Origin: Methanomassiliicoccaceae archaeon | GTDB taxonomy: Archaea; Thermoplasmatota; Thermoplasmata; Methanomassiliicoccales; Methanomethylophilaceae | Length of the DNA stretch: 64,000 nt | Direction: 5' to 3' | Assembly: GCA_034928305.1 (NCBI GenBank) | Contig: JAYFOZ010000005.1 | Location: 62,001 to 126,000, forward strand | In this document: positions 1 to 64,000 of the stretch, one piece after another | How positions within the stretch are numbered: position 1 is the first letter of the stretch | How the letters are laid out: the number at the start of each line of letters is the position of its first letter | Made by a program: the position numbers and the translations under genes | The notes under the pieces: model-generated | The model's input: only the letters and a program-made list of their open reading frames with translations | The model's database searches: none | Told to the model about the DNA's origin: nothing

Positions 1-577
1 ACCTGTTCTGCAGAGTCTCGTAGTCGAAGACCACCGTCTCGAATATGGAATTGTCCGGCCAGAACTGTATGATCGTCCCGGTCGCCTCGGTCTTGCCGAT
101 AACTTCCACATCTCTGTCCGGGATGCCTATCTGGTAGCTCTGGCGCCATATCTTGCCCTCCCTATGGACGGTTGCTATAAGCTTTGTGGACAGACCGTTG
201 ACAACCGATACGCCTACGCCGTGGAGTCCGCCGGAGACCTTGTAGCTGTTCTGGTTGAATTTTCCTCCTGCATGAAGGTCGGTCAGACATACCTCGAGAC
301 CTGACTTGCCTTCTTCTTTGACGATTCCCGTGGGTATGCCTCTTCCGTTGTCCGTAACCGTGATCGAACCGTCCGTGTTTATCTCCACATCGACAGTGGT
401 GGCCCATCCGGCCATCACTTCGTCGATACCGTTGTCCACGACTTCGAACACCAAGTGGTGCAGGCCACGGGCATCGGTGCTTCCGATATACATTCCCGGT
501 CTTTTTCTTACAGCCTCTAGGCCATGCAGAGCAACTATGCTGTCTTCATCATACACTTCTTCATTCTTCCCATCCAT
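1..577 (-). CDS. gyrB: DNA gyrase subunit B, N-terminal part (cut by window edge)
   Basis: ATPase subunit of the type IIA topoisomerase that introduces negative supercoils; GyrA is not in the window. I translated the first 192 codons on the minus strand. They show the GHKL ATPase domain: EVVDNGIDE with the Mg-binding Asn, VTDNGRGIP, and [12 protein letters not shown]. The start [12 protein letters not shown] precedes the conserved [11 protein letters not shown]. The TATA-like box at 633-640 implies a leader of about 30 nt. Gyrase in archaea is known to derive from bacteria. The 3' part lies outside the window. Confidence 0.95.
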
Positions 578-632
578 AACGAACAGCTCCGCACTGAAAT
601 GTCAATGCAATGTCTCTCCCTATGGCCTCTTC

Positions 633-640
633 CTATATAA
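633..640 (-). promoter_or_regulatory. TATA-like box of gyrB
   Basis: TTATATAG on the minus strand. A start about 25 bp downstream would fall near 610, leaving a leader of about 30 nt before the gyrB ATG. Confidence 0.5.
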
Positions 641-642
641 CG

Positions 643-666
643 ACGCGCGCATCGCGCGCGTGCGCG
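643..666. other. Alternating purine-pyrimidine GC tract (Z-DNA prone)
   Basis: 24 bp made of two strictly alternating runs, ACGCGCGCAT at 643-652 and CGCGCGCGTGCGCG at 653-666, with one phase break. It contains GCGCGC-ATC-GCGCGC, which is both an inverted and a direct repeat. It sits just upstream of the gyrB TATA box in the gyrB/thiC divergent region. What is seen is sequence only; any effect of supercoiling is inference. Confidence 0.6.
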
Positions 667-699
667 AGGAACGCGTCCGAAATCGAATTCAAAAAGGTT

Positions 700-716
700 G
701 CATTCTTCGGGAATGC
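700..716. promoter_or_regulatory. Inverted repeat GCATTC-N5-GAATGC upstream of thiC-like gene
   Basis: Perfect 6-bp arms around TTCGG, directly upstream of an AAATAAA-like TATA element near 719-726 that would place the transcript start just before the ATG at 753. The position suits an operator. No TPP riboswitch core was found in the gap. Confidence 0.35.
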
Positions 717-752
717 TGAAATAAACGTAAGCGGATTGGTGGCCGATACCAG

Positions 753-2060
753 ATGAGCACCTTAATGGATCAGGCACGTAGGGGCGAAATTACTCCCGCT
801 ATGAGGATCATCGCCGAAAAGGAAGGCGTCACAGAAGAATTCATAAGGAACGGGATAGCCTCGGGCCGCATCGTTGTGCCCTGCAATCCGATACACAATC
901 CGGAGCCCGCCGCGATCGGCGAGGGGACGTCCGTCAAAATCAACGTAAACCTCGGAACCTCGAGGGACATCGTGGATCTTGACAGCGAGTTGGAGAAACT
1001 GAGGATAGCCATCAAATACGGCGCGGATTCTGTAATGGACCTTAGCACCGGAGGAGATATCGACGCCATAAGAGCCAGACTCCTGAAGGAGTGCCCCGTC
1101 ATCATGGGCTCCGTCCCAATCTACCAGACGGGACTGACCGCCGCGCGCAACAACGCCGTTGTCGACATGTCCGAGGACGACATATTCAACGGCATCGAGA
1201 AACATGCCAAGGACGGGATGGACTTCATGACCGTCCACTGCGGCATAACCAGGGAAACGGTCGGATGGCTGAAGAAGTCAAAAAGAAAAATGGACGTTGT
1301 ATCCAGGGGAGGCTCGTTCCTCACCGCGTGGATACTCCATAACGAAGAAGAGAATCCTCTGTTCAAGAACTACGACTACCTGTTAGAGATGGCCCGCAAG
1401 TACGAATTCACACTATCGCTAGGCGATGGTTTCAGGCCCGGATGCATCTCCGATGCCTCCGACCAGGCTCAGATATCCGAGCTCATGACGTTGGGCCATC
1501 TGGTCCGGCGGGCCCGCGAAGCGGGAGTTCAGTCGATGGTCGAAGGTCCCGGACACGTGCCTCTGGACCAGATCCCGATGAACGTAGAGCTGGAGAAAAG
1601 GATGTGCGACGGGGCTCCGTTCTACGTCCTGGGTCCTCTGGTGACCGATATAGCGCCGGGCTACGACCATATCGTCGGGGCGATCGGGGGAGCCGTCGCG
1701 GCCCAGGCCGGCGCCGATTTCCTTTGCTACCTCACTCCGGCGGAACATCTTTCCCTGCCGGACGTCGACGACGTTAAGGAGGGCGTGATCGCATCGAAGA
1801 TCGCCGCCCATGCTGGGGACCTTACCAGAGGAAGAGGTTTCGAGATGGACGACACAATGGCCAGAGCCCGCAAGAAGCTCGACTGGGGAACGATCTTCGA
1901 GGTCTGTTTGGACCCTGAAAAGGCCCGCAAGTACAGGGAAAGAGGATGCACCAAGCTAGAGGATGGATGCTCCATGTGCGGCGACGTGTGCGCTGTCAAG
2001 ATCGTGAACCAATACCTGATAAAAGACAAGGACATCCTGGACAGACACGAAGGTTGCTGA
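753..2060 (+). CDS. thiC: ThiC-family radical SAM enzyme (phosphomethylpyrimidine synthase or paralogue)
   Basis: ThiC rearranges aminoimidazole ribotide to hydroxymethylpyrimidine phosphate for thiamine synthesis using a C-terminal [4Fe-4S] cluster. The 435 residues match the short ThiC form without the N-terminal extension of long bacterial enzymes. Visible motifs are GADSVMDLSTGG, MVEGPGHVPLDQIPMNVE, GPLVTDIAPGYDHI and the C-terminal CSMCGDVC. The cysteine spacing reads C-x2-C-x3-C, one residue shorter than the textbook C-x2-C-x4-C. The stop overlaps the start of a methyltransferase gene (TGATG). Close paralogues such as BzaF make 5-hydroxybenzimidazole from the same substrate, so thiamine is likely but not certain as the product. 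Confidence 0.85.
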   Translation: MSTLMDQARRGEITPAMRIIAEKEGVTEEFIRNGIASGRIVVPCNPIHNPEPAAIGEGTSVKINVNLGTSRDIVDLDSELEKLRIAIKYGADSVMDLSTGGDIDAIRARLLKECPVIMGSVPIYQTGLTAARNNAVVDMSEDDIFNGIEKHAKDGMDFMTVHCGITRETVGWLKKSKRKMDVVSRGGSFLTAWILHNEEENPLFKNYDYLLEMARKYEFTLSLGDGFRPGCISDASDQAQISELMTLGHLVRRAREAGVQSMVEGPGHVPLDQIPMNVELEKRMCDGAPFYVLGPLVTDIAPGYDHIVGAIGGAVAAQAGADFLCYLTPAEHLSLPDVDDVKEGVIASKIAAHAGDLTRGRGFEMDDTMARARKKLDWGTIFEVCLDPEKARKYRERGCTKLEDGCSMCGDVCAVKIVNQYLIKDKDILDRHEGC

Positions 2061-2845
2061 TGGCCGCCCTGCATCCCCTGGATAGCGAAGATGTCCCGGA
2101 AAGCGAGAAGATAAGATTCTGGGACATCTTCGCGGAGACATACTCGTCCGCACAGCAGGGGGACATGCCCGACCGCATAGTAGAATGGCTTTCGGAAGAG
2201 GGTTTCCTGAACAGAAACTTCGATGTCCTGGAGATCGGGAGCGGCCCCGGAACGTATTCTCTCATAATGTCCCGTTTTTCAAAAACCGTCTCGTGCCTGG
2301 ACTCGTCCGGAAAGATGATGGACAGACTTTTCGCCTCGGCGGATGCTGAAGGGATCAATAATCTGGAGAGGATCCAGGCAGACTGGAACAGCTTCGCTTC
2401 CGAGAGGAGCTGGGACACCGTCTTATCGGCCCTGTGCTCGGGATCGGGAACCCCTGATTCGATAGACCGTATGGACAGTTTCGCGACCCGCCATTGTGTT
2501 ATGATTTCATGGATCGAAAACCACGGCGACGACCTTCAGTCGGAGATATGGTCGAAACTGGGAAGGGAATACAGCTACAGGTCCAGGACCACCAACGACA
2601 TCGTGAAAACCCTCGAGCGCACGGGACGCCTCCCGGAAACGCACACATTTTCTGCCGAAATATCCATCGATATGTCTGTTGAGGAAGCCGTACGAAGTCA
2701 GACGAAGACCTTCTCGGTCTTCGGACTGGAGGAGGAGGCTGTGGCCGTGACGAGAGAAATATTGGAAAAACGCTCCGTCGACGGAATATACCGCTTCAGA
2801 GCCGTAAACAGGCTGCTCGTGACTGTATGGGAGCCCCTGAAATAA
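2060..2845 (+). CDS. Class I SAM-dependent methyltransferase
   Basis: 261 residues starting at the ATG that overlaps the thiC stop, so probably translationally coupled. Motif I is VLEIGSGPGTYS near residue 56, followed by an acidic motif II (CLDSSGKMMDRL) and NLERIQADW. The rest is a Rossmann methyltransferase fold with a charged C-terminal half. No substrate-specific motif was recognised. The coupling suggests a role near the product of the ThiC-like enzyme or its pathway, but this is inference. A longer in-frame start inside thiC exists and was rejected because the overlap start is the conventional arrangement. Confidence 0.75.
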   Translation: MAALHPLDSEDVPESEKIRFWDIFAETYSSAQQGDMPDRIVEWLSEEGFLNRNFDVLEIGSGPGTYSLIMSRFSKTVSCLDSSGKMMDRLFASADAEGINNLERIQADWNSFASERSWDTVLSALCSGSGTPDSIDRMDSFATRHCVMISWIENHGDDLQSEIWSKLGREYSYRSRTTNDIVKTLERTGRLPETHTFSAEISIDMSVEEAVRSQTKTFSVFGLEEEAVAVTREILEKRSVDGIYRFRAVNRLLVTVWEPLK

Positions 2846-2849
2846 AGAA

Positions 2850-2924
2850 TGGAGCCACTGGAGGGAATCGAACCCCCGGCCTACGGTTTACGAAACCGCC
2901 GCTCTACCGCTGAGCCACAGTGGC
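2850..2924 (-). tRNA. tRNA-Thr (anticodon CGT), CCA encoded
   Basis: Read on the minus strand: acceptor GCCACTG pairs with CAGTGGC, D arm GCTC/GAGC, anticodon arm GCGGT-TTCGTAA-ACCGT with anticodon CGT (threonine ACG codon), 5-nt variable loop, T arm GGGGG-TTCGATT-CCCTC, discriminator T, then genomically encoded CCA. No intron. Its 3' end lies 4 nt beyond the methyltransferase stop codon. Confidence 0.96.
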
Positions 2925-2949
2925 GTATGAGGCGCGAATGAGCTACTGC

Positions 2950-2957
2950 TTTTAAAA
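2950..2957 (-). promoter_or_regulatory. TATA-like box of tRNA-Thr
   Basis: TTTTAAAA centred about 29 bp upstream of the mature tRNA 5' end at 2924, a normal distance for an archaeal stable-RNA promoter. Confidence 0.55.
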
Positions 2958-2970
2958 CTTTACACAGAAC

Positions 2971-3780
2971 TCAGCGCCGATATCTGGGGAACATGTCTCT
3001 AAAAACCACCGCATCCGCAGCTATCCTCGGCGACTCGCATATGAAATTACAGTCCTTCTTTGAATCTTCCAATACATTGGCCAGAAGCTGCATGTCCGGG
3101 TCCCTGGCCTCCAGAGGCAAATGGTTCTTTTCGCCTTTGTCACCATATTCTATGCAACTGATGTGGAAATGGGCGACATCCCCGCAGAGTGGAAAGAACT
3201 CGCCGATCAACGCGCGCATGTCTTCCTCCGTCTTGAGGGAACCTCCGTTCCTGGCATGGACGTGGGCGACATCGAGCACTGGACGTGCGCCGTCCACAGA
3301 GTCCATCACCTCCTCGATCTCCTTGAGCGTTCCAAACTGACCTTTCTTACCCATGGTCTCAATCCCCAGAATCACATCCTTGATCCCCTCATTGTCCATA
3401 TTGTTCTTGCATGTGGTGAGGCCTTCGATGACCGAATCGGTCGCCGTCTCGGGATGTTTGCCGTAAGATGCGGCATGTATGACGATGATATATGCGCCCA
3501 TATTATGCGCCACGCGGGCGGTATCCATGACCCAGCCTACGCTTTTTTCTCTCGTATCGGGAGTCTCCGAATTGAAACTGATATAATATGGCGCATGACA
3601 GGACAGCCTGATGTCCAACCGCTCGGCCGCGGAACCTATCTCCCTGGCCCTCTCTTCGGAGACACGGGCGCCGCGTACAAGCTCGACCTCCAGGGCGTCC
3701 AGCCCAAGCGACCTGGTGTATTCCAAAGAGCCGATAGGCGTCTTTCCTTCCGAGGGATATCCTGCGGGACCGAATCTCAT
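2971..3780 (-). CDS. Endonuclease IV-like TIM-barrel protein (AP endonuclease family 2)
   Basis: 269 residues resembling Nfo, which cuts DNA 5' of abasic sites with a tri-zinc centre. The expected ligands appear in order: His in SCHAPYYIS, His in IVIHAASYG, Glu in GIETMG, Asp and His in VLDVAHVHARNGG, His in HFHISC, Asp/His in GDKGEKNHLPLE and Glu in FICESP. With the set complete it is probably active. A TATA-like stretch near 3804-3811 lies about 26 bp upstream of the ATG, so the transcript is probably leaderless. It diverges from the ogg gene, so both base-excision repair genes are adjacent. A sugar-isomerase role for this fold is the alternative. Confidence 0.8.
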   Translation of the reverse strand: MRFGPAGYPSEGKTPIGSLEYTRSLGLDALEVELVRGARVSEERAREIGSAAERLDIRLSCHAPYYISFNSETPDTREKSVGWVMDTARVAHNMGAYIIVIHAASYGKHPETATDSVIEGLTTCKNNMDNEGIKDVILGIETMGKKGQFGTLKEIEEVMDSVDGARPVLDVAHVHARNGGSLKTEEDMRALIGEFFPLCGDVAHFHISCIEYGDKGEKNHLPLEARDPDMQLLANVLEDSKKDCNFICESPRIAADAVVFRDMFPRYRR

Positions 3781-3958
3781 GCGGGGTACACCGGCTTCGG
3801 CATATTTACATTTCCCGCCGGAACATAATTTATCTGATTTATTGTATAAATTAATAGAAATAAAATAAGCTGGCTATTTTATTTTTCATTTTTTCTTGTT
3901 GCCATCTTCCTTGATCTCATGAAATAACTAATTATCGACCGAGAGATATCGGCACCCT

Positions 3959-4756
3959 ATGGATATCTCTATGGACGTCTCCCTGGACCCGACCCTCGGA
4001 TGTGGCCAGGCCCACCGCTGGCGGAAGTATGGCGATACATGGAAGGGAGTTATTGGGAACTATGCGGTCGAGCTTGTACAGAACGACGGCGGGTTCGAAT
4101 GCATAGGATGCAGCGAGGACCGCATAAAGAGATACTTCCGTTCCGAGGACGACCTTTCGGCGATAATGAAGGAGATATCCGGAAGGGATCCCCATATAGC
4201 CAGGCTTGCTGCCGCCTGCCCCGGCCTGAGATTACTGAGACAGGACCTCTGGGAGTGCACGGCCACTTATATCCTGGCCACCAACGCGAACGTCAAACGT
4301 ATCGCAAAGATGGTGGAGTCCGTATGCGACCTGTATGGGACGGACCTCGGAGGAGTTAGATCGTTTCCGACACCGAAACAGATACTTGACGGCTGCGGAA
4401 GCATCGGCGAATGCCGCCTCGGATATCGTGAGGACCGTTTCGTAGAATTTGCCGAGAAGGTGGAAGACGGCACCTACGACCTCGAATCGATGGAATGTCT
4501 CGATTACGGAGATTGTGTCAGAGAACTGAAAAAGATCAACGGCGTCGGACCGAAGGTCGCAGATTGCGTCGCTATCTTTGCTTACGGCCACCTTGAGGCT
4601 TTCCCCGTCGATGCGAGGATATCAAGATCGATGAGAGATGTCTACGGCGTGGAAGGAAGCTACAAAGACGTTTCGTCGGCCGGGAGGCGTATCTTCGGGA
4701 GATATGCCGGATATGCGCAGGAGCTTCTGTATCACTCTCTGAGCATAATTTTCTGA
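3959..4756 (+). CDS. ogg: 8-oxoguanine DNA glycosylase/AP lyase, Ogg1 type
   Basis: Removes 8-oxoguanine from DNA and nicks the abasic site. 265 residues, with the N-terminal GQAHRW motif corresponding to GQ-FRW of Ogg1, then the helix-hairpin-helix INGVGPKVADC carrying the catalytic Lys near residue 198 and the GPD-loop Asp in FPVDARISRSM. The start is the ATG about 30 bp after a TATA-like AAATAACTAA, giving a nearly leaderless transcript. Its 3' end overlaps the tail of the convergent regulator gene by 25 bp. It functions in base excision repair with the neighbouring endonuclease-IV-like protein. Confidence 0.88.
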   Translation: MDISMDVSLDPTLGCGQAHRWRKYGDTWKGVIGNYAVELVQNDGGFECIGCSEDRIKRYFRSEDDLSAIMKEISGRDPHIARLAAACPGLRLLRQDLWECTATYILATNANVKRIAKMVESVCDLYGTDLGGVRSFPTPKQILDGCGSIGECRLGYREDRFVEFAEKVEDGTYDLESMECLDYGDCVRELKKINGVGPKVADCVAIFAYGHLEAFPVDARISRSMRDVYGVEGSYKDVSSAGRRIFGRYAGYAQELLYHSLSIIF

Positions 4757-5133
4757 ATCTCGGCGTCGGCCATTGCGCAGGCGGGAGGGTTGTATCCCGT
4801 GTATTGTTCGTATATCTCGGCCAGCATCCCGCAGTTCTTGACTACGCTGCAGAGTCTACACATCTCCGTCACGAAATCGCTGCCTTCGGCCGCCAGGTAA
4901 CTAGCGGATTTTTTTATCTCTTCGGAGAAGAGTTCGTACCTCTCGCTGTTCTGGATCGTCTCGTTCTCCCCGCGTTTTTTCTTCAGATACTGGGATATGG
5001 CCGCGTCGGTAACCTCGAACTTCCTGGCGACCTGCGCCTGTGACATGCCGTGCTCGAAGACCAGCTCTCTTGCGACCTCCCTGCGTATTGTGGGCAACAC
5101 ATACCAAACAACGATCTCACAAGGGATCTTCAT
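4732..5133 (-). CDS. Helix-turn-helix regulator with C-terminal cysteine cluster
   Basis: 133 residues. The N-terminal third holds a helix-turn-helix (ARELVFEHGMSQAQVARKFEVTDAAISQYLKKKRG, given here as residues about 20-54). The C-terminal half has a cysteine-rich patch, CRLCSVVKNC, followed by another Cys in PPACAM, which could hold an Fe-S cluster or metal. It resembles small archaeal predicted regulators with this architecture. It follows lhr by 28 bp, and a TATA-like ATTTATAG in that gap could drive it independently. The target is unknown; sensing of redox state or metal is inference. Confidence 0.7.
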   Translation of the reverse strand: MKIPCEIVVWYVLPTIRREVARELVFEHGMSQAQVARKFEVTDAAISQYLKKKRGENETIQNSERYELFSEEIKKSASYLAAEGSDFVTEMCRLCSVVKNCGMLAEIYEQYTGYNPPACAMADAEIQKIMLRE

Positions 5134-5161
5134 AAGTTAACGATAGTTCAAAGGCTATAAA

Positions 5162-8100
5162 TCACTTGCGCGTGACCGCTCCCGGATTGGATTTCAGGTA
5201 AAATTCTACGGCGTCCCAATCGTCTTCCTGTTCTACCGACTTGCCGTCTTCCATAGATATCCCTAGGGACCTTGCCGTGTCGCCAAGGAACTTTTTCGCA
5301 CGGTCGGACCCTTTGAAATTCTCGACCTTGGAACCGGCGTATGAAAGTTTCCCGTCAAATGACCCAGATATCTTTGTTCCTTCAAATATGACCGCACGGG
5401 ACTGTCCTATCTCCGCTTTTATATGTTGTCTTATATAAAAATGGAGATTGTCCTGGGTGTTCAGCGCAAAAATTTCCTTGTGGATATTCTGCTTCTTTCC
5501 GACATCGGAAGAAAGGATCCATATTAGGGTCGGATCGTCCTTGATGAAGAAACCTTTCTTAAGCAACCCCTCTCTCTCGAGCGCAGCCAACGTAGACCGT
5601 ACCTCCGACATCCGGGCGGACATGAAGCGAGATAGGTTCTCGGCGGAGAATATCCCGAAATCTGAAAAATGACGTCTGGCTATTTCTTTAATAGCCTCTT
5701 CCCTCGATATTTTCGGCATCGGGATGATGCTGTAGTAAGAATCGGAATCCTGATGAATAACGGAAAGCTTGGACAGCGCGCTGAGAGCGTCTACGGTTCG
5801 GGACTGGGACAGAGGAGACCCCGACACGATCTCTTTTCTGGATATCGGCGAGTGGTTGGATATCATAGACAGTATCATCTTCTCGTCGCCTTCGATCTCT
5901 TCGGACTTCGCAGCCCTGTAAAGCTGTGCTGATTCCTTTGTTGTATAACCTATGAAAGCAGGGTAAAGAGCGGTCTTCACAAGATACCCGCGCTCCAACT
6001 GCTTCTTTATGGTTGTCTTGTCCAGCACCCTGGTGTATATCTCCTGGTCCCCTCGGATGTATCCGCGGGAAATGACCGCGTTCATCACTGTAGGGTACCT
6101 GTCATTCCCTCCCACACGCTGCTTCTCGAAAACGTAGCTCAGGAACTCGTCGTCGGTCATTGAATACTCGACGAAGTCGCCTTTCGCATAGAAGCCGTTG
6201 ACCATCAGATAGCCTGCTTCCTCCATCATCTTCTCCACATTCGGAGCTAGGAGAGCGGCGTCCTTGCCCATTACCTCCCTTATACGGACGATGTCCGTGT
6301 TCTTCATTTTGAAGAACAGCATTATATCGTCTATCGATGCGAGCGCTGCGGGAATGAGTTCCTCCGAGTCCAGGTCGAAGGACCTTATCTCTATGCATCC
6401 GGACATCTCCCACATCTCGACGGCCCCCACTACGGACGACCCCCTGACGAGCGGATATACCCAGCTATCGCCGTAACGCGCCGAAAGTTCGGCCCATTTG
6501 GAAGAAATGTCAGGGTCGAACGGAGTGCATAGGCGAATTTTTGCCTCGTGCCCGTGTATTCTCCCGAGAGCCTCTATCTCGTCATCGAAAACAAACATCT
6601 GAGTCTGTGAGTCTCCGACTATTATCTGCGAAGCCCCTATTTCGTCCATCAGCCTTTTCGCGTCCTCGGGAGCTATTCCCAGAGTATATCTGAGGGCCTG
6701 TGCGGGCAGTGGTCCGTAAGCCCGTACCGTCTGTTTTGCGAGCTCTGTAAGGGGGTCCCCTTCCGCCGTTCCCGGACGGTAGACCAGATATGTGTTCTCG
6801 GTCCCCCAGTCCTCTCTTTCTCCGAACGCCCTGACTATTCTGAGAGAGCGGTCCAGGCGGTAGACTGCCTCTTTGATAGCGTCCTTGTCCATCCTCATAG
6901 CGCCGACCAGCTGGCGCAGAGTGGCGGTACCCATGCCGTCGATCATGTTGAGTACCTTTTCATCTCCCGGCTGCGTTTCGTCTGACCTCAGGGCCGCGAA
7001 CCGGTCCGCATCTTCCGAAAGTACGTACCTCACGCGTCCGCGCATGAACCTCCCCAGAAGTATCCTTCCGGATTCCCTCATCTCCTGCCAATCTTTGAGT
7101 TTGAAGTCCTTGACGCGACTGAATACATCGATCTCGCTTCCTGCAGAACCGTAGAATTTGAAATAATCGACTATGTTGGAGAATTCGCGCCCTTTCGATG
7201 CGCGGTATTCCTCGACCGCCTCGAAACTGTAAATATTCTCCTTTCCGGCACGGAGCCTCATCCTGTCGATCTTCAGCATATACTGGTCGCCCTCGGATAT
7301 CAGGAATCTGCCCTTGGCCACATCCCCGCTGCTCAGAAGCGACTCCAGCGAGGCATGTGCATCTTCATCCGTCAGGGATAACGCGAACGCGATCTCGGCC
7401 GATGTGGCCGGCGCGAAACATTCCAGATGCCTCATTATTATGCGGTCCACGGCCGAGTTCCTGTCCATTGAGGTGTTGTCCGCCTTGGAATAGAGCCACT
7501 TCCCGTTGCCGGTGATGGCCGTCCTGGCAACCCTGTACATGGCCTCCAGCTTCCTTATGGAACGATATACGATGTCCTCGCTGATCTCCAGTGATTCGGA
7601 TATCTGGTTGATCGGCGTGTCCCTGGAGACCTCTTCTAAGACCTTGATGTCCGTGTCCGTCATCTCGCGTTCCTTGACGGTCGCGACCGCGTAGTACTGT
7701 ACCTCTTCTGCGGCCATCACATAGGGGTCGTCCATGAACACCGAACCTATCTTGCCTTCGGAGAACAGCTCCCTTATCCACTTGTCCACTGTCTTTTTGT
7801 CCTCGTCGGAATAAGAATAGATGTTCCTTCCGCGCTCGCGGAGCGCCTGGAGGGGGCCTGTCCGCATCAGCATCGGAACAATATCGTCCTTGGTCTGTAT
7901 GCGTCCGATCTTCTCCCTGAAGTACGGTATGATATGGTCCTCATCGAATTCGAACTCTTTTACGGCATCCCCGAGCGCGCGATAGAGGACCTTGCGGTGC
8001 AGCTCCCTCAGGAGTGCGGACCGGTCCTCCATTAGCACAATGTCCGAGAAGCTCGAGATTATCGCGCTGTGCGCGAAGGGCGACGGCGTTCCCGTGAACA

Positions 8101-10540
8101 ACACCGTCTCGATCTTCACGTTGCCGCCCTCTATCAGCTTCAGGACGTGTTCCGCGTTGCGGATGTCCATGTCGTCCTCCATGATCTCCCTGTAGGTTTC
8201 TTCGATGACGGGCATGTTCTCCATGTTCCCGAGCTCTTCGAGAAGATAGGAGGAACGTATCTGCTGCCTGTTGACCGATATCGAACGCCCCATGTAGTTC
8301 CTAAGAATCATGAAGCTGCGGGACGCGGTGTGCCTGAATCTTAGCTTGAATATCTCGGAATCCTTGATCGCTTTACGCAATATCTGCTCCAGGTCCCTGG
8401 CCTTCAGCATGCCCGGGATCTTGGCTATGTCCACCTTGCGCGATGTACCGATCATGAAATTATCGTCGGAAACAGTGACCGAAACGTTGGTCCCCAAGAT
8501 ATTCGTCAGACGATAGGCGTAGCCGCGGGAAAGAGCATCGTTCACCCTTCTTCCGAACGGGAAATGGAACACGAGCCTCTGGTTGCCCGACGGGTCCATG
8601 TACTCCTCGATCGCCAGTTTTTCCGAGTCGGGTATGAAGCCTGCAACGGCCTTCTGCTCCCTGAAGTACGACAGTATGCTTCTGGCCGATCCTTCGTCTA
8701 TGTCAAGGTCCTCCGACATGCTGCTTATAAGCGAGGCCGTGTCGGAATCCAGGCGTTCCGACATCTCCTTCCTGAACTCGGCGATGTCCATCGAAAGGTC
8801 GAAGCTCCTCGGGAGCATCTCGCCCGCCCATGACGGGACGGTGGGCTTTCTGCCTGTGGCCTCTTTCACGAAGGCGGTCATTCCCTTGGACCTTACGAAC
8901 TCGAAGGAACGACCTCCCAGAACGAAGATGTCCCTGGGGGACAGCCTTTCGACGAACTTTTCTGAAAGTTCGCCTGCCATGGACCCGTGACCCGTTATGA
9001 CCTTGTAGTTTGCCTCTTCGGGAATTGTTCCCAGATTGAGGTAGTAGATCATCCTGGCGCCCTTCTTCCTGCCGAACTGGTTCTCGCCCTCGTCGTACCA
9101 TATTTTGGAATAGACTCCTTCGAAGTCGTCGCGACTCCCCAGATACCTTATGTCGCTGAGGAACTCCTCCCTGGTAAGATTCCTGTAACAGTACGAACCC
9201 TTGACTAAACGGAATGCCTCGTCTACGTCCCATCTGTTGTCCAGGCTCATACCTACGATGGCCTGGGCCAGAACATCGAGGCAGTTCTCCGGTATGCCCA
9301 CTCTGTCGATGTCGCCCCGGTGGGCGGCGCGGCACATGACGGCACATTCCACCAGATCGTCGGAATCAAAGACCAGGAGACGTCCCTTCGCCACCTGCCC
9401 GAAGCTGTGGCCGCTGCGGCCGATCCTCTGCAATCCCTTGGCCACCGATTTAGGAGAACCGATCTGGCAGACCAGATCTACCGAACCGATATCGATTCCC
9501 AGTTCCAGCGACGTGGACGAAACGACGCATTTGATCTCGCCTCTTTTGAGCCTCTCCTCCACATCCAGCCTCGTTTCCCTTCCGAGGGAGCTGTGGTGGA
9601 CCTCTATGTTCTCGAGCCCTCGCTCTTTTAGTTTGTAGACGACGCTTTCGGCCCCGGAACGGGTATTTGTAAAGACCAGCGTCGTCTCATGAGTGTCGAT
9701 GAGCTCCTTGAGCTGGTCGTACATCATGGAATTGACCATCTCCGAGGACAACGCGGTCATATCGGTGGCAGGACATATGACCCGAAGGTCCAGCTGCTTC
9801 TTTGAATCGGATTCGACTATCGTAACGTCCCTTATGGAACCGTCGGGGTTGTTTCCTACGAGATATCCCGCGATGGCCTCCATGGGGGCGAGGGTAGCGG
9901 AGAGTCCGATGCGCGAGAAGTCGGTCTCGCACCAGTTCTTCAGCCGCTCAAGCGTCAGAGAAAGGAAAGCACCCCTCTTCGAGTCGCATATGTCGTGGAT
10001 TTCGTCCAGTATGACCCATTCGACCTTCTTCAGGCTCTCTCTGAACTTTGGCGCTGATATGATGAGGGCCAGCGATTCGGGGGTTGTGATGAGAATGTGC
10101 GGAGGGTGGCGGGCCATCTTCTGCCTCTCGTTCTGGGGCGTGTCGCCCGAACGAACGGCGACCCTTATCCCGGGAGGCTCGAACCCGTGGTCGATGGCGA
10201 CCTTTGCCATCTGGTTTAGCGGCTCGTTCAGATTTCGGTTTACATCGTTGGCCAGCGCCTTCAGCGGCGAGATATATATGCAGTATATCCTTTCTTCCAG
10301 CGTCCCGGCCCTGGCATACTTTGTCAGTTCGTTTATGATGCTGGTAAACGCCGTCAGGGTCTTACCGGAGCCCGTAGGGGATGATACCAGTACATTCTTC
10401 TTCTGGTGGATGAGAGGTATGGCCTTGGCCTGCGGCTCGGTAAGGCCGTCGAACCGCTCTTCGAACCATGTGGAGATCAGCGGCTCCATGACGCCCATGA
10501 CCTCTTCTTTCGTGTACACCTTATCTGATCTTTCTATCAT
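5162..10540 (-). CDS. lhr: Very long Lhr-family superfamily 2 helicase with AlkZ-like C-terminal region
   Basis: 1792 residues; typical archaeal Lhr is about half that. Residues about 1-870 form the Lhr core: Walker A SSPTGSGKT (Lys60), DEIH, SATLAP, TNTRSGAE, and motif V/VI region ending GLQRIGRSGHSFG, followed by winged-helix and Lhr-specific domains. The remaining ~900 residues contain many winged-helix-like segments and, near residue 1343, CTPFDPDISSKW...YPLVRGSSVVGAVEMW. That resembles the FDPL...PLL-G-VG signature of the AlkZ/YcaQ fold known in bacterial Lhr C-terminal domains. Lhr is a 3'-5' DNA-translocating helicase linked to repair. The frame is open throughout with no sign of frameshift or intein. 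Promoter on the minus strand near 10578. Confidence 0.9.
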   Translation of the reverse strand: MIERSDKVYTKEEVMGVMEPLISTWFEERFDGLTEPQAKAIPLIHQKKNVLVSSPTGSGKTLTAFTSIINELTKYARAGTLEERIYCIYISPLKALANDVNRNLNEPLNQMAKVAIDHGFEPPGIRVAVRSGDTPQNERQKMARHPPHILITTPESLALIISAPKFRESLKKVEWVILDEIHDICDSKRGAFLSLTLERLKNWCETDFSRIGLSATLAPMEAIAGYLVGNNPDGSIRDVTIVESDSKKQLDLRVICPATDMTALSSEMVNSMMYDQLKELIDTHETTLVFTNTRSGAESVVYKLKERGLENIEVHHSSLGRETRLDVEERLKRGEIKCVVSSTSLELGIDIGSVDLVCQIGSPKSVAKGLQRIGRSGHSFGQVAKGRLLVFDSDDLVECAVMCRAAHRGDIDRVGIPENCLDVLAQAIVGMSLDNRWDVDEAFRLVKGSYCYRNLTREEFLSDIRYLGSRDDFEGVYSKIWYDEGENQFGRKKGARMIYYLNLGTIPEEANYKVITGHGSMAGELSEKFVERLSPRDIFVLGGRSFEFVRSKGMTAFVKEATGRKPTVPSWAGEMLPRSFDLSMDIAEFRKEMSERLDSDTASLISSMSEDLDIDEGSARSILSYFREQKAVAGFIPDSEKLAIEEYMDPSGNQRLVFHFPFGRRVNDALSRGYAYRLTNILGTNVSVTVSDDNFMIGTSRKVDIAKIPGMLKARDLEQILRKAIKDSEIFKLRFRHTASRSFMILRNYMGRSISVNRQQIRSSYLLEELGNMENMPVIEETYREIMEDDMDIRNAEHVLKLIEGGNVKIETVLFTGTPSPFAHSAIISSFSDIVLMEDRSALLRELHRKVLYRALGDAVKEFEFDEDHIIPYFREKIGRIQTKDDIVPMLMRTGPLQALRERGRNIYSYSDEDKKTVDKWIRELFSEGKIGSVFMDDPYVMAAEEVQYYAVATVKEREMTDTDIKVLEEVSRDTPINQISESLEISEDIVYRSIRKLEAMYRVARTAITGNGKWLYSKADNTSMDRNSAVDRIIMRHLECFAPATSAEIAFALSLTDEDAHASLESLLSSGDVAKGRFLISEGDQYMLKIDRMRLRAGKENIYSFEAVEEYRASKGREFSNIVDYFKFYGSAGSEIDVFSRVKDFKLKDWQEMRESGRILLGRFMRGRVRYVLSEDADRFAALRSDETQPGDEKVLNMIDGMGTATLRQLVGAMRMDKDAIKEAVYRLDRSLRIVRAFGEREDWGTENTYLVYRPGTAEGDPLTELAKQTVRAYGPLPAQALRYTLGIAPEDAKRLMDEIGASQIIVGDSQTQMFVFDDEIEALGRIHGHEAKIRLCTPFDPDISSKWAELSARYGDSWVYPLVRGSSVVGAVEMWEMSGCIEIRSFDLDSEELIPAALASIDDIMLFFKMKNTDIVRIREVMGKDAALLAPNVEKMMEEAGYLMVNGFYAKGDFVEYSMTDDEFLSYVFEKQRVGGNDRYPTVMNAVISRGYIRGDQEIYTRVLDKTTIKKQLERGYLVKTALYPAFIGYTTKESAQLYRAAKSEEIEGDEKMILSMISNHSPISRKEIVSGSPLSQSRTVDALSALSKLSVIHQDSDSYYSIIPMPKISREEAIKEIARRHFSDFGIFSAENLSRFMSARMSEVRSTLAALEREGLLKKGFFIKDDPTLIWILSSDVGKKQNIHKEIFALNTQDNLHFYIRQHIKAEIGQSRAVIFEGTKISGSFDGKLSYAGSKVENFKGSDRAKKFLGDTARSLGISMEDGKSVEQEDDWDAVEFYLKSNPGAVTRK

Positions 10541-10638
10541 CGCGATGCCTAATCCCTTGTCCTTAGTGTTCTACCGTATTTATCTTTCTTCTTTCTAACT
10601 TAAAAAAGGATTATATCTGCACACACGCTGTTCGTGTC

Positions 10639-11457
10639 ATGAAAAGTCGGATCGCAGCTTTGCTCTTGGTCGCAGTTATGATCCTGCCGATGGCGGGCTT
10701 GTTGCTGAGCGTAGACGAAGCTTATGCGGCCGACGATACAACTTTCACGGGCATAGCCCAGGACAGCGACGGAACCCCGTTAGGAGATGTCGAAGTACGC
10801 TTGGACTGGGCGGTTGGCGGTACCGGCTTCGCTGTTTCGGGAACCGCCCTTTCGGATGCGGACGGCAATTTTTCAATTGTGCTGCCGGGAACATACGATA
10901 TTTCCAAGACCAACACCGTAACGATATCTTACAGAAACGAACTCCACATCATGATATGCGATGATGTCGCCCTTGAGGATTATACCATATCTGGCACCAC
11001 GTTCGATCTCGGGGAGGTCAAGGCCCTATACATATTCACCATAGGCAAAAACATGACGGTGACGGGCACCGTGAAATACGGATCGGAACTCATAGGCGGG
11101 GCCACAATATCTCTTTTGAAAAGTAACGGAACGGTAGCGGGCACCGATACGACCGGAACCGACGGAAAATACGAGATAAAATGCGAGCCTGGAACATACA
11201 CGATCACGGTAAAGCGCGGCGGGTTCGAAGACCAGATCATCAACGGAGTGGTAGTAGGTGAAGACAGCAGCTCGATAACCAAGGATATCAGCCTGGTCCT
11301 GGCCCCGCAACAGACCTACTGGGGCCTGGACCTTCCGCATCTTTTCACCATTGTAGGCCTGATCGTGGCCGGAATTCTGCTCATGATAATGATGGCCTAC
11401 GTGGTATACACGAGGAGACATCACGGAAAGCTCAAGATAGTGGACGATGAGGATTGA
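10639..11457 (+). CDS. Membrane-anchored surface protein with carboxypeptidase-regulatory-like domains
   Basis: 272 residues. N-terminal signal sequence (IAALLLVAVMILPMAGLLL) with possible cleavage after AYA, two Ig-like repeats of the carboxypeptidase-regulatory type (GIAQDSDGTPLGDVEVRL...DADGNFSIVLPGTYDI and GTVKYGSELIGGATISLL...DGKYEIKCEPGTYTITV), then a C-terminal membrane helix (TIVGLIVAGILLMIMMAYVVY) and a basic/acidic cytoplasmic tail. Most of the chain should be outside the cell. TATA-like TTATATC at 10611-10617 makes the ATG leaderless. Ligand or partner unknown. Confidence 0.75.
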   Translation: MKSRIAALLLVAVMILPMAGLLLSVDEAYAADDTTFTGIAQDSDGTPLGDVEVRLDWAVGGTGFAVSGTALSDADGNFSIVLPGTYDISKTNTVTISYRNELHIMICDDVALEDYTISGTTFDLGEVKALYIFTIGKNMTVTGTVKYGSELIGGATISLLKSNGTVAGTDTTGTDGKYEIKCEPGTYTITVKRGGFEDQIINGVVVGEDSSSITKDISLVLAPQQTYWGLDLPHLFTIVGLIVAGILLMIMMAYVVYTRRHHGKLKIVDDED

Positions 11458-12015
11458 TCAGCGCTTCAGCTTTCCGCGGACGTCTTCGTAAAGGTCGCCG
11501 CCGCTCGCATCTATGGCAACGATGAGGGGCCCCAGTCTCTCCGCGTTGAATTTCCACATCGCCTCGGCCATGCCCAGGTCGTTCCATTCGGAACCGGTGC
11601 TCTCCCCCAGCCCTTCTGCGAGAGAGACCGCGGTCCCCCCTACGGCCGCCAGGTATACGCAGCCATGTTTCTCCATCGCCTCGGCGACCTTTTTCGACAT
11701 GCCGCCTTTGCCTATGATCGCTCTGATCCCGAACCTTTCTATCATCTCCGGCTCCAGGTCGTTCATCCTGGCGCTCGTGGTGGGGCCTGCTGCCACAGGT
11801 AGCCATTTTTCCCCGCGCTGGACCATGATCGGGCCGCAGTGGTACAGCACCGAGTTGAATATCTCGTCCGGGACGTCTTCGCCTGTCCGGGCTTTTTCCA
11901 GCGCCCTTTTGTGCATTTCGTCCCTGCCGGTGATGATCGGGCCTTTGATATACACCGTCTCGCCGAGCTTGAGAGACCTGACGGTCTTCTCGTCCAAAGG
12001 AGAATTGAGGATCAA
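11458..12015 (-). CDS. fumB: Fumarate hydratase class I, beta subunit
   Basis: 185 residues of the C-terminal/beta part of the oxygen-sensitive Fe-S fumarase that interconverts fumarate and malate. Typical segments: GETVYIKGPIITGRDEMHKR, HCGPIM, AAGPTTSARM and IIGKGGM. Overlaps the alpha-subunit gene by 4 bp (ATGA), so the subunits are translated together. The stop directly abuts the convergent surface-protein gene. In methanogens and relatives the enzyme serves the partial reductive or oxidative TCA branch. Confidence 0.92.
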   Translation of the reverse strand: MILNSPLDEKTVRSLKLGETVYIKGPIITGRDEMHKRALEKARTGEDVPDEIFNSVLYHCGPIMVQRGEKWLPVAAGPTTSARMNDLEPEMIERFGIRAIIGKGGMSKKVAEAMEKHGCVYLAAVGGTAVSLAEGLGESTGSEWNDLGMAEAMWKFNAERLGPLIVAIDASGGDLYEDVRGKLKR

Positions 12016-12881
12016 CGGAACGCCCCCTGCGTATATTCCACCTTTTCAGAGGTTATCCTTGCTGTCGCCCTGCGGTTCGCCCAGCATCCTATGCTTACGG
12101 CCACCGGAAGGCTGGCGGTGTGGCACGCCGCCTTCTTGATTCTTACTCCCAGTGCCGTCGTCCTGCCTCCGAGGCCCATAGGGCCCAGTCCGCTTTCGTT
12201 GATTTTCACGAAAATATCTTCTTCTATCTCTCTGAGCACCGGATCGGGATTGTCTTCCCCAACCGGGATCAGGAGGGCCTCTTTGGCCATGGAAATACAT
12301 TTTTCGGACGTTCCGCCGATCCCGACGCCCACTATACCGGGAGGACATGGACGTCCGCCGGCCTCCAGAACCGCATCTATGATCGTTTTCTTGACTCCCT
12401 CTACGCCGTCCGATGGGTTCAGCATCACAAGTCGCGTCATGTTCTCGGAGCCTGCGCCCTTCGGCATGACCGTGATCTCGATAAAATCGTCGTCCGTGGG
12501 GTAGAAGTGGACGATGGGCATGCCCTCGCCGAGATTGTTCCCATAGTTTTCGCGTGTAAGCGGGTCCACCGTGTTGGGTCTCAGCGGTATCTCCTTGGTC
12601 GCCCTCGCAAGCCCTCTCTCTATTTCTCCGATGATCGATGGATCGAACCTGCCTTTAACGTAAAAAACAGGTATTCCGGTGTCCTGGCACATCGGACGCG
12701 AGAGGAACTCGGCCTTTCGGACATTGTCCATTATCGCGCCCAGCTGGGAATACGCGGTCTGGTCGGATTCCCATCCCGCGGCGGCCTCCAGCGCCCATCC
12801 CACATCGGACGGCAGTTTCGTATTGGAGGCCTTCAGGAGATTGAACACGACGTCTTCCAAAGGCTCAGGCAGTTTTATCAT
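12012..12881 (-). CDS. fumA: Fumarate hydratase class I, alpha subunit
   Basis: 289 residues; the subunit that binds the [4Fe-4S] cluster. Candidate cluster cysteines lie in MCQDTGIPVFYVKG, GRPCPPGIVGVGIGGTSE and SIGCWANRR. GLGPMGLGGRTTALGV and KKAACHTASLPVAVS are standard family segments. It lies 31 bp downstream of nmd3 on the same strand, so it may be read through from the mcm-nmd3 operon. No obvious strong TATA box is visible in that gap. Confidence 0.93.
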   Translation of the reverse strand: MIKLPEPLEDVVFNLLKASNTKLPSDVGWALEAAAGWESDQTAYSQLGAIMDNVRKAEFLSRPMCQDTGIPVFYVKGRFDPSIIGEIERGLARATKEIPLRPNTVDPLTRENYGNNLGEGMPIVHFYPTDDDFIEITVMPKGAGSENMTRLVMLNPSDGVEGVKKTIIDAVLEAGGRPCPPGIVGVGIGGTSEKCISMAKEALLIPVGEDNPDPVLREIEEDIFVKINESGLGPMGLGGRTTALGVRIKKAACHTASLPVAVSIGCWANRRATARITSEKVEYTQGAFR

Positions 12882-12912
12882 GCTAGCTCATGGCGGAAGT
12901 ACTGAAAAACGT

Positions 12913-13941
12913 TTACGGAACGTAGTACAGAGAACCGTCGATATCGACGGTCTTTACCGTCTCGCCGATGATGGCCCCCTCCGGAATCTTGAGATCGACG
13001 GTGGAGTAGTTCGACGGGTCCAATACCTGTATCTCGGTCGGCCCGATGCTAACAACCGCAGCGCTCCCCAGGTCTGACTTTTTGCGATATACTTTCAGAG
13101 AAGACATGTCCGATCTGCGGACCGTGATCTCTTTGAAACCCTTGATGGAGAGTATCCTGCCGCCGGTGCCGAAGACCCGGAGGAGCTTGTAGTGTTTGTC
13201 GTTCCAGATCACCACATCTCCAGATTTGAACTCGGGAAGGCGTACGAGGTATGTTATGCGGTACATGTCCTGACCGTCGGGCGTGCGGCCGACTAGCTTT
13301 GCCGACTCCTTGTTTTCGCCGCTGTATTTATCGGAAACGATCTTTGCTATCGTGTGGCCGAGAGATATGGACGAGACATAGAAGTCCACGCCCCCGTGCA
13401 TCTTCTCAACTTTCGATATGAAATACTGGCGGTTGATCCTGGACTGCTGGTCCACATAGCCCATGACCATGTTTACAACCTGTTCCATCGTATCTTCGTC
13501 CAACGCCCTTTCCTCGGAACGGACCTGAAGTATCGATTCGTAGTAGCTGCCCTGTATCCTCGAACACCTCTTGCATACGGTATTCTTAACCCTGACTATG
13601 GTGGACGCCTCCGACTCCAAAACCACCCCCTCGATGGATACTTCGGATATGACGGTGGCCACAAAGGTGCGGGGATCCTGCTCTTCCGAAAAGGATTCCA
13701 AACACTTTATGCGATTGCCGTTCAGCACAGTGACGTTTTCGAACGTGAAATCCTCCACTGCGTTCTTTTTGCTGGACGGCGTCCATTTACCGCCCAGATA
13801 ATACTCTCCGCACACGGCGCAGACCTCCAGGTCCAAGTGATGGGGCAGAGATGTGAACTGCCTGCCGTCGAGATAGCATTCGATGCATAGGCCGTCGAGC
13901 GTTTTTTCGACATCCTTGCCGCATTTTACACAGAACCTCAT
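12913..13941 (-). CDS. nmd3: Nmd3-like protein (large ribosomal subunit biogenesis factor homologue)
   Basis: 342 residues from the ATG (MRFCVKCGKDV) that overlaps the DUF424 stop. The N-terminus carries paired zinc-binding motifs (CVKCGKDVEKTLDGLCIEC, then CAVCGEYY and CKRCSRIQ), as in eukaryotic Nmd3, which escorts the 60S subunit. The central and C-terminal part is beta-rich (DFYVSSISLGHTIAKIV; DVVIWNDKHYKLLRV). Archaeal Nmd3 has no nuclear-export role and may act in 50S maturation. A longer in-frame reading through DUF424 was rejected because it lacks a sensible start. Part of the mcm-DUF424-nmd3 cluster. Confidence 0.88.
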   Translation of the reverse strand: MRFCVKCGKDVEKTLDGLCIECYLDGRQFTSLPHHLDLEVCAVCGEYYLGGKWTPSSKKNAVEDFTFENVTVLNGNRIKCLESFSEEQDPRTFVATVISEVSIEGVVLESEASTIVRVKNTVCKRCSRIQGSYYESILQVRSEERALDEDTMEQVVNMVMGYVDQQSRINRQYFISKVEKMHGGVDFYVSSISLGHTIAKIVSDKYSGENKESAKLVGRTPDGQDMYRITYLVRLPEFKSGDVVIWNDKHYKLLRVFGTGGRILSIKGFKEITVRRSDMSSLKVYRKKSDLGSAAVVSIGPTEIQVLDPSNYSTVDLKIPEGAIIGETVKTVDIDGSLYYVP

Positions 13942-14231
13942 ATCAGCACCACCTGTGCGTGTCTGACCCCGGCTATCATCATAACATTCTCGGACACGAC
14001 ATATCCTTTCTCGATGGCTACCGCGATCGTCCTTTCCCCAAAAAGATTCATCATTGTGACCGAACCCATGCGTTCCGCAAGTGTTTCCTCTGTGATGGCA
14101 TCTCCGCCGTAGAACACCTCTGTGATCGTTACCTTTGCTATTCCATCCTGGAATGTCTTTCCAAGAAGTTCCTCGTCGCACGCTGCTAGCAGGCGCTCAT
14201 CGCCGTGCCTGTGTATTCTGGCTCTTATCAT
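13938..14231 (-). CDS. DUF424 family protein
   Basis: 97-residue conserved archaeal protein of unknown role (MIRARIHRHGDERLLAACDE...). Family members are small alpha/beta proteins commonly found beside nmd3 and translation genes. The start follows the mcm stop by 2 bp and the stop overlaps the nmd3 start by 4 bp (ATGA), so it is translationally coupled on both sides. A ribosome-related function is inferred from context only. Confidence 0.85.
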   Translation of the reverse strand: MIRARIHRHGDERLLAACDEELLGKTFQDGIAKVTITEVFYGGDAITEETLAERMGSVTMMNLFGERTIAVAIEKGYVVSENVMMIAGVRHAQVVLI

Positions 14232-14233
14232 TT

Positions 14234-16336
14234 TCAGGCCCTCTTGTAAACTCCGGCCGACGGCGAATAAAAGTCTCCGGCCTCATGTATCTTCCTGGTC
14301 ACCTTGCGGACCTCGTCCTCTGAAATCCCCTCGGACGTTGCGTGCAGTATTATTTCGTCGATCGACATTCCGGTCTCCGCACCGAACTCATTGACTATGT
14401 CACGTATTATCTTGACGCTGTCACGGTCTTTCTTCGAAACACCCGTCGCCACCCTGTCGATGTCCCACTGTCCGCCCTCGGGCGCGGCTATTTTGCCCAG
14501 GTAGAATTCGACCATGTCCACCGCGCGATTGGCGTCGGCATCGGTGACGATGTAACTCAATCTCATCCTTGCGGATGCCTCGGACAGGCGCACGTACGCT
14601 TCCAGCTGCCTTGCGGTTATGGGGACGGATTTGTTCTCTCCCTCGCCCATCTTCCTGATATTAAGATAGCTGGCACTTATTATGCTCGCCGCTTCGTCGG
14701 TCATGACCGGCGTTATCCTCTTCGAGTATGCTACATATTTCCTGAGAGTATCCATGTCGTAATACGGACGGATGTCCTCCGTTTCCGCCAGGATCCTGTC
14801 GGCATCCACTCCTTTGAGCGTCACGCCCTCCTTCATCATACGGACCTGCCCGCGGCGGTGGGCCTTGAGGATGTGCTCGGTGATATCCTTGTCCTTCTTC
14901 TTGTCCGGCTTATCCGTGAGCACGAATATCATATCGAAACGCGACATCAGCGCCGGTGGCAATTCGATCTGGTTCGTTATTGTGTCTGTGTCCTCGAACC
15001 TTCCGTATTTCGGGTTCGCCGCGGCCAACATCGAGCACCTGCATTGCAGAGTCGCGGTTATACCGGCCTTTGCCACAGATATCTTCTGTGATTCCATCGC
15101 CTCGTGGAGCGATGAACGGTCCTGGGTCGTCATCTTGTCGAGCTCGTCGATACATGCAAGACCTTTGTCCGCAAGGACGAGCGCTCCTGCCTCGAGCGTC
15201 CATCGTCCGTCTCCGAAATCGTCTTTTACGGCAGCGGCCGTCAGGCCGGCCGCGCTTGCAGACTTTCCGGACGCGTATATTCCCCTTGGTGCCAGGTTGC
15301 TCATGTATCTAAGCAGCTGGGACTTTGCCACGCCGGGATCTCCTATCAGCAGGACGTGCATGTCTCCCCTTATAGAGGTCCCATCGTCCATGTCTTTATG
15401 GCATCCGCCGAAAAGTTGCAGTGCCAGCGCCTCCTTTATTTCATCAAGGCCATAAATCGTCGGGGAGATCGAAGCGACTATTTTGCTGAAAAGCTCGGGA
15501 TCGTCCGACATCTCTATGATCTTCTTCTCGTCGGCATCGGTTATCTGTATCTCGTCATATTCGTGCTGTTCGAACTCGATCGAGAGGATGTCCATGTAAA
15601 TATCAAAAACCGTCGATTTGTCACGTTCCGGCTTCTCCACAGAACGGATGATGCCGTTCATGGTCACACGGTTACCTGCCGTCACCGCTCCGGATATGTC
15701 ATCCTCCAGGAACCCTGCCAGCCTCTCCGGCTGTGCGCCCCCCCTCAATCCCTCGGGGCTCTCCTGGATCTCGATCTTCTGAGTGTCCATGTATTTTGAT
15801 TCCTTGTCGTTGAGTATGAAACGCGTTGACTGCTTGTTGCAGCTCCCGTCCGGATTGATGCACATCATAGGCTCGTTGAGAAGCATGCCCTTCTGGGGCA
15901 CCCACTGCTCGGCCGCGCATCTGGCACATGTGAAAAGCGCATGTGTCATCCTAGGCCTTACCGTGGTGACTTTTCTGACAAGCCCTTCGACGGCGACAAG
16001 TTTGCCAAGGTTCTTCGCTCTGAGATTACGGATGTCCACCGTTGCATCCCTGGGTAGGCCGACGATCCTCAGGTTTATATGGTCCTTGCTGTCCCAGGAA
16101 GGCGGCATGAGGGAATGAACGCACTCGCGTCCTATCCTGAGGCACCGGTCCGGGTTGTCGAGCACGAACATCGCAAAGTCCGTGTCGTACGTGTCGATGT
16201 CCGAATAACGGACCTCTAGGCTCCTCATGTCGGGGTACGCTGCGGCGATGCCCGTTATGGAAATGCGATACTGTTCAAAGGTCCCCAGGATCTCGTCCCA
16301 GGCCGTCTGGATGTCTCCGTCCTGATAGTTAACCAT
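14234..16336 (-). CDS. mcm: MCM replicative helicase
   Basis: 700 residues; the homohexameric 3'-5' helicase of the archaeal replication fork. N-terminal domain with zinc motif CARC...MCINPDGSC, then the AAA+ domain: Walker A GDPGVAKSQ near residue 332, Walker B ACIDELDK, sensor AAANPKYG and arginine finger MSRFD. C-terminal winged helix (MSIDEIILHATSEGISEDEVRKV). No intein. The ATG overlaps the preceding 82-residue gene by 8 bp. Single MCM copy in the window. Confidence 0.97.
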   Translation of the reverse strand: MVNYQDGDIQTAWDEILGTFEQYRISITGIAAAYPDMRSLEVRYSDIDTYDTDFAMFVLDNPDRCLRIGRECVHSLMPPSWDSKDHINLRIVGLPRDATVDIRNLRAKNLGKLVAVEGLVRKVTTVRPRMTHALFTCARCAAEQWVPQKGMLLNEPMMCINPDGSCNKQSTRFILNDKESKYMDTQKIEIQESPEGLRGGAQPERLAGFLEDDISGAVTAGNRVTMNGIIRSVEKPERDKSTVFDIYMDILSIEFEQHEYDEIQITDADEKKIIEMSDDPELFSKIVASISPTIYGLDEIKEALALQLFGGCHKDMDDGTSIRGDMHVLLIGDPGVAKSQLLRYMSNLAPRGIYASGKSASAAGLTAAAVKDDFGDGRWTLEAGALVLADKGLACIDELDKMTTQDRSSLHEAMESQKISVAKAGITATLQCRCSMLAAANPKYGRFEDTDTITNQIELPPALMSRFDMIFVLTDKPDKKKDKDITEHILKAHRRGQVRMMKEGVTLKGVDADRILAETEDIRPYYDMDTLRKYVAYSKRITPVMTDEAASIISASYLNIRKMGEGENKSVPITARQLEAYVRLSEASARMRLSYIVTDADANRAVDMVEFYLGKIAAPEGGQWDIDRVATGVSKKDRDSVKIIRDIVNEFGAETGMSIDEIILHATSEGISEDEVRKVTRKIHEAGDFYSPSAGVYKRA

Positions 16337-16577
16337 CGAGCATGCCTCCGTTGAGTCCGGAGCGGCACTCCTCGTCCGCCCACCATATCCATCCGCCCTG
16401 CTCCGTAGAAACCTTTCCCTTCAGCAGGCCCTGCTTTCTGAGCTTTGTGAATGTCTTTGCCAGATCGTCCGGGCATTTATCATCGAAAAAACCTTCGAGC
16501 CGCCTGTTCGCCTCCGGAGTTGTGACCGTGTCATCTCCCAGGGCCATCCAAATCTGCAGCACTAGTTCTTTCTTCAC
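16329..16577 (-). CDS. Small winged-helix-like protein coupled to mcm
   Basis: 82 residues (MKKELVLQIWMALGDDTVTTPEANRRLEGFFDDKCPDDL in its first half; written here in part). The predicted pattern is helix, helix, helix, then a tryptophan-rich beta wing (GGWIWWADEE), suggesting a winged helix. The last 8 bp overlap the mcm start, so it is the first gene of the mcm operon. I do not recognise the family; a replisome accessory or regulatory role is inference from coupling. Confidence 0.65.
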   Translation of the reverse strand: MKKELVLQIWMALGDDTVTTPEANRRLEGFFDDKCPDDLAKTFTKLRKQGLLKGKVSTEQGGWIWWADEECRSGLNGGMLDG

Positions 16578-16657
16578 TTTCTTGTGATAGCCTAATTCAT
16601 ACTAAATAAGTTGTGAACCGCTTGCTTCGCCACAAAAAATGTTGAAACAGACACTGT

Positions 16658-17161
16658 TCAGGCAGATACGAGCTTCTTCAGTTTCTGGGGTTCGTCCATG
16701 TTTTCCTTCACCCAGTCACGTATCCTGTAGGCCATTCTTAGGTAATCTTCGGCAAGTTCCTTGTCGTCTGTTGCGGTGAAGTCTTCGGTCGATCCCATGT
16801 CGACCAGGATCTGCTTTCCTTTCCAGACGGTCTTATGTGCGTATTCCTCAAAGACCTGGGCCTGTGTGTATATGACGAAATCGTAACCATGGTCGGCCGG
16901 AAGGTATTCGCTGTCGAATCCTTTGGACCTCTGGTGCCTGATATCCTCGGACTCTGTGTACATGGTGATGATCATGTCGCAGTCCATCACATCCGGCTCG
17001 GGGCCCGCGCTGAACGCCTGATACATACCGGGATACTGTTTGTTGGTATAGTACTCGGCCAGCTGAGACTGGAGATCGTTCTTCCGGTCCACAAAAAGGA
17101 CCGAGACCTTGTTCCTGTCCCTCTCCGGCCTGCTCTCTTTGGCCATCTTTCTCTCTGACAT
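16658..17161 (-). CDS. Low-molecular-weight phosphatase/arsenate-reductase-like protein lacking the catalytic P-loop residues
   Basis: 167 residues. Residues 19-36 align to the family P-loop V-L-F-V-C-x-G-N-x-C-R-S-x-x-A-E, but read VSVLFVDRKNDLQSQLAE: Asp25 replaces the nucleophilic Cys and Gln31 replaces the Arg. Downstream, AFSAGPEPD and the tail ILVDMGSTEDF...YRIRDWVKE match the fold, with the general-acid region altered to DMG. Only one Cys exists in the protein. It is probably a catalytically inactive binding or regulatory paralogue. TATA-like GTATATGT at 17186-17193 makes the ATG leaderless; the gene diverges from a C/D sRNA gene. Confidence 0.7.
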   Translation of the reverse strand: MSERKMAKESRPERDRNKVSVLFVDRKNDLQSQLAEYYTNKQYPGMYQAFSAGPEPDVMDCDMIITMYTESEDIRHQRSKGFDSEYLPADHGYDFVIYTQAQVFEEYAHKTVWKGKQILVDMGSTEDFTATDDKELAEDYLRMAYRIRDWVKENMDEPQKLKKLVSA

Positions 17162-17207
17162 GCAATCCGGGTTATTACTTTCGGGACATATACCTTTTGG
17201 GAAGTAT

Positions 17208-17215
17208 GTTTAAAC
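17208..17215 (+). promoter_or_regulatory. TATA-like box of the C/D sRNA
   Basis: GTTTAAAC centred 25 bp upstream of the sRNA terminal stem at 17236, an ideal archaeal promoter distance. Confidence 0.6.
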
Positions 17216-17235
17216 CTTCTGGAGGATAGAGGGTC

Positions 17236-17293
17236 GCCACAGTGATGAACGTTTTCGAGCTGTTTTTGATGATAGACGGGCGAGCTGAGTGGC
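17236..17293 (+). ncRNA. Box C/D guide sRNA, predicted target 16S rRNA C1402
   Basis: 58-nt RNA with the full archaeal C/D layout: terminal stem GCCAC (17236-17240) with GTGGC (17289-17293), box C GTGATGA (17242-17248), 11-nt guide, box D' CTGT (17260-17263), box C' TTGATGA (17266-17272), 12-nt guide TAGACGGGCGAG (17273-17284), box D CTGA (17285-17288). The D guide holds GACGGGCG, complementary to the universal 16S segment CGCCCGTC (E. coli 1400-1407). By the N-plus-five rule the methylated base is C1402, which is 2'-O-methylated in bacteria by RsmI and in eukaryotes under snoRNA guidance. The D' target was not identified. It has its own TATA box. Confidence 0.85.
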
Positions 17294-17336
17294 ACCTTCT
17301 CAATAAGTGTAAATAAGCCCCTGCAGATGGAAGTTT

Positions 17337-18629
17337 ATGTGTGCAGTACTCCAGGTCGCGCTCGACATCATGCAGGTCGGACGCAGCGTCCCCATCGCCA
17401 AAGAGGCGATCGAGGGAGGTGCTGATTGGATTGAAGCGGGAACGCCGCTGATAAAAAGCGGTGGAGCGGAAGCGATACGCGTCCTCAGGAGAGAGTTTCC
17501 CGACAGGAAGATAGTCGCCGACACGAAAACGATGGACGTGGGCGCGTTCGAGGTGGAGATCGCAGCCAAGGCCGGTGCAGACATAATAACGGTGCTGGGT
17601 CTTGCGGACGACTCGACCATTTCCGAGGCCGTTTCTGCCGGAAGGAAATACGGCGCAGAGATAATGGTCGACATGATCAACGTAGTCGACAAATTGAAAA
17701 GGTCCAAAGAGGTCGCCAAGCTGGGCGTCGCATACATATGCCTTCACATGGGCATAGATGCACAGATGAAGGGAGAGGCTCCGCCCAAGGACCTCCTCCG
17801 GGAAATAGTCGATGCGACCGCCGTGCCCATCGCCGTCGCCGGTGGGATAACTGCTGAGAACGCAGGGGAATACGTGGATGCGGGCGCCTCCATAATCATT
17901 GTCGGCGGAGGCATCCTGAAGGCTGCCGACATCCGTGCTGCCGCCGCAGCCATAAAGTCTTCGATGGCGGGCTCCAAGGTAAACACCGAGCTTGCAAAAA
18001 AATACACGGAGGACAATCTGTTCGAGGCGTTCTCGAGGGTTTCCACCTGCAATATTTCTGACGCTCATCACAAAAAAGGAGTGATACTGGGGCTCACTCC
18101 CTACATAAAGGACGGGAGCCGCATGGTCGGCCGCGCACTTACGGTTCAGACGACGAACGGCGACTGGGCGAAACCCGTGGAGGCTATCGACAGGGCGAAG
18201 CGGGGCGACATCATCGTCATAGACGTGGGCGGTGGCTGGATGGCCGTATGGGGAGAGCTTGCCGCCACCTCTGCAATGGTGGCCGGATGCGCGGGCGTCG
18301 TGATAGACGGTAGCATACGCGACATCGACGATATACGCAAAATGGAGTTCCCGGCCTTTGCCAGAATGGCCGTTCCGTGTGCCGGGGAGCCGAAAGGGTA
18401 CGGAGGGATCGGCATCGAGATAACCGTCGGCGGGCAGAGGGTCCGCACGGGAGACTGGATCATAGGGGACGAGAGCGGACTGATAGTCGTCCCAAAAGAA
18501 GAGGCCGTCGAGGTGGCCAACCGCGCGCTGGACGTGCACGAGCACGAGGACCGCACCCGTGAGGAGATCAGAAGAGGCTCGACCCTCTCCAAGGTGAACG
18601 AGATCTCCAAATGGGAGCCCGTAAAGTAA
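17337..18629 (+). CDS. Fused 3-hexulose-6-phosphate synthase / RraA-like protein
   Basis: 430 residues. Residues 1-~205 are an orotidine-decarboxylase-superfamily barrel of the hexulose phosphate synthase type (LQVALDIMQ, EAGTPLIKSGG, DTKTMDVG, VAGGI, IIVGGGI). It condenses ribulose 5-phosphate with formaldehyde, or runs in reverse to make pentoses. Residues ~220-430 are an RraA-like domain (STCNISDAHHKKG, GRALTVQT, GCAGVVIDGSIRDI, VVPKEEA), a fold of class II aldolases and of the bacterial RNase E inhibitor. Fusions of this kind are known in archaea lacking the oxidative pentose pathway. TATA-like TGTAAATAA near 17308-17316 places the start at the ATG. Confidence 0.9.
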   Translation: MCAVLQVALDIMQVGRSVPIAKEAIEGGADWIEAGTPLIKSGGAEAIRVLRREFPDRKIVADTKTMDVGAFEVEIAAKAGADIITVLGLADDSTISEAVSAGRKYGAEIMVDMINVVDKLKRSKEVAKLGVAYICLHMGIDAQMKGEAPPKDLLREIVDATAVPIAVAGGITAENAGEYVDAGASIIIVGGGILKAADIRAAAAAIKSSMAGSKVNTELAKKYTEDNLFEAFSRVSTCNISDAHHKKGVILGLTPYIKDGSRMVGRALTVQTTNGDWAKPVEAIDRAKRGDIIVIDVGGGWMAVWGELAATSAMVAGCAGVVIDGSIRDIDDIRKMEFPAFARMAVPCAGEPKGYGGIGIEITVGGQRVRTGDWIIGDESGLIVVPKEEAVEVANRALDVHEHEDRTREEIRRGSTLSKVNEISKWEPVK

Positions 18630-18630
18630 T

Positions 18631-19578
18631 TCACCTGTGGAAGAACGGATCGGATGTACCGTCTGCACTGTTGTCGTAGATCAACGGGCGGCTGTAGTCG
18701 CCGTACTTCTCAGCCAGCTTCATCAGGCGTTCGACCCTATCCTTTGTCGAGGGGTGGGTGCTGAATATCCTCTCCGTAAACGACCTCCTGGTTCCGGAGG
18801 GGTTCGATATCCAGACCGACGAATATGCGGGGTTGTGATAATCGTTGGCAGGGCTGTCGCATCCCTTCTCTATGCGCATCAAGGCATTGGCTAGGGCCGT
18901 GGGGTTACCTGTGATCTCGGCCGCGGATTCGTCAGCCAGGTACTCCCTCTTTCTGGAAATGCTCAGCTGAAGGATCAGGGCGGCGATAGGGAGCGTGATA
19001 TACATCACAAGTCCGACAAGCAGCATTGCGCCCCCGTTCTTGTTGTTGCCCGAGCCTGCCAAAGCGAAGTATATGCCGAAACGCCCGACGAACGCGATTA
19101 CCGCCGACACGGCGGAGGCTACCGACATGACGAGTATGTCGCGGTTCTTCACGTGGGACATCTCATGCGCGATGACCCCCTCGAGCTCATCGTCAGGAAG
19201 CGCGTTGAGCAGCCCTCTCGTGGCTACGACCGCGGCGTCCTTGGGGCTGCGGCCTGTGGCGAACGCGTTGGGCATGTATTCCTCTGTGACGCCTACCTCG
19301 GGCATCGGGACCCCCGCCTTATCGGCAACGGACCTGACTATGCGGTAGAGCCTGGGCTCCTCATGCTCGGTCACGATCCTCGCGTTGTTGGATCTGAGGG
19401 CCCTTTTTTTGGAGAATATTGCCGAAAAGGAAAGGATCAGCACCGCCACTGCGATAAGCGCTATGAGCCCCATGAGCGGACTGCCGAACAACCATCCTAC
19501 TATCCATCCTACTGCCGCGAAGATAGACGTCATAAATGCAAACGTCAGTGCGGTCCTGAAATGCCATGCAGCCTTCAA
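18631..19578 (-). CDS. htpX: HtpX-type membrane zinc metalloprotease
   Basis: 315 residues, M48B family quality-control protease of the cytoplasmic membrane. Two N-terminal membrane helices (TFAFMTSIFAAVGWIVGWLF; PLMGLIALIAVAVLILSFSAIF), the zinc motif HEMSH near the middle with the third ligand Glu expected in YLADESAAE, and two further hydrophobic segments. Located 13 bp downstream of the metallo-hydrolase gene on the same strand, so likely co-transcribed. The stop faces hps-rraA convergently. Confidence 0.93.
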   Translation of the reverse strand: MKAAWHFRTALTFAFMTSIFAAVGWIVGWLFGSPLMGLIALIAVAVLILSFSAIFSKKRALRSNNARIVTEHEEPRLYRIVRSVADKAGVPMPEVGVTEEYMPNAFATGRSPKDAAVVATRGLLNALPDDELEGVIAHEMSHVKNRDILVMSVASAVSAVIAFVGRFGIYFALAGSGNNKNGGAMLLVGLVMYITLPIAALILQLSISRKREYLADESAAEITGNPTALANALMRIEKGCDSPANDYHNPAYSSVWISNPSGTRRSFTERIFSTHPSTKDRVERLMKLAEKYGDYSRPLIYDNSADGTSDPFFHR

Positions 19579-19591
19579 ATTAACACCCTCA

Positions 19592-20356
19592 TCATATTAG
19601 TCCGAGCTCATATTCCAATTTATCGCCTACATTGTATTCCTTTACACCGTAAAGCGATAGTTTTTCCCTGATGCGCAATGCGCCTTTAGGACCGGTGCAA
19701 TGATTGAGATATAACTCCTGGCACTCTGTGTCGCGCAGCTTCTCCGCCGTCGCATATGCGATTTCCTTGGGAGCCTTCTCGAGATGCAGCCCGCCGATGA
19801 GCGCCCTGGGATAATCGCCGAATTTTTCACGGACCGTCTCAAGTACGGAATCGATCCCGCAGTGGCAGCATCCGCTTATCAGTATGGGGCGGTTACCGCC
19901 TGCGAGGACCATGAACGTCTCGGACGTCCCGTCCGCCTCGGTCGGAGGGGTCAGGAACAGATGTTTGCTTATCTGCGTCCATCCCGTTACATCCTTCCTC
20001 TCGGCCTTGGACTCCGTTCTTTTTGTGAATGATATGCCGTCCTTCGACAGCGGACCCCTGCCGCCCCATGCCTCGGTCGGCGCGTAGATGGGTACCGGCC
20101 CGCTTCTGGCGTCGAGGAGCGCGCTTATCGCCCTCGCATGGTCTGCGTGGCCATGGGACACGACGACCCTGGATATCGAATCGGCCCCTATCCCGAGGTG
20201 CTCCATGTTGTGGATCAGATATCTCCCGCGGAGCCCGGTTCCGAACAGCGTGCGCTCGCCGTCGACATCGATCATAACCGAAAAGCCCTTGGCGCCGATG
20301 TACGGCGTGTTGGGTTGCGAACCTTCATTGTATATGCATAGCACGCTCGCCTTCAT
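19592..20356 (-). CDS. Metallo-beta-lactamase-fold hydrolase (COG1237-like)
   Basis: 254 residues with the MBL signature SHGHADHA, further ligand candidates in SGCCHCGI, GGLHL and LNHCTG. The layout resembles the COG1237 group, annotated in methanogens as dihydropterin-methyl-ribofuranosylaminobenzene phosphate synthase, an early step to tetrahydromethanopterin. That assignment rests on family resemblance; the substrate cannot be read from the sequence. It sits between tatD and htpX on the same strand. Confidence 0.75.
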   Translation of the reverse strand: MKASVLCIYNEGSQPNTPYIGAKGFSVMIDVDGERTLFGTGLRGRYLIHNMEHLGIGADSISRVVVSHGHADHARAISALLDARSGPVPIYAPTEAWGGRGPLSKDGISFTKRTESKAERKDVTGWTQISKHLFLTPPTEADGTSETFMVLAGGNRPILISGCCHCGIDSVLETVREKFGDYPRALIGGLHLEKAPKEIAYATAEKLRDTECQELYLNHCTGPKGALRIREKLSLYGVKEYNVGDKLEYELGLI

Positions 20357-20389
20357 GTCCCCGTAATTAACATTGCGTTGAAAAAGGTT

Positions 20390-21229
20390 TCAGCGACGGA
20401 ACATGCGATTCGGTATGTCCTCGCATACCCTGCGGACGTTCTCTTCGGTCATCCCGCCATTAGCCAGCATCGCCTTGATGCGTTTAGGCACAGTATTTAC
20501 GGACATGCGCGCCCCAGGCTTCTCGGGGTCGTCGTAATAATCGGTCTCCACCATGAAACGGTCCGATCCTTTGGAGAGCGCTTCGCGTATGTTTTCCCTC
20601 GATGCGGGAATCGACGGCATCACTCCGAATGTCTCGTCGTCCGTTACGAACGGAGGGGACGAATGCTTTATGACCATCCCGGGATCCAGGCCGGCCTTCC
20701 TGGCTATATCCGAGAGCGAGCGGTTCGTTCCGATCGTGCCGGCCTCGCTGTGTATTATTACCGGGCAACTGTTCTCTTTCGCAATCCCCATCCCGGCCTG
20801 CAGCACCGTGTTGGACGCATCCCATATCTCTTCCGAGACGGAAAAGTGGGGCCTTCCTATCTCGCCTATGGCCTGTGCTTTTCCTTCCGCCACAGCGCGG
20901 CCTGCGATCTCCATGCCTTCTATCATGGCCTCGGTCGCCGTCCTTATCCCGTATTTATCCGCCAATCCGAGCAGAATTATAGGATATGGTCCCACGGCCG
21001 TGTTGATCTGGAGACCGGTAGCATCCCTGGCCATCGACGCCATCCTGTATGTTATTTCGAACGATTCGGCGAAGTCTTTTCCATTTTCGATCTGCACCTC
21101 TGCATATGGGAGGGTGATCAGCGTCAGTCCCGTACCGCCCGCCGTTTCGAATTCGCGGATCGCCTCCACATTTCGTCCCGAGGGGCTCATATGTATGTGA
21201 TTATCATAGATTGGGACCTTTTCGGCCAT
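20390..21229 (-). CDS. TatD-related metal-dependent hydrolase
   Basis: 279 residues of the amidohydrolase superfamily, archaeal TatD-like branch. Metal ligands: DNHIHMSP (HxH), Glu in AIGEIGRPH, His in VIIHSEAG, His in VIKHSSPP, Asp in VETDYYDD. Family members are 3'-5' nucleases on DNA or RNA. The start ATG at 21229 lies about 24 bp from a palindromic TATA-like element shared with priS, implying a leaderless mRNA. Confidence 0.85.
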   Translation of the reverse strand: MAEKVPIYDNHIHMSPSGRNVEAIREFETAGGTGLTLITLPYAEVQIENGKDFAESFEITYRMASMARDATGLQINTAVGPYPIILLGLADKYGIRTATEAMIEGMEIAGRAVAEGKAQAIGEIGRPHFSVSEEIWDASNTVLQAGMGIAKENSCPVIIHSEAGTIGTNRSLSDIARKAGLDPGMVIKHSSPPFVTDDETFGVMPSIPASRENIREALSKGSDRFMVETDYYDDPEKPGARMSVNTVPKRIKAMLANGGMTEENVRRVCEDIPNRMFRR

Positions 21230-21249
21230 ATTTGCAGAGCTACGGACAA

Positions 21250-21257
21250 ATAATTAT
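21250..21257. promoter_or_regulatory. Shared bidirectional TATA element for tatD-like gene and priS
   Basis: Palindrome ATAATTAT centred 24 bp from the tatD-like ATG (21229) and 28 bp from the priS ATG (21282). One symmetric element could serve both leaderless genes, whose start codons are only 52 bp apart. Confidence 0.5.
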
Positions 21258-21281
21258 ACGTTCCCCGTGCTAGCAGAGGAT

Positions 21282-22505
21282 ATGGACAGGGACTCCCGGT
21301 TCCTCCTGAAGTGTTTCAGGAAGTACTACAAGGAAAACACGCCGATGTTGCCCGACCGTTTCACACGCAGGGAGTTCGGCTTCATGTTCTTCGACAGGAA
21401 CATGATGCAGAGGCACATGGGGTTCGTCAACGCTGAAGACCTGCGCAGGTTTATGGCGTCCAACGTCCCGGCCCATAGCTACTATTCCACCGCTTACTAC
21501 AGGAAGCCGTCCGCACCCACCATGGAAGAGAAGGAGTGGCTAGGCGCCGAGCTGATCTTCGATCTGGACGCCGACCATCTTGTCGGAGCGGAGAACATGA
21601 CGTATCCGACCATGATGCGCCAGATCAGAAGCGAGATGATCGGCCTGTGCGACTCTTTCCTCATGGGCGACCTGGGTTTTGACGAAAAGGACGTCCATCT
21701 TACGTTTTCCGGAGGAAGAGGATATCATGCCCACGTCATGATGCCCGATGTTCTGACCCTTGGCTCCCATGAGCGCAGGGAGGTCGTAGATTATGTCCTG
21801 GGTTCGGGACTGGATATAGATTGGGTTTTTCCATATAATCAGGTCGCCACTTCCCGCATGGCCGTTAACGGCGGCGTCAGGACGAACGTTGCGAGGGACC
21901 GCCTTGTCCCATCAGAGAATTCCGGAGGATGGAAGAAGAGGATGAGGAACGGCCTGATGGACGTTGTCAACGACTTCTGCGACCTTGACGCCAAGACTTT
22001 GCGTTCGAACTATCCTTCGATTAAGAAGAGCCAGTACAGCACCGTGGAGAAGGTTCAGGAGGATGTGCTGCGCTCAAGGAAGGTCATCTTTGACAAAAAC
22101 ACCATGGCCACCATGGGAAAGACCTCGCAGGAGATGTTGGTAAAGATAATGGACCAGGACATGAGGCCGCGCCTCAGCGGAGAGGTCGACGCTCCGGTCA
22201 CCTCGGACGTGAAGAGGCTGATACGCCTTCCGGGCTCCATACACGGAAAGGGCGGACTGAGGGTCACCCCGCTGACACGCGAAGAGCTTACGGACTTCGA
22301 ACCCCTCGACCTGGCCGTCCCGGACGAATATTCCGATGATCCTGTGGACATCACCGTCAAAAAACCGGTGGACCTGACGATCAAGGGGGAACGCTTTTCG
22401 CTTGAAGGGGAGACCGAGGTGCCCGAGTTCGCCGCTGTTTTCCTGATCGGAAGAAGGTTCGCCCAGTTCGGGAAGGTTTCCGAACTTCCGGATGTTTTAT
22501 TCTGA
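21282..22505 (+). CDS. priS: DNA primase small (catalytic) subunit
   Basis: 407 residues from the ATG. Synthesises primers in the archaeal/eukaryotic-type primase together with PriL, which is not in the window. Catalytic acidic motif ELIFDLDAD near residues 90-98, SGGRGYH, and the phosphate-binding RLPGSIHGKGGLR. An upstream in-frame GTG at 21267 is possible. The ATG is preferred because it lies 28 bp from the TATA-like palindrome and has AGAGGA before it. The 3' end overlaps the convergent radical SAM gene by 9 bp. Confidence 0.93.
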   Translation: MDRDSRFLLKCFRKYYKENTPMLPDRFTRREFGFMFFDRNMMQRHMGFVNAEDLRRFMASNVPAHSYYSTAYYRKPSAPTMEEKEWLGAELIFDLDADHLVGAENMTYPTMMRQIRSEMIGLCDSFLMGDLGFDEKDVHLTFSGGRGYHAHVMMPDVLTLGSHERREVVDYVLGSGLDIDWVFPYNQVATSRMAVNGGVRTNVARDRLVPSENSGGWKKRMRNGLMDVVNDFCDLDAKTLRSNYPSIKKSQYSTVEKVQEDVLRSRKVIFDKNTMATMGKTSQEMLVKIMDQDMRPRLSGEVDAPVTSDVKRLIRLPGSIHGKGGLRVTPLTREELTDFEPLDLAVPDEYSDDPVDITVKKPVDLTIKGERFSLEGETEVPEFAAVFLIGRRFAQFGKVSELPDVLF

Positions 22506-23330
22506 TCCGAAACAGCAGCATCTGCGGACCCGTATGACTTCGAATCCGTTCGATGTCAGCCAATCTTCGGTCTCCTGGGACATGTTGGCTATTTTTCTTA
22601 CTCCCAGTTCGATGCATTTCCTCTCCAGGTTCCTCATCCTGCGGTCCCGCATGCATCCCAGGGTGACAGACAACCCCATGTCCAATAACGTTTCCGCGGC
22701 ATCGGTCACTTCTTTTTCCGAAACATGATGATTTTCGAATGGCGTTTCCCTGGTCGGCACCAGTGCCAGCAATATGACCTGAGTTATGCCTCTGTTTATT
22801 GCCAACTCGGCGCTTTTTATAAGGTCGCGATCGCCGAAACCGGATGTGAGGTGCGGAACCGGGGTTCCGCCCGCAAGCAATATCGCATCTATTGTACGTT
22901 CATACACTTCGGGACCTGGCAGATTGAATACGTTTGCGATCAATTCCGGGTCCTGATGCAAATCCACGGAGAACCTGGACACGCCGGAGGATACCAGAAG
23001 CTCCGCATCTTCACGACCGATGATGCCCGGGTGTACGTTAACCATAAGACCCAGGTCCGATATATTCCTGATCGTCGAAGCGAAAGGCGCAAGAGGCACC
23101 CGGCCGTCCCGGAGGCTTCCTCCGCTTACGAGGATGCCTTCGCCTCCCCTCGCCCTGACTTCGTTAGCAATTTCCAAAAGTCTTCCGGGATCGCCGGCGG
23201 GAATCATTCCGCATAGATGTCTGCCCATGCAGTGAGCGCACATAAGCTCGCATCCGACCCCCGTTACGGAGACGGCGGGGAAGCTGGTACCGGGTGAAAA
23301 ATTAGCAACAACGCCGTCGGGGTTGCCCAT
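22497..23330 (-). CDS. Radical SAM protein of unknown function with C-terminal Cys triplet
   Basis: 277 residues. The cluster motif is CELMCAHC (C-x3-C-x2-C) near residue 30, and the chain ends in RRCCCFGSE, which could hold an auxiliary cluster. Central segments (GILVSGGSLRDG, NVHPGIIGREDAELL, FSVDLHQD) fit a biotin-synthase-related barrel. The ATG at 23330 lies about 27 bp from the TATA-like ATATTTAA, so the mRNA is leaderless; longer upstream readings would run into the L18a gene. No substrate was recognised. Confidence 0.78.
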   Translation of the reverse strand: MGNPDGVVANFSPGTSFPAVSVTGVGCELMCAHCMGRHLCGMIPAGDPGRLLEIANEVRARGGEGILVSGGSLRDGRVPLAPFASTIRNISDLGLMVNVHPGIIGREDAELLVSSGVSRFSVDLHQDPELIANVFNLPGPEVYERTIDAILLAGGTPVPHLTSGFGDRDLIKSAELAINRGITQVILLALVPTRETPFENHHVSEKEVTDAAETLLDMGLSVTLGCMRDRRMRNLERKCIELGVRKIANMSQETEDWLTSNGFEVIRVRRCCCFGSE

Positions 23331-23353
23331 GCGCACCACCAAAGCTTTATTAG

Positions 23354-23362
23354 TTAAATATA
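23354..23362. promoter_or_regulatory. Shared TATA region for radical SAM gene and rpl18a
   Basis: TTAAATATA read on plus, TATATTTAA on minus. Its centre is 27-28 bp from both start codons (23330 minus, 23385 plus), so one A+T element probably drives two leaderless transcripts in opposite directions. Confidence 0.5.
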
Positions 23363-23384
23363 GTTCCCGAACCTGGTAATTAAA

Positions 23385-23612
23385 ATGAAGGCATTCCTTA
23401 TCAAGGGCACGCACGCCGACAAGAGACAGGGAAAACAGATTTTCTCCGTCGAGATGGCCGCAGAAGACGAGGTAGCTGTGAGGGAAAAAGCCCTCTCCAC
23501 CCTCGGAAGCCAGCACAGGCTCAAAAGATGGCAGATCGATATCTCCGAAATATCCGAGCTATCGGCCGACAAAGTAACAGACCACGTTGTGAAATACCAG
23601 ATCGGTGAGTGA
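23385..23612 (+). CDS. rpl18a: 50S ribosomal protein L18Ae (LX)
   Basis: 75-residue archaeal ribosomal protein of the L18Ae/LX family (MKAFLIKGTHADKRQGKQ...), a peripheral 50S component. First gene of the L18a-prefoldin alpha-ftsY operon that is conserved in many archaea. Probably leaderless. Confidence 0.92.
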   Translation: MKAFLIKGTHADKRQGKQIFSVEMAAEDEVAVREKALSTLGSQHRLKRWQIDISEISELSADKVTDHVVKYQIGE

Positions 23613-23613
23613 G

Positions 23614-24033
23614 ATGGAAGAAAAGGACCTACGTCAGGCTCTGCAGGTCCTCGAATCCTACAAAGGACAGATGGAGACCCTGAGCCGCCAGATCAACATC
23701 CTCCAGGTTTCCCTCGAGGAGTCGGTCCGGGCCCGCGAGACCCTGAAGGCCTTCGCGAGCGCAAAAGAAGGGGATGACGTACTGGTTCCTATCGGAGCCT
23801 CCGTTTTCGTCGCCGCCAAAGTGACCGGGAGCAGGAAGGCCGTCGTCGGTATCGGAAACAGGATATCTGTCGACAAAGACCTGGCCGAGGCCACCGAATA
23901 CATGGGTTCCGGGGTCGTCGAGATCCAGGAAGCGCTCAAAAAGGCCAGCAACGCATTTTCAGAGATGCAGTCTGCAGCCAACAACCTGGCCGACGCCATA
24001 AACGCAGAGTACGAGGCCAGGCAACAGGCCTGA
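23614..24033 (+). CDS. pfdA: Prefoldin subunit alpha
   Basis: 139 residues; forms the alpha2-beta4 jellyfish-shaped chaperone that holds unfolded proteins. Two long coiled-coil helices (residues ~3-45 and ~95-138) flank the beta-hairpin core (VLVPIGASVFVAAKV; AVVGIGNRISVDKDLAEA). ATG at 23614 is 1 bp after the L18a stop, and GGTGAG upstream acts as ribosome-binding site. A GTG 9 bp earlier overlapping L18a is an alternative start. Confidence 0.93.
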   Translation: MEEKDLRQALQVLESYKGQMETLSRQINILQVSLEESVRARETLKAFASAKEGDDVLVPIGASVFVAAKVTGSRKAVVGIGNRISVDKDLAEATEYMGSGVVEIQEALKKASNAFSEMQSAANNLADAINAEYEARQQA

Positions 24034-24042
24034 GCACATCAT

Positions 24043-25146
24043 ATGTTTGATTCCCTCAAAGGCAAGCTCAAGGGGCTTTTTAAGAAAACGCCCGAGAAGC
24101 TGGAGGAAACTGTATACGAGGATACTCCCGCACCCCTGGCGCAGGAGAACGTTCCCGATAATTCCGAGGCCGTGATCGAACCCGTCCGGGTACCGGAAAC
24201 GGAAACCCTTGTAAAAGACGATCCGCTGAAAATGTCCCGTCGCGACAGGGTCAAAGCAGAAAAGGAACAGCGGAAGACGGCAACCGCGCCCGTGGGGGAC
24301 TCCGGTAAGAAGATCAGGGACAGGGAGCTTGATTCCGTACTCGATGAACTTGAGGTTATCCTGTTCGAGGCGGACGTGGCCTTCTCCGTCGCCGAGGAAA
24401 TAAAAGAGGGCGTCCGCGATAACCTGACCGGTAAGAAATACAGTCGCCAGTACAGCCTTGACGAGGTCGTTGAGATGGCCGTACGGGATGCCGTGCACGA
24501 CGTCCTTAAAGTCAACGAATTCGACTTCGACGCGTGGGTACATGACATACCGAAGCCGGCGGTCATAATGTTCGTCGGGATAAACGGGACCGGAAAGACC
24601 ACCGCGATAGCCAAGGTCGCAAACCGTCTTCAGAAGAACGAAATGACGGTCGTGCTCGCGGCCTGCGATACATTCAGGGCCGGAGCAATAGAGCAGCTCA
24701 CCATCCATGCCGACCGTCTCAACACCAAGATCGTCAAACACGCCCAGGACGCAGACCCGGCGGCGGTGGCATACGACGCCATAGAGCATGCCAGGTCCAA
24801 GAGGAGGGACGTTGTGTTGATAGATACCGCCGGGAGAATGCAGACCAACAGCAACCTCATCGAGGAGATGAAGAAAGTTGCCAGGATCGCGAAGCCGGAC
24901 CTCAAGGTGTTCGTCGGCGACTCGCTTGCCGGCAACGATGCCATAGAACAGGCAAAGGTTTTCGATGCCGCCATCGGAATAGACACTATAATTCTAACAA
25001 AGATAGACACGGACGCCAAAGGCGGTGCGGCCCTGTCCATTGCACATACCATCGGAAAGCCTATTGCATTCGTTTGCGACGGCCAGGAATACGAAGATAT
25101 CCAGAAGTTCAGCGCCGAATGGATGCTGAAACGTCTCTTCGATTAA
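24043..25146 (+). CDS. ftsY: Signal recognition particle receptor FtsY
   Basis: 367 residues. The acidic N-terminal ~85 residues (A-like region) are followed by the N domain and the GTPase G domain: G1 GINGTGKTT, DTFRAGAIEQL, G3 DTAGRMQTN and G4 TKIDTDAKGG. Receives SRP-ribosome complexes at the membrane and delivers them to Sec. Third gene of the L18a operon; the last 4 bp overlap the convergent M20 peptidase gene. Confidence 0.95.
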   Translation: MFDSLKGKLKGLFKKTPEKLEETVYEDTPAPLAQENVPDNSEAVIEPVRVPETETLVKDDPLKMSRRDRVKAEKEQRKTATAPVGDSGKKIRDRELDSVLDELEVILFEADVAFSVAEEIKEGVRDNLTGKKYSRQYSLDEVVEMAVRDAVHDVLKVNEFDFDAWVHDIPKPAVIMFVGINGTGKTTAIAKVANRLQKNEMTVVLAACDTFRAGAIEQLTIHADRLNTKIVKHAQDADPAAVAYDAIEHARSKRRDVVLIDTAGRMQTNSNLIEEMKKVARIAKPDLKVFVGDSLAGNDAIEQAKVFDAAIGIDTIILTKIDTDAKGGAALSIAHTIGKPIAFVCDGQEYEDIQKFSAEWMLKRLFD

Positions 25147-26363
25147 AAGCACAGTTTATAGAACAGCGTCGCGAAGACCTTTGCGTCCGTAATTATGTTC
25201 TCTATCTCGACGTATTCGTTCGGAGTGTGCAGAGTTCCGCCTCCGGTCTCCCATACATACGCGTTATATCCCTTGACGCGGAAGAAATTGGCGCAGGTCG
25301 CGCCTCCGACACCTACCGGAGTGGGCTCGCGCCCGGTGACGTGTTTTACGGAATCGCGAAGTGCCAGATATGCCGGGTCTTCCGTCGAGGACTGTTTTCC
25401 CGACTGGTGGCGCTGTGTCTCCCTGATCGTTATGTCTGTACCGTACTTTTCCGATATGCATGATGCTATGCGTCTTGCTGTTATGACTACATCGTCAAGA
25501 TCGTATTCGGGAAGAAGACGTATGTCCATCGAAAATTCATGATATCCTGGCACCGTGTTGACGTTCTCCACCGTGGCTATGCTGCGGGTGGGTTCGAAAG
25601 TGGATTTGCTGGGAATGAACATAGGGTTCGATTCCGGAAACTCCTTACCGAACGCCTTGTCCAGTTCGACGATGAGATGGGACGATGCCCTTAGAGCGTT
25701 GGCTCCTTTGTCAGGAGTGGACCCGTGCGTGGATTTTCCGGTGATCTCGAAATTCAGCCATATCAGGTTTTTCTCGGCGACCTCTATGTGCATCCCTCCG
25801 GGGCTCCCCCAGTCCGGGACTATGAACACATCTTTCTCGGAAAAGCACCCGTTATCGAGGAGATATGCGATACCCATCGCGCTGGTTATCTCCTCGTCTG
25901 CGACGTATGCTATACCGATCGACCTTTTGGTCAGTTTATTCTTATCCAAAAATTTGGATGCGAACATCGAAGATATCACGGCCTGCCCGTTGTCCTCTGT
26001 GCCGCGGCCATATATCCTGCCGTTTTCAATACGCGGTTCGAAGGGCGGGCTGTCCCAATCGTCCAGATCTCCAACGGGGACTGTGTCCATATGGGCGACG
26101 ATCCAAACGGTGCCCTCCTCCGGTCCGTTCTTCTTAGCAAGAATGTTCGGCCTCATGACGGAAGGGTCCGTATCGTCCGGCACATCTATCCTTACGATGC
26201 TGTCATATCCTTCAAGTCTGGAAATAAGGTGGTCTGCGCGTTCTCCCTCTCCGCTTCCGCCGTTGACGGGGGCGAGCGCGGGAATCCTTATCATATCGAC
26301 CATCTCTCTCACGATGTCGGCACGTGACTCCCCGATCTTCCCGAGAACGGTTTCCAGTTCCAT
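25143..26363 (-). CDS. M20-family metallopeptidase/deacylase
   Basis: 406 residues in the ArgE/DapE/carboxypeptidase G2 superfamily. Zinc-site residues: His in AHMDTVPVGD, bridging Asp in GRGTEDNGQ, Glu pair in ADEEITS, Asp in VPDWGSPGG, and His in the C-terminal GGTLHTPNEYVE. The dimerisation lid is near GKSTHGSTPDKGANA. It could be succinyl-diaminopimelate desuccinylase-like or a peptidase; the sequence does not decide. TATA-like AGTAATATC near 26387 lies upstream. Confidence 0.82.
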   Translation of the reverse strand: MELETVLGKIGESRADIVREMVDMIRIPALAPVNGGSGEGERADHLISRLEGYDSIVRIDVPDDTDPSVMRPNILAKKNGPEEGTVWIVAHMDTVPVGDLDDWDSPPFEPRIENGRIYGRGTEDNGQAVISSMFASKFLDKNKLTKRSIGIAYVADEEITSAMGIAYLLDNGCFSEKDVFIVPDWGSPGGMHIEVAEKNLIWLNFEITGKSTHGSTPDKGANALRASSHLIVELDKAFGKEFPESNPMFIPSKSTFEPTRSIATVENVNTVPGYHEFSMDIRLLPEYDLDDVVITARRIASCISEKYGTDITIRETQRHQSGKQSSTEDPAYLALRDSVKHVTGREPTPVGVGGATCANFFRVKGYNAYVWETGGGTLHTPNEYVEIENIITDAKVFATLFYKLCF

Positions 26364-26398
26364 GATACTCGATTGTCCGTAATGTTGATATTACTTTT

Positions 26399-26417
26399 TA
26401 TCGGACGAAAACCGATA
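26399..26417. repeat. Inverted repeat TATCGG-N7-CCGATA
   Basis: Perfect 6-bp arms between the thiolase 3' end and the M20 promoter. There is no T-run on the minus strand after it, so an operator or a weak terminator are both possible. Confidence 0.3.
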
Positions 26418-26452
26418 GTAAAAAAGTTAAGAGGTTTGTGATGATTCCGCGA

Positions 26453-27631
26453 TCATTCGCGTTTTACGATCATTGTGACCGCGTTGCCGCCGCCCAGACA
26501 GAGCGTTCCCAGACCGACGCTCTTGTTTCTGTCCTCCAGTGCGTGGAGCAGGGTCGTCATAACCCTTGCGCCCGAGCATCCGATGGGGTGTCCGAGTGCT
26601 ATCGCTCCTCCGTTCACGTTGAATATCTCGTCAGGTACGTTGAGCTCCTTCTTGACGGCGCAGGACGCGGTGGCGAAGGCCTCGTTGTGCTCGAAGAGGT
26701 CTATGTCGTCGATAGTCATCCCGGCCATTTTGAGAACGTGCCTGGTGGTCGGTATGGGCGCCTCCATGATGAGTTCGGGCTTAACTCCGCGCTCCCCGTA
26801 GGCCACGATGGATCCTATAGGCCTTATTCCGTGCTCCTCTGCCCATTTCCTTGAAGATACCACCATCGCCGATGCTCCATCGCTCAGCTGGGACGAGTTT
26901 CCGGCAGTTACCACGCCGTCCTTCTTGAATGCGGGTTTCAGCTTTCCGAGGGACTCCATGGTAGTATCGGCCCTGATCCCTTCGTCCTCTTTTACGATTG
27001 TGTCTTCTTTCCTTCCTTTGACCGTGACGGGTACGATCTCTCTGTCGAACCTACCTTTAGCCTGTGCCTCGGCGGCCTTGCAGTTGCTCTGGTACGCCAT
27101 GATATCGGCATCCTCCCTGGTCACGTTGAAGCGTTCGGCGACGATCTCTCCGGTGTTTCCCATATGCTGGTCGTTGAATACGTCCCAGAGTCCGTCGTAC
27201 ACCATGGAATCGACGGCTGGCTGGTCGCCCATCTTGAATCCCCATCTTGCTCCTCTGAGCAGGTACGGGGAGGAGCTCATGTTTTCCATCCCGCCGACCG
27301 CCAGCACTTCGTATTGCCCTGCTTTTATCGCATCGGCGGCAAGCATCGCGGACTTCATACCGGACCCGCATACTGCATTCACGGTGAACGAACCGATTTC
27401 GACCGGGAGGCCGGCGGTAATGGCCGCCTGCCTTGCGGGGTTCTGTCCCTGACCGGCCGAGAGCACTGTTCCCATTATGCATTCCTGAACGTCGTTCGGT
27501 GAAATACCTGCTCTGGACACTGCCTCTTTAATGGCAATGGCTCCGAGGTCCTTGGCCTTGACGTCCATCAGTGATTTTCCGTATTTTCCTATAGGGGTCC
27601 TTGTTGCGCTTAGTATAACTGCCTCTTGCAT
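26453..27631 (-). CDS. Acetyl-CoA C-acetyltransferase (thiolase, bacterial-like)
   Basis: 392 residues of thiolase II, condensing or cleaving acetoacetyl-CoA. Nucleophile Cys in NAVCGSGMKSA, HNEAFA, GGAIALGHPIGCSGAR and the terminal CLGGG motif with second Cys are all present. Such a complete bacterial-type sequence differs from the usual archaeal mevalonate thiolase partnered with a DUF35 protein and HMG-CoA synthase, neither of which is nearby. It may serve fatty-acid or poly-hydroxy-acid-like chemistry, or come from transfer. GGAGG 8 nt before the ATG; TATA-like ATTATATAG near 27680. Confidence 0.92.
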   Translation of the reverse strand: MQEAVILSATRTPIGKYGKSLMDVKAKDLGAIAIKEAVSRAGISPNDVQECIMGTVLSAGQGQNPARQAAITAGLPVEIGSFTVNAVCGSGMKSAMLAADAIKAGQYEVLAVGGMENMSSSPYLLRGARWGFKMGDQPAVDSMVYDGLWDVFNDQHMGNTGEIVAERFNVTREDADIMAYQSNCKAAEAQAKGRFDREIVPVTVKGRKEDTIVKEDEGIRADTTMESLGKLKPAFKKDGVVTAGNSSQLSDGASAMVVSSRKWAEEHGIRPIGSIVAYGERGVKPELIMEAPIPTTRHVLKMAGMTIDDIDLFEHNEAFATASCAVKKELNVPDEIFNVNGGAIALGHPIGCSGARVMTTLLHALEDRNKSVGLGTLCLGGGNAVTMIVKRE

Positions 27632-27691
27632 TTTAGTGGCCTCCGGTGTTGGTTCGTAGTGTCGATTTTCGCTATATAATATTGTCGGTGA

Positions 27692-29011
27692 TTAGCTACG
27701 GCTATTGACGAACTCAACGGGCTGTTCCTCGCCCATCCTCTTGAGGGGTTTGGAAAGGTGCCTGCGTGCCGACGTGGGCGGTTCATACCATCCCGGGACG
27801 ATCCATCTGATGTTCTCCCTTGTCAACGGTTCTTTGGAGTCGGTCCCGCACCTGCGGCAACGATATCCTTTCCCTTTTCCGATGGACTCCATGGTCCTCC
27901 CGCAGGTCGCGCAGAACGGATTGGATACTTTCTCGAACTCTCTGACCGTCCGAATGACCTTCATTTTCTCAACATTGATGGTCCTCGGTTCGGTCCGGAG
28001 TTCTCCCATCACACCTATGCGGTCGCCGGGAACCAACCATTCGAACGCCGATCTGAACTCTTTGGAGGGTTCGTATGCGGTACATTCTATGGTCCCGTAC
28101 ATCGTTTCGAGTCCTATGACCACGTGTCCTCCGGGAAGGTGGCGCCTCGAAAGGACGGTTCCTTCGATGTAATACGCACTCATCTGTTCCAAGACCTTTG
28201 GGCGGAAGATGATGTGGTCGTCGGTGCCTTGGTTTGTCAAAAATATAAAACTGCGTTCCAAGGGTTCCGTACGAATCAGGCGGGATGCGGGGGGAAGATC
28301 TTCGACCGAATCTCCGCGAAGGCCGTACATTACCGGGCACGGTGTCCCGGGAACCATTGCCACCTTCTGGAACCTCTCTTCCCAGCTGTTGAACGTCGAT
28401 GGGAATGCACGGTCCATCTCGCCGATGGATCCTGTTTCAAGTATCCTGTCCGTACCCCATCTGTCCCTTGGACGATATGTTATGAGTTCATAGGTGCTGT
28501 CGCGGGGCCTCCATGACATTCCGCATGTGGAACCGATTATCCCCCGGCCATCGCCAAATCCGCAACGCAGCGCGCCGATCCGATCGAGCTCTTCCTCTAT
28601 ATCGCTTTTTTCCACGATTCTGCGGACTCCCTTCCAATAATAGGACGGTGACGGTTTTTTTTCTGAAACCACAATTCCTGAATCTGACGAATAGTGACGG
28701 TTTTTTTTCAGTATTGGTATTATTTTTTGCAAAAGATCGTCCGCGTCCGGCTCCTTCCGAAGCTGTCTTTCGAAACAGAAAATATCGCGTCCGGAAATTT
28801 CACCTATTTTTATTTTTCTTCCGGCCCCGCGGCCGAACCTAAGCGATAGGGACCCGTTACCCCTTGTTTTCCAGGGTACTGCAGGATTGAGGCGCACCAA
28901 CCTGGGATAGCCTATAAGGTCCAATTCTTCAACTTCCTTCATGATCTCTGTGGCCAGAAACGTAGTGCACAGGCCCTGATTCGAGTCCGTGTCGTCGAAT
29001 GAAACGTACAC
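27692..29011 (-). CDS. tiaS: tRNA(Ile2) 2-agmatinylcytidine synthetase
   Basis: 439 residues. TiaS attaches agmatine to C34 of tRNA-Ile(CAU) so that it reads AUA codons, an archaeal-specific modification. Begins VSFDDTDSNQGLCTTFLA (kinase-like TCKD start), RLNPAVPWKTRGNGSLSL, GFGDGRGIIGS, an OB-fold region (EGTVLSRRHLPGGHVVIGLETMYGTIEC) and a C-terminal zinc ribbon (CATCGRTMESIGKGKGYRCRRC, residues in part). The GTG start at 29011 is preferred: it lies right before the conserved FDDTDS. Promoter A+T stretch near 29032. Confidence 0.93.
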   Translation of the reverse strand: MYVSFDDTDSNQGLCTTFLATEIMKEVEELDLIGYPRLVRLNPAVPWKTRGNGSLSLRFGRGAGRKIKIGEISGRDIFCFERQLRKEPDADDLLQKIIPILKKNRHYSSDSGIVVSEKKPSPSYYWKGVRRIVEKSDIEEELDRIGALRCGFGDGRGIIGSTCGMSWRPRDSTYELITYRPRDRWGTDRILETGSIGEMDRAFPSTFNSWEERFQKVAMVPGTPCPVMYGLRGDSVEDLPPASRLIRTEPLERSFIFLTNQGTDDHIIFRPKVLEQMSAYYIEGTVLSRRHLPGGHVVIGLETMYGTIECTAYEPSKEFRSAFEWLVPGDRIGVMGELRTEPRTINVEKMKVIRTVREFEKVSNPFCATCGRTMESIGKGKGYRCRRCGTDSKEPLTRENIRWIVPGWYEPPTSARRHLSKPLKRMGEEQPVEFVNSRS

Positions 29012-29037
29012 GCTTCAACCCAACGCGTTCAATTATT

Positions 29038-29352
29038 TTATTGATGTTCCGCTAGTACCATCTTTTTGATAAACGTCAAGCTCCCATCATCGGAAAAATT
29101 TCCCGATACCATATACAAACCGAGTTCTATCGGTCTTACAGAGTAAAAACATCTGAACTTCGAGCCGTCCGAGGTTTCGAGCATAAAAACAAAGCCGTTT
29201 TCGGTTTCTTTAATATCAAAAACGATGCAAACGACGTCGTCGTTTTTGTTTTCCCGTTCTGAATTTGTATTCAAAACAGACCATGCCAAAACAAGTGCAA
29301 GCAATAAAGATACGGATATGATGAAATATTTGTCCTTCAGAATGCCTGGCAT
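29038..29352 (-). CDS. Small membrane-anchored protein with OB-fold-like domain
   Basis: 104 residues. One N-terminal membrane helix (YFIISVSLLLALVLAWSVL) followed by a ~70-residue beta-rich domain whose pattern (VVCIVFDIKETENGFVFML, then GSKFRCFYS and GLYMVSGNF) resembles an OB fold. The orientation of the helix, and so the side on which the domain lies, is uncertain. The gene is A+T-rich like orc1, and an ORB-like element lies just upstream of its promoter. I do not recognise the family; nucleic-acid binding is inference. Confidence 0.6.
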   Translation of the reverse strand: MPGILKDKYFIISVSLLLALVLAWSVLNTNSERENKNDDVVCIVFDIKETENGFVFMLETSDGSKFRCFYSVRPIELGLYMVSGNFSDDGSLTFIKKMVLAEHQ

Positions 29353-29406
29353 GAACCATAGAAATCGATTTACGATATCAGTGGTACAATTACAGTTAAC
29401 CTGAGT

Positions 29407-29430
29407 ACCCCCACCCCTTCATTTCCACTG
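29407..29430 (-). other. Origin-recognition-box-like element, left copy
   Basis: On the minus strand it reads CAGTGGAAATGAAGGGG followed by TGGGGGT: half of the ORB dyad plus the G-string. All 24 bp are repeated exactly, inverted, at 30958-30981. The dyad arm is imperfect here (TTGCAGTGGAA). The G-string points away from orc1. Confidence 0.75.
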
Positions 29431-29473
29431 CAACCTGTAGAAAGAAGGTTGGTTGAATAAAATATAAAAAAAA

Positions 29474-29566
29474 TCAGGATAAAATTGCAATCAAATACAG
29501 AATTCCTATGAATAGAGAAATTCCGAGAACACATGTACCGATTACGATTATTGCTTTATGTTTCAT
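29474..29566 (-). CDS. Possible 30-residue membrane peptide
   Basis: Short open frame encoding a basic start (MKHKA), then an almost uninterrupted hydrophobic stretch (IIVIGTCVLGISLFIGILYL) and ending AILS. AGGAAT about 8 nt before the ATG could bind ribosomes. It is short and lies in A+T-rich DNA, where such frames arise by chance, so the call is tentative. Confidence 0.3.
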   Translation of the reverse strand: MKHKAIIVIGTCVLGISLFIGILYLIAILS

Positions 29567-29700
29567 GATATTCATTCCTGTTTGATTATCATGGAAATAC
29601 AATTTAATTATAAAATGAGTGCATAGGATGAATAGTAAAAATAATGTTTATCGGTTTTGAAAAACATTATATGCTAGCTGTTAATACATAGGAAAGTGCG

Positions 29701-30945
29701 GTGTTTCCTTTGAATGACGGAGAATCTATATTCAAACATTATATGGATAAAAGAAACCCGCTTGTAAGGAACAAAAGGATCCTTCAATCATCATATATTC
29801 CCGAGCAGCTACCTCATAGAGAAGCACAGATAAAAGAGATCGTCGAGATAGTTGCACCTTCTTTGGTAAAAGATAAGCCCTCGAATATTTTGATCATAGG
29901 AAAAACCGGAACAGGAAAAACCGCTGTTGTAAAATATATCGGAAAAGAATTAAAAAAAGCCGATGAAAACGAAGAAAATTGTTCTTTCATTTACATAAAT
30001 TGTGAAGTCGTCGATACTCCTTATGGAATTCTGTATAATATCGGAAATCAGATAATAAGGGATGAAACGAAAAGCATTCCATTCACCGGATGGAGTCTGG
30101 ACAGAGTATTCAGTGAACTGACAAAATATGTAGATAAAGAAAATAAAATCTATATTATTGTCTTAGATGAAATCGACAGATCCTTCCAAAAGAATGGAGA
30201 CGACATCTTTTATTTTTTAACGACGATAAATGAAGTTTTGGAAAAGTCCAAAGTATCCATAATAGGAATAAGCAATAATCCTAAATTTACTGAATTTCTA
30301 GATCCAAAAATCAAAAGCAGATTGGGTGAAGAAAAAATTATTTTTCCTCCGTATAATACACTCCAATTGGAAGATATCCTTAAAGACAGATCGAAGGATG
30401 CTTTTGAACCCGGAATTCTTTCAGAAGGTGTAGTTTCTTATTGTGCCGCTCTTGCCGCTCAAGATATGGGTGATGCAAGAAGAGCTCTCGATCTTTTAAG
30501 AATAGCTTCGGATATCGCAGAAAGAAATAATGATAATGTTATTACCGAAGCACATGTAAAATATGCAAAAAACAAAATCGAACTCGATGCTGTTTCCGAA
30601 GTAGTAAGAACGTTGACACCACAATCAAAAACAGTGTTGATGAGTATAGTAATAAACACAGAAAATGACAATCCCACAATGAATACGGGAGACGTTTTCA
30701 CAACATACAAACACATTTCTGAAATAATCGAATCTTCGATCCTTACACAGAGAAGAGTTGCAGGTCTGATATCCGAATTGGATATGATGGGTATAATCCA
30801 TGCACGGGTAAAATCGTTCGGACGTGCCGGAAGAACAAGAGAGATTGAATTAGGAAGCAAAGAGATCATAGATCTGATCAAATCAGATGTTCTTTTTAAG
30901 AAATTAAAAAATTACAAGAACGTAAAACAAACCACACTCATATGA
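29701..30945 (+). CDS. orc1: Orc1/Cdc6 replication initiator
   Basis: 414 residues, AAA+ initiator with C-terminal winged helix. Walker A IIGKTGTGKTAVVKY near residue 66, Walker B IIVLDEIDRSF, sensor 1 GISNNPKF, sensor 2 region DMGDARRALDLLRIA, and a winged helix around TYKHISEIIESSILTQRRVAGLISELDMMGII. It binds ORB elements and loads MCM. GTG start at 29701, about 30 bp after TATA-like CATTATATG. Codon use is strikingly A+T-rich relative to flanking genes. The stop is followed within 10 bp by the right ORB. Confidence 0.95.
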   Translation: MFPLNDGESIFKHYMDKRNPLVRNKRILQSSYIPEQLPHREAQIKEIVEIVAPSLVKDKPSNILIIGKTGTGKTAVVKYIGKELKKADENEENCSFIYINCEVVDTPYGILYNIGNQIIRDETKSIPFTGWSLDRVFSELTKYVDKENKIYIIVLDEIDRSFQKNGDDIFYFLTTINEVLEKSKVSIIGISNNPKFTEFLDPKIKSRLGEEKIIFPPYNTLQLEDILKDRSKDAFEPGILSEGVVSYCAALAAQDMGDARRALDLLRIASDIAERNNDNVITEAHVKYAKNKIELDAVSEVVRTLTPQSKTVLMSIVINTENDNPTMNTGDVFTTYKHISEIIESSILTQRRVAGLISELDMMGIIHARVKSFGRAGRTREIELGSKEIIDLIKSDVLFKKLKNYKNVKQTTLI

Positions 30946-30954
30946 TTTTTTCAC

Positions 30955-30981
30955 TTCCAGTGGAAATGAAGGGGTGGGGGT
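30955..30981 (+). other. Origin-recognition-box-like element, right copy
   Basis: Dyad TTCCAGTGGAA (30955-30965) followed by ATGAAGGGGTGGGGG: close to the archaeal ORB layout of TTCCA-TGGAA dyad plus G-string. It lies between the convergent ends of orc1 and the signal peptidase gene, with the G-string pointing away from orc1. Confidence 0.82.
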
Positions 30982-30992
30982 TTTTTAATGGA

Positions 30993-31832
30993 TTATAATC
31001 TTTTTCCTCTTTTTTCTAGAATTATTCCCATGTAAATAATATAGAACGAAGAAAATATCAGCAATATGGTAAGTGTAAATATTGCAAGGTCCGGAATACT
31101 GTTCGGAGCATAATTATCCACTGCAACTCCTTTTCCTTCCAAGATAAGTTTTATGCTTCCGATCCACGGTATTTCCAATACGGGTACCGACACGATCATA
31201 CTGTACGTCACAAGCTCTGATATTATAAACTCGGAATTAGAGGACCGACTTTGATCGACAATCGAATTGTTATCGCCCATCGTCACATACCCAGACACTC
31301 CTGTTTCTGTTTCACTTAATATAAATTCGATATCGATATCCACATCGATACCGCGATATCCGACATCATACAGGGTTATGTCTTCCCTCAGCATCTCCGG
31401 GTCCAGTTCCGTGTCAGGGAAGTCCGTGCTGCCCCATGAATCATATGTATCAAGATTTGGAATGCTGGCATATTTTCCAGAAGAGTCCTCTTTTACTTCT
31501 ATGATCAGAAGCGCGCGATGTATTACGCTGGAATCGTTATTTGTTTTGTATATAATGACGCTGCCATAATCTCCGAAGGTCATGAAACCAGTTTCCAGGC
31601 CCTGAAGATATGTCTGTATTTCTACTCTGGATCGGTCTCTTACAAAAACCAAATCGCCCGTATCTATAACTCCGATGTCCGAACGATCATCGTCATGCTG
31701 CATACTTTGTGAAGTTATAACGGAAAAATGGGGGTCGTGTCCGGAATAAAAATGCGTGCCGGCATACGAACACATGAAGAACAAAAAAATGACCGCGACC
31801 GCAATCATTGTGTTTCTGTCCTCTCGGCTCAT
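30993..31832 (-). CDS. Type I signal peptidase (archaeal/Sec11-like)
   Basis: 279 residues from ATG at 31832 (MSREDRNT); an in-frame start 15 bp earlier is possible. N-terminal membrane helix (MIAVAVIFLFFMCSYAGTHF), catalytic Ser in VITSQSMQ, His (in place of bacterial Lys) in SSVIHRALLI, Asp in GYVTMGDNNSIVDQS, and a C-terminal helix pair region ending SFYIIYMGIILEKRGKRL. Cleaves Sec signal peptides at the outer face of the membrane. A+T-rich like orc1, convergent with it. Confidence 0.85.
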   Translation of the reverse strand: MSREDRNTMIAVAVIFLFFMCSYAGTHFYSGHDPHFSVITSQSMQHDDDRSDIGVIDTGDLVFVRDRSRVEIQTYLQGLETGFMTFGDYGSVIIYKTNNDSSVIHRALLIIEVKEDSSGKYASIPNLDTYDSWGSTDFPDTELDPEMLREDITLYDVGYRGIDVDIDIEFILSETETGVSGYVTMGDNNSIVDQSRSSNSEFIISELVTYSMIVSVPVLEIPWIGSIKLILEGKGVAVDNYAPNSIPDLAIFTLTILLIFSSFYIIYMGIILEKRGKRL

Positions 31833-31903
31833 ATATATGTAACACAACTGAGTTATTTTAAGACTCTCAATCGATAAATAGGAAAATACCCATAAGGCGT
31901 GTG

Positions 31904-32350
31904 ATGGAAAGGCCCTCTAACGACGAGTACTTTATGAGCATGGCCAAGCTTGTGGCCACCAGGTCCACATGCATACGCAGACAGGTCGGAGCCGTTGTAG
32001 TCAAAGAAAAAAGGGTATTGTCCACAGGTTACAACGGAGCTCCAAAGGGGTCCAGGCATTGCGAAGAGCTTGGATGCATCCGCGAGATACTCGACGTGCC
32101 CTCCGGGACCAGGCATGAGCTTTGCAGGGGCGTGCATGCGGAGCAGAATGCGGTGGTTCAGGCGGCATATTTCGGTGTCAGCGTAAAAGATGCTTCGATA
32201 TACACGACCACTTACCCCTGCTCGATGTGCGCCAAAATAATAATCAATGCAGGGATAACCGAAATAGTATACGGCGAGGGATATCCCGACAATCTGTCCA
32301 AGGATCTGTTAGAAGAATCGGGCCTGATCGTAAGAAAATACCCTGCGTGA
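31904..32350 (+). CDS. dCMP deaminase family protein
   Basis: 148 residues of the zinc cytidine-deaminase superfamily. Zinc and catalytic motif [13 protein letters not shown] (HAE) and [14 protein letters not shown]. The [10 protein letters not shown] segment fits the dCMP-deaminase/ComEB type, with an extra cysteine site. Supplies dUMP for thymidylate synthesis. Adjacent start codons GTG (31901) and ATG (31904); the ATG is used here. Precedes the ATP synthase promoter. Confidence 0.9.
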
Positions 32351-32375
32351 CCACGTTTTTATAATTATTATAGGG

Positions 32376-32383
32376 TATATAAA
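32376..32383 (+). promoter_or_regulatory. TATA box of the A-type ATP synthase operon
   Basis: TATATAAA preceded by purine-rich GGG, a strong archaeal promoter core. Start expected near 32405, leaving a ~42-nt leader before the TTG start of subunit H. Confidence 0.6.
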
Positions 32384-32446
32384 CGGCTACAATTAATATT
32401 AAGTATATTCTTTGATATAACAGCCCAAAAGGTCGGGGAGTTTAAT

Positions 32447-32779
32447 TTGAGCCGAACTGAAATACTTACGGAGATTAAGGACGCGGAGAAGGCCGCAGAC
32501 GCAAAGGTCGAAAAGGCCCGCAGCGAAAGCAGGGAGGCATTATCCAAGGCCCGCAGGGATTCTGTGAAGAAGATTCAGGACGAGGAAGCTAAGATACGAA
32601 GCTCCACCGAGTCCAAGATCGCAGCAAAGAACAAGGAGCTTCAGGTCAAACGCGAAGAGCTCCTCAGAGAGGGCAGGGCCCAGGCCGACGCTCTCCAGAA
32701 AGTTTCTGAAGCTAAGATGAAGGAAGTCAAAGATTTTCTCAACAAAGAATTCGAGAGGACCCTAGATGTCACTTCCTGA
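32447..32779 (+). CDS. atpH: A-type ATP synthase subunit H
   Basis: 110 residues, almost entirely charged coiled coil (EILTEIKDAEKAADAKVEKARSES and onward), the peripheral-stalk partner of subunit E. TTG start chosen because the coiled coil begins immediately and GGGGAG lies upstream. Overlaps atpI by 14 bp. First gene of the H-I-K-E-C-F-A-B-D operon. Confidence 0.85.
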   Translation: MSRTEILTEIKDAEKAADAKVEKARSESREALSKARRDSVKKIQDEEAKIRSSTESKIAAKNKELQVKREELLREGRAQADALQKVSEAKMKEVKDFLNKEFERTLDVTS

Positions 32780-34862
32780 GTCGATGAGTAGGATTGTAAT
32801 AGCGGGTACCAAAGCCCACATGGACGAGGCCATCGAGGTCTTGTACGGTGCCGAAGCGGTACACCTGATCGATCACACAGTCGACGCGGACGAGGGCTTT
32901 TCCATCGGGTCGCCCCGTGAATACTCATCAAAAGCCTCCGAAAGGCTTCTGAAAGTGAGGTCCATGGAGAAGGAGCTAGGTATAAACAAACATACCAAAA
33001 CTCCAAGCCGATCGGTGGAAGAGATAAAGAGCCAGATCAAATCTGCAAGCGTCGAATCAGCCGAGGACGAAATTATGAAGGTCCTCGACAGAAGGAATGA
33101 TCTCAACCAGAGAATCGCCGCACTAAACACTAAGAAAAACAACCTTGAAATTTTACAGATGCTCCCGGTGGACCTTGAATTATACAATGGTTTCAAGAGC
33201 ATCGTCGCCATCGTCGGCACTGTTGCCGACGACCCCTCCGAGGCCATCAAAGCGATGGACGCGGAGTTTTTCGTCGCCACCAGGAAGAAAGGCCCCACCG
33301 CGGTGGCCATCTTCGCAAGGAACAGCGACAGGGACAAGGCGATATCGTCGCTCTCCGCTTACGGATTCTCCGAAATCCAGGTGCCGACCGGGTCTTCCGG
33401 GACCCCGGCCGATGCACTCAAGGCCGTAGAGGCCGAGATCGCAGAGACGGAAGCGGGCATTGCAAAGGTCGAAGAGGACCTCGCAACCCTGAAGGAAAAG
33501 CATCAGGCGTTCCTCAGAGCATCGGACGAGGACCTGTCAATAACAGTCGAAAAGGGAGAGGTCCCCCTTAGGATCGCCACGAGCGAATACTCGTTCGTCA
33601 TAGACGCGTGGGTGCCCACCAAGAGGGTGGAGCATGTCAAAGAGAAGCTCGAGAAGGACACCGACGGCAGAATGTACGTCGAGTTCCAGGAGACCCGCGG
33701 ACGCAAGGACGCCGAGGTCGAAGCCGTAGAGAAACGCTTCAAGACGGCGCCCACAAAGATGAACAACGGGGAATACTCCACGGGCTACGAGTACGCCACG
33801 AAACTTGTGGACGTACCGAAGTACCAGGAGATCGATCCAACAATTCTTATCGCATTGTTCCTGCCCATGTTCTTCGGATTCATGGTAGGAGATGTCGGAT
33901 ACGCCATCCCGTTCATGGTGCTCGGAGCATACGGGCTTAAAGTTGCCAAGGGCAGAGACTGGCGCATCATCGCACGTGTACTGTTCTTCGGCGGAATATG
34001 GGCGTTCGTTTTCGGACTCCTGTTCTACGGGGAATGCCTCGGAATGCATTTCACCGGAACGTATTCGCCAACCGGCATAACCTGGGAACACATATTCGGT
34101 ATGGAGGAGGGGGCGCTGGGCGCATTCTCGGCCGTACTGCCTGATTTCATCCACGCCGAGGGAGGACACATCATCAATCACGTGGGTGTCGGAAAACTTG
34201 TGGAGATCCCGCTTCTTCTGAAGCTCTCGGTCTACATAGGAATAGTGCACCTGATGATCGGGTACATATGTGCGTTCATAAACCTCAAAATGAGGCACGG
34301 CTTCAAGCATGCCTTCATGGAGCAGGGCGGATGGATACTGGCATTCATCGGTCTGGTAATGTTCTGTTACGCATTGGCGTCCGCGCTGATAGGTGATATG
34401 AGCACACTGATGACGGAATACATGATGCCCTTCGCCATAGGAATAGTGCTTTTGATAGTAGGATGCGCGATCAACATCAAGAGCCATGGCGGAATGAGCA
34501 TCATGGAGCTGCCGGGAATAGTAGGCAACATACTCTCTTACACACGTTTGGCGGCCATCGGAATGTCCAAAGCGGGCATGGCGCTGGCCTTCAACTATAT
34601 TGCGTTTATTATGATCTACGACTCGATGGGAGGCATACTGGGTCTTATACTCGGATTTGCCGTGTTCCTGATCGGTCACCTCATGATATTCTTCCTGGCG
34701 ATCCTTTCGGCGGGACTGCACAGCCTAAGGCTGCAGTACGTCGAACTGATGGCCAAGTTCTTTGTCGGAGGCGGAAAGGAGTACGCTCCTCTCAAGATCA
34801 CACGCAAGAAAACCCATTACGAACCCCTTAAAACAGAAAATAAAACCAAAACAGAGGTATAA
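32766..34862 (+). CDS. atpI: A-type ATP synthase subunit I (a subunit)
   Basis: 698 residues. Soluble N-terminal half (about 340 residues) with long coiled coils that joins the peripheral stalks; C-terminal half with multiple membrane helices starting near PTILIALFLPMFFGFMVGDVGYAIPF. The essential arginine helix region is SYTRLAAIGMSKAGMALAFNYIA. Forms the ion half-channels against the c ring. Overlaps atpH; stop is 2 bp before atpK. Confidence 0.95.
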   Translation: MSLPESMSRIVIAGTKAHMDEAIEVLYGAEAVHLIDHTVDADEGFSIGSPREYSSKASERLLKVRSMEKELGINKHTKTPSRSVEEIKSQIKSASVESAEDEIMKVLDRRNDLNQRIAALNTKKNNLEILQMLPVDLELYNGFKSIVAIVGTVADDPSEAIKAMDAEFFVATRKKGPTAVAIFARNSDRDKAISSLSAYGFSEIQVPTGSSGTPADALKAVEAEIAETEAGIAKVEEDLATLKEKHQAFLRASDEDLSITVEKGEVPLRIATSEYSFVIDAWVPTKRVEHVKEKLEKDTDGRMYVEFQETRGRKDAEVEAVEKRFKTAPTKMNNGEYSTGYEYATKLVDVPKYQEIDPTILIALFLPMFFGFMVGDVGYAIPFMVLGAYGLKVAKGRDWRIIARVLFFGGIWAFVFGLLFYGECLGMHFTGTYSPTGITWEHIFGMEEGALGAFSAVLPDFIHAEGGHIINHVGVGKLVEIPLLLKLSVYIGIVHLMIGYICAFINLKMRHGFKHAFMEQGGWILAFIGLVMFCYALASALIGDMSTLMTEYMMPFAIGIVLLIVGCAINIKSHGGMSIMELPGIVGNILSYTRLAAIGMSKAGMALAFNYIAFIMIYDSMGGILGLILGFAVFLIGHLMIFFLAILSAGLHSLRLQYVELMAKFFVGGGKEYAPLKITRKKTHYEPLKTENKTKTEV

Positions 34863-34864
34863 AA

Positions 34865-35098
34865 ATGGTATTGGAAGGAGACGTCGGATCTGGATTGATT
34901 GCAATCGGAGCAGGAATAGCAGTTGGATTGGCCGGACTTGGGTCCGGTATGGCCGAGAAAGACATAGGTGCCGCAGCAGTAGGTGCCATCACGGAAGACG
35001 CCAGCCTTTTCGGAAAGGCTATGATTTACATGGTTCTTCCTGAGACAATCGTCATCTTCGGACTGGTTATCGCTATCCTTGCTATCTTCGTGATGTGA
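34865..35098 (+). CDS. atpK: A-type ATP synthase subunit K (c, rotor proteolipid)
   Basis: 77 residues, a single two-helix hairpin of ~8 kDa as in bacterial c subunits, not the duplicated form of some methanogens. Glycine-rich helix 1 (GLIAIGAGIAVGLAGLGSGMAE), the loop EKDIG, and ion-binding Glu60 in VLPETIVIFGLV. Thr61 follows the Glu, as in some sodium-binding c subunits, but helix 1 has no Gln and the Tyr position is Phe, so ion specificity cannot be decided. Confidence 0.95.
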   Translation: MVLEGDVGSGLIAIGAGIAVGLAGLGSGMAEKDIGAAAVGAITEDASLFGKAMIYMVLPETIVIFGLVIAILAIFVM

Positions 35099-35115
35099 AG
35101 CCAGAGGCTCATCTC

Positions 35116-35673
35116 ATGGCATTGGAAAGCGTCACGAAGGAGATACAGGCGGAAGCGGACGCCAAGGTCAGGTCCATATCGGACTCGGCCAACGCGGAGA
35201 TCGAAAAGATCAACGCAGAAGCGGACGCCCGTATCTCTGAAATGAAAACAAGCGAGGATAAGAAGCTCGAGAGCGAGATCGAGCGCCTTGGCCGCCAGGA
35301 AATCTCAAGCGCAGAGCTTGAGAGCAAGAATATCGTATTGGCCAAGAAGAGGGAGATTCTCGCCCGCACATTTGACGAAGCTCTCGCGGAGCTGGAGTCC
35401 TCCAGCAAGGCGGACAAGCTGGCACGCTACAAGGCACTCGTCAATGACGCTAAGGAGCTAATATCTGCGCCCATCGCGGTCATTTCCGACAAGGACAACT
35501 TCACAGCCGGGGAGCTCGGCGTGGAATCCGTGGAGAAGGACAGCGGCATCAGCGCAGGACTTATCCTCAGGAGCAAGGACGGAAGCATAGAGGTCGACCT
35601 GCAGTACAGAACGTTGCTTAGCGACATCTGGGACAGCAACCTGAAAACCCTATCGGATATCCTGTTCGGGTGA
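35116..35673 (+). CDS. atpE: A-type ATP synthase subunit E
   Basis: 185 residues; N-terminal coiled coil (VTKEIQAEADAKVRSISDSANAEIEKI in part) pairing with subunit H, C-terminal globular head that holds subunits A/B. The ATG at 35116 has AGAGG 8 nt upstream and is preferred over a GTG at 35095 that overlaps the atpK stop. Confidence 0.92.
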   Translation: MALESVTKEIQAEADAKVRSISDSANAEIEKINAEADARISEMKTSEDKKLESEIERLGRQEISSAELESKNIVLAKKREILARTFDEALAELESSSKADKLARYKALVNDAKELISAPIAVISDKDNFTAGELGVESVEKDSGISAGLILRSKDGSIEVDLQYRTLLSDIWDSNLKTLSDILFG

Positions 35674-35677
35674 ATAC

Positions 35678-36739
35678 ATGTTCAGGCGCAACACGAGACG
35701 TGGAAACTACGCATACACGGTAACCAGGGTCAAGGCGAAGAAGTCCCAGCTGATCAAGGAAGAGGAATACAACAAGATGTTGCTCATGGCCCTTCCTGAG
35801 ATATCCCGTTACATGAGCGAGAGCGGATACCAGAAGGAAATGTCCGAGCTCGCAGGCAGGATGTCCGGCATAGACCTGGTGGAGTACGCGTCCTATCTGA
35901 ACATGTCGAGGGTGTTCACAAGCATCCTCAAGGCATCGGAGGGGGAGCTGTACACCATGGTCTCGGCGTACCTGGAGAAATGGAACATCTGGAACGTTAA
36001 GATGATACTCCGCGGCAAATCGTTCGGACTGGACGAGAAGAGCATCAAGGAGGACCTCGTCCCCGCAGGAAGCCTAAAGGAGGCACACCTGGACAAGCTC
36101 CTGTCGCTCTCGACCGTGGAAGAGATATTGACCGAATACAGCAGGATGGATTCTGTGAACATCCCGTCGGACCTGATAGCGGCATATATGGGAACATCCG
36201 GAGGACTCGCAGTCATAGAGGACTACCTTGACAAATTCAAGTACGCGAGGCTTCTCCAGGCCATTGTGCCGGACAGCAGGCCCACGCTAATGTTCCAGGA
36301 CTACGTCAGGCGTGAGATCGACCTTGTAAACTTCTCTACAATAATGAAGCTCAAGGCCGAAGGGATCTACGGCGAAGCGAACGTCATGGAATACATCATA
36401 CCCGGCGGAAAGCAGATCGACAGAAGGACGGCCGCACAGCTGGCCAACATAGAGTCGGTATCTGCGGTCTCAAGCGAGATATCGCAGATGGACTTCTACG
36501 AGGCCGTGAAACCGTTGCTCGATGCCCCTGTTGTTTCGATAAGGGCGATAGAGAGCGCCCTTAAGAGATATGAGATGGAGCGCGCGAAGAAGTTCTCTCA
36601 TATGAACCCGCTGTCCGTCGCTCCGGTGATAGACTACATGATACACAAGGAGACTGAAATCTCCAACATACTTGCTATCGCGAGAGGAATCCAGAGCGGG
36701 CTGGACACCGATGTTATCAAAGGGCTGCTGGTGATCTGA
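35678..36739 (+). CDS. atpC: A-type ATP synthase subunit C
   Basis: 353 residues, V-ATPase subunit d/C-like funnel that couples the c ring to the central stalk. Mostly helical, typical segments TRVKAKKSQLIKEEEYNKML and YVRREIDLVNFSTIMKLKAEG. The stop overlaps the atpF start by 1 bp (TGATG). Confidence 0.93.
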   Translation: MFRRNTRRGNYAYTVTRVKAKKSQLIKEEEYNKMLLMALPEISRYMSESGYQKEMSELAGRMSGIDLVEYASYLNMSRVFTSILKASEGELYTMVSAYLEKWNIWNVKMILRGKSFGLDEKSIKEDLVPAGSLKEAHLDKLLSLSTVEEILTEYSRMDSVNIPSDLIAAYMGTSGGLAVIEDYLDKFKYARLLQAIVPDSRPTLMFQDYVRREIDLVNFSTIMKLKAEGIYGEANVMEYIIPGGKQIDRRTAAQLANIESVSAVSSEISQMDFYEAVKPLLDAPVVSIRAIESALKRYEMERAKKFSHMNPLSVAPVIDYMIHKETEISNILAIARGIQSGLDTDVIKGLLVI

Positions 36740-37044
36740 TGGAAATAGCTGTTATCGGTAACGAGGAGTTCGTGCTCGGGTTCCGCCTTGCGGGGCTCAG
36801 GATGGTATTCGTCGCAAACGAAGTGAACTACCAGGAAAAGATGCTGGAAGCAATTGGCGATCCAAACGTGGGGATCCTGGCGGTTGACGCCAAGGACCTC
36901 GCATATCTGTCCCACAACGTCAGGAACAGGGTTTTGGATTCGATCCAGCCGGTCATTGTGCCGGTAGGGGGCGACGAAAGCGACCTCCGTGAGAAAGTAA
37001 AAAGAGTAATTGGCGTTGATTTATACAAAGCAGAGGATGAATGA
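36739..37044 (+). CDS. atpF: A-type ATP synthase subunit F
   Basis: 101 residues, Rossmann-like central-stalk subunit. Opens IAVIGNEEFVLGFRLAGLRMVF, a hallmark of the family. Abuts atpA directly. Confidence 0.93.
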   Translation: MEIAVIGNEEFVLGFRLAGLRMVFVANEVNYQEKMLEAIGDPNVGILAVDAKDLAYLSHNVRNRVLDSIQPVIVPVGGDESDLREKVKRVIGVDLYKAEDE

Positions 37045-38781
37045 ATGACCGCTGAACAAGGTGTAATTTACAGGGTTGCCGGACCGGTCGTGACCGCCAT
37101 CGGGATTTCGCCCAGGATGTACGACGTCGTGCATGTTGGCAACGAGAAGCTGATGGGAGAGGTCATTAAGATCGTAGGTGACAAGACAATCATCCAGGTT
37201 TACGAGGAGACGTCCGGTGTCAAACCCGGCGAACCGGTTACAAACACCGGTCTTCCTCTCGTCGTAGAGCTGGGACCAGGACTTCTGACCTCCGTTTATG
37301 ACGGAATCCAGAGGCCCCTGCCGACCCTAAGGGATATGATGGGAGATTTCATCTTCCGCGGTGCCACCGCACCGGGGCTGAGCAGAGATCTCGAATGGGA
37401 GTTCGTTCCCACGGTGAAAGTCGGGGACGAAGTATCGGCCGGGCAGGTTCTCGGTACGGTTCAGGAAGGACCCATGATGCACAAGATCATGGTGCCTCCG
37501 GCCATTTCGAAAGGGAAAGTCGAGAAAATCACAGAGAAAGGGAAATACAACGTCGACAAGGTCATCGCCGTAGTCGACGGGCACAAACTCACGATGGTCC
37601 AGAAATGGCCGGTACGTGGGCCCCGCCCGGTCGCCGAGAAATACATGCCTGACGTGCCCCTCATTACAGGGCTCAGGGTCCTGGACACGATGTTCCCCCT
37701 CGCAAAGGGAGGAGCGGCCGCAATCCCCGGTGCGTTCGGTACCGGAAAGACGGTCACACAGCAGTCCCTGGCCAAATTCTCGGACGCCGAGATCGTGGTG
37801 TACATAGGATGCGGAGAGCGCGGGAACGAGATGACGGAAGTTCTTACAGAATTCCCCGAACTGACGGACCCCAAGACGGGAGAGTCGCTCATGAAGAGGA
37901 CCGTCCTGATCGCCAACACGTCCAACATGCCTGTCGCCGCAAGGGAAGCATCCGTTTACACCGGAATGACCATTGCGGAGTACTTCAGGGACATGGGATA
38001 CAACGTCGCTCTCATGGCCGACTCCACCTCGAGGTGGGCCGAGGCCATGCGTGAGATCTCGTCCAGATTGGAAGAGATGCCCGGAGAAGAGGGATACCCC
38101 GCTTACCTCGCGGGACGTCTGTCCGAGTTCTACGAGCGCGCATGCCGTGCAAAGGTCCTCAACGGAGAGGACGGGTCCATCACCGTTATCGGTGCGGTCT
38201 CTCCTCCCGGAGGAGACCTGTCCGAACCCGTTACACAGAACACCCTCCGTATCGTACGTGTGTTCTGGGCACTCGACACCAAGCTGAGGGAGAGGAGACA
38301 CTTCCCCACCATCAACTGGCTTACCTCCTACACCATGTATGGAAAGGAGCTGTCCGGATGGTTCAAGAAGAACGTCGCAGAGGACTTCATCGATCTGAGG
38401 GCATGGGCAATGCAGGTCCTGCAGAAGGAATCCGAGCTTCAGGAAATAGTCCAGATGGTCGGTTCCGATTCACTGCCGGACGAGCAGAAGATGACCCTCG
38501 AGACTGCGAAAATGATACGCGAGATATTCCTCCAGCAGAACGCATACCACCCCGTGGACTGCTACTGCCCCATGGAGAGACAGTACGTCATGATGAAGCT
38601 CATCAGGAAATTCTCCGAGCTGGCCGAAAAAGCTATAGTCAACGGAATAGCCGTCGACAAGATAGCGTACCTCCCCGTAAGGCAGAGGTTCAACCAGGCC
38701 AAATACGAAGAGAAGATCGACGAAGAGCTGAAAGCGGTAGGAGCAGACATGGAAGAACAGTTCAAAGGACTGGGAGTGTGA
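37045..38781 (+). CDS. atpA: A-type ATP synthase catalytic subunit A
   Basis: 578 residues, catalytic nucleotide-binding subunit. The P-loop is [12 protein letters not shown] (A-type GAFGSGKT variant) near residue 231, after the non-homologous bulge region; Glu in [13 protein letters not shown] is catalytic. No intein, although the P-loop of this gene is a frequent intein site in archaea. SD-like GAATG spacing is tight to atpF. Confidence 0.97.
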
Positions 38782-38785
38782 TACT

Positions 38786-40165
38786 ATGGCAAAAGTAACC
38801 AAAGAGTACAAGACGGTCTCCCAGATCGCTGGACCCCTCATCTTCGTCAAGAAGACCGAGCCGGTCGGATACCAGGAGATGGTCTCTGTCAGGCTCTCGG
38901 ACGGAAGCGTCAGGAGAGGGCAGGTCCTCGATACATCCGATGACCTGGTCGTCGTTCAGATATTCGAAGGCACCACCGGTATCGACAGGTCCGCATCGGT
39001 GCGGTTCCTCGGAGAGGCAATGAAGATGCCCGTCTCAAGGGACATGCTCGGAAGGGTATTGTCCGGAGCAGGAGAACCCATCGACGGCGGAGCGCCGATC
39101 GTTCCCGAGAAAGAGCTCGGAATAGAAGGAGCGGCCATCAACCCGTGGGCAAGGGACAGCCCGTCCGATTTCATCGAGACCGGGATATCCACCATCGACG
39201 GTATGAACACCCTGGTCAGGGGACAGAAGCTGCCGATATTCTCGGCATCCGGTCTGCCCCACAATGACATAGCCCTGCAGATCGCAAGGCAGGCGAAGGT
39301 CCGCGGCAAGAACGAAGAGTTCGCCGTGGTGTTCATCGCCATGGGCATAACCAACGAAGAAAAGCAGATGTTCATGAAGGAGTTCGAGAGGACCGGGGCG
39401 CTCAAGAGCGCAGTGGTCTTCCTGAACCTCGCCGACGACCCCGCAGTCGAGCGTATAGTCACGCCCCGTCTGGGACTCACCACCGCGGAGTACATGGCCT
39501 TCGAACTTGACATGCAGGTGCTTGTAATCATGACCGACGTCACCAACTACTGCGAGGCGCTGCGTCAGGTATCGGCGGCCAGGGAAGAAGTGCCCGGAAG
39601 GCGCGGATACCCCGGCTACATGTATACCGACCTGGCACAGCTGTACGAGCGCGCCGGGAGGATCAAGGACAAGAAAGGATCGATCACACAGATCCCGATC
39701 CTCTCGATGCCCGGTGACGATATCACCCACCCGATCCCCGACCTGTCCGGTTACATCACCGAGGGCCAGATCGTTCTTTCGAGGGAACTGCACCGCAACG
39801 GCATATACCCGCCGGTCAACGTTTCGTCTTCTCTCAGCCGTCTGATGAACTCAGGTGTCGGAAAGGGAAAGACCAGGGACGACCACAAGGCCGTTTCTGA
39901 CCAGCTGTACGCCTCATATGCGGAAGGCAAGGACCTCAGAGGACTGGTTGCGATCGTAGGTAAGGACTCGTTGTCCGAGAAGGACAGGAAGTACCTGGAA
40001 TTCGCAGACCTCTTCGAAGACCGTATCGTCCGTCAGGGACACGACGAGGACCGCTCTATCGAGAAGACCCTCGACATCGCCTGGGAAATACTGACCGAGC
40101 TCGACGTGGACCAGCTGAACAGGATAGACCGCAAGTACATCGAGAAGTACCTCCCGAAGAAGTGA
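38786..40165 (+). CDS. atpB: A-type ATP synthase regulatory subunit B
   Basis: 459 residues, non-catalytic partner alternating with A. The P-loop is replaced by [19 protein letters not shown] as is normal for B subunits. Also typical: [22 protein letters not shown] and [26 protein letters not shown]. Confidence 0.97.
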
Positions 40166-40169
40166 TCCG

Positions 40170-40808
40170 ATGGCAGCCCACGAAATAACCCCGAACCGTT
40201 CGGTCCTCCTGGACCTGAAGAGGAGGATCAAGCTCACCAACGGCGGGCACAAGATCCTGAAGATGAAGAGGGACGGCCTCATCATCGAGTTCTTCGAGAC
40301 CCTGGAGAAGGCACGCCAGATGCGCGCCGGGGTTTCGTCGGAATACGCGGCGGCCATCGGCAAGATCGCGATCGCGAGGGCGGTCGAGGGCGATATCTCC
40401 GTGAAAAGCGCGGCATACGCCCTCAAGACCGACCATCAGGTCACCGTCGGGAGCAAGAACATAATGGGAATGAAGGTCCCCAAAGTGGAGGCGACAGGAT
40501 CCATGCACACCGACATAGCTCACAAGGGCTACGGTGTGATCTCCACGTCCGCCTACATAGAGGAGGCCTCCGTGGCTTTCGAGAAACTTCTGGACACCCT
40601 GATAAGGGCCGCAGAGGTCGAAACCACCATGAAGAAGCTCCTCGACGAGATCGAGAGGACCAAGAGAAGGGTCAACGCGCTCGAGTTCAAGATCATACCC
40701 GATCTGAAGGAAGCCGAGAGGTTCGTCAAGTTCAGTCTCGAAGAGATGGAACGCGAGAACACGACCCGCCTCAAACACCAGAAAAAGAAGAGCGAGGTAG
40801 CCGAGTGA
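40170..40808 (+). CDS. atpD: A-type ATP synthase subunit D
   Basis: 212 residues, central shaft formed by two long antiparallel helices at the termini (residues ~10-70 and ~140-205). Start follows atpB by 4 bp. Its stop overlaps the start of a small membrane-peptide gene (GTGA). Confidence 0.95.
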   Translation: MAAHEITPNRSVLLDLKRRIKLTNGGHKILKMKRDGLIIEFFETLEKARQMRAGVSSEYAAAIGKIAIARAVEGDISVKSAAYALKTDHQVTVGSKNIMGMKVPKVEATGSMHTDIAHKGYGVISTSAYIEEASVAFEKLLDTLIRAAEVETTMKKLLDEIERTKRRVNALEFKIIPDLKEAERFVKFSLEEMERENTTRLKHQKKKSEVAE

Positions 40809-40957
40809 GAAGTTTCGGGGAGGTATGGGACGAGATAAGGGAAGACCCGGTAAAGCTAAAGCGGGTCTTCACCGTGATCTGGGTTTCAGCCTACTCGATG
40901 CTCATGATCGGCTCCTTCATCATCATCTGGTTTTTGTCGAAGGTCTATCTTTTCTAA
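40805..40957 (+). CDS. 50-residue single-pass membrane protein at the end of the ATP synthase operon
   Basis: I translated GTG at 40805 to TAA at 40957: an amphipathic charged N-terminus (FGEVWDEIREDPVKLKRVF) then one membrane helix (IWVSAYSMLMIGSFIIIWFL) and a short tail KVYLF. It overlaps the atpD stop by 4 bp, so it is translationally coupled. Likely cytoplasm-facing N-terminus with the helix in the membrane. No family recognised; an assembly or accessory role for the ATPase is inferred from context. Confidence 0.65.
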   Translation: MRSFGEVWDEIREDPVKLKRVFTVIWVSAYSMLMIGSFIIIWFLSKVYLF

Positions 40958-40995
40958 ACCGTTTAAAGAACCAATTTTTTTCATCATGTCCGGGC

Positions 40996-41370
40996 TTATA
41001 TTTTTGTGCACGTCTGGGACTTTTTATCGGCCGCCCTTTTTGAGGACATCTCCAGGCCGCCTATGCCAACGATAACCAACAATACGAACGACAGGCGCAA
41101 CGGAGTGGCGGGTTCGCCGAACAAAATTATTCCTGCCATTACTGAACCCAGGGCGCCTATGCCTACCCATACGGCATAACCCACGCCGGTGGGGATCCCC
41201 CTTTTATAGGCCAGGTCCAGGAACCAGGTGCTGACAAAAAGGAAAGCTATGGTGATGACCGTCCAAGGGACCTTGCTGAATCCCTCTGAAATGAACATGG
41301 TGGTGGCCCAGACGGTCTCGAACATGCCACCTACAACAAGATATGTCCAGGCAATGGCGTTGCTCTTCAT
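40996..41370 (-). CDS. SMR-family small drug/guanidinium exporter subunit
   Basis: 124 residues with four membrane helices and the essential helix-1 Glu in GGMFETVWATTMF. Helix 4 LSFVLLVIVGIGGLEM. Directly abuts the upstream SMR gene (stop/start adjacent at 41370/41371), so the two probably form a heterodimer, as in paired SMR systems such as YkkCD or EbrAB. Substrate not determinable. Confidence 0.85.
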   Translation of the reverse strand: MKSNAIAWTYLVVGGMFETVWATTMFISEGFSKVPWTVITIAFLFVSTWFLDLAYKRGIPTGVGYAVWVGIGALGSVMAGIILFGEPATPLRLSFVLLVIVGIGGLEMSSKRAADKKSQTCTKI

Positions 41371-41700
41371 TCAAGCACCTCCGAAGTACTGGAGGCCCGT
41401 AATTCCCACTACAATCACAAAAACAAAGAATATCTGCAGGCGATCGATCTTTTCCTGATACAGTAGGTAACCCGCTATAAGGGTCCCGATGGCGCCTATA
41501 CCGGTCCATATCGCGTACGCCGTGCCCATGTGCATGTCCAACATAGCCAGCGACAAAAAGAAGGGGCTTGCGATGATCAGTATCACGGCAGCGACCGCCC
41601 ACTTCCTGTTCCTATAAGAATCCGACTTCTTAAGAGCAATGACCCAGCAAGGCTCGAGGAGCCCACCGATGATCAGCCATGCCGCGGTCAGCAATTCCAT
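41371..41700 (-). CDS. SMR-family small drug/guanidinium exporter subunit (SugE/Gdx-like)
   Basis: 109 residues, four membrane helices. Helix 1 IIGGLLEPCWVIALKKS contains the essential Glu and a W-x-x-x-L-K pattern closer to the Gdx/SugE guanidinium exporters. It starts 4 bp after the stop of the DNA polymerase small-subunit gene and is co-directional, so it may be read from that operon. Confidence 0.85.
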   Translation of the reverse strand: MELLTAAWLIIGGLLEPCWVIALKKSDSYRNRKWAVAAVILIIASPFFLSLAMLDMHMGTAYAIWTGIGAIGTLIAGYLLYQEKIDRLQIFFVFVIVVGITGLQYFGGA

Positions 41701-41704
41701 AGGA

Positions 41705-43138
41705 TCAGTCCATGAAACTTCTCATATTTATTTCGCCCGTACCCAGATGCACAACGGGCATTATGGCAGGTTCGGGATTGAAGTTATGCATCTTCTGATA
41801 CTCCGTCTGACTCTGCCAGGTGGAGGCGTTTATTATTTTGACGCCGTTGTATTCTCCTGCGCCGGCACCGTGGATATGTCCGGAAACGAACAGGTCGGGC
41901 AGCGTCTCCATGGCCAAATAGTCTTTTTTCTCAGGAGCGAGGGCGGTCCTTTGGCCGTAGATCGGCGCGAGGTGTCTGCGTTTGAGCATCTCCCTCATGA
42001 CGCCCATTGGGTCGTTGTACGTGAGTTTCTGAACGCCGGCTATCCAGTCGTCGATGCTCTTGCCGTGGTAAGTCTGGATCGTCCGGCCCTCTATATTCAG
42101 GGTTACCGGGTTTCCTACCATCATTATGTTCGAATCGAAGGTCTTGGTGAACATCGTCCCCAATGCGGGCTGGGGTTCCGCCAGACGCACGGCGTCATGG
42201 TTCCCGGGGTGAACGACCATCTTGATATGGTCAGGTATATCTTTGAGGTATTCGGAGAGTTTCTCGTACTGCTCGTAGATGTCGTTTATCATAAGCTCCT
42301 CCTCCTGTCCGGGAAATATGCCTATGCCGTCAACAACGTCACCTGGGAAAACGATGTAGTCCAAGCCGGTCTTGTAGGAGTTCTCCTTAAGCCAAGACAC
42401 CATGCGTTTCCAGCGGTCCTCCAAAAAGGTGTAGCTGCCAACGTGCACGTCGGAGAGAAACGCTACCGAAGATGTGGAATCGGAGATTTCCCAGCGGTTT
42501 GTCCTGGGCACATCGGGCCTGAAGATCTCGTCGGCTATCAGCAGGTCCCTGCGCCCGTTGGGCTTTCCCGCTATGCCGATCACTTCATCGTTGACGAACG
42601 TCTCGCCGGCCAACGGCGAATCCTTGGAAATGAAGACCTTGCAGTTGCTTTCGTTGTCCTCGATGGTCAGTATGGTGTGTCCGTTCTTGGTCACGCTTGC
42701 ATCATAGACCATGCCTATCACGCGCACGTCACGGTCTAGGTTCATGGCCTTGGAGATCGAGATGTTCATTCCGAAATCCCTGCGCCTGGATATTATTCTG
42801 CTAAGGATGTCGTACCTGCTGCGGAAGTAGGTCGTGAAGTCCGATATGTCCCCCTCGCAGGTAGAGTTCCCCGTTACGTCGCTCCCGCTTAGGACTTCGA
42901 TGTCCGTCTGTTTCTTATTGCGGGGAACGTCGGTTCCCGGGGATTTGAAAATCGGCGCATCGCCCGTCAGGCAGTCCTCCAGGTCAGAACGGCCGACAAA
43001 AATCTTGTCTGAACAAAGGGATGCAAGCGTGGTGTTTGTGAAAGCGACGGGGTCCGGGTTCGACATAATGTAATCGAGGGCATCGGGGCTGAGGAATATG
43101 CCTCTCTTCGCCGCCATGCCGAGCACATCTGTCTTCAT
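41705..43138 (-). CDS. polB: DNA polymerase D small subunit DP1 (3'-5' exonuclease)
   Basis: 477 residues. OB-fold (VIGMVYDASVTKNGHTILTIED) precedes a calcineurin-like phosphoesterase with intact motifs: SDVHVG (229-234), PGDVVDG (265-271), PGNHDA (311-316), HGKSIDD (358-364) and GHIHG (420-424). It proofreads for the archaeal replicative polymerase D; DP2 is not in the window. TATA-like GATTATGTAT at 43161-43170 gives a leaderless ATG. Confidence 0.95.
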   Translation of the reverse strand: MKTDVLGMAAKRGIFLSPDALDYIMSNPDPVAFTNTTLASLCSDKIFVGRSDLEDCLTGDAPIFKSPGTDVPRNKKQTDIEVLSGSDVTGNSTCEGDISDFTTYFRSRYDILSRIISRRRDFGMNISISKAMNLDRDVRVIGMVYDASVTKNGHTILTIEDNESNCKVFISKDSPLAGETFVNDEVIGIAGKPNGRRDLLIADEIFRPDVPRTNRWEISDSTSSVAFLSDVHVGSYTFLEDRWKRMVSWLKENSYKTGLDYIVFPGDVVDGIGIFPGQEEELMINDIYEQYEKLSEYLKDIPDHIKMVVHPGNHDAVRLAEPQPALGTMFTKTFDSNIMMVGNPVTLNIEGRTIQTYHGKSIDDWIAGVQKLTYNDPMGVMREMLKRRHLAPIYGQRTALAPEKKDYLAMETLPDLFVSGHIHGAGAGEYNGVKIINASTWQSQTEYQKMHNFNPEPAIMPVVHLGTGEINMRSFMD

Positions 43139-43160
43139 GGCCGGGTATGTTGCATCTTAG

Positions 43161-43200
43161 ATACATAATCCTTGCCCGCCGTCCGGGGAGGGTTATATAC
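43161..43200. promoter_or_regulatory. Divergent promoters of polB and the UPF0201 gene
   Basis: Two separate TATA-like boxes: GATTATGTAT at 43161-43170 for the minus-strand polB and GGTTATATAC at 43191-43200 for the plus-strand gene. Both sit 25-28 bp from start codons, so both mRNAs look leaderless. Confidence 0.5.
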
Positions 43201-43220
43201 ACACAATCAATCTCCGGAAC

Positions 43221-43613
43221 ATGATTTCCGTCAGGATATCCTGCCCCGTTAATCCGAGCGAGTCCGAGGAACTGGTGCTGGACGCTGTGATGAAGATATT
43301 TCCGGACGCCGCAATGGAAAGGACGTCCAAGGGATTCGAGGGCACCGCGCCCGGCATCGAACGCTTCGCAATGCTGGTCCGTCGGCAGAAGATATTGGAC
43401 GCCGCAAGAGCGGTGCTCATAAAAGGACTGAACGGCGACAGCACGTTGTTCCGTCTGAACAAGCAGGTGGCGACCGTCGGCAAAGTATCGTTTGCGACCA
43501 AAGGGGCAGTTCTGGGAACCATAGACGTGCGCATCGATGACGATGACGACATCGAGCTGTACATAGATGCGATGCTTCCCCGCACAATCGAAGGACAGGA
43601 GGTAAGATTATGA
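43221..43613 (+). CDS. UPF0201 family RNA-binding-like protein
   Basis: 130-residue conserved archaeal family with an RL5-like alpha/beta fold, proposed to bind RNA. The sequence pattern SVRISCPVNPSESEELV, RRQKILDAARAVLI and FRLNKQVATVGKVSF is characteristic. The stop overlaps the next gene by 4 bp (ATGA). Precise function unknown. Confidence 0.8.
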   Translation: MISVRISCPVNPSESEELVLDAVMKIFPDAAMERTSKGFEGTAPGIERFAMLVRRQKILDAARAVLIKGLNGDSTLFRLNKQVATVGKVSFATKGAVLGTIDVRIDDDDDIELYIDAMLPRTIEGQEVRL

Positions 43614-44368
43614 TCGGAGTTTCATGCCCGGAGTTCAGTGCCAACCCGTTCGAGAAAATCATGGAGGCCGTCTCCAAAGAGTTCCGCCACTGGGAGATAT
43701 TCGCGGAGGCGGAACACAGCCTCCCGCTGATATGGGCGAGGCTTAACGCTATCAAATCGAACTACAAGATGACATTTTCGATACACTCTCCGATCAGCGA
43801 CACGAATCTCGCGGCGCTCACCGAAAGGATGAGGGAATCATCGATCATAGAGATGATATCCACTGCCGAGATGGCCTCGGAGACAGGCATAAAAATCATC
43901 ACCGTCCATCCCGGACTTTCATCCATGAGTGTGCCAGGCATGGAGAGTAAGGCCATAGAGAAAGCCAAGAAATCCATGAGGACGCTGGACAGGACGGCCT
44001 CGGAGTACGGGGTCACTTACGCTATAGAGAACATGCCCAGCTACCGGCCGATGATCGGTAAGACGGCGGCAGAGCTCAACGAGATAATCGAAGGGACAAA
44101 CCTGAGCGTATGTTTCGACATAGGCCACGCGAATACCATGGGGCAGATCGATGAGATGATATCCGCCTTCAAGGACAGGATCGTGAACGTCCATGTGCAC
44201 GATAACATGGGGGATGACGATTCCCACCTGACAGTCGGGGACGGCAACGTCGATTTCCCGAAGGTTATGGAAGCAATGTCATGGTACAAGGGACGCTACA
44301 TCATAGAATCGAAATCGCTCGCTTCGGCCGTGGAGTCGAAGAGAAGGCTCTCAATCCTTCTTGAATGA
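43610..44368 (+). CDS. TIM-barrel sugar isomerase/AP-endonuclease-family-2 protein
   Basis: 252 residues. Metal-site candidates: His in FSIHSPIS, His in TVHPGLS, Glu in AIENMPS, Asp/His in CFDIGHANTMG, His in VNVHVHDN, and Glu in YIIESKS. The layout fits the xylose-isomerase-like family that includes endonuclease IV, but the Nfo-specific set is not complete, so an isomerase or unknown hydrolase is as likely. Coupled to the UPF0201 gene; overlaps the CPBP gene by 18 bp tail to tail. Confidence 0.75.
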   Translation: MIGVSCPEFSANPFEKIMEAVSKEFRHWEIFAEAEHSLPLIWARLNAIKSNYKMTFSIHSPISDTNLAALTERMRESSIIEMISTAEMASETGIKIITVHPGLSSMSVPGMESKAIEKAKKSMRTLDRTASEYGVTYAIENMPSYRPMIGKTAAELNEIIEGTNLSVCFDIGHANTMGQIDEMISAFKDRIVNVHVHDNMGDDDSHLTVGDGNVDFPKVMEAMSWYKGRYIIESKSLASAVESKRRLSILLE

Positions 44369-45451
44369 GTCCGGGAAAAGCTCCCTTTCCATGAACCCCT
44401 TGGCGAAGGAGACGCCCTTGACGGCCAGGACCACGGTAGTGACCACGCCCAGCCCCAGCAGGACGATAACCAATATCGAGAAAAGGGAAGCATCGAGCCC
44501 CAGCCACAGGAACGACTGCATGTAGTCGTTCACGAAGTGCAGCAGTATCGAAGCGTAGAGGCCATATTTGCAGTAAAGATATCCCGCCGCCAGCCCGAAT
44601 ATGAACGACGGCAGGATCTTTATCACTCCCCAGCCGTCGTAATGCCCATATCCGAATAGCAGCGAGGAGGCTATTATGAGGACCATGGAGGCCTTGTTCA
44701 CGCCGAAGCCGCCCAGCAGATATCTCAACGGCCGCTCCTTTTTTGTGGCGAGCGCCATTATTCCAAGCGGCAATCCGATTATCAGGAGGCGGGTGATAAC
44801 CTCCTCCCATACGCTGGCACTTGCAAGCGCGAACATCCAGTACTTGTCATCCGAAGTATCGAAGGACGGCAGGGACGAGCCCCCGCTCATCATGAGCAGA
44901 ATTATTGCGACCTGTATCGCTATCGTGGAAGGCCAGAGGAGGCCGATCCAGTACGCGCTCGTGTCCTCCAGCCCGCGGGCGCCCCCGTCCGGGCCGCGGT
45001 TCACATGCTTGGAGTACATCTCCCACGCCAGTTGGGCGAAGCTAAGCACCACGGCCGCCACAAGGAATATCCAGTACATCTGAGATCCAATTCCGGAGAA
45101 CCATAGGAAGACGTAGGGGTACGGGACCAGTATCAGCAATCCGTACGTTATGTCCGCGGCGTACGAGAATACGTTAAAAGAATTGATAAGTATCGTTGCA
45201 AGGCCCACGACCAGGAACACCGTCACGAAAAGCATGGCCGCGAGGGATATCCAGAAAACCGGGCCGTTGCCTTTTACATCCGAAATATACGCGGGCCCGG
45301 GTCTGAGAGGTCTCCCGCAGTTGCCGCAGAACAATGTGCCGACCGAACGGTAACGGCCGCATTCCGGGCAGTCCAACATGTTCCCGCAGTTGCCGCAGAA
45401 CCGATGTCCGAGTTCTCGGTTGTTTATGCATTCCGGGCATTTATCCTGCAT
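44351..45451 (-). CDS. CPBP-family intramembrane protease with N-terminal double zinc ribbon
   Basis: 366 residues. The first ~55 residues carry zinc-ribbon cysteine pairs (CPEC...CGNCG; CPECG...CGNCG). About eight membrane helices follow, with the CPBP/Abi motifs WEEVITR, GYGHYD and HFVNDY that build the Glu/His glutamic-type protease site related to Rce1. ATG at 45451 overlaps the previous stop (TGATG); a GTG one codon earlier is possible. In bacteria such proteins serve CAAX-like processing or bacteriocin immunity; the substrate here is unknown. Confidence 0.85.
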   Translation of the reverse strand: MQDKCPECINNRELGHRFCGNCGNMLDCPECGRYRSVGTLFCGNCGRPLRPGPAYISDVKGNGPVFWISLAAMLFVTVFLVVGLATILINSFNVFSYAADITYGLLILVPYPYVFLWFSGIGSQMYWIFLVAAVVLSFAQLAWEMYSKHVNRGPDGGARGLEDTSAYWIGLLWPSTIAIQVAIILLMMSGGSSLPSFDTSDDKYWMFALASASVWEEVITRLLIIGLPLGIMALATKKERPLRYLLGGFGVNKASMVLIIASSLLFGYGHYDGWGVIKILPSFIFGLAAGYLYCKYGLYASILLHFVNDYMQSFLWLGLDASLFSILVIVLLGLGVVTTVVLAVKGVSFAKGFMERELFPDSFKKD

Positions 45452-46062
45452 CACGCATCACCCATGAGGCCGATGATGTTCGCGACCCTTTCGTAATCTA
45501 TCACGGCCAATATCCTGCCTCCCCCTTTAGAGATCTCCGACAGCCTTATCGAGATATATCTCTCGCGGAGGCCGCAAAGCTCTCGGAATCCCCTCACGGT
45601 ATTGATGTGGTCATCCCATTCTTTCGTGAAGGATTCCGGAGACGACATATCGAATTTCTTCCTCATGCCCTTCTTGGCAAGCCCGTGTTCTTTGACGAAT
45701 TCCATCGAGCTCACGCTCTGGCAGTAAAGCTCCGTATACTCGGAGTCCGGCATATCCAGCGCCGAAAGCGTTACGGAATCTGCATCGCAGAGGTCGACAA
45801 GCTCGCACCATGCGGGCGCCGGGACGGTGACATCTCCGAAATAGGACAGTCTTTTTGCGAAGACGGCCTCGAGCTCTCCCGGTTCGTATTCGTCTATAAG
45901 GTCGGCGCGGTTCCTGACGCCCATGATCTCTTCGGCACTGAGGGACACGGCATAGCGGTCATAGTTTCCGAAGGCTTTTCTCACAGCCTCGCCGTATGCA
46001 GAAAGCCCCCTGACTATGGGCAGGATGTCGATATCAGCATCCCGGACCTTCAACGATATCAT
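45451..46062 (-). CDS. Conserved protein of unknown function between regulator and CPBP protease
   Basis: 203 residues, soluble, mixed alpha/beta, no membrane segment. It has acidic patches (RADLIDEYEPGELEAVFAKRL) and a basic middle. No motif or family was recognised with confidence. It overlaps the upstream regulator gene by 4 bp and the CPBP gene downstream by 1 bp, so the three form one translationally coupled set. A partner role with either neighbour is inference. Confidence 0.6.
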   Translation of the reverse strand: MISLKVRDADIDILPIVRGLSAYGEAVRKAFGNYDRYAVSLSAEEIMGVRNRADLIDEYEPGELEAVFAKRLSYFGDVTVPAPAWCELVDLCDADSVTLSALDMPDSEYTELYCQSVSSMEFVKEHGLAKKGMRKKFDMSSPESFTKEWDDHINTVRGFRELCGLRERYISIRLSEISKGGGRILAVIDYERVANIIGLMGDA

Positions 46063-47006
46063 TTTTTCGTGCTCCTTGCAAGAACAAGATCCGTAAGCTC
46101 TTCGCTGTCGTCGATCTTCCCGAGCTCGTCCGTGGATATCACCGCTGTCGACTTGATGTTCTCACGGTCGCGGGCACGCTCCACGATCACGACCGACGGC
46201 CTCCCTGCAAGACTTGAGACCTCCGACGTGACCAAAGCCCTCTGTATCAGTTTTTCCTCGTCCGTTCCGGTCGCGGTCAGTATTATCACTTCTTCTACCC
46301 TTGAGAGGGCATCGAAAGGGCTCTTCATGACCGGAGTGACGCTGAAGCCGATCTCCAGCAGCTTGTTCAGGATGTACGATCCGGTACGGGCGCCGCCGCT
46401 GATCTCATACTTGTTGGCCGTGTCCTCTGTCTTGTAGGCGAACGGGTCCAGCGGCATTATCATCGGCGTGTTCAGGAACTCCTCTATGCGAAGGGCCGCA
46501 TCTATCATGGCTCCCATCCCCGATTCGTACATCTGTACCGTGCGTCTCGATACTCCCGCCATCTCTGCGATGACGCCCAGGCTCAGGCCGTCCCTGTTCC
46601 TGATCTGTTTTAGCAGGTCGCCGTCCAGTCTGACGTAAAGCCCTCCGGGCGCTGCGAATATCAGCGGCGGGACCTCCTCGATGGTATGGTCCGCCAGCGT
46701 TTCGTTGGAAATGATCGGGATATTGAACCTCGAGTAAACGATGCCCAGTTCCAGCACCCCGGAGCTGGACCTCTCGCCTATGAGGAGAGGGCTGGCTTTC
46801 AGAGCCTCGGCTAGGACCTTCATCTCCTCCGCGTTCTCTCTGGAAAAGGCATCGACGTTGCTGAGTATTTTGATTATTAACAGCTTATCGTCTCTTCGGG
46901 CGACAATGTCGAAGCAAACACTACGGAGATTCAGGGTGGAAGACACATCGTAACCGGAACTTGTCAATATGGTGCGGGTGGATTCGATAAGCTCCGCTCT
47001 GCTCAC
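46059..47006 (-). CDS. Archaeal HTH regulator (COG1395-like)
   Basis: 315 residues. The N-terminal domain (residues 1-~115) resembles a nuclease-like fold (SVCFDIVARRDDKLLIIKILSNVD). A Cro/CI-type helix-turn-helix near residues 130-160 (IRNRDGLSLGVIAEMAGVSRRTVQMYE, in part) is followed by a C-terminal domain. This matches the archaeal family of putative regulators with the same order. Promoter TTTTTATAG near 47025-47033. Regulated genes unknown. Confidence 0.8.
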   Translation of the reverse strand: MSRAELIESTRTILTSSGYDVSSTLNLRSVCFDIVARRDDKLLIIKILSNVDAFSRENAEEMKVLAEALKASPLLIGERSSSGVLELGIVYSRFNIPIISNETLADHTIEEVPPLIFAAPGGLYVRLDGDLLKQIRNRDGLSLGVIAEMAGVSRRTVQMYESGMGAMIDAALRIEEFLNTPMIMPLDPFAYKTEDTANKYEISGGARTGSYILNKLLEIGFSVTPVMKSPFDALSRVEEVIILTATGTDEEKLIQRALVTSEVSSLAGRPSVVIVERARDRENIKSTAVISTDELGKIDDSEELTDLVLARSTKK

Positions 47007-47073
47007 GATAATAAAGTGGTAGTTCTTCTATAAAAAACAATGCCCATATTATTTATGGGATGTCAGGGATTCC

Positions 47074-47094
47074 GGCCGGCCCGGAGGACCGGCC
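47074..47094 (-). terminator. 9-bp hairpin downstream of hsp20
   Basis: On the minus strand GGCCGGTCC-TCC-GGGCCGGCC forms a 9-bp stem (one G-U pair) with a 3-nt loop, 38 bp after the hsp20 stop. No U-run follows, so it may act as a 3'-end protecting structure rather than an intrinsic terminator. Confidence 0.45.
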
Positions 47095-47132
47095 TAAATG
47101 GTTTAAAGGGAGGATATAAATTTACAGCAGGC

Positions 47133-47624
47133 TCAGTCGACGTCGATGCGCCTGCCGGACCTCTTCTTGTCCTTGGACCTGAAACTGACCTCCAGTATTC
47201 CGTTGTTGTACTCCGCTTTGGCGGATTCGAGGTCTACTTCGCAAGGCAGGGCCACCTCCTTCCTGTATCTCTTGTTGGGCGTGTCCACGGAGATCGATAC
47301 CGAATCGTAGGTCGCATCGATCGCGATGTCCTCCTTCTTCGCACCCGGGACCTCTGCGACCACTCTCACGATGTCCTCGTCCAGCGCAACATCGGTGAAC
47401 GGTTCCCTCACAGAATCCGCGGACGGCAGTCCGAGCTCTCCTGCGACGTTCCCGAATTCTTTGACGTGGGCGATCCCGTCGGGGCCGCGGTACATCGTGT
47501 ACCCGTATGTCTTGACATCGGGGTCGCTCATATCTTCGACACCGGAGAACATTTCATCCATCCTTCTGTTGAAGTTCTCGAATTCCCTGAACAGCATGTT
47601 CCAAATGTCTTCGCTCATTTCCAT
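47133..47624 (-). CDS. hsp20: Small heat shock protein Hsp20
   Basis: 163 residues. N-terminal amphipathic region (MEMSEDIWNMLFREFENFNRRMDEMF, in part) and alpha-crystallin domain with VRVVAEVPGAKKEDIAI, KRYRKEVALP and NGILEVSF; no clear IXI tail. Holdase that keeps denatured proteins soluble. Lies 34 bp downstream of cdc48 with GGAG before the ATG, so a joint unfoldase-chaperone operon is likely. Confidence 0.93.
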   Translation of the reverse strand: MEMSEDIWNMLFREFENFNRRMDEMFSGVEDMSDPDVKTYGYTMYRGPDGIAHVKEFGNVAGELGLPSADSVREPFTDVALDEDIVRVVAEVPGAKKEDIAIDATYDSVSISVDTPNKRYRKEVALPCEVDLESAKAEYNNGILEVSFRSKDKKRSGRRIDVD

Positions 47625-47658
47625 CGCTCCTAATTCCTGTTTTTTAGCTTTTCTTCGA

Positions 47659-49827
47659 TTAACTGTTGTATTCCCTCAGCCTCTTTGCCGCGGCCGGTCC
47701 GAATTTATCGACCGCGCCCTCGAAGTCCCCCATCGCCACCTTGCATGCGTCGAGGGCCTCCTGGGTCGGCACCTCGCCGGATGCCACAAGGCGCCTGACG
47801 GAGGTCATCACGGCCTCGTTGCATATGGCCGCGATATCCGCGCCGGTGCATCCCTCCGTCATCTCTGCAAGCTTCTTGAGGTCCACGCCGTCCTCGAGGG
47901 GTTTGCCCCTGGTGTGTATGCCGAATATCGCTTCCCTCGACGTCTTGTCGGGCGGAGCGACCAGCATGCTCTTGTCAAACCTTCCGGGCCTGAGCAGCGC
48001 AGGGTCGATCATGTCGGGGCGGTTCGTGGCCGCAATGACCACGACGTTGTTCAGTGCTTCGAGCCCGTCCATCTCGGTCAGCAGCTGGGACACCACACGT
48101 TCGGTCACGTTGCTGTCGCTGCTTCCCGCTCCCCTGTTCGGAGCTATGCTGTCTATCTCGTCCATGAAGATCACGCAAGGCGACGCCTGCCTGGCCTTTC
48201 TGAACGTTTCCCTCACGGCCTTTTCGGACTCTCCCACCCACTTGTTCAGGAACTCCGGTCCTTTGACAGATATGAAGTTCGCCTCCGACTCCGTTGCTAC
48301 GGCCTTGGCGAGCATCGTCTTTCCGGTGCCCGGAGGTCCGTAGAGCAGTATGCCCTTCGGCGGCTTGGCGCCCATATGCTCGAACACTTTGGCGTACTTC
48401 AGCGGCCATTCGACCGCTTCCTTGAGCTCCTGCTTGACGGTTTCCAGCGCGCCGATGTCCTCCCACTTGACGTTGGGGCGCTCGATGAGGACCTCTCTCA
48501 TCGTCGCGGGCTGCATATCTTTGAACGCATCGCGGAAGTCGTCCGCGGTGACGCTGATCTTGTTCAGCACGTCCCCCGGGACCTCTTCGTTCTCGGTGTC
48601 TATGTCGGGAAGCACGCGCCTCAGCGACGCCATCGCGGCCTCTTTGGTGAGGGCGGATATGTCCGCACCGGCGTACCCGTGCGTCCTGTCGGCCACAAGC
48701 TTCAGGTCGACGCCGTCGTCGATGGGCATTCCGCGCGTGTGTATCTGGAGGATCTCGAACCTGCCGTCCCTGTCCGGGATGCCTATCTCGATCTCCCTGT
48801 CGAACCTGCCCGGCCTTCTCAGCGCCTCGTCGATGGAATTGGGCCTGTTGGTCGCCCCTATGACGACCACTTTGCCGCGGGACTTCAGTCCGTCCATCAG
48901 TGCCAGAAGCTGTGCTACGATGCGGCGTTCGGTCTCTCCGGTAACCTCGTCCCTCTTGGGTGCGATGCTGTCTATCTCGTCGATGAATATGATGCTGGGA
49001 GCGTTCTCCTCCGCGTCTTTGAAGATCTCCCTGAGCTTTTCCTCGGACTCGCCGTAGAACTTGCTCATGATCTCCGGTCCGCCGATGTATACGAAGTTGC
49101 TGCTGGTCTCGCCTGCGACGGCCTTGGCGAGCATGGTCTTTCCGGTCCCGGGCGGACCGTGCAGAAGGACCCCCTTGGGCGCTTCGATCCCGAGCCTTTT
49201 GAACAGTTCCGGGTGCTTGAGCGGAAGCTCCACCATCTCCCTGATCCTGTTGACCGCGTCGCCCAGTCCGCCGATGTCGTCGTAGGATACCTTCGGTATG
49301 TCCCCTGCGGCGGCGTCCGCCGGCTTATCGCTGACCTTGACCTGTGTCGCCGAGGTCATTATGGCCGCTTCGCCCGAGGGAGCAAAAGATGTGACCACGA
49401 GCTCCATCTTGTTTCCCATCACGTTTAGCGCGATGGCATCTCCCTTGGAGAACGCTCGCCCCTCGAACACCTGTTTCAGATATTCGTCTCCGCCCTGCAG
49501 CCTCAGCTGTTCGGTGGGCGAGAATGTGATCTTCACGGCGTTCTTTGCCGTTACTTTCTTTATGGCGACCTTCTCGTCCATGGATGTGCCGGCGTTCCTT
49601 CTCGTGGTGCCGTCCATCCGGACGATCCCGCGGTTGGCGTCCTCGGGCCCTCCCCTGAGGACCTTGGCAACAGTCCTCTTGTCTCCTGTTATCTCTACTA
49701 TGTCTCCGACCTTGATGTCCATCACGGTCATGAGCTCCGGATCCAGCCTAACTACGCCTCTCCCCGCTTCTCCGGGTTTGAGCTCCGCGACCTTGATCGC
49801 CCTGTCGGACCTGTCTTTTATTGCCAT
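47659..49827 (-). CDS. cdc48: Cdc48/VAT AAA+ unfoldase
   Basis: 722 residues. N-terminal double-psi barrel/beta-clam (~1-190), then D1 and D2 AAA modules, each with [11 protein letters not shown] or [11 protein letters not shown], Walker [13 protein letters not shown] and [12 protein letters not shown], and RPGRFD arginine regions. Unfolds substrates for the proteasome. The ATG at 49827 is preferred over one at 49833: the GGAGG at 49836-49840 is 8 nt from the former and only 2 from the latter. C-terminus YNS, without a strict HbYX motif. The long leader is structured. Confidence 0.96.
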
Positions 49828-49855
49828 TGTCATTACCTCCTGATTTTAATGTCCT

Positions 49856-49902
49856 AGCCGCCCCGTGTCTTAGAGCACTCGGTCTGAGAATACCGGGCGG
49901 CT
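49856..49902 (-). promoter_or_regulatory. Stem-loop in the cdc48 leader RNA
   Basis: Outer stem AGCCGCCC/GGGCGGCT is 8 bp perfect (49895-49902 with 49856-49863). Inside, TCTCAGA/TCTAAGA pairs 7 bp with one G-U. With a TATA-like TTTATATAG at 49938-49946 the transcript would start near 49916, so the structure begins close to the 5' end of a ~90-nt leader. Function unknown. Confidence 0.5.
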
Positions 49903-50114
49903 TCCGCTCGGACTTATACTATTATTAGTTTGTCCTTCTATATAAATGTTACTATAATCTGTCATATTGGAGACAACACATAAGATATTCCACTACAGTT
50001 TTCTTATTTAGAAATTAAATCATCAATGTTGGCAGACAGTAAAATAATGACTGTCAAAATCTATAATTTGTGAAAGAGTGTAAAAATTTATATTATGACG
50101 GGAATGTATTGCAT

Positions 50115-51380
50115 ATGCTGATTGATTTTTCCGTCAAAAATTTCGGTCCTTTCCGTGACAAGACGAGGCTCAGTCTTCAGAGGACATCCGCAGACGAGCA
50201 TCCGGAAAATCTCATCGATTGTCCGGCGATCGGTGAAGAGGCGCTCAGTTCGGCAGCCATATTCGGTCCGAACTCTTCCGGAAAGTCATACATTCTCCGC
50301 GCATTAAATGTCATGATGGAAATGGTAAGGATGCCACGCATCGCCAACACCAGGATCAATCTTTATCAACCGTTCCGTCTGTCGTCGGAGACGGTGAAAG
50401 CACCGGTCGAAATGGAGATCAGATTTGTGACCGACGGCATCCTCTATCATTATTCTTTGTCGTTCGACAGTGATAATGTCGTATTCGAGTCCCTTTATTA
50501 TTACCCCAATGGACGCAGCAGCAAGGTGTTCGAGAGAAAAGGCTCCGAATTCACATTTACCAAGGCCATGAAGAATCAGAAGGAGGTTTCGGAGAAGACC
50601 GCCCCCAATTCCACGTATATTTCGGTGGCCGCACAGTTCAATAACGAGATATGCCTCAACGCCCACAGAGGCATCGTCCGGGATATGATATTTGTAACGG
50701 GTGACGCAGGAGGTCTGTTCGCCCCGGTCGTACAGATGATAAATGACAATCCGGAAATCAAAAAGCTTATGATACGTGCAATGAAAATCGCCGATTTCGG
50801 TATTTCCGACATGGTGAGCAAGATAGAAACCAGAGCGGCCTCCGAGTTTAAGGACGAGATCCCCCCGCAGCTTCTGGACTACGTAGCATCGATCGGTGCT
50901 TTAAAAATAACCTCGACCAATCTTACACTGAAACATGATTTCAGCGGCTCTGATGCGGATGAGGGCGCTCTTAACTTCCCCATCGAAATAGAGTCCAATG
51001 GCACCAAGCAGATGCTGTGCATCATGGGTCCGATCATAGACTCCCTTCAAAACAGTAAGACGATAATAATCGACGAGTTCGGATCATATCTGCATTCCGA
51101 TATTTCGCGCTGGATCATATCGCAGTTCAAGTCAGGCTCGAATCCAAACGGCGCCCAGATCATTGTAAGCACCCACGATCAGACGCTGATGGATACGGTC
51201 GAACTGTTCAGGAGGGACCAGATATTCTTCACACGGAAGAACGCCTCCGACGGCTCATCCGAGCTTTATTCGCTGTCCGACTTTAAAGGCGTAAGAAAGG
51301 ATACAGATGCCCAGAAGGGATACTCGATAGGGAGGTACGAGGCCCTGCCGTACATATCGCCAGAGGACCTGATGAGATGA
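50115..51380 (+). CDS. RloA/AbiLi-like AAA ATPase (defence module)
   Basis: 421 residues. SMC/RecF-like ABC ATPase: Walker A FGPNSSGKSYILRA near residue 55, a long insertion with helices, signature region FPIEIESNGTKQML, Walker B TIIIDEFGSYLHSDIS, and H-loop VSTHDQTLMD. This is the sensor ATPase of RloA-RloB/AbiL-type systems. Start MLIDFSVKNFGPF is the classic beginning of the fold; an upstream GTG at 50070 was rejected. TATA-like TTTATATTA at 50087-50095 fits a leaderless start. Coupled to the next gene by a 4-bp overlap. Confidence 0.85.
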   Translation: MLIDFSVKNFGPFRDKTRLSLQRTSADEHPENLIDCPAIGEEALSSAAIFGPNSSGKSYILRALNVMMEMVRMPRIANTRINLYQPFRLSSETVKAPVEMEIRFVTDGILYHYSLSFDSDNVVFESLYYYPNGRSSKVFERKGSEFTFTKAMKNQKEVSEKTAPNSTYISVAAQFNNEICLNAHRGIVRDMIFVTGDAGGLFAPVVQMINDNPEIKKLMIRAMKIADFGISDMVSKIETRAASEFKDEIPPQLLDYVASIGALKITSTNLTLKHDFSGSDADEGALNFPIEIESNGTKQMLCIMGPIIDSLQNSKTIIIDEFGSYLHSDISRWIISQFKSGSNPNGAQIIVSTHDQTLMDTVELFRRDQIFFTRKNASDGSSELYSLSDFKGVRKDTDAQKGYSIGRYEALPYISPEDLMR

Positions 51381-51985
51381 ATAAGCAACGAATCTTAAAC
51401 CCCCGGCCAAGCGGAACCAGAGAAGTCAGCAAAAAGTTTCTGATAATGGTCGAGGGCACAACCGAATATAATTATTTCAGAAGATTCGTAAAGCGCAATT
51501 CAAAACTGAAGGTGAAACCTCTCCAATCTAAGCGGCGAGATGCCGTCAGTATCGCAGAGGCATGTGTCAAAAGGTCTGAAGAATACGGCATATCCAAGAA
51601 GGATGGCGATAGGTCCGCGGTCGTTTATGACGTCGACCAAAACACGGGCGACAGCATATCGAAATCAGAGGAGATATGTAAGAGAAATGGTGCCGAAATG
51701 TATATCTCCAACCCATCTTTCGAATGCTGGCTGCTAATGCATTTCCAGGATGTCGGCGGCGGTTGCACTCAGGATTCACTCGAAGACAGTCTTACCGTTG
51801 TTTTGGGGTGCAGGTATGAAAAGTCGAATGAAATAAATGGAAAAATCGACGACACTAAGATCCGAGAGGCGATAAGCCGTTCTTCCAAGAGGATATGCAT
51901 CCGTGAAAAACGAAATAAGGATTGCCTGAAAACATATCCGAGCAGTACCCTGCATTTTCTGGTCGGAGATATCTTAGATCCGTGA
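51377..51985 (+). CDS. RloB/AbiLii-like TOPRIM protein (defence effector)
   Basis: 202 residues. RloB family, TOPRIM-like: Glu in IMVEGTTEYNYFRRF, Asp pair in VVYDVDQN, and the diagnostic SNPSFECWLLMHF. Family members paired with a RloA ATPase provide anti-phage abortive infection, with the TOPRIM domain thought to cut nucleic acid. ATG overlaps the ATPase stop (ATGA). No methylase or restriction subunits accompany the pair. Confidence 0.85.
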   Translation: MNKQRILNPRPSGTREVSKKFLIMVEGTTEYNYFRRFVKRNSKLKVKPLQSKRRDAVSIAEACVKRSEEYGISKKDGDRSAVVYDVDQNTGDSISKSEEICKRNGAEMYISNPSFECWLLMHFQDVGGGCTQDSLEDSLTVVLGCRYEKSNEINGKIDDTKIREAISRSSKRICIREKRNKDCLKTYPSSTLHFLVGDILDP

Positions 51986-52117
51986 TAGGCATACTGCCGT
52001 TGAAGTTACGGTTCTCATTATCTTTCCTCCTTTTTCGTTCTGGTTTTTATGTGATTGGCCGTTTAACTTGAAGAAGAAATAGTTATTACCATAAAAAATA
52101 ATGTATAATAATATGCA

Positions 52118-52145
52118 TCAATGTACATAATGATATATACATTGA
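52118..52145. promoter_or_regulatory. Operator-like inverted repeat over the trpB2 promoter
   Basis: TCAATGTA-N12-TACATTGA, 8-bp perfect arms. The left arm includes TGTACA, the TRP-box core bound by TrpY in Methanothermobacter. The TATA-like GATATATAC lies within, 25-30 bp before the trpB2 ATG, so a bound repressor would block TBP/TFB. Confidence 0.55.
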
Positions 52146-52161
52146 ACATGATTAAACGACT

Positions 52162-53484
52162 ATGTCAATACCTAAGGACATACGAACCACACTCGATGTC
52201 GAAGACATTCCAAAGAAATGGTACAATCTGGCCGCGGACCTGCCGAAGCCTCTGGAACCGCCGATAAACATGAAGACCGGGAAACCAGCAGGCCCCGAGG
52301 ACCTGGAGTCCCTCTTCTGCAAGGAGATTCTGATGCAGGAGATGTCCACCGAGAGGTACATCGACATACCGGAAGAGGTCAGGGACAACCTGGTGTACCT
52401 CAACCGTCCCTCTCCGCTGCAGAGGGCGTACCGCCTTGAGAAATATCTCAAGACCCCGGCCAAGATATACTTCAAAAGAGAGGACCTCAGCCCGCTCGGA
52501 AGCCACAAGGGGAACACTGCGCTGGCCCAGGCGTACTACAACGCCGAGGCCGGGATACACACACTCACCACGGAGACGGGGGCGGGGCAGTGGGGAACGG
52601 CCCTCGCGGCGGTCTCAAACCTGTTCGACATCAAGACGACAGTGTTCATGGTCCGCGGGAGCTACGACCAGAAGCCCACAAGGAAGGCGCTCATCGAGCT
52701 CTACGGAGGCACTATACACCCTTCGCCCTCGGTATATACGGAGTTCGGGCGCAAGTATCTGAAGGAGCACCCGGGCACCGTCGGTTCCCTGGGAGTGGCG
52801 ATCACCGAAGCCTGCGAGGTCGCGTCCAAGGACCCAGGCACATGCTATTCTCTAGGAAGCGTGCTGAACCACGTCATGCTCCACCAGACCGTGATAGGGC
52901 TGGAGACCATGGAACAGATGAAGAAGGCCGAGATCAAGCCCGACATCATGATCGCATGCGCCGGGGGAGGGTCGAACTTCGGAGGTTTCTGCTTCCCGCT
53001 GATGGGAGAAAAGATCAAAGGCCGCACGGACTGCGAGTTCATCGCGGCCGAGTCGAAGGCCGCTCCGAGCATAACCGAAGGAGAGTACAAGTACGATCTC
53101 GGGGACACCGGCGGATACACGCCGCTGCTGATGATGTACACGATGGGGCACGATTACGTCCCCTCGTCGGTGCACGCCGGGGGGCTGAGGTATCACGGCA
53201 TGTCGCCTCTGGTATCGGCGGCGGTCAACCAGGGCCTCGCCAGGGCGGTGGCCTACGACCAGGTCGAGACCTTCGAGGCGGGCGCGATGTTCGCCAGGAC
53301 GGAGGGGATAGTGCCCGCGCCGGAATCCACCCACGCGCTGAGGACGGCGATCGACGAGGCCATCAAATGCCGCAAGACCGGCGAGGAGAAGACGATCGTG
53401 TTCTGCCTGTCGGGCCACGGCCTGCTGGACCTCAAGGGGTACTCGGAATACCTCGACGGCAGCATGAGGTCGTCGGCCAACTAA
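52162..53484 (+). CDS. trpB2: Tryptophan synthase beta chain, TrpB2 type
   Basis: 440 residues. PLP enzyme joining indole and serine. Lys in PLGSHKGNTALAQ binds PLP; GAGQWGTALA and CAGGGSNFGG are the substrate/phosphate loops. The N-terminal extension (LPKPLEPPINMKTGKPAGPEDLES) marks the TrpB2 family, which lacks the TrpA-interacting features of TrpB1. No trpA adjoins. TrpB2 may salvage free indole. Leaderless from the promoter described upstream. A T-rich stretch after the stop (CTTTCTTTTTTAG) may terminate. Confidence 0.95.
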   Translation: MSIPKDIRTTLDVEDIPKKWYNLAADLPKPLEPPINMKTGKPAGPEDLESLFCKEILMQEMSTERYIDIPEEVRDNLVYLNRPSPLQRAYRLEKYLKTPAKIYFKREDLSPLGSHKGNTALAQAYYNAEAGIHTLTTETGAGQWGTALAAVSNLFDIKTTVFMVRGSYDQKPTRKALIELYGGTIHPSPSVYTEFGRKYLKEHPGTVGSLGVAITEACEVASKDPGTCYSLGSVLNHVMLHQTVIGLETMEQMKKAEIKPDIMIACAGGGSNFGGFCFPLMGEKIKGRTDCEFIAAESKAAPSITEGEYKYDLGDTGGYTPLLMMYTMGHDYVPSSVHAGGLRYHGMSPLVSAAVNQGLARAVAYDQVETFEAGAMFARTEGIVPAPESTHALRTAIDEAIKCRKTGEEKTIVFCLSGHGLLDLKGYSEYLDGSMRSSAN

Positions 53485-53548
53485 ACTCTTTAAAAAACAT
53501 CTTTCTTTTTTAGATATCAATAAATACGCTTGCTCGGTACAAACCAAT

Positions 53549-54598
53549 ATGCCGGGCGAACTTAAGGGGGACACGGTCATCGTGTCCGACCAGAGAGAGG
53601 GCGGCCAGCTCTACAGTAAGGGCAATTACGGCTATCCCATGAGCGGAGGCGGCCTGGAGCTCGATCTGACCGAGGCGGTGTATCTCGTAGAGAGCGACCG
53701 TCTCCTGGTGGAGTCCGGCGGAAAAAAGGTGGAGTTCGACGAGCTTTTCGCACAGGCCTCGAAACAGAACGAAGGGTTCGACGTCAAATATCTGGTTTAC
53801 AGGGACATGAGGTCCCGCGGTTTCGTCGTCAAAACCGAGACGGGGGGCTTCGACCTTTCGGTGTTCCCAAGGGGAAAGACGATGAGCAACTCCCGTCCGG
53901 AGTACATGGTCAGGGCGGTTTCCGAGCGTACGGTCCTCGATATAAGCGATTTCTCGGCCGAGATATCACATACCGAAGGGAAGGGGCGGGAGCTCCTTTA
54001 CGGGGTGGCGGACGAGGAGGGTGATGTCACATACTACAAGATGTCCACGAGGGACCCGCGTGGCTCCGTGCCCATGGCTTCCACGGGCGGACGGATCGAC
54101 GGGGTGCTGATCAGCGACCGCGTGTTCGTTTTCGATGCGGACAGCTACGGGAGGCTGAAAGAGGCCGGGTTCTTCGGTAAAGACATCGGCGGCGCGCTCC
54201 AGCTATCGTTGATAGAAAGCTGTTATCTTTCCGAGAAGGGCGCGCTAAACGTCATCCGGCACGACGGCAGGGCCGTCGGGACCAAGGAGCTTAAGAAGCT
54301 GGGTTCGGAGACCCAAAGCGACTTCCCCCTGCGGATATCGGCGTACTATGATCTGAGGTCCCGCGGCCTGGTCGTCAAGACGGGTTTCAAGTACGGCACC
54401 CATTTCAGAGTGTACGAGGGGTCCCCGGACGAATGCCACGCACGTTATCTCGTCCATGCCGTACCGGCGTCGGACACCGCGATGTGGCCCGAGATATCCA
54501 GGACCGTCCGGCTGTCCGGAGGGGTGAAGAAGGACATCCTCTTCTGCCGGATAAGCGAAGGCATAGAATATCTGGAGTTCAAATGGTTCAGGCCGTGA
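53549..54598 (+). CDS. endA: tRNA-splicing endonuclease, two-repeat (alpha2) form
   Basis: 349 residues containing two copies of the endonuclease fold. The C-terminal copy has the catalytic Tyr/His/Lys in HFRVYEGSP, CHARYLV and GGVKKDILF. The N-terminal copy (YLVYRDMRSRGFVVKTETGG and onward) has lost His and Lys and is structural. This duplicated form acts as a homodimer that removes bulge-helix-bulge introns. Leaderless: TATA-like AATAAATAC is about 27 bp before the ATG. Confidence 0.93.
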   Translation: MPGELKGDTVIVSDQREGGQLYSKGNYGYPMSGGGLELDLTEAVYLVESDRLLVESGGKKVEFDELFAQASKQNEGFDVKYLVYRDMRSRGFVVKTETGGFDLSVFPRGKTMSNSRPEYMVRAVSERTVLDISDFSAEISHTEGKGRELLYGVADEEGDVTYYKMSTRDPRGSVPMASTGGRIDGVLISDRVFVFDADSYGRLKEAGFFGKDIGGALQLSLIESCYLSEKGALNVIRHDGRAVGTKELKKLGSETQSDFPLRISAYYDLRSRGLVVKTGFKYGTHFRVYEGSPDECHARYLVHAVPASDTAMWPEISRTVRLSGGVKKDILFCRISEGIEYLEFKWFRP

Positions 54599-54599
54599 C

Positions 54600-55604
54600 T
54601 CATTCTATGTCTTCGGGCCTGTTCTTTTTTATGAATCGCGAGTAGATCAGCCTCGCCATCTCGAGCTTCCATATCGAATGGAACTCCCTAATCCGATCGG
54701 CCTCCGTGCAGCGGACGAGCCCCATCACTTCCGGCAGGCTCACCGGTCCGATCACGCTTCCGTTGTCGTGACCCGTGAACCCGGTGCAGGAATTTACGAG
54801 GGCGTTCCTGATATCCAGATGCTTTTCGGGGTTCGGAGGCGGGGTGTCGACATCATATCCTCCGCTGTCGAACTCTTCATGCGTCATGCAGTGCACGAGC
54901 TCCCTCAGTCCGCTGAACCTTCCCGGGAATTTTTCCAGGTCGTGGTCCAGGAGGACGACCGGCGTCCCCACCGAAAGTGACGGCAGGGCGGCATGCATCC
55001 TTCTCGTGACCACGCAGTGGGCGGAACTGTAAAGGTAAAGGAACGATTTCGCGAAACGGTGCCTTACATCCATGCTGTAGGACTCCCAGAAATCATGCGA
55101 CAGCTCGAATATGGGCCTGTCGGTCATCTTACGCATGGCCTCCACCTCTTTCTCGGGGACATCAACGGCAAGGATGTGACCCTGTCTTTCGATCCCCGGG
55201 TTCGGCAACAATGTCAGCGTGAGGCATCCCGAGAAGTATGCCGGGACGTCGTTCTCCTGCATATATTCCAGGGTGCTGCGGTCCCTGCATCCCACCGGGC
55301 CGTGGTCCAGCAGATATTGTTTTCCCCTCTTCATGATGCCGTCTCTCCATAAGGGCGTGACGTGCATCGAGGTGAGCAGCGGGTCGATGCTGTCGGAAGG
55401 GGGAAAGTGTTTGGATGTGTCCATGTAGAACGCGTTCAGTATCATCTTGGTCTTCGGACCGTCGTACCGCCACATGTTCTCCCGGTTTACGAACCTGTCC
55501 ACCTTCGGCAGGAAGCGGGATGCCGCGACGCTCTGTATGTCGTCACCTATGTTGTTCGTCGAATACCCGATCATCGAGTAGTCGCCGTCTGTCCGACCAG
55601 TCAT
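54600..55604 (-). CDS. Polysaccharide pyruvyl transferase family protein
   Basis: 334 residues. GT-B-like fold of the CsaB/WcaK family: IGYSTNNIGDDIQSVAA at the start, GCRDRSTLEYMQENDVPAYFSGCLTLTL, and VTRRMHAALPSLSVGTPVV with the His expected to act in transfer. Adds pyruvyl ketals to surface polysaccharide in bacteria; here it suggests cell-surface glycan decoration. It starts 10 bp after the TFB stop, so it is probably in the gar1-tfb transcript. ATG at 55604; an internal Met just before IGYS is an alternative. Confidence 0.82.
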   Translation of the reverse strand: MTGRTDGDYSMIGYSTNNIGDDIQSVAASRFLPKVDRFVNRENMWRYDGPKTKMILNAFYMDTSKHFPPSDSIDPLLTSMHVTPLWRDGIMKRGKQYLLDHGPVGCRDRSTLEYMQENDVPAYFSGCLTLTLLPNPGIERQGHILAVDVPEKEVEAMRKMTDRPIFELSHDFWESYSMDVRHRFAKSFLYLYSSAHCVVTRRMHAALPSLSVGTPVVLLDHDLEKFPGRFSGLRELVHCMTHEEFDSGGYDVDTPPPNPEKHLDIRNALVNSCTGFTGHDNGSVIGPVSLPEVMGLVRCTEADRIREFHSIWKLEMARLIYSRFIKKNRPEDIE

Positions 55605-55613
55605 CGACAGCCC

Positions 55614-56546
55614 TCAGAGTTGGATGACGATCCCCAACTTCTCGGTCAGCTCTTTGTATCTGTTCCTGATGGTGACCTCGGTCACGCCGGCGACGTCCGC
55701 AACTTCGCGCTGGGTCCTGCGCTCGTTGCACAGGATGGAGGAGATGTATATCGCGGCCGCCGCGACGCCAGTGGGCCCGCGTCCGGAGGTGAGCTCCTTC
55801 TCGGACGCATCCTTCAGTATCTCGGCGGCTTTGCTTTGTACCTCTCCGCTCAGCTTGAGCTCCGAGCAGAATCTCTGCACGTAGTCCTGAGGCTTGGTCG
55901 GCATGAGCTTGAGCTTTAGCTCGCGGGTCATGAACCTGTACGTGCGCCCTATCTCTTTGCGCCCGACACGGCTCGCCCCTGCGACTTCGTCGAGGGTCCT
56001 GGGGACTCCGCATTGCCTGCATGCCGCGTACAGCGATGCGGCCACGACCCCTTCAATGGAGCGTCCCCTGATGAGGTTCTTGTTGACGGCTTTTCTGTAG
56101 ATCATCGCCGCGGTCTCGCGGACGTTACGGGGGAGGCCCATCGCGGACGCCATCCTGTCAAGTTCCGACAGGGCGAACGCCAGGTTCCTCTCGGTAGCGT
56201 TGGATACGCGTATCCTTCTCTGCCATTTCCTGAGCCTGTACAGCTGGGCGCGGTTCCTGGTGGGGATGCTCTTGCCGTAGCTGTCCTTGTTCTTCCAAGA
56301 GATCTCCGTCGAGAGGCCCTTGTCGTGAATAGTATATGTCATCGGGGCGCCGGTGCGTGCCCTCTTCTCGCCCTGTTCGACGTCGAAGGCTCTCCACTCC
56401 GGTCCCTGGTCGATGAACTGGTCGTCGAGAACCAATCCGCAGTCCTCGCATATCAGCTCACCGCGCTCGTAATCTCTAACAAGGTGATGGCTGCCGCACT
56501 CCGGACAGACCTCAATCTCTTCAGTGCCTTCTTTTGACTTTGCCAT
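55614..56546 (-). CDS. tfb: Transcription initiation factor TFB (TFIIB)
   Basis: 310 residues. Zinc ribbon [24 protein letters not shown] (in part), B-reader region around [29 protein letters not shown] and two cyclin-like repeats (~110-205 and ~210-305). Binds TBP-TATA and recruits RNA polymerase. Its start overlaps the gar1 end by 26 bp; the gar1-tfb pairing is common in archaea. Confidence 0.97.
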
Positions 56547-56778
56547 TTTGTTTCACCCCTTGGATGTATAGGTCCGCACCGGCCAGCTCCGAAACGTTTA
56601 CGTTTTCCAGCTCGACGGACACATACGGTCCGTCCACCGGTCCGAATATACGAACCACTTTACCTAACCTGCGCTTGCGGGAGTCGAAAACAGGATCCCC
56701 CACCTCTGGGGGTACGGAGGCCGAAACCACAGCTCTGCCGTCAGAAGTAATTTCCGCAACGGTCCCCAAAAAATCCAT
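56521..56778 (-). CDS. gar1: H/ACA RNP component Gar1
   Basis: 85-residue beta-barrel protein of the H/ACA ribonucleoprotein that pseudouridylates rRNA. Family segments are [46 protein letters not shown] and a basic tail. Overlaps tfb. Promoter GTTTAAATATT near 56840, leader about 36 nt. Confidence 0.93.
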
Positions 56779-57086
56779 ATGTTATCTTCTCGTTTTGGCA
56801 GTCGGTTGTCAAGTATCAGACGCTATACTTGTCGAATATTTAAACACTTGGGTTTACTTTATTATGTTTAAGCATTGAATGATAAATAATCTCTTACTCA
56901 TAGTATCTAAACCGAATGTACGGACGGATGATTCATCCATGTAATAATGCGCCATTACGGGGCCCTTCCGGCGCAAAAAAAGACGTGATACCCAGACATC
57001 GGACGTGAAAAGTTTAATAACAAATAGGGTGTATCCGTGCCTAATTGATACGCCACTGGCGAATCTCGAATTAATGGAGGTAACAA
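56779..57086. other. Intergenic region between gar1 and a membrane-protein gene
   Basis: 308 bp with no credible gene. Contents: inverted repeat CAAGTAT-N8-ATACTTG (56810-56831) at the expected 5' end of the gar1 leader, the gar1 TATA box near 56840, palindrome GGATGA-T-TCATCC (56926-56938), inverted repeat TGCGCC...GGCGCA near 56948-56975 followed by A7, and TATA-like AGTTTAATAAC near 57012 for the plus-strand gene. An 84-codon minus frame crossing it shows no coding features. Confidence 0.6.
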
Positions 57087-57395
57087 ATGACTTGGGACTT
57101 AATGTCATTCCTGACTATCATAGTATTCGTATTTTCGATAGTACTTTTGATCGCAGGAATATTCTCAGCCTACTTCGGCAGCGGTAAAAGCAGGACCTAC
57201 GGCATGATTATGCTTGCAGTCGGCCTCGTTGTCCTCGTATTGTGGACGTACCTAGTTGGATACAGCGACGTCGCTCTGTTCAACGACGTGGCCGCCTGGG
57301 ATGTAATGTACAACACGCTCATCTCTCTGATCGCAGTCTTGATCGGAGCGTTGGTCGCTGTCGGTATTTTCCTTGTTGCAGTTCTAAAGAGCTGA
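57087..57395 (+). CDS. Small three-helix membrane protein
   Basis: 102 residues with three hydrophobic helices (FLTIIVFVFSIVLLIAGIFSAYF; YGMIMLAVGLVVLVLWTYLV; ISLIAVLIGALVAVGIFLVAVL) and short charged loops. ATGGAGGT 6 nt before the ATG is a strong ribosome-binding site, and the ~45-nt leader includes the hairpin CGCC-ACT-GGCG. A strong promoter and RBS suggest good expression. No family recognised. Confidence 0.7.
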   Translation: MTWDLMSFLTIIVFVFSIVLLIAGIFSAYFGSGKSRTYGMIMLAVGLVVLVLWTYLVGYSDVALFNDVAAWDVMYNTLISLIAVLIGALVAVGIFLVAVLKS

Positions 57396-57459
57396 ACCCC
57401 GGCCGCTCGGGGTCCCAAATCCTTTACCCGCCTTCTCGGTGGGTTTTTATTCTTTTATT
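57396..57459 (+). terminator. Tandem hairpins with T-run
   Basis: ACCCCG-N6-CGGGGT (57396-57413) immediately after the stop, then ACCCGCC-TTCTC-GGTGGGT (57426-57444) followed by TTTTTATTCTTTT. This is a convincing terminator. The T-rich tail also supplies the TATA-like element about 26 bp before the purE ATG. Confidence 0.65.
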
Positions 57460-57473
57460 ATGTGACCCCGGTC

Positions 57474-57947
57474 ATGCCTACGGTTTCAATCATTCTCGGG
57501 AGCAAAAGCGATCTCTCGGTAGCAGACAAGGCGATCGGTATCCTGAGGGATTTCTCTATCGCTTTCGAAATCAATGTGGCTTCGGCGCACAGGACCCCCA
57601 AGAGGGTGGAGGACCTGGTCAAAGGGTCCGATGCCAGCGTGTTCATCGCCATTGCGGGGCTGTCGGCGGCCCTGCCCGGCGTCGTGGCGTCCTTCACAAC
57701 GAGACCGGTCATCGGCGTGCCGGTGAGCGGCAAGCTCAACATCGATTCCGTACTTTCCATCGTTCAGATGCCCGCCGGGGTCCCCGTGGCCGCAGTAGGG
57801 CTGGACCGCGGGGACAACGCGGCGATTCTCGCCGCCGAGATACTGGCTGTTTCCGACGCCAGGCTCGCCGCCGCACTTCTGCAGTACAGGGTGCAGCAGG
57901 CCGACAAAGTGGAGAAGGACTCCGAGGAGGTGGCCGCCGGTGTTTGA
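57474..57947 (+). CDS. purE: N5-carboxyaminoimidazole ribonucleotide mutase / AIR carboxylase PurE
   Basis: 157 residues. Purine pathway carboxylation of aminoimidazole ribotide. GSKSD near residue 9, SAHRTP with the key His, and [12 protein letters not shown] and GVPVSG loops. ATG ([13 protein letters not shown]) is preferred over an upstream GTG because it matches family length and the TATA-like distance. No purK adjoins. Overlaps guaAB by 8 bp. Confidence 0.93.
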
Positions 57948-58887
57948 TGCCGAGAAGTTCATCGACGAGGCGATAGCCTCGGTCAGAGAAAACACCAAAG
58001 GCAAGGCCATAATAGCATGCTCCGGCGGTGTAGACAGTTCGGTTTCCGCGGTCATCGCCGGAAGGGCGATCGGCGACCGGTTGCTCGCTGTTTTCGTGGA
58101 CACGGGCCTGATGCGCAAGGGCGAGGCCGAAGAGGTCGAAGAGATGTTCCGCGACACGGGCATCAACTTCAAGTCGGTAGATGCGTCGAAGGAGTACTTC
58201 GAGGCGCTCGAAGGCGTGACCGAGCCGGAACAGAAAAGAAAGGTCATCGGGGAGAAGTTCATCCGTATTTTCGAAAGAGAGGCGAAGGAGTTCGGCGCCA
58301 AGTATCTGGTGCAGGGAACCATAGCCCCGGACTGGATCGAATCCGGAGACGGGGTCAGGGACACGATAAAGTCCCATCACAACGTGGGCGGGCTCCCTAA
58401 AGACATGGACATGATGCTGGTCGAACCCCTCAGGGACCTCTACAAGGACGAGGTCAGGCAGGTCGCCAGGAAGCTCGACATAAAATCCTCGGAAAGGCAG
58501 CCCTTCCCCGGGCCCGGGCTCGCGGTCAGGTGCCTCGCGGAGATAACCCCCGATAACATAGCGGTGGTCCGCGAGGCGTGTTTCATCGTAGAGGACGAGA
58601 TAAGGAAGGCCGCCGAAGCCGGGAAGATGAAGGTCCCGTGGCAGTACTTCGCCGTTCTGCTTCCCGCCAGGTCGGTCGGGGTGCAGGGCGACAGGCGCGC
58701 ATACGGAAGGACCATTGCGGTACGTGCCGTCGAATCCATCGACGGAATGACGGCGTCCCACAGCGATATCCCGCTGGCGGTGCTGAACGCCATCTCGCAA
58801 CGCATAACCAGCAGGATGAAGAACGAGGTCAACCGCGTGGTGTACGACATAACCGACAAGCCGCCCGCGACCATCGAATGGGAATGA
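57940..58887 (+). CDS. guaAB: GMP synthase ATP-pyrophosphatase subunit B
   Basis: 315 residues. Converts XMP to GMP with ammonia delivered by the separate amidotransferase subunit, the split form found in archaea. PP-loop CSGGVDSSV near residue 28, [27 protein letters not shown], and the C-terminal dimerisation domain. GTG start overlapping purE. The partner subunit A gene lies 242 bp downstream with its own promoter. Confidence 0.95.
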
Positions 58888-59129
58888 ACGGCCATCCTGT
58901 ACAGGAACAGGAAAGTTCAAGAAAAGCCCAATCAAGGCTCCTATCGGCGGGCCGCTCGGTCCGCGGAGCGGCATTCCCTTCATGATCCGGAGGAATCCCC
59001 CACGGCGAAGACAAACGGCAGGTTCCAGGCGGTCCGGCACGGTACGGAAACTTCGCGGAAGGGCGCGGCCGAACCGTACACACAATCTCCGAGTATGGAT
59101 TTTTATACGATATCTGCGGATGAGTCTCC
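58888..59129. other. Gap between the two GMP synthase genes
   Basis: 242 G+C-rich bp with no gene. Holds palindrome CCTGTACAGG near 58896, a strong hairpin GCCGCTC-N8-GAGCGGC (58951-58972) that may end the purE-guaAB transcript, inverted ATTCC...GGAAT, and a TATA-like TTTTTATACG near 59101-59110 for guaAA. Confidence 0.5.
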
Positions 59130-59702
59130 GTGAAGGTCTATATCATAGACAACGGCGGGCAGTGGACCCATCGGGAATGGCGTGTCCTAAGGGACATGGC
59201 CGACGCCAAGATCGTCAGGAACGACACGCCTCCCGAGGACCTCGCCGACGCGGACGCGCTGGTCCTCTCGGGCGGTTCGCCCAGCGTCGCCAGCGATGCG
59301 GGCAGGATGGGACGGAACTCCGACTATCTCGAGATGGATGTGCCTATTTTCGGCATCTGTGCCGGTATGCAGTTCCTGTCCGAGCATTTCGGAGGGTCTC
59401 TGGCACCAGGGGACGACCCGGAATACGGCGCCGTCGAGCTCGCCATAACGTCGCACGACGACATATTCAGGGGCATGCCCGACACGATCGAGGTATGGGC
59501 CTCCCATAACGACGAAGTAAAAAACGTGCCTGACGGTTTCGACGTCACGGCATCATCGGTACGTTGTAAAGTAGAGGCCGTAAAGTGCAGGGACCGTCCT
59601 ATTTTCGGGGTCCAGTTCCATCCGGAGGTGGAGAATACACAGTACGGCCCTGAAATGTTCCGCAATTTCCTAGAGATCGCTTCCCGTTACAGGAACGGGT
59701 AA
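59130..59702 (+). CDS. guaAA: GMP synthase glutamine amidotransferase subunit A
   Basis: 190 residues, class I glutaminase. Nucleophile Cys in FGICAGMQF near residue 76, His and Glu in QFHPEVENT, oxyanion LSGGSPS. Supplies ammonia to subunit B. GTG start at 59130 lies about 25 bp from the TATA-like box, so leaderless. Confidence 0.95.
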   Translation: MKVYIIDNGGQWTHREWRVLRDMADAKIVRNDTPPEDLADADALVLSGGSPSVASDAGRMGRNSDYLEMDVPIFGICAGMQFLSEHFGGSLAPGDDPEYGAVELAITSHDDIFRGMPDTIEVWASHNDEVKNVPDGFDVTASSVRCKVEAVKCRDRPIFGVQFHPEVENTQYGPEMFRNFLEIASRYRNG

Positions 59703-59708
59703 AAACTT

Positions 59709-59969
59709 TTATCTCGATCCGGCTGCAAGACCCTCGAGTTCGCTGGTGGCCTTCCATATGAGGGTCCTTGCGTGGAGGGGGGTGTTGTTGTCGTTTGCCA
59801 GGTCGTCAAGGATCATCATCGCGCTCGTCGCGCGTACGTCCATGGCGTCCTTTTCATCCAGGAGCCTGGCCTTCGCATCCGAAGCGCCCCTCCTGATATT
59901 CTTGGGGATTGAATCATCGCTGGCCAAGAAGTCCAGCACGTCTGTTATGTTTTTTATCTTGCTAGACAT
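59709..59969 (-). CDS. UPF0147 family protein
   Basis: 86-residue all-helical conserved archaeal protein (KNITDVLDFLASDDSIPKNIRRGA; ATSAMMILDDLANDNNTPLHARTLIW in part). AGGTGA 5 nt before the ATG at 59969 selects this start over a GTG 9 bp earlier. Function unknown. It is the second gene of a pair with the 54-residue gene upstream. Confidence 0.85.
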   Translation of the reverse strand: MSSKIKNITDVLDFLASDDSIPKNIRRGASDAKARLLDEKDAMDVRATSAMMILDDLANDNNTPLHARTLIWKATSELEGLAAGSR

Positions 59970-59986
59970 AAATGTCACCTCTGAGT

Positions 59987-60151
59987 TCAGAAGGATTCGA
60001 ACTCTTCCTGGAGATCGATGACGACCTGCTCGAGGACCTCTTCAAAGCTTGGCGCCTTGTACTCCCTGAGCCCGCCGAGATCGCTCTGGATCCTGGCGAC
60101 AAAATCGTTGTTCTCCTTGACGAACACTACGTTACACAGTTCTTCTTCCAT
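59987..60151 (-). CDS. 54-residue acidic protein upstream of UPF0147
   Basis: I translated ATG at 60151 to TGA at 59987: an alpha/beta acidic peptide beginning MEEELCNVVFVKENNDFVAR and ending with a helix EEVLEQVVIDLQEEFESF. GAGGT lies about 9 nt upstream and a TATA-like GGATTTATAG near 60194. It is 17 bp before the UPF0147 start, so the two are probably co-transcribed. Family not recognised. Confidence 0.65.
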   Translation of the reverse strand: MEEELCNVVFVKENNDFVARIQSDLGGLREYKAPSFEEVLEQVVIDLQEEFESF

Positions 60152-60257
60152 TAGTCAATACCTCTGGATAAAACCCGAACATAGAGCCACTATAAATCCG
60201 TGTCGGATACATCGGTGTAATCCTTTTACTTTGCGTACATTCAAAAGCGACCGAAAC

Positions 60258-60265
60258 GTTTATAG
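60258..60265 (+). promoter_or_regulatory. TATA box of the secE operon
   Basis: GTTTATAG; start expected near 60287. The resulting ~73-nt leader contains GCATA...TATGC and CCGCCC-GCAGA-GGGCGG just before the GGAAG ribosome-binding site of secE. Confidence 0.5.
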
Positions 60266-60360
60266 TAGCAACCTTTCTTTAAGGCATATCTTCGGTCGTT
60301 ATCTTCAGCGATAGCGAGCAAAGTATGCGCCGCCCGCAGAGGGCGGGAGAAGGAAGTAAT

Positions 60361-60576
60361 ATGGCTGATAACACCGCCCCGGCCGACGATGGACAAGAGA
60401 CCAGGCAGCCCGGGCTGGGTTTCAGCAGATACTCCAGAATAATGAAGATGGCCCGCACGCCCTCTAGGGACGAATACAAGAAGACCGTGGGGATAACGGC
60501 GCTGGGGATCATCCTCCTGGGGGCCGTCGGGTTCGCAATAATGTGGCTCATGACGTATCTTCCCGCATATTTCTGA
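60361..60576 (+). CDS. secE: Preprotein translocase subunit SecE
   Basis: 71 residues. A soluble, disordered N-terminus precedes the amphipathic helix (SRIMKMARTPSRDEYKKTVG) and a single membrane helix (ITALGIILLGAVGFAIMWLMTYL) that clamps SecY. ATG at 60361 with GGAAG upstream is chosen; an in-frame start 36 bp earlier would lie in the leader hairpin. Head of the conserved secE-spt5-rpl11 operon. Confidence 0.92.
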   Translation: MADNTAPADDGQETRQPGLGFSRYSRIMKMARTPSRDEYKKTVGITALGIILLGAVGFAIMWLMTYLPAYF

Positions 60577-60593
60577 AAAATAGGAGAATAACA

Positions 60594-61421
60594 ATGTCAG
60601 ATCAGTACTCAGGCTCATGCCTCTCCGGTGTGAGTGATGTAAAGAAGGCCCGTGCAGGCGAGACCGTTAGCTGGCAGTTTTCACTGTCGGGCGGGGCGTC
60701 GGAGGCGAAGCTAACGTTCTCCGAGATCACGGGCCCGGACGCCGAGACGGCGCCAGACTGGGTCATGACGGTCACGGATTCCACGGGCGCGGAACTCTGG
60801 AGCAGCTACCGCAGCCGCAACGATATAATGGTAGAGATTCCCGGACAAAGGGACAAAGAACTGGTTCTTCAGGCGGAGTGCCCCAAGGGAGCCAGATACG
60901 GCGACGAGGTCGCGATCACCGTCAAAGCCGAATGTGGTGGCGCAAAGGACTCGATGGAGTTCAACGCTTCCGCCATACAGTCGGTCATGATACTCAAGAC
61001 ACAGATGGACCAGGAAAGAGCCGCCGCCGACAGTTTGGCGGCCAAGGCGAACCTGGGCGAGAAGGACATCTACGCAATACTGAGCCCGGCAGGTCTCAGG
61101 GGATACGTGTTCGTGGAAGGCATGAACACCGACCGTCTCCGCGAGAAGATAAGGGACATCAGGAAGGCGTACTCGTTCATTCCCGGAGAGACATCTTTGG
61201 AAGAGATAAACCACTACCTCACGCCCGTGTCGGCGGTCGTCGGCATCACCGAGGGCGACATCGTCGAACTGGTTAACGGACCGTTCAAGGGCGAGAAGGC
61301 AAGGGTACAGCATATAGATGAAGGTAAAGAAGAAATCACCGTCGAGCTGATCGAGGCCATGGTCCCGATCCCCGTGACGGTGAAAGGCGACAGCGTTAGA
61401 GTCATAGACAAGGAGAGATGA
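60594..61421 (+). CDS. spt5: Transcription elongation factor Spt5 with extra N-terminal domain
   Basis: 275 residues, against ~150 in usual archaeal Spt5. Residues ~130-212 are the NGN domain (SVMILKTQMDQERAAADSL; DIYAILSPAGLRGYVFVE) and ~216-272 the KOW domain (EGDIVELVNGPFKGEKARV; VPIPVTVKGDSVRV). Residues 1-~127 form a beta-rich domain (ETVSWQFSLSGG; PDWVMTVTDSTGAEL; DKELVLQAECPKGARYGDEVAITVKA) that recalls Ig-like NEW3/CARDB modules. AGGAGAAT 6 nt before the ATG fixes the start, so the extension is translated. Spt5 binds the RNA polymerase clamp. Confidence 0.93.
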   Translation: MSDQYSGSCLSGVSDVKKARAGETVSWQFSLSGGASEAKLTFSEITGPDAETAPDWVMTVTDSTGAELWSSYRSRNDIMVEIPGQRDKELVLQAECPKGARYGDEVAITVKAECGGAKDSMEFNASAIQSVMILKTQMDQERAAADSLAAKANLGEKDIYAILSPAGLRGYVFVEGMNTDRLREKIRDIRKAYSFIPGETSLEEINHYLTPVSAVVGITEGDIVELVNGPFKGEKARVQHIDEGKEEITVELIEAMVPIPVTVKGDSVRVIDKER

Positions 61422-61424
61422 ACA

Positions 61425-61895
61425 ATGGTAGATACTGTTGAGGCATTGGTTGACGGGGGCAGGGCCTCCGCAGGGCCTCCGCTCGGACCCGCATTGGGAC
61501 CGAAAGGAGTGAACATCAGCCAGGTTATCGCGAAAATTAACGAAAAAACAAAGGCTTTCTCGGGAATGAAGGTCCCGGTCAAGATATTGATCAACGACGA
61601 CAAATCGTTCGACGTAAAGGTCGGAACCCCGCCGATGTCCGCTCTGATCAAATCAGAACTGGGCGTCGCAAGCGGAGCGCACAACGCCAAAGCGGAGAAA
61701 GTGGGCAACCTCACTCTCGACCAGGCGAAGAAGATCGCCGACATGAAGCAGGACGACCTGCTCGGCTCGGACCACAAGGCCCGTGTCCTCGAGGTCGCAG
61801 GAAACTGCGTCTCCGTCGGCGTCACCATCGATGGAAAGGACCCCAAGACGTTCCAGAAGGACGTTAAGGCAGGCCTTTACAACGATAAGTTCTGA
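61425..61895 (+). CDS. rpl11: 50S ribosomal protein L11
   Basis: 156 residues. GTPase-associated-centre protein: ASAGPPLGPALGPKGVNISQVIAKINEKT is diagnostic (residues in part), with the RNA-binding C-terminal domain around VASGAHNAKAEKVGNLTLDQAKKIAD. 3 bp after spt5. In most archaea rpl1 follows directly; here a terminator and a flippase gene intervene. Confidence 0.96.
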   Translation: MVDTVEALVDGGRASAGPPLGPALGPKGVNISQVIAKINEKTKAFSGMKVPVKILINDDKSFDVKVGTPPMSALIKSELGVASGAHNAKAEKVGNLTLDQAKKIADMKQDDLLGSDHKARVLEVAGNCVSVGVTIDGKDPKTFQKDVKAGLYNDKF

Positions 61896-61902
61896 AAACC
61901 AT

Positions 61903-61924
61903 AAAGGGGGCCATGCCCCCTTTT
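61903..61924 (+). terminator. Terminator hairpin after rpl11
   Basis: AAAGGGGGC-CAT-GCCCCCTTTT: 9-bp perfect stem with 3-nt loop and T-run, 8 bp after the L11 stop. It would end the secE operon before the flippase gene. Confidence 0.75.
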
Positions 61925-61949
61925 CTATTCAACCTGCAGAGGCGGAGCC

Positions 61950-63437
61950 GTGCTTGTCCACAAATACATGATGAAGGTGGTTTCCAACGTCGTTTCCGCC
62001 GTAGCATCCTTCCTGTCCCTGATGATAATGACCCGCTACGTGGGCCTCGAATACGGGGCCATGATGTGGGGATGGGCTTTCGTCGCCATGTTCAACGCGG
62101 TGGTCGGTCTCGGATTCGAGACCGCACACATACGTTTCATCGCTTCGGGCAGGAATCAGGATAAGTGTTTCTCCACATATCTGGCTATACGCATTTCGCT
62201 CACATCTCTGATGGTGGCCCTCACAGTCATTTCTCTTGCGTTCGGAATACTCAACGGGACGATCGACACGGGAATGGCCACCGTTGTTCTGTTGTTCATC
62301 GCATACTATGCGGTCTGGGACATCCAGAACACCCTGACGGCCACCTTCGACGCCCGTCTCGAGAGCGGGAAGAGCTCCATCGTCAACATGGTCGACGCCA
62401 TAATCAGATCTATAATCCTTATAACGCTGGCACTTATGCAGGTTTCCGCAACAGTTCTCAGCTCGGCATATGTGATCGGCATACTGGCGTCCGCATCCGT
62501 GGCGCTGCTGCTGACCAGGAACCAGAATATACGTCTGGTCCGCCCGACGATGTTCCGCGAATATTTCAGCTTCGCAATGCCGCTCATAATATCTTCGCTG
62601 TTCCTGACGGTCCTGGATTTCGTGGACAAGGTGATCATCGGGCTGTCGGGAAACACCCTGGAGGTAGGATATTACACCGCAGCGATGGGGGTCGTGTTCG
62701 TTTTCATATCCCTCGGAGGGTCTCTGAACAATGTCATACTTCCACAGCTTTCGAAACCCGATATAGTAAGGGACCCGTCCAAGGCCGAGGGCCTGATATG
62801 GCTGTCCCAGAAGTATCTCATGATGTTCCTCTTCCCGGTGATGGCCGTCCTTTTGGTCTTCGGAGAGGATATCGGCGGCGTCCTTTTCGGTGCCGAATAT
62901 GCAAAGGCCGGAGTTATCCTTTCCATATTATCGGTAATGATGACGCTGAGGGTTCTGACGGGAACGTTGTCACAGGTCCTTTACGCATCCAACAAGGCAT
63001 CGCTGTACACCAAGGCGACGATGATATACACCGCGGTCGTCGCATCGATGTTCGTTTTGCTGATCCCGAACACGGGAATGCTGCCATGGGACGGGATGTA
63101 CGGCATAGGCGCCGCGATATCCCTGAGCACCGGATACATAATACTGACGGCGGTGCTGATGTACTACGTAAGGCGCGCGGTCGGCATAAGGCCATATAAG
63201 AACCTGTGGAAACATCTTCTGTCGCTTGCGGTGACGGCGGTGCTGCTGGTGGTCGTCGACCGCATGTTCGAGATATCAGGGTTCATGGAGGTCGCGGCGG
63301 TAGCGCTGCTGGGGCTGGCCGTTTATGCCCTGGCCCTTGTGGCGTTGCGGGAACTCCTGAGGTCCGACATCGGTTTCTTCATGAACGCCATGAATCCCAA
63401 GCATATCAAGGACAGTTTGGACGACGAACTGCGTTAA
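61950..63437 (+). CDS. Oligosaccharide flippase (Wzx/MATE-like)
   Basis: 495 residues with about 12-14 membrane helices, MVF superfamily polysaccharide exporter. Opens VVSNVVSAVASFLSLMIMTRYVGLEYG, typical of lipid-linked oligosaccharide flippases, and has FSFAMPLIISSLFLTVLDFVDKVIIG and ILPQLSK. GTG start at 61950; an internal ATG at 61968 is an alternative. It interrupts the rpl11-rpl1 neighbourhood; with the pyruvyl transferase at 54.6 kb it indicates cell-surface glycan synthesis. Confidence 0.88.
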   Translation: MLVHKYMMKVVSNVVSAVASFLSLMIMTRYVGLEYGAMMWGWAFVAMFNAVVGLGFETAHIRFIASGRNQDKCFSTYLAIRISLTSLMVALTVISLAFGILNGTIDTGMATVVLLFIAYYAVWDIQNTLTATFDARLESGKSSIVNMVDAIIRSIILITLALMQVSATVLSSAYVIGILASASVALLLTRNQNIRLVRPTMFREYFSFAMPLIISSLFLTVLDFVDKVIIGLSGNTLEVGYYTAAMGVVFVFISLGGSLNNVILPQLSKPDIVRDPSKAEGLIWLSQKYLMMFLFPVMAVLLVFGEDIGGVLFGAEYAKAGVILSILSVMMTLRVLTGTLSQVLYASNKASLYTKATMIYTAVVASMFVLLIPNTGMLPWDGMYGIGAAISLSTGYIILTAVLMYYVRRAVGIRPYKNLWKHLLSLAVTAVLLVVVDRMFEISGFMEVAAVALLGLAVYALALVALRELLRSDIGFFMNAMNPKHIKDSLDDELR

Positions 63438-63450
63438 CATCAAGAAAACT

Positions 63451-63479
63451 TATATACAGGTCACAGATTAGCCAATCTG
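63451..63479 (+). promoter_or_regulatory. TATA box and palindrome upstream of rpl1
   Basis: TATATA at 63451-63456 predicts a start near 63480. Between them lies CAGATT-AGCC-AATCTG (63464-63479), a perfect 6-bp inverted repeat that is either an operator or the end signal of the flippase transcript. Confidence 0.5.
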
Positions 63480-63514
63480 CTTGTAGGAGGGCACCAGCCC
63501 GCTATTACTACAAG
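63480..63514 (+). promoter_or_regulatory. Leader stem-loop of rpl1, possible L1 autoregulatory site
   Basis: CTTGTAG (63480-63486) pairs with CTACAAG (63508-63514). An inner GGGC-ACCA-GCCC stem (63489-63500) and an asymmetric internal loop (GA on one side, GCTATTA on the other) lie within. The 3' arm touches the GGAGG ribosome-binding site (63514-63518). Archaeal L1 is known to repress its own mRNA by binding a 23S-like leader structure; that function here is inference. Confidence 0.5.
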
Positions 63515-63525
63515 GAGGAATTGTA

Positions 63526-64000
63526 TTGGCAGAAAAACCAACCGTAACAGCTGTGCAGAAGGCACTCGAGAGTGCAAAGAAGCGCAATTTTGTCGAAACG
63601 GTTGAGTTGGCCATCAATCTCAGAGATGTTGACCTTTCTATCCCGAAGAACCGTATCCAGGAGGACATCGTCCTCCCGGCCGGTCGTGGCAGGATTCTCA
63701 AGATCTGTGTTATTGGTGGCGGCGAACTAGCCTTGAAAGCCAAAGACGTTGCCGATCTTGTGATCAGCCCCGACGAACTCGGGGCCCTCGCAGACGACAA
63801 GAAGCAGGCCAAGAAGGTCGCGAACAGTATCGATTATTTTATCGCCGAAGCGCCATTAATGGCGGTCGTCGGTAAGAGACTGGGTACAGTTCTCGGCCCG
63901 CGCGGAAAGATGCCGAAGCCCATCGCGCCGGGTGCAGACCCGTCCGCGATGATCGACCAGCTCCGCAGGACTGCGACCATCAGAACGAAAGACAGAAAGA
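63526..64000 (+). CDS. rpl1: 50S ribosomal protein L1, N-terminal part (cut by window end)
   Basis: 158 codons visible: TVTAVQKALESAKKRNFVETVELAINLRDVDL (in part), RIQEDIVLPAGRG, and VVGKRLGTVLGPRGKMPKPI, typical of L1/L10Ae at the ribosomal stalk. TTG start at 63526, 7 nt after GGAGG; no ATG or GTG fits. The frame is open to the window edge. rpl10 and rpl12 would be expected next. Confidence 0.95.
   Translation, partial: MAEKPTVTAVQKALESAKKRNFVETVELAINLRDVDLSIPKNRIQEDIVLPAGRGRILKICVIGGGELALKAKDVADLVISPDELGALADDKKQAKKVANSIDYFIAEAPLMAVVGKRLGTVLGPRGKMPKPIAPGADPSAMIDQLRRTATIRTKDRK

Follow-up and report, generated by a model that had tools for sequence, protein, structure and literature searches.

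The 175 nt intergenic gap at positions 17162–17336 of the stretch of DNA analysed in this work (64,000 nucleotides from a Methanomassiliicoccaceae archaeon, hereafter the window) raises the question of whether it houses a gene for a small RNA and, if so, at which nucleotide that RNA is directed. The original prediction, made from the letters of the window, placed a box C/D sRNA in this gap and assigned to it the 2'-O-methylation of C1402 in 16S rRNA. Our analyses leave very little doubt that the segment has the make-up of an archaeal box C/D sRNA gene, and we estimate at roughly 0.9 the probability that its predicted product guides the methylation of 16S C1402.

The features of the locus are summarized in Table 1. 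The claim that all elements of such an RNA are in place holds for the terminal stem, the C, D', C', and D boxes and the two guides of 11 and 12 nt; the D' box is degenerate and represents the only departure from the consensus in the window's sRNA. A single A, read from the sequence, lies between the 5' strand of the stem and the C box, and UU (TT in the DNA) separates the D' box from the C' box. The full architecture is present at one place in the 64-kb window and at none in 200 simulated 64-kb windows (first-order Markov), and the boxes and the stem are conserved with covariation, both of which bear out the assignment to the box C/D class. In the covariation test, 99% of the terminal stem cells are paired in 82 homologues, and cells changed on both sides number 43 vs. 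7.4 in shuffles, with register controls collapsing. The covariance model scores the sRNA at 73.3 bits (E 1.4e-17) in the window, this model containing the window's own sequence. A second match of the model at 43531–43576 (E 0.008) falls within an ORF that has many GAT/GAC codons and was rejected as a chance occurrence. The single-strand secondary structure of the sRNA (z -1.64) is uninformative, as it should be for a C/D RNA.

Table 1. Features of the sRNA locus and its surroundings (positions in the window).
Feature	Position	Strand	Characteristics
Box C/D sRNA gene	17236–17293	+	Mature RNA predicted at ~58 nt; gene supported by anatomy, BLAST bounds, covariance model and phylum spread
TATA box TTTAAA	17209–17214	+	Centre ~25 bp upstream of the predicted RNA 5' end
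Terminal stem, 5' strand GCCAC	17236–17240	+	Paired with 17289–17293, perfect 5 bp
C box GUGAUGA (DNA GTGATGA)	17242–17248	+	RUGAUGA in 80/88 homologues
D' guide ACGUUUUCGAG (DNA ACGTTTTCGAG)	17249–17259	+	11 nt; length and T-run differ between relatives
D' box CUGU (DNA CTGT)	17260–17263	+	Degenerate vs. CUGA; from sequence
C' box UUGAUGA (DNA TTGATGA)	17266–17272	+	TGATGA core kept in alignment
D guide UAGACGGGCGAG (DNA TAGACGGGCGAG)	17273–17284	+	12 nt; bases 3–10 from box D pair with 16S 1400–1407
D box CUGA (DNA CTGA)	17285–17288	+	CUGA in 83/88 homologues
Terminal stem, 3' strand GUGGC (DNA GTGGC)	17289–17293	+	Covariation
hps-rraA fusion (hexulose-6-phosphate synthase/RraA-like)	17337–18629	+	PF00215, PF03737; NCBIfam PRK07028, RuMP_HxlA; downstream neighbour, outside the RNA
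arsC/low-molecular-weight-phosphatase-like gene	16658–17161	-	Weak arsC match; divergent neighbour, outside the RNA

Of 41 close relatives, 30 carry the sRNA according to BLAST searches, and many of the matches extend over almost exactly the RNA (query 37–94 of 137). The C and D boxes, whose loss in close relatives would have spoken against the original prediction, are kept in most of the homologues (counts in Table 1). A covariance model built from 53 homologues, which includes the guide and would therefore miss homologues with an altered guide, detects the sRNA in 279 of 392 Thermoplasmatota genomes and in 188 of the 222 that are of good quality (completeness of 90% or more and contamination of 5% or less). 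The sRNA is nearly always present as a single copy per genome; two matches each were found in G103, G125, G160, G179, and G219 (family f25), and in G144 and G185. The pair in G179 is near-identical, shares identical upstream sequence and lies near contig ends (L236, L237), and it is possibly an assembly artefact. When the relatives that had yielded no match were searched again with looser filters, only weak and unconvincing matches were obtained, the best of them with E 0.005 (G062), and the near-complete relative G033 has no homologue under these filters either. Several of the matchless relatives are fragmented assemblies, so that absence of the gene and a gap in the assembly are inseparable there.

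An exact pattern, comprising the C' box, GACGGGCG and the D box, was searched in a collection of genomes from 84,980 species and occurs in 107 stretches; among the 80 matches listed, all but 3 are archaeal. The three bacterial matches among them (viz. Chitinophagales, Rhizobium, and Bacteroidetes) are not preceded by a correctly spaced C box and are considered chance occurrences. The D guide core recurs in a C/D sRNA of Diapherotrites archaeon LH_S9, a member of DPANN (L098, 6963–7029, minus strand; E 1.2e-5 in that genome), the terminal stem of which is unrelated to that of the window's sRNA. This likeness could be due to shared ancestry, transfer or convergence.

The sRNA gene would be free-standing and driven by its own TATA promoter. 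A TATA box 25 bp upstream had been predicted, and TTTAAA is indeed present at the right distance, in a promoter geometry that is conserved over 127 homologous upstream regions. Counted from the C box, the A/T fraction of these regions forms a sharp peak of 0.74–0.93 at -34 to -29, and there is another A/T peak at -16/-15. We interpret the two peaks as lying where an archaeal TATA box and a proximal promoter element would be expected for a predicted transcript that begins at the terminal stem. A scan of the locus for bacterial promoters and terminators found nothing, including no terminator-like site.

The gene hps-rraA follows the sRNA in 47 of the 96 distinct loci with enough sequence; a search for this RNA beside hps-rraA in related genomes had been suggested in the original prediction. 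At other loci the sRNA is present with no adjacent hps-rraA. On the upstream side, 93 distinct loci extend far enough to be assessed, and 60 of them encode a tsr3 homologue on the opposite strand (e.g. L008–L010, L300, L301), at a median distance of 612 bp from the sRNA and never in another orientation among the 93 loci. The assignment to tsr3 is based upon PF04034 together with PF04068 and on NCBIfam DUF367; a model of a 16S rRNA aminocarboxypropyltransferase is matched more weakly. Most Methanomassiliicoccales have an arsC-like gene between the sRNA and tsr3; in several other lineages there is no arsC-like match and tsr3 lies at 114–725 bp; and the window's genus has kept the arsC-like gene, with no tsr3 match in the adjacent sequence examined. 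Tsr3 contributes to the hypermodification of a P-site U that lies at the tip of helix 31 (PMC11698992) and is aligned with E. coli 966 (PMC7005279). The conserved neighbourhood points to a possible joint regulation of two P-site modifiers; alternatively, it may reflect mere gene order.

The D guide is complementary to the universal 16S sequence CGCCCGUC. The 16S rRNA of the window's own genome carries ACACACCGCCCGTCAAACC/ACACACCGCCCGUCAAACC, and guide bases 3–10 form 8 Watson-Crick pairs with C1400–C1407, guide positions 1, 2, and 11 being mismatched. Guide base 5 (G17280) is located opposite C1402 (C1342 of the genome's own 16S). The pairing in a single genome carries little weight, since 23% of random 12 nt guides are expected to have an 8 bp match to the genome's own rRNA that includes position 5, and the weight of the assignment lies on conservation. 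Each of the 82 distinct homologues, which were located by BLAST or by the covariance model, has at position 5 a G that faces C1402 and lies in an uninterrupted duplex of 7–10 bp. The claim that the N-plus-five rule lands on C1402 is upheld by this register, which is kept in 82/82. The spacing from position 5 to box D is likewise fixed in the homologues. Guide positions 4–7, 9, and 10 never change, position 8 holds either a C or a U, each of which pairs with G1405, and position 3 is a G in 75/82; variation is seen at positions 1, 11, and 12, beyond the core duplex. Of the 19 Thermoplasmatota genomes where the 16S target was read, 18 agree in its sequence. The 16S rRNA of G073 (L277) has a U at the position of C1404 (CGCCUGUC), and the guide keeps its G there, which gives a G-U pair. 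Guide position 2 (window 17283) is an A in 73 of the 82 homologues, yet it is unpaired with 16S C1399, and its near-invariance is not explained by a pure constraint from the target.

The length of the duplex also requires comment. Dennis 2015 set a minimum of 9 bp for target prediction, i.e. at least 9 consecutive Watson-Crick pairs (PMC4644070), and the 8 pairs in the window's genome fall below it; contiguous duplexes of 9–10 pairs, G-U pairs included, are present in 36/82 homologues. A duplex of 8 bp is acceptable because high methylation is reported for lengths of 8–10 bp (Yang 2016, as cited in PMC7089733).

Several other readings of this locus merit consideration. The RNA could be a true box C/D sRNA whose main target lies elsewhere, either at position 607 of the genome's own 23S rRNA or in another transcript. 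Positions 607–618 of the 23S pair with guide positions 2–12 over 11 pairs (three of them G-U), and the near-invariant position 2 that has no partner in 16S would be accommodated by a different target. However, the 23S site drifts over the phylum (ATTGTCCG, ATCGTTCG, GCTATCCG, GTCGTACG, and others) while the guide core is constant, and the pair at position 5 would be G-U; the 16S target, in contrast, is conserved in the phylum and its pairing survives every change seen in the guide. The 23S site was rejected as an alternative D target in view of its lack of conservation, and we consider a main target elsewhere very improbable. The assignment to C1402 is supported by the combination of these patterns, viz. 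changes in the guide core that keep the pairing, drift of the bases outside the duplex, and drift of the rival 23S site.

It is also conceivable that an sRNP bound to C1400–C1407 serves mainly as a chaperone for the folding of helix 44 and the P-site, with methylation being secondary or absent. A chaperone role in rRNA folding has been proposed for archaeal C/D sRNAs (PMC4644070), and the conserved trait, the pairing, would be equally demanded by chaperoning alone. This reading, which we regard as very improbable, does not agree so well with a Watson-Crick G-C pair at position 5 in 82/82 homologues and a fixed spacing to box D, as methylation requires, or with the Cm that is present at the equivalent base in Pyrococcus abyssi (PMC7005279). 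A chance resemblance is already refuted by its 0 occurrences in the 200 simulated windows. A regulatory element of hps-rraA (a leader or attenuator) would fit the position directly upstream of this gene and in the same orientation at 47/96 distinct loci, but the sRNA is retained where hps-rraA is not adjacent, there is no terminator-like site, and many alignments stop at the terminal stem. The probability of either form is negligible. Guidance of C1402 methylation by the D guide is thus the reading that we retain.

The original prediction named no target for the D' guide, and our searches agree with it. In the scoring of 126 D'-side regions against own 16S and 23S rRNA with shuffled controls, the best rRNA duplex of the window's D' guide scores no better than those of shuffled guides (p ~0.5; own 16S and 23S), and the guide is also at chance level against 30 tRNAs. 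The D' guides of the window's family are T-rich, variable in length and mostly end in CGAG, and they are at or near chance vs. rRNA. The D' box is CUGU in the window's genus and CUGA in most relatives outside it. The scores at chance level and the decayed D' box suggest that the D' guide in the window's family is probably "empty", its box having decayed to CUGU in the genus. The only D' guides that consistently stand out are those of sister families, which carry UAAACCCAGCU and form 11 Watson-Crick pairs with 23S AGCUGGGUUUA; these guides are found at loci L025, L026, L028, L095, and related ones, in Methanomassiliicoccales outside the window's family. The N-plus-five rule places their predicted target at 23S G2581 (E. 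coli numbering, by count), near the peptidyl transferase centre. The same guides also match 16S more weakly, immediately 3' to the C1402 site (10 pairs, one of them G-U). As judged from the sequences compared, it is the D half of this RNA that is conserved, the D' guide having been replaced several times.

In the RNPs of this class, L7Ae binds the C/D kink-turn and the C'/D' kink-loop and recruits Nop5 and fibrillarin. The genome encodes fibrillarin (E 5e-70), Nop5 (E 4.5e-55), and eL8/L7Ae (E 1.7e-45). We infer transcription of the sRNA, RNP assembly and methylation as follows. L7Ae would bind the two motifs of the transcribed RNA and bring in Nop5 and fibrillarin, and the D guide would pair with 16S 1400–1407, which lies at the base of helix 44. 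The 2'-OH of C1402, the target nucleotide paired with guide position 5 before box D, would then be methylated by fibrillarin to give Cm1402.

In bacteria, C1402 of 16S rRNA is converted to m4Cm1402 by RsmI (with RsmH), and in eukaryotes the equivalent nucleotide is modified by snoRNPs, the guides being snR70 for 18S Cm1639 and SNORD43 (U43) for Cm1703, which share with the window's sRNA the target nucleotide, the RNA class and the enzyme family. RsmI adds the same 2'-O-methyl group to the same nucleotide, but it is a protein-only enzyme and is absent from the window's genome by model search, the RsmI model finding nothing there and passing its cut-off in ten of the control genomes. At1gCDbox192 of Arabidopsis (18S Cm1645) likewise agrees in target nucleotide, RNA class and enzyme family (PMC11542601, Table 1). 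The eukaryotic snoRNAs (snR70, SNORD43, and At1gCDbox192) differ from the archaeal sRNA in genomic setting and RNA length, and no Rfam model of them has a match at the locus. A wider proposal would be that Cm1402 guidance is a core function, near-universal in Thermoplasmatota by means of one sRNA, that the divergent tsr3 forms with it a co-regulated module of P-site maturation, and that the eukaryotic Cm1639/Cm1703 guides are perhaps counterparts by descent; taken jointly, these claims are tentative and less likely than not.

The modification, from P. abyssi, and the RNA class are already known, whereas the literature searched appears to contain no description of the guide itself, of how deeply it is conserved or of its context. 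Cm1376 of P. abyssi 16S rRNA has been detected by cryo-EM and mass spectrometry (LC-HRMS) and is given there as corresponding to E. coli m4Cm1402, yeast Cm1639, and human Cm1703 (PMC7005279); the likeness is that of the same modification at an equivalent base, and the sections of that paper concerned with it name no guide. No archaeal guide for Cm1402 is named in the literature found, supplementary tables and the original Pyrococcus/Pyrobaculum sRNA lists being outside this search. A 2024 review does not list a methylation at the C1402-equivalent base for Haloarcula (PMC11542601), and a survey of seven species predicts few sites in helix 44, of which its main text names only the equivalents of 1408 and 1494 (PMC4644070). 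At the locus, no Rfam family reaches its gathering score; the nearest, RF01139 sR2 (27.9 bits vs. 42), differs in its D guide, GGAUGGCGG, which does not fit C1402 in the register of the window's sRNA. A guide that is phylum-wide and register-perfect represents a concrete, deletable gene with which the role of Cm1402 in Archaea, and whether it is RNA-guided, can be addressed. With the archaeal box C/D sRNAs (sR) of Pyrococcus and Sulfolobus, the window's sRNA shares the RUGAUGA and CUGA boxes, the C' and D' boxes, guides of 10–13 nt, the terminal stem, a length of ~58 nt, the N-plus-five rule and the presence of L7Ae, Nop5, and fibrillarin in the genome. The phylum-wide presence of its guide contrasts with the seven archaea covered in a 2021 review, in which no methylation site is common to all (PMC7994747).

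Follow-up and report, generated by a model that had tools for sequence, protein, structure and literature searches.

Inverted ORBs enclose a gene at predicted oriC1-type replication origins of Methanomassiliicoccales

The orc1/cdc6.1 locus of a Methanomassiliicoccaceae archaeon, a gut-type methanogen, is very likely a chromosomal replication origin, and probably the main one. It belongs to the oriC1 type, a kind already known, but has its initiator gene enclosed between two inverted ORBs. The locus lies in a stretch of 64,000 nucleotides (the window; Table 1). Methanomassiliicoccales origins have been predicted from ORBs beside orc1/cdc6.1 in three species in the available text of Borrel et al. 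2014 (PMC4153887), and hence the window origin is a further member of a published kind. Taken as a whole, the evidence makes it likely that this oriC1-type origin is an ORB-bordered, gene-containing cassette that experiences A/T pressure and is occasionally flipped.

The two ORBs form an inverted repeat of 27 nt, complementary at 26 of 27 positions (96%), which stands out alone in an inverted-repeat search of 28.5–31.5 kb. The repeat includes an exact 21-mer, GTGGAAATGAAGGGGTGGGGG, at 29408–29428 on the minus strand and 30960–30980 on the plus strand. The original prediction, an exact inverted repeat of 24 bp around orc1 with outward G-strings and a full dyad in the right copy, therefore holds with a slightly longer repeat. 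The core reads TTCCAGTGGAA on the right and TTGCAGTGGAA on the left, the difference being confined to the left half-dyad, and GGGGTGGGGG ends each copy, directed away from orc1. A distance of 268 nt separates the left ORB from orc1. The right ORB occupies the 47-nt gap between the convergent 3' ends of orc1 and a signal-peptidase-like ORF, and is followed by a T-run.

The pair is unique to this locus. With up to three mismatches, the 21-mer has two matches in the window compared with a mean of 0.01 in shuffled windows (0 of 100 shuffles reach two). At the same tolerance the 20-mer ORB core has two matches in the entire genome (1,335,961 bases), both at orc1, and its reversed control has none; scattered copies, for which a genome-wide hunt had been proposed, are thus absent at this stringency. 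The bare core TTCCAGTGGAA is not quite specific, occurring at four places in the genome versus two for its control, and was dropped as a genome-wide origin marker. Position 102583 of contig C3 was likewise dropped as an extra ORB; with 18.6 bits and a position within an ORF, it has the look of a coincidental match in coding sequence.

Table 1. Features of the origin locus, in window coordinates.
Feature	Position	Strand	Description
TiaS gene	27692..29011	-	Profile match; left-flank marker for orientation
Small ORF outside left ORB	29038..29352	-	104 aa; a 104-aa ORF is at the same place in G015
Left ORB	29407..29433	-	TTGCAGTGGAAATGAAGGGGTGGGGGT on the minus strand; G-string leftward (outward); PWM 43.6 of 46.1 bits
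ORB-bounded interval	29434..30954		About 1.52 kb, A+T-rich; sometimes inverted in relatives
A+T-rich intergenic stretch, left ORB to orc1	29434..29700		267 bp; GC about 0.28 at 29500-29799; probable unwinding element and orc1 promoter
orc1/cdc6.1	29701..30945	+	GTG start, 414 aa; AAA+, lid, winged helix; NF001625 504 bits vs cut-off 501
Right ORB	30955..30981	+	TTCCAGTGGAAATGAAGGGGTGGGGGT; full dyad; G-string rightward (outward); PWM 46.1 bits
Signal-peptidase-like ORF outside right ORB	30993..31847	-	TIGR02228 24 bits, below cut-off; second lowest GC3 in contig core
dCMP/cytidine deaminase-like gene	31901..32350	+	Right-flank marker

Nucleotide skew changes sign at the locus. On the window's own contig (147,010 bases, orc1 at 91.7 kb), which is one contig and not the whole chromosome, cumulative skew in 500-bp steps is lowest at 91.5 kb for G-C (window 29.5 kb) and at 91.0 kb for A-T (window 29.0 kb). 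This agrees with G015, which shares family and layout with the window and is a single contig of 1,516,968 bases (orc1 at 64.3–65.5 kb). In 20 sampled stretches of 15 kb, GC skew is positive in 8 of 10 on the right arm and negative in 10 of 10 on the left (Mann–Whitney p = 0.00025). Cumulative G-C in G015 has a local minimum at kb 65 (within 1–115 kb), and its maximum within 720–835 kb, at 801 kb, is close to the position half a chromosome away from the origin (about 823 kb). The switch is weaker in G020 (right arm positive in 10/10, left negative in 5/10, p = 0.064, the best split being some 80 kb away from orc1) and mixed in G036, which has an ORB pair around hflX instead of orc1 and where the A-T minimum (1049 kb) is at the locus but the G-C minimum is not. 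Together, ORB uniqueness and the skew minimum support the candidate origin proposed originally.

Other features of oriC1-type origins are also present. The adjacent gene encodes a full-length Orc1/Cdc6 with AAA+ and winged-helix domains, whose closest solved structures are the Orc1 proteins 2qby_A and 2v1u_A; the nearest named loci by Orc1 are those of the Methanomassiliicoccaceae MAGs UBA370, UBA421 and UBA72 (94–95% identity). At least two inverted ORBs carry dyad and G-string, their consensus having been compared with Table 2 of PMC4153887 (the paper being available in part). The DNA between them is A+T-rich, as first noticed, with GC of 0.28–0.39 in 200-bp windows versus about 0.53–0.59 in most 5-kb bins of the contig, as would suit an unwinding element, and GC is lower inside than in the outer flanks in 43/43 loci of this layout. 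A usual but not defining trait, ORBs close together within one intergenic region, is replaced here by ORBs 1.52 kb apart with a gene inside. No ORB of at least 5 bits is found near the second paralog, orc1/cdc6.2, in 6/6 such loci, and this gene was dropped as a second origin. The ISO4-H5 genome paper, in the text available, likewise reports no ORB at cdc6.2, against two downstream of cdc6.1. Elsewhere at the locus, the 104-aa ORF has no Pfam or NCBIfam match. At 135–147 kb of the contig, past the window end at 126 kb, GC is 0.38–0.47 with low-GC3 ORFs near the contig end, possibly a foreign island.

The wide spacing is general in the order. We searched 147 genomes, 124 of which have an Orc1.1 match at E ≤1e-100, and assigned layouts to 83 of these loci by means of a PWM derived from 57 ORBs. 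Over 680 kb of other sequence, taken from three genomes of the set, this PWM gives a single match of at least 10 bits (12.6). Outward ORB pairs are present in 77/83 loci, 43 around orc1, 33 around hflX (identified by TIGR03156, 290 bits against a cut-off of 217) and one without a gene; in 76/83 the pair encloses a gene and is 1.3–2.2 kb apart (1448–1864 nt in orc1-type and 1278–2192 nt in hflX-type loci). The 43 orc1-type loci, window included, form one clade in which hflX is gone and orc1 is inside the bracket. In the 33 hflX-type loci orc1 is outside, usually with an extra ORB 51–75 nt before it; G121 and G137 were put in this type by hand, since the ORB nearest to orc1 also reads weakly in reverse and so upset the rule. 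Three of the six unclassified loci (G048, G119 and G120) end at contig ends, and in the other three the left ORB was not found in the available upstream bases (G061, 463; G067, 934; G019, 760), G019 counting against the cassette view.

Several observations attach to this survey. In G029 the ORB pair is 253 bp apart (locus L115, 6451–6704), with 21% GC and no gene between, and its loss of hflX is independent of the window's clade. In hflX-type loci (L111–L114, L109) the far-left ORB mostly ends GGGGTCCCCC or similar, compared with GGGGTGGG in right ORBs, and the two sides may differ in affinity. A search for an extra conserved motif in 43 upstream stretches gave best 7- and 8-mers whose genus counts do not exceed those of shuffles; a 9-mer, TTATAAAAT, occurs in five genera against a shuffle maximum of four and looks like a TATA-type element.

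The gene in the bracket has been exchanged. In an Orc1 tree every orc1-type locus is on one side of one branch (support 100/100). hflX is absent from the window's family except G014 and G018, and also absent from G029 (41 genomes searched, E ≤1e-30); two genera of the family (g10 and g14) keep the hflX layout. The single branch and the distribution of hflX place its loss and the entry of orc1 into the bracket once, within the window's family. The bracketed gene in the ancestor of the order was probably hflX. Long end branches are seen within the orc1-type clade of the tree (G086, 0.61; G017, 0.43; G095, 0.35), which may reflect quicker evolution of Orc1 within the bracket.

Beyond the order, we examined 20 loci at class level, 18 families contributing one each and f18 two. 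The order-trained PWM finds outward pairs in three of the 20, around hflX in G172, another ORF in G153 and orc1 in G162, and an unbiased inverted-repeat search at this level gave no general pattern. The layout is therefore claimed for the order only. G162 is a weak case, alone in its family, with a left ORB of 13.5 bits and right ORBs within the downstream ORF. Its ORB-like sites (locus L229, around 4274 and 6022–6109), together with low orc1 GC3, may mark an independent orc1-bracketing origin.

Low GC3 tracks the bracket and not the identity of the gene. Measured against nearby genes in each locus (thiolase, TiaS, deaminase and V-ATPase I), the GC3 of orc1 differs by a mean of -0.156 inside the bracket (negative in 42/43) and +0.002 outside it (negative in 13/32), and that of bracketed hflX by -0.151 (negative in 32/32). 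Genus means of orc1 GC3 are without overlap between 11 orc1-type and 15 hflX-type genera (U = 0), and the window orc1, at 0.30, is lowest among the 108 ORFs of at least 150 aa on its contig. The GC dip spans the ORB-bounded interval and fades over about 500–750 bp beyond. At third positions A and T rise equally (+0.078 each), a pattern not expected from a simple deamination bias on one strand, and the amino-acid composition of Orc1 shows no shift (p = 0.47). At class level the three loci possessing hflX have hflX GC3 differences of -0.23, -0.15 and -0.04. Since the tree holds one swap, the GC3 contrast counts phylogenetically as a single comparison, to which G162 adds a second, weak case. We lean slightly towards origin function as the cause of the A/T pressure.

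The extent of the A+T shift bears on which part of the locus works as the origin. This could be the left ORB and the adjoining A+T-rich stretch only, the downstream ORB acting as a regulatory or titration site or being terminator-like. The upstream intergenic stretch does have GC values among the lowest, the T-run follows the right ORB, and a negative role is described, in the part of the paper available, for an ORB-rich region downstream of oriC2-cdc6E in Haloarcula hispanica (PMC3936714). Such a division of labour is nonetheless unlikely given two ORBs that are near-identical, unique in the genome and co-varying within genomes, a pair whose polarity is kept in 43 loci, and an A+T shift that fills the entire interval, coding silent sites included. 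On balance, the extended gene-containing cassette appears to be the functional unit.

The low GC3 could also be a property of the orc1 lineage, arising from codon usage or relaxed selection and unrelated to ORBs. As the orc1 type is a single clade, clade and layout are inseparable there. In other loci, a bracketed hflX is shifted to the same extent and the orc1 next to it is not; G029, which has lost hflX but has orc1 outside the bracket, has no drop in orc1 GC3 (-0.015); and G162, the sole class-level locus with an ORB pair around orc1, is also the sole one with a strong drop (-0.19), the other 19 ranging from -0.06 to +0.21. We consider a lineage effect improbable, and the position of the gene between ORBs remains the reading that we prefer.

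The bracketed segment is flipped in some genomes. Among orc1-type genomes, 66 have the normal orientation, six are flipped, two are otherwise arranged and six do not have both markers on one contig; the corresponding numbers for the hflX type, with G029, are 37, 0, 1 and 6 (Orc1 and TiaS tables, 124 genomes, those beyond the fetched loci being assigned to type by clade). Flips thus number 6/72 versus 0/37 (Fisher p = 0.094). The flipped genomes (G005, G013, G017, G060, G067 and G126) represent five genera. In G005, G013, G017 and G067, TiaS is downstream of orc1 on the same strand, whereas normally it is upstream on the opposite strand, and in all four the normal left flank adjoins the right ORB in reverse, so that the flanks are exchanged. 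The inside is colinear with normal relatives in G005, G013 and G017, the three of these with both ORBs (G067 having no left ORB). Within the window's own genus (g1), the orc1 segment of G005 (L129) is inverted relative to the window (G000, L005) and G002–G004. Separately, hflX is on the other strand in the hflX-type G027.

Assembly errors across inverted repeats would mimic such flips. Five of the six flipped genomes are indeed in 50–90 contigs, and in G126, whose flip is less sure, a second, partial match to orc1 points to mixed strains. G060, however, is flipped in a single contig with an ORB at the junction, between orc1 and TiaS, and a 27-bp repeat is shorter than the k-mers usually employed in assembly. 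We regard misassembly as a poor explanation for the flips. A further observation is that the left and right ORBs of a genome match each other at 25.28 of 27 positions, compared with 21.83 between genera (0/5000 permutations match this). Were inverted ORBs to recombine, perhaps at young forks, both the flips and the matching would be accounted for, whereas co-evolution with the initiator would account for the matching alone. We infer that the flips probably arise by recombination between the ORBs.

That there is no origin here and the inverted repeat is an orc1 autoregulatory operator or a bidirectional terminator is very hard to credit: the right ORB does lie between convergent genes, and autoregulation is plausible where an ORB lies just before orc1, as in most hflX-type genomes, but the skew minima at the locus, the distance of the left ORB from orc1 and the agreement with published archaeal ORBs and predicted origins all stand against it.

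How might such a cassette operate? The sites, their uniqueness, polarity and conservation, the skew minimum and the A+T-richness are the observed elements; Orc1 binding, MCM loading and firing at the window locus are to be expected by analogy with characterised archaeal origins. Orc1/Cdc6.1, encoded inside the bracket, would bind each ORB as a polar complex and direct MCM loading into the A+T-rich DNA between them, from which forks would depart in both directions. In the window's clade the two ORBs, about 1.4–1.9 kb apart, would be the borders of one origin cassette holding a whole gene. Meltability of the cassette, or a local mutation bias from initiation, would drive the silent sites of the enclosed gene towards A/T. 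The borders, being inverted copies, could recombine, which would now and then flip the cassette and would keep both copies alike, the flipped cassette presenting the same origin geometry. The cassette gene would have changed from hflX in the ancestor of the order to orc1 in the window's clade. Extended to the whole order, the proposal is tentative: its origin may be an invertible gene-containing cassette whose content was swapped while borders, polarity and silent-site A/T pressure were kept, in which case archaeal origins could be extended and orientation-neutral, with a gene doubling as melting or initiation zone.

Archaeal origins have been treated as compact intergenic units on the basis of few models, and here a whole order appears to space its ORBs more than 1 kb apart. 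An exchangeable, flippable gene between ORBs is a natural experiment on what inter-ORB DNA must provide. Culturable gut methanogens make it possible to test rules of spacing and polarity, and the low GC3 of whichever gene is enclosed offers a sequence signature for locating origins in metagenome-assembled genomes. A search of the open-access literature, subscription journals being mostly outside its scope, found no report of the hflX-bracketing layout, of GC3 shifts or of inversions of archaeal origin cassettes.

The closest published relatives are the Methanomassiliicoccales origins of PMC4153887, here compared through the available parts of that paper. They share the order, the ORB consensus GTTCCAGTGGAAATGG-AGGGGT, the initiator paralog and the restriction of ORBs to the surroundings of one of the two orc1/cdc6 genes. 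‘Ca. M. alvus’ has ORB pairs both upstream and downstream of orc1/cdc6.1, two ORBs per side where the window has one, and the ORBs of ‘Ca. M. intestinalis’ are 256 bp apart, similar to the 253 bp of G029. The bracket, the hflX layout, the A+T shift and the inversions are absent from the genome-replication section of that paper. Haloarchaeal oriC1 is also similar, with inverted G-string-bearing ORBs beside cdc6, and its neighbours include, in a review figure legend, genes for a GTP-binding protein and a signal peptidase; some predicted haloarchaeal or orc-cdc6-adjacent origins have ORBs in both intergenic regions around the gene (PMC3528665, PMC3936714, PMC4010727). The available portions of these papers place haloarchaeal ORBs mostly upstream of the gene and mention no exchange of a bracketed gene and no shift in base composition. 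The orc1 of a Haloferax lucentense plasmid has inverted repeats with outward G-strings 233 nt apart. As outward G-strings are found in this plasmid, in G029 and in pairs across the order, the polarity is ordinary, the unusual traits being the distance and the enclosed gene. In model origins the ORBs are much closer together than in the window. The oriC1 of Saccharolobus/Sulfolobus, as presented in the accessible text of PMC12141716, has, beside orc1-1, an A+T-rich unwinding element with inverted ORBs, bound by Orc1-1, on either side, and MCM is directed between these ORBs; no shared motif of the ucm kind was found in the upstream stretches of our loci. Its ORB3-DUE-ORB2 unit measures about 130 bp and holds no gene, whereas that of the window measures about 1.5 kb and has the initiator gene inside.
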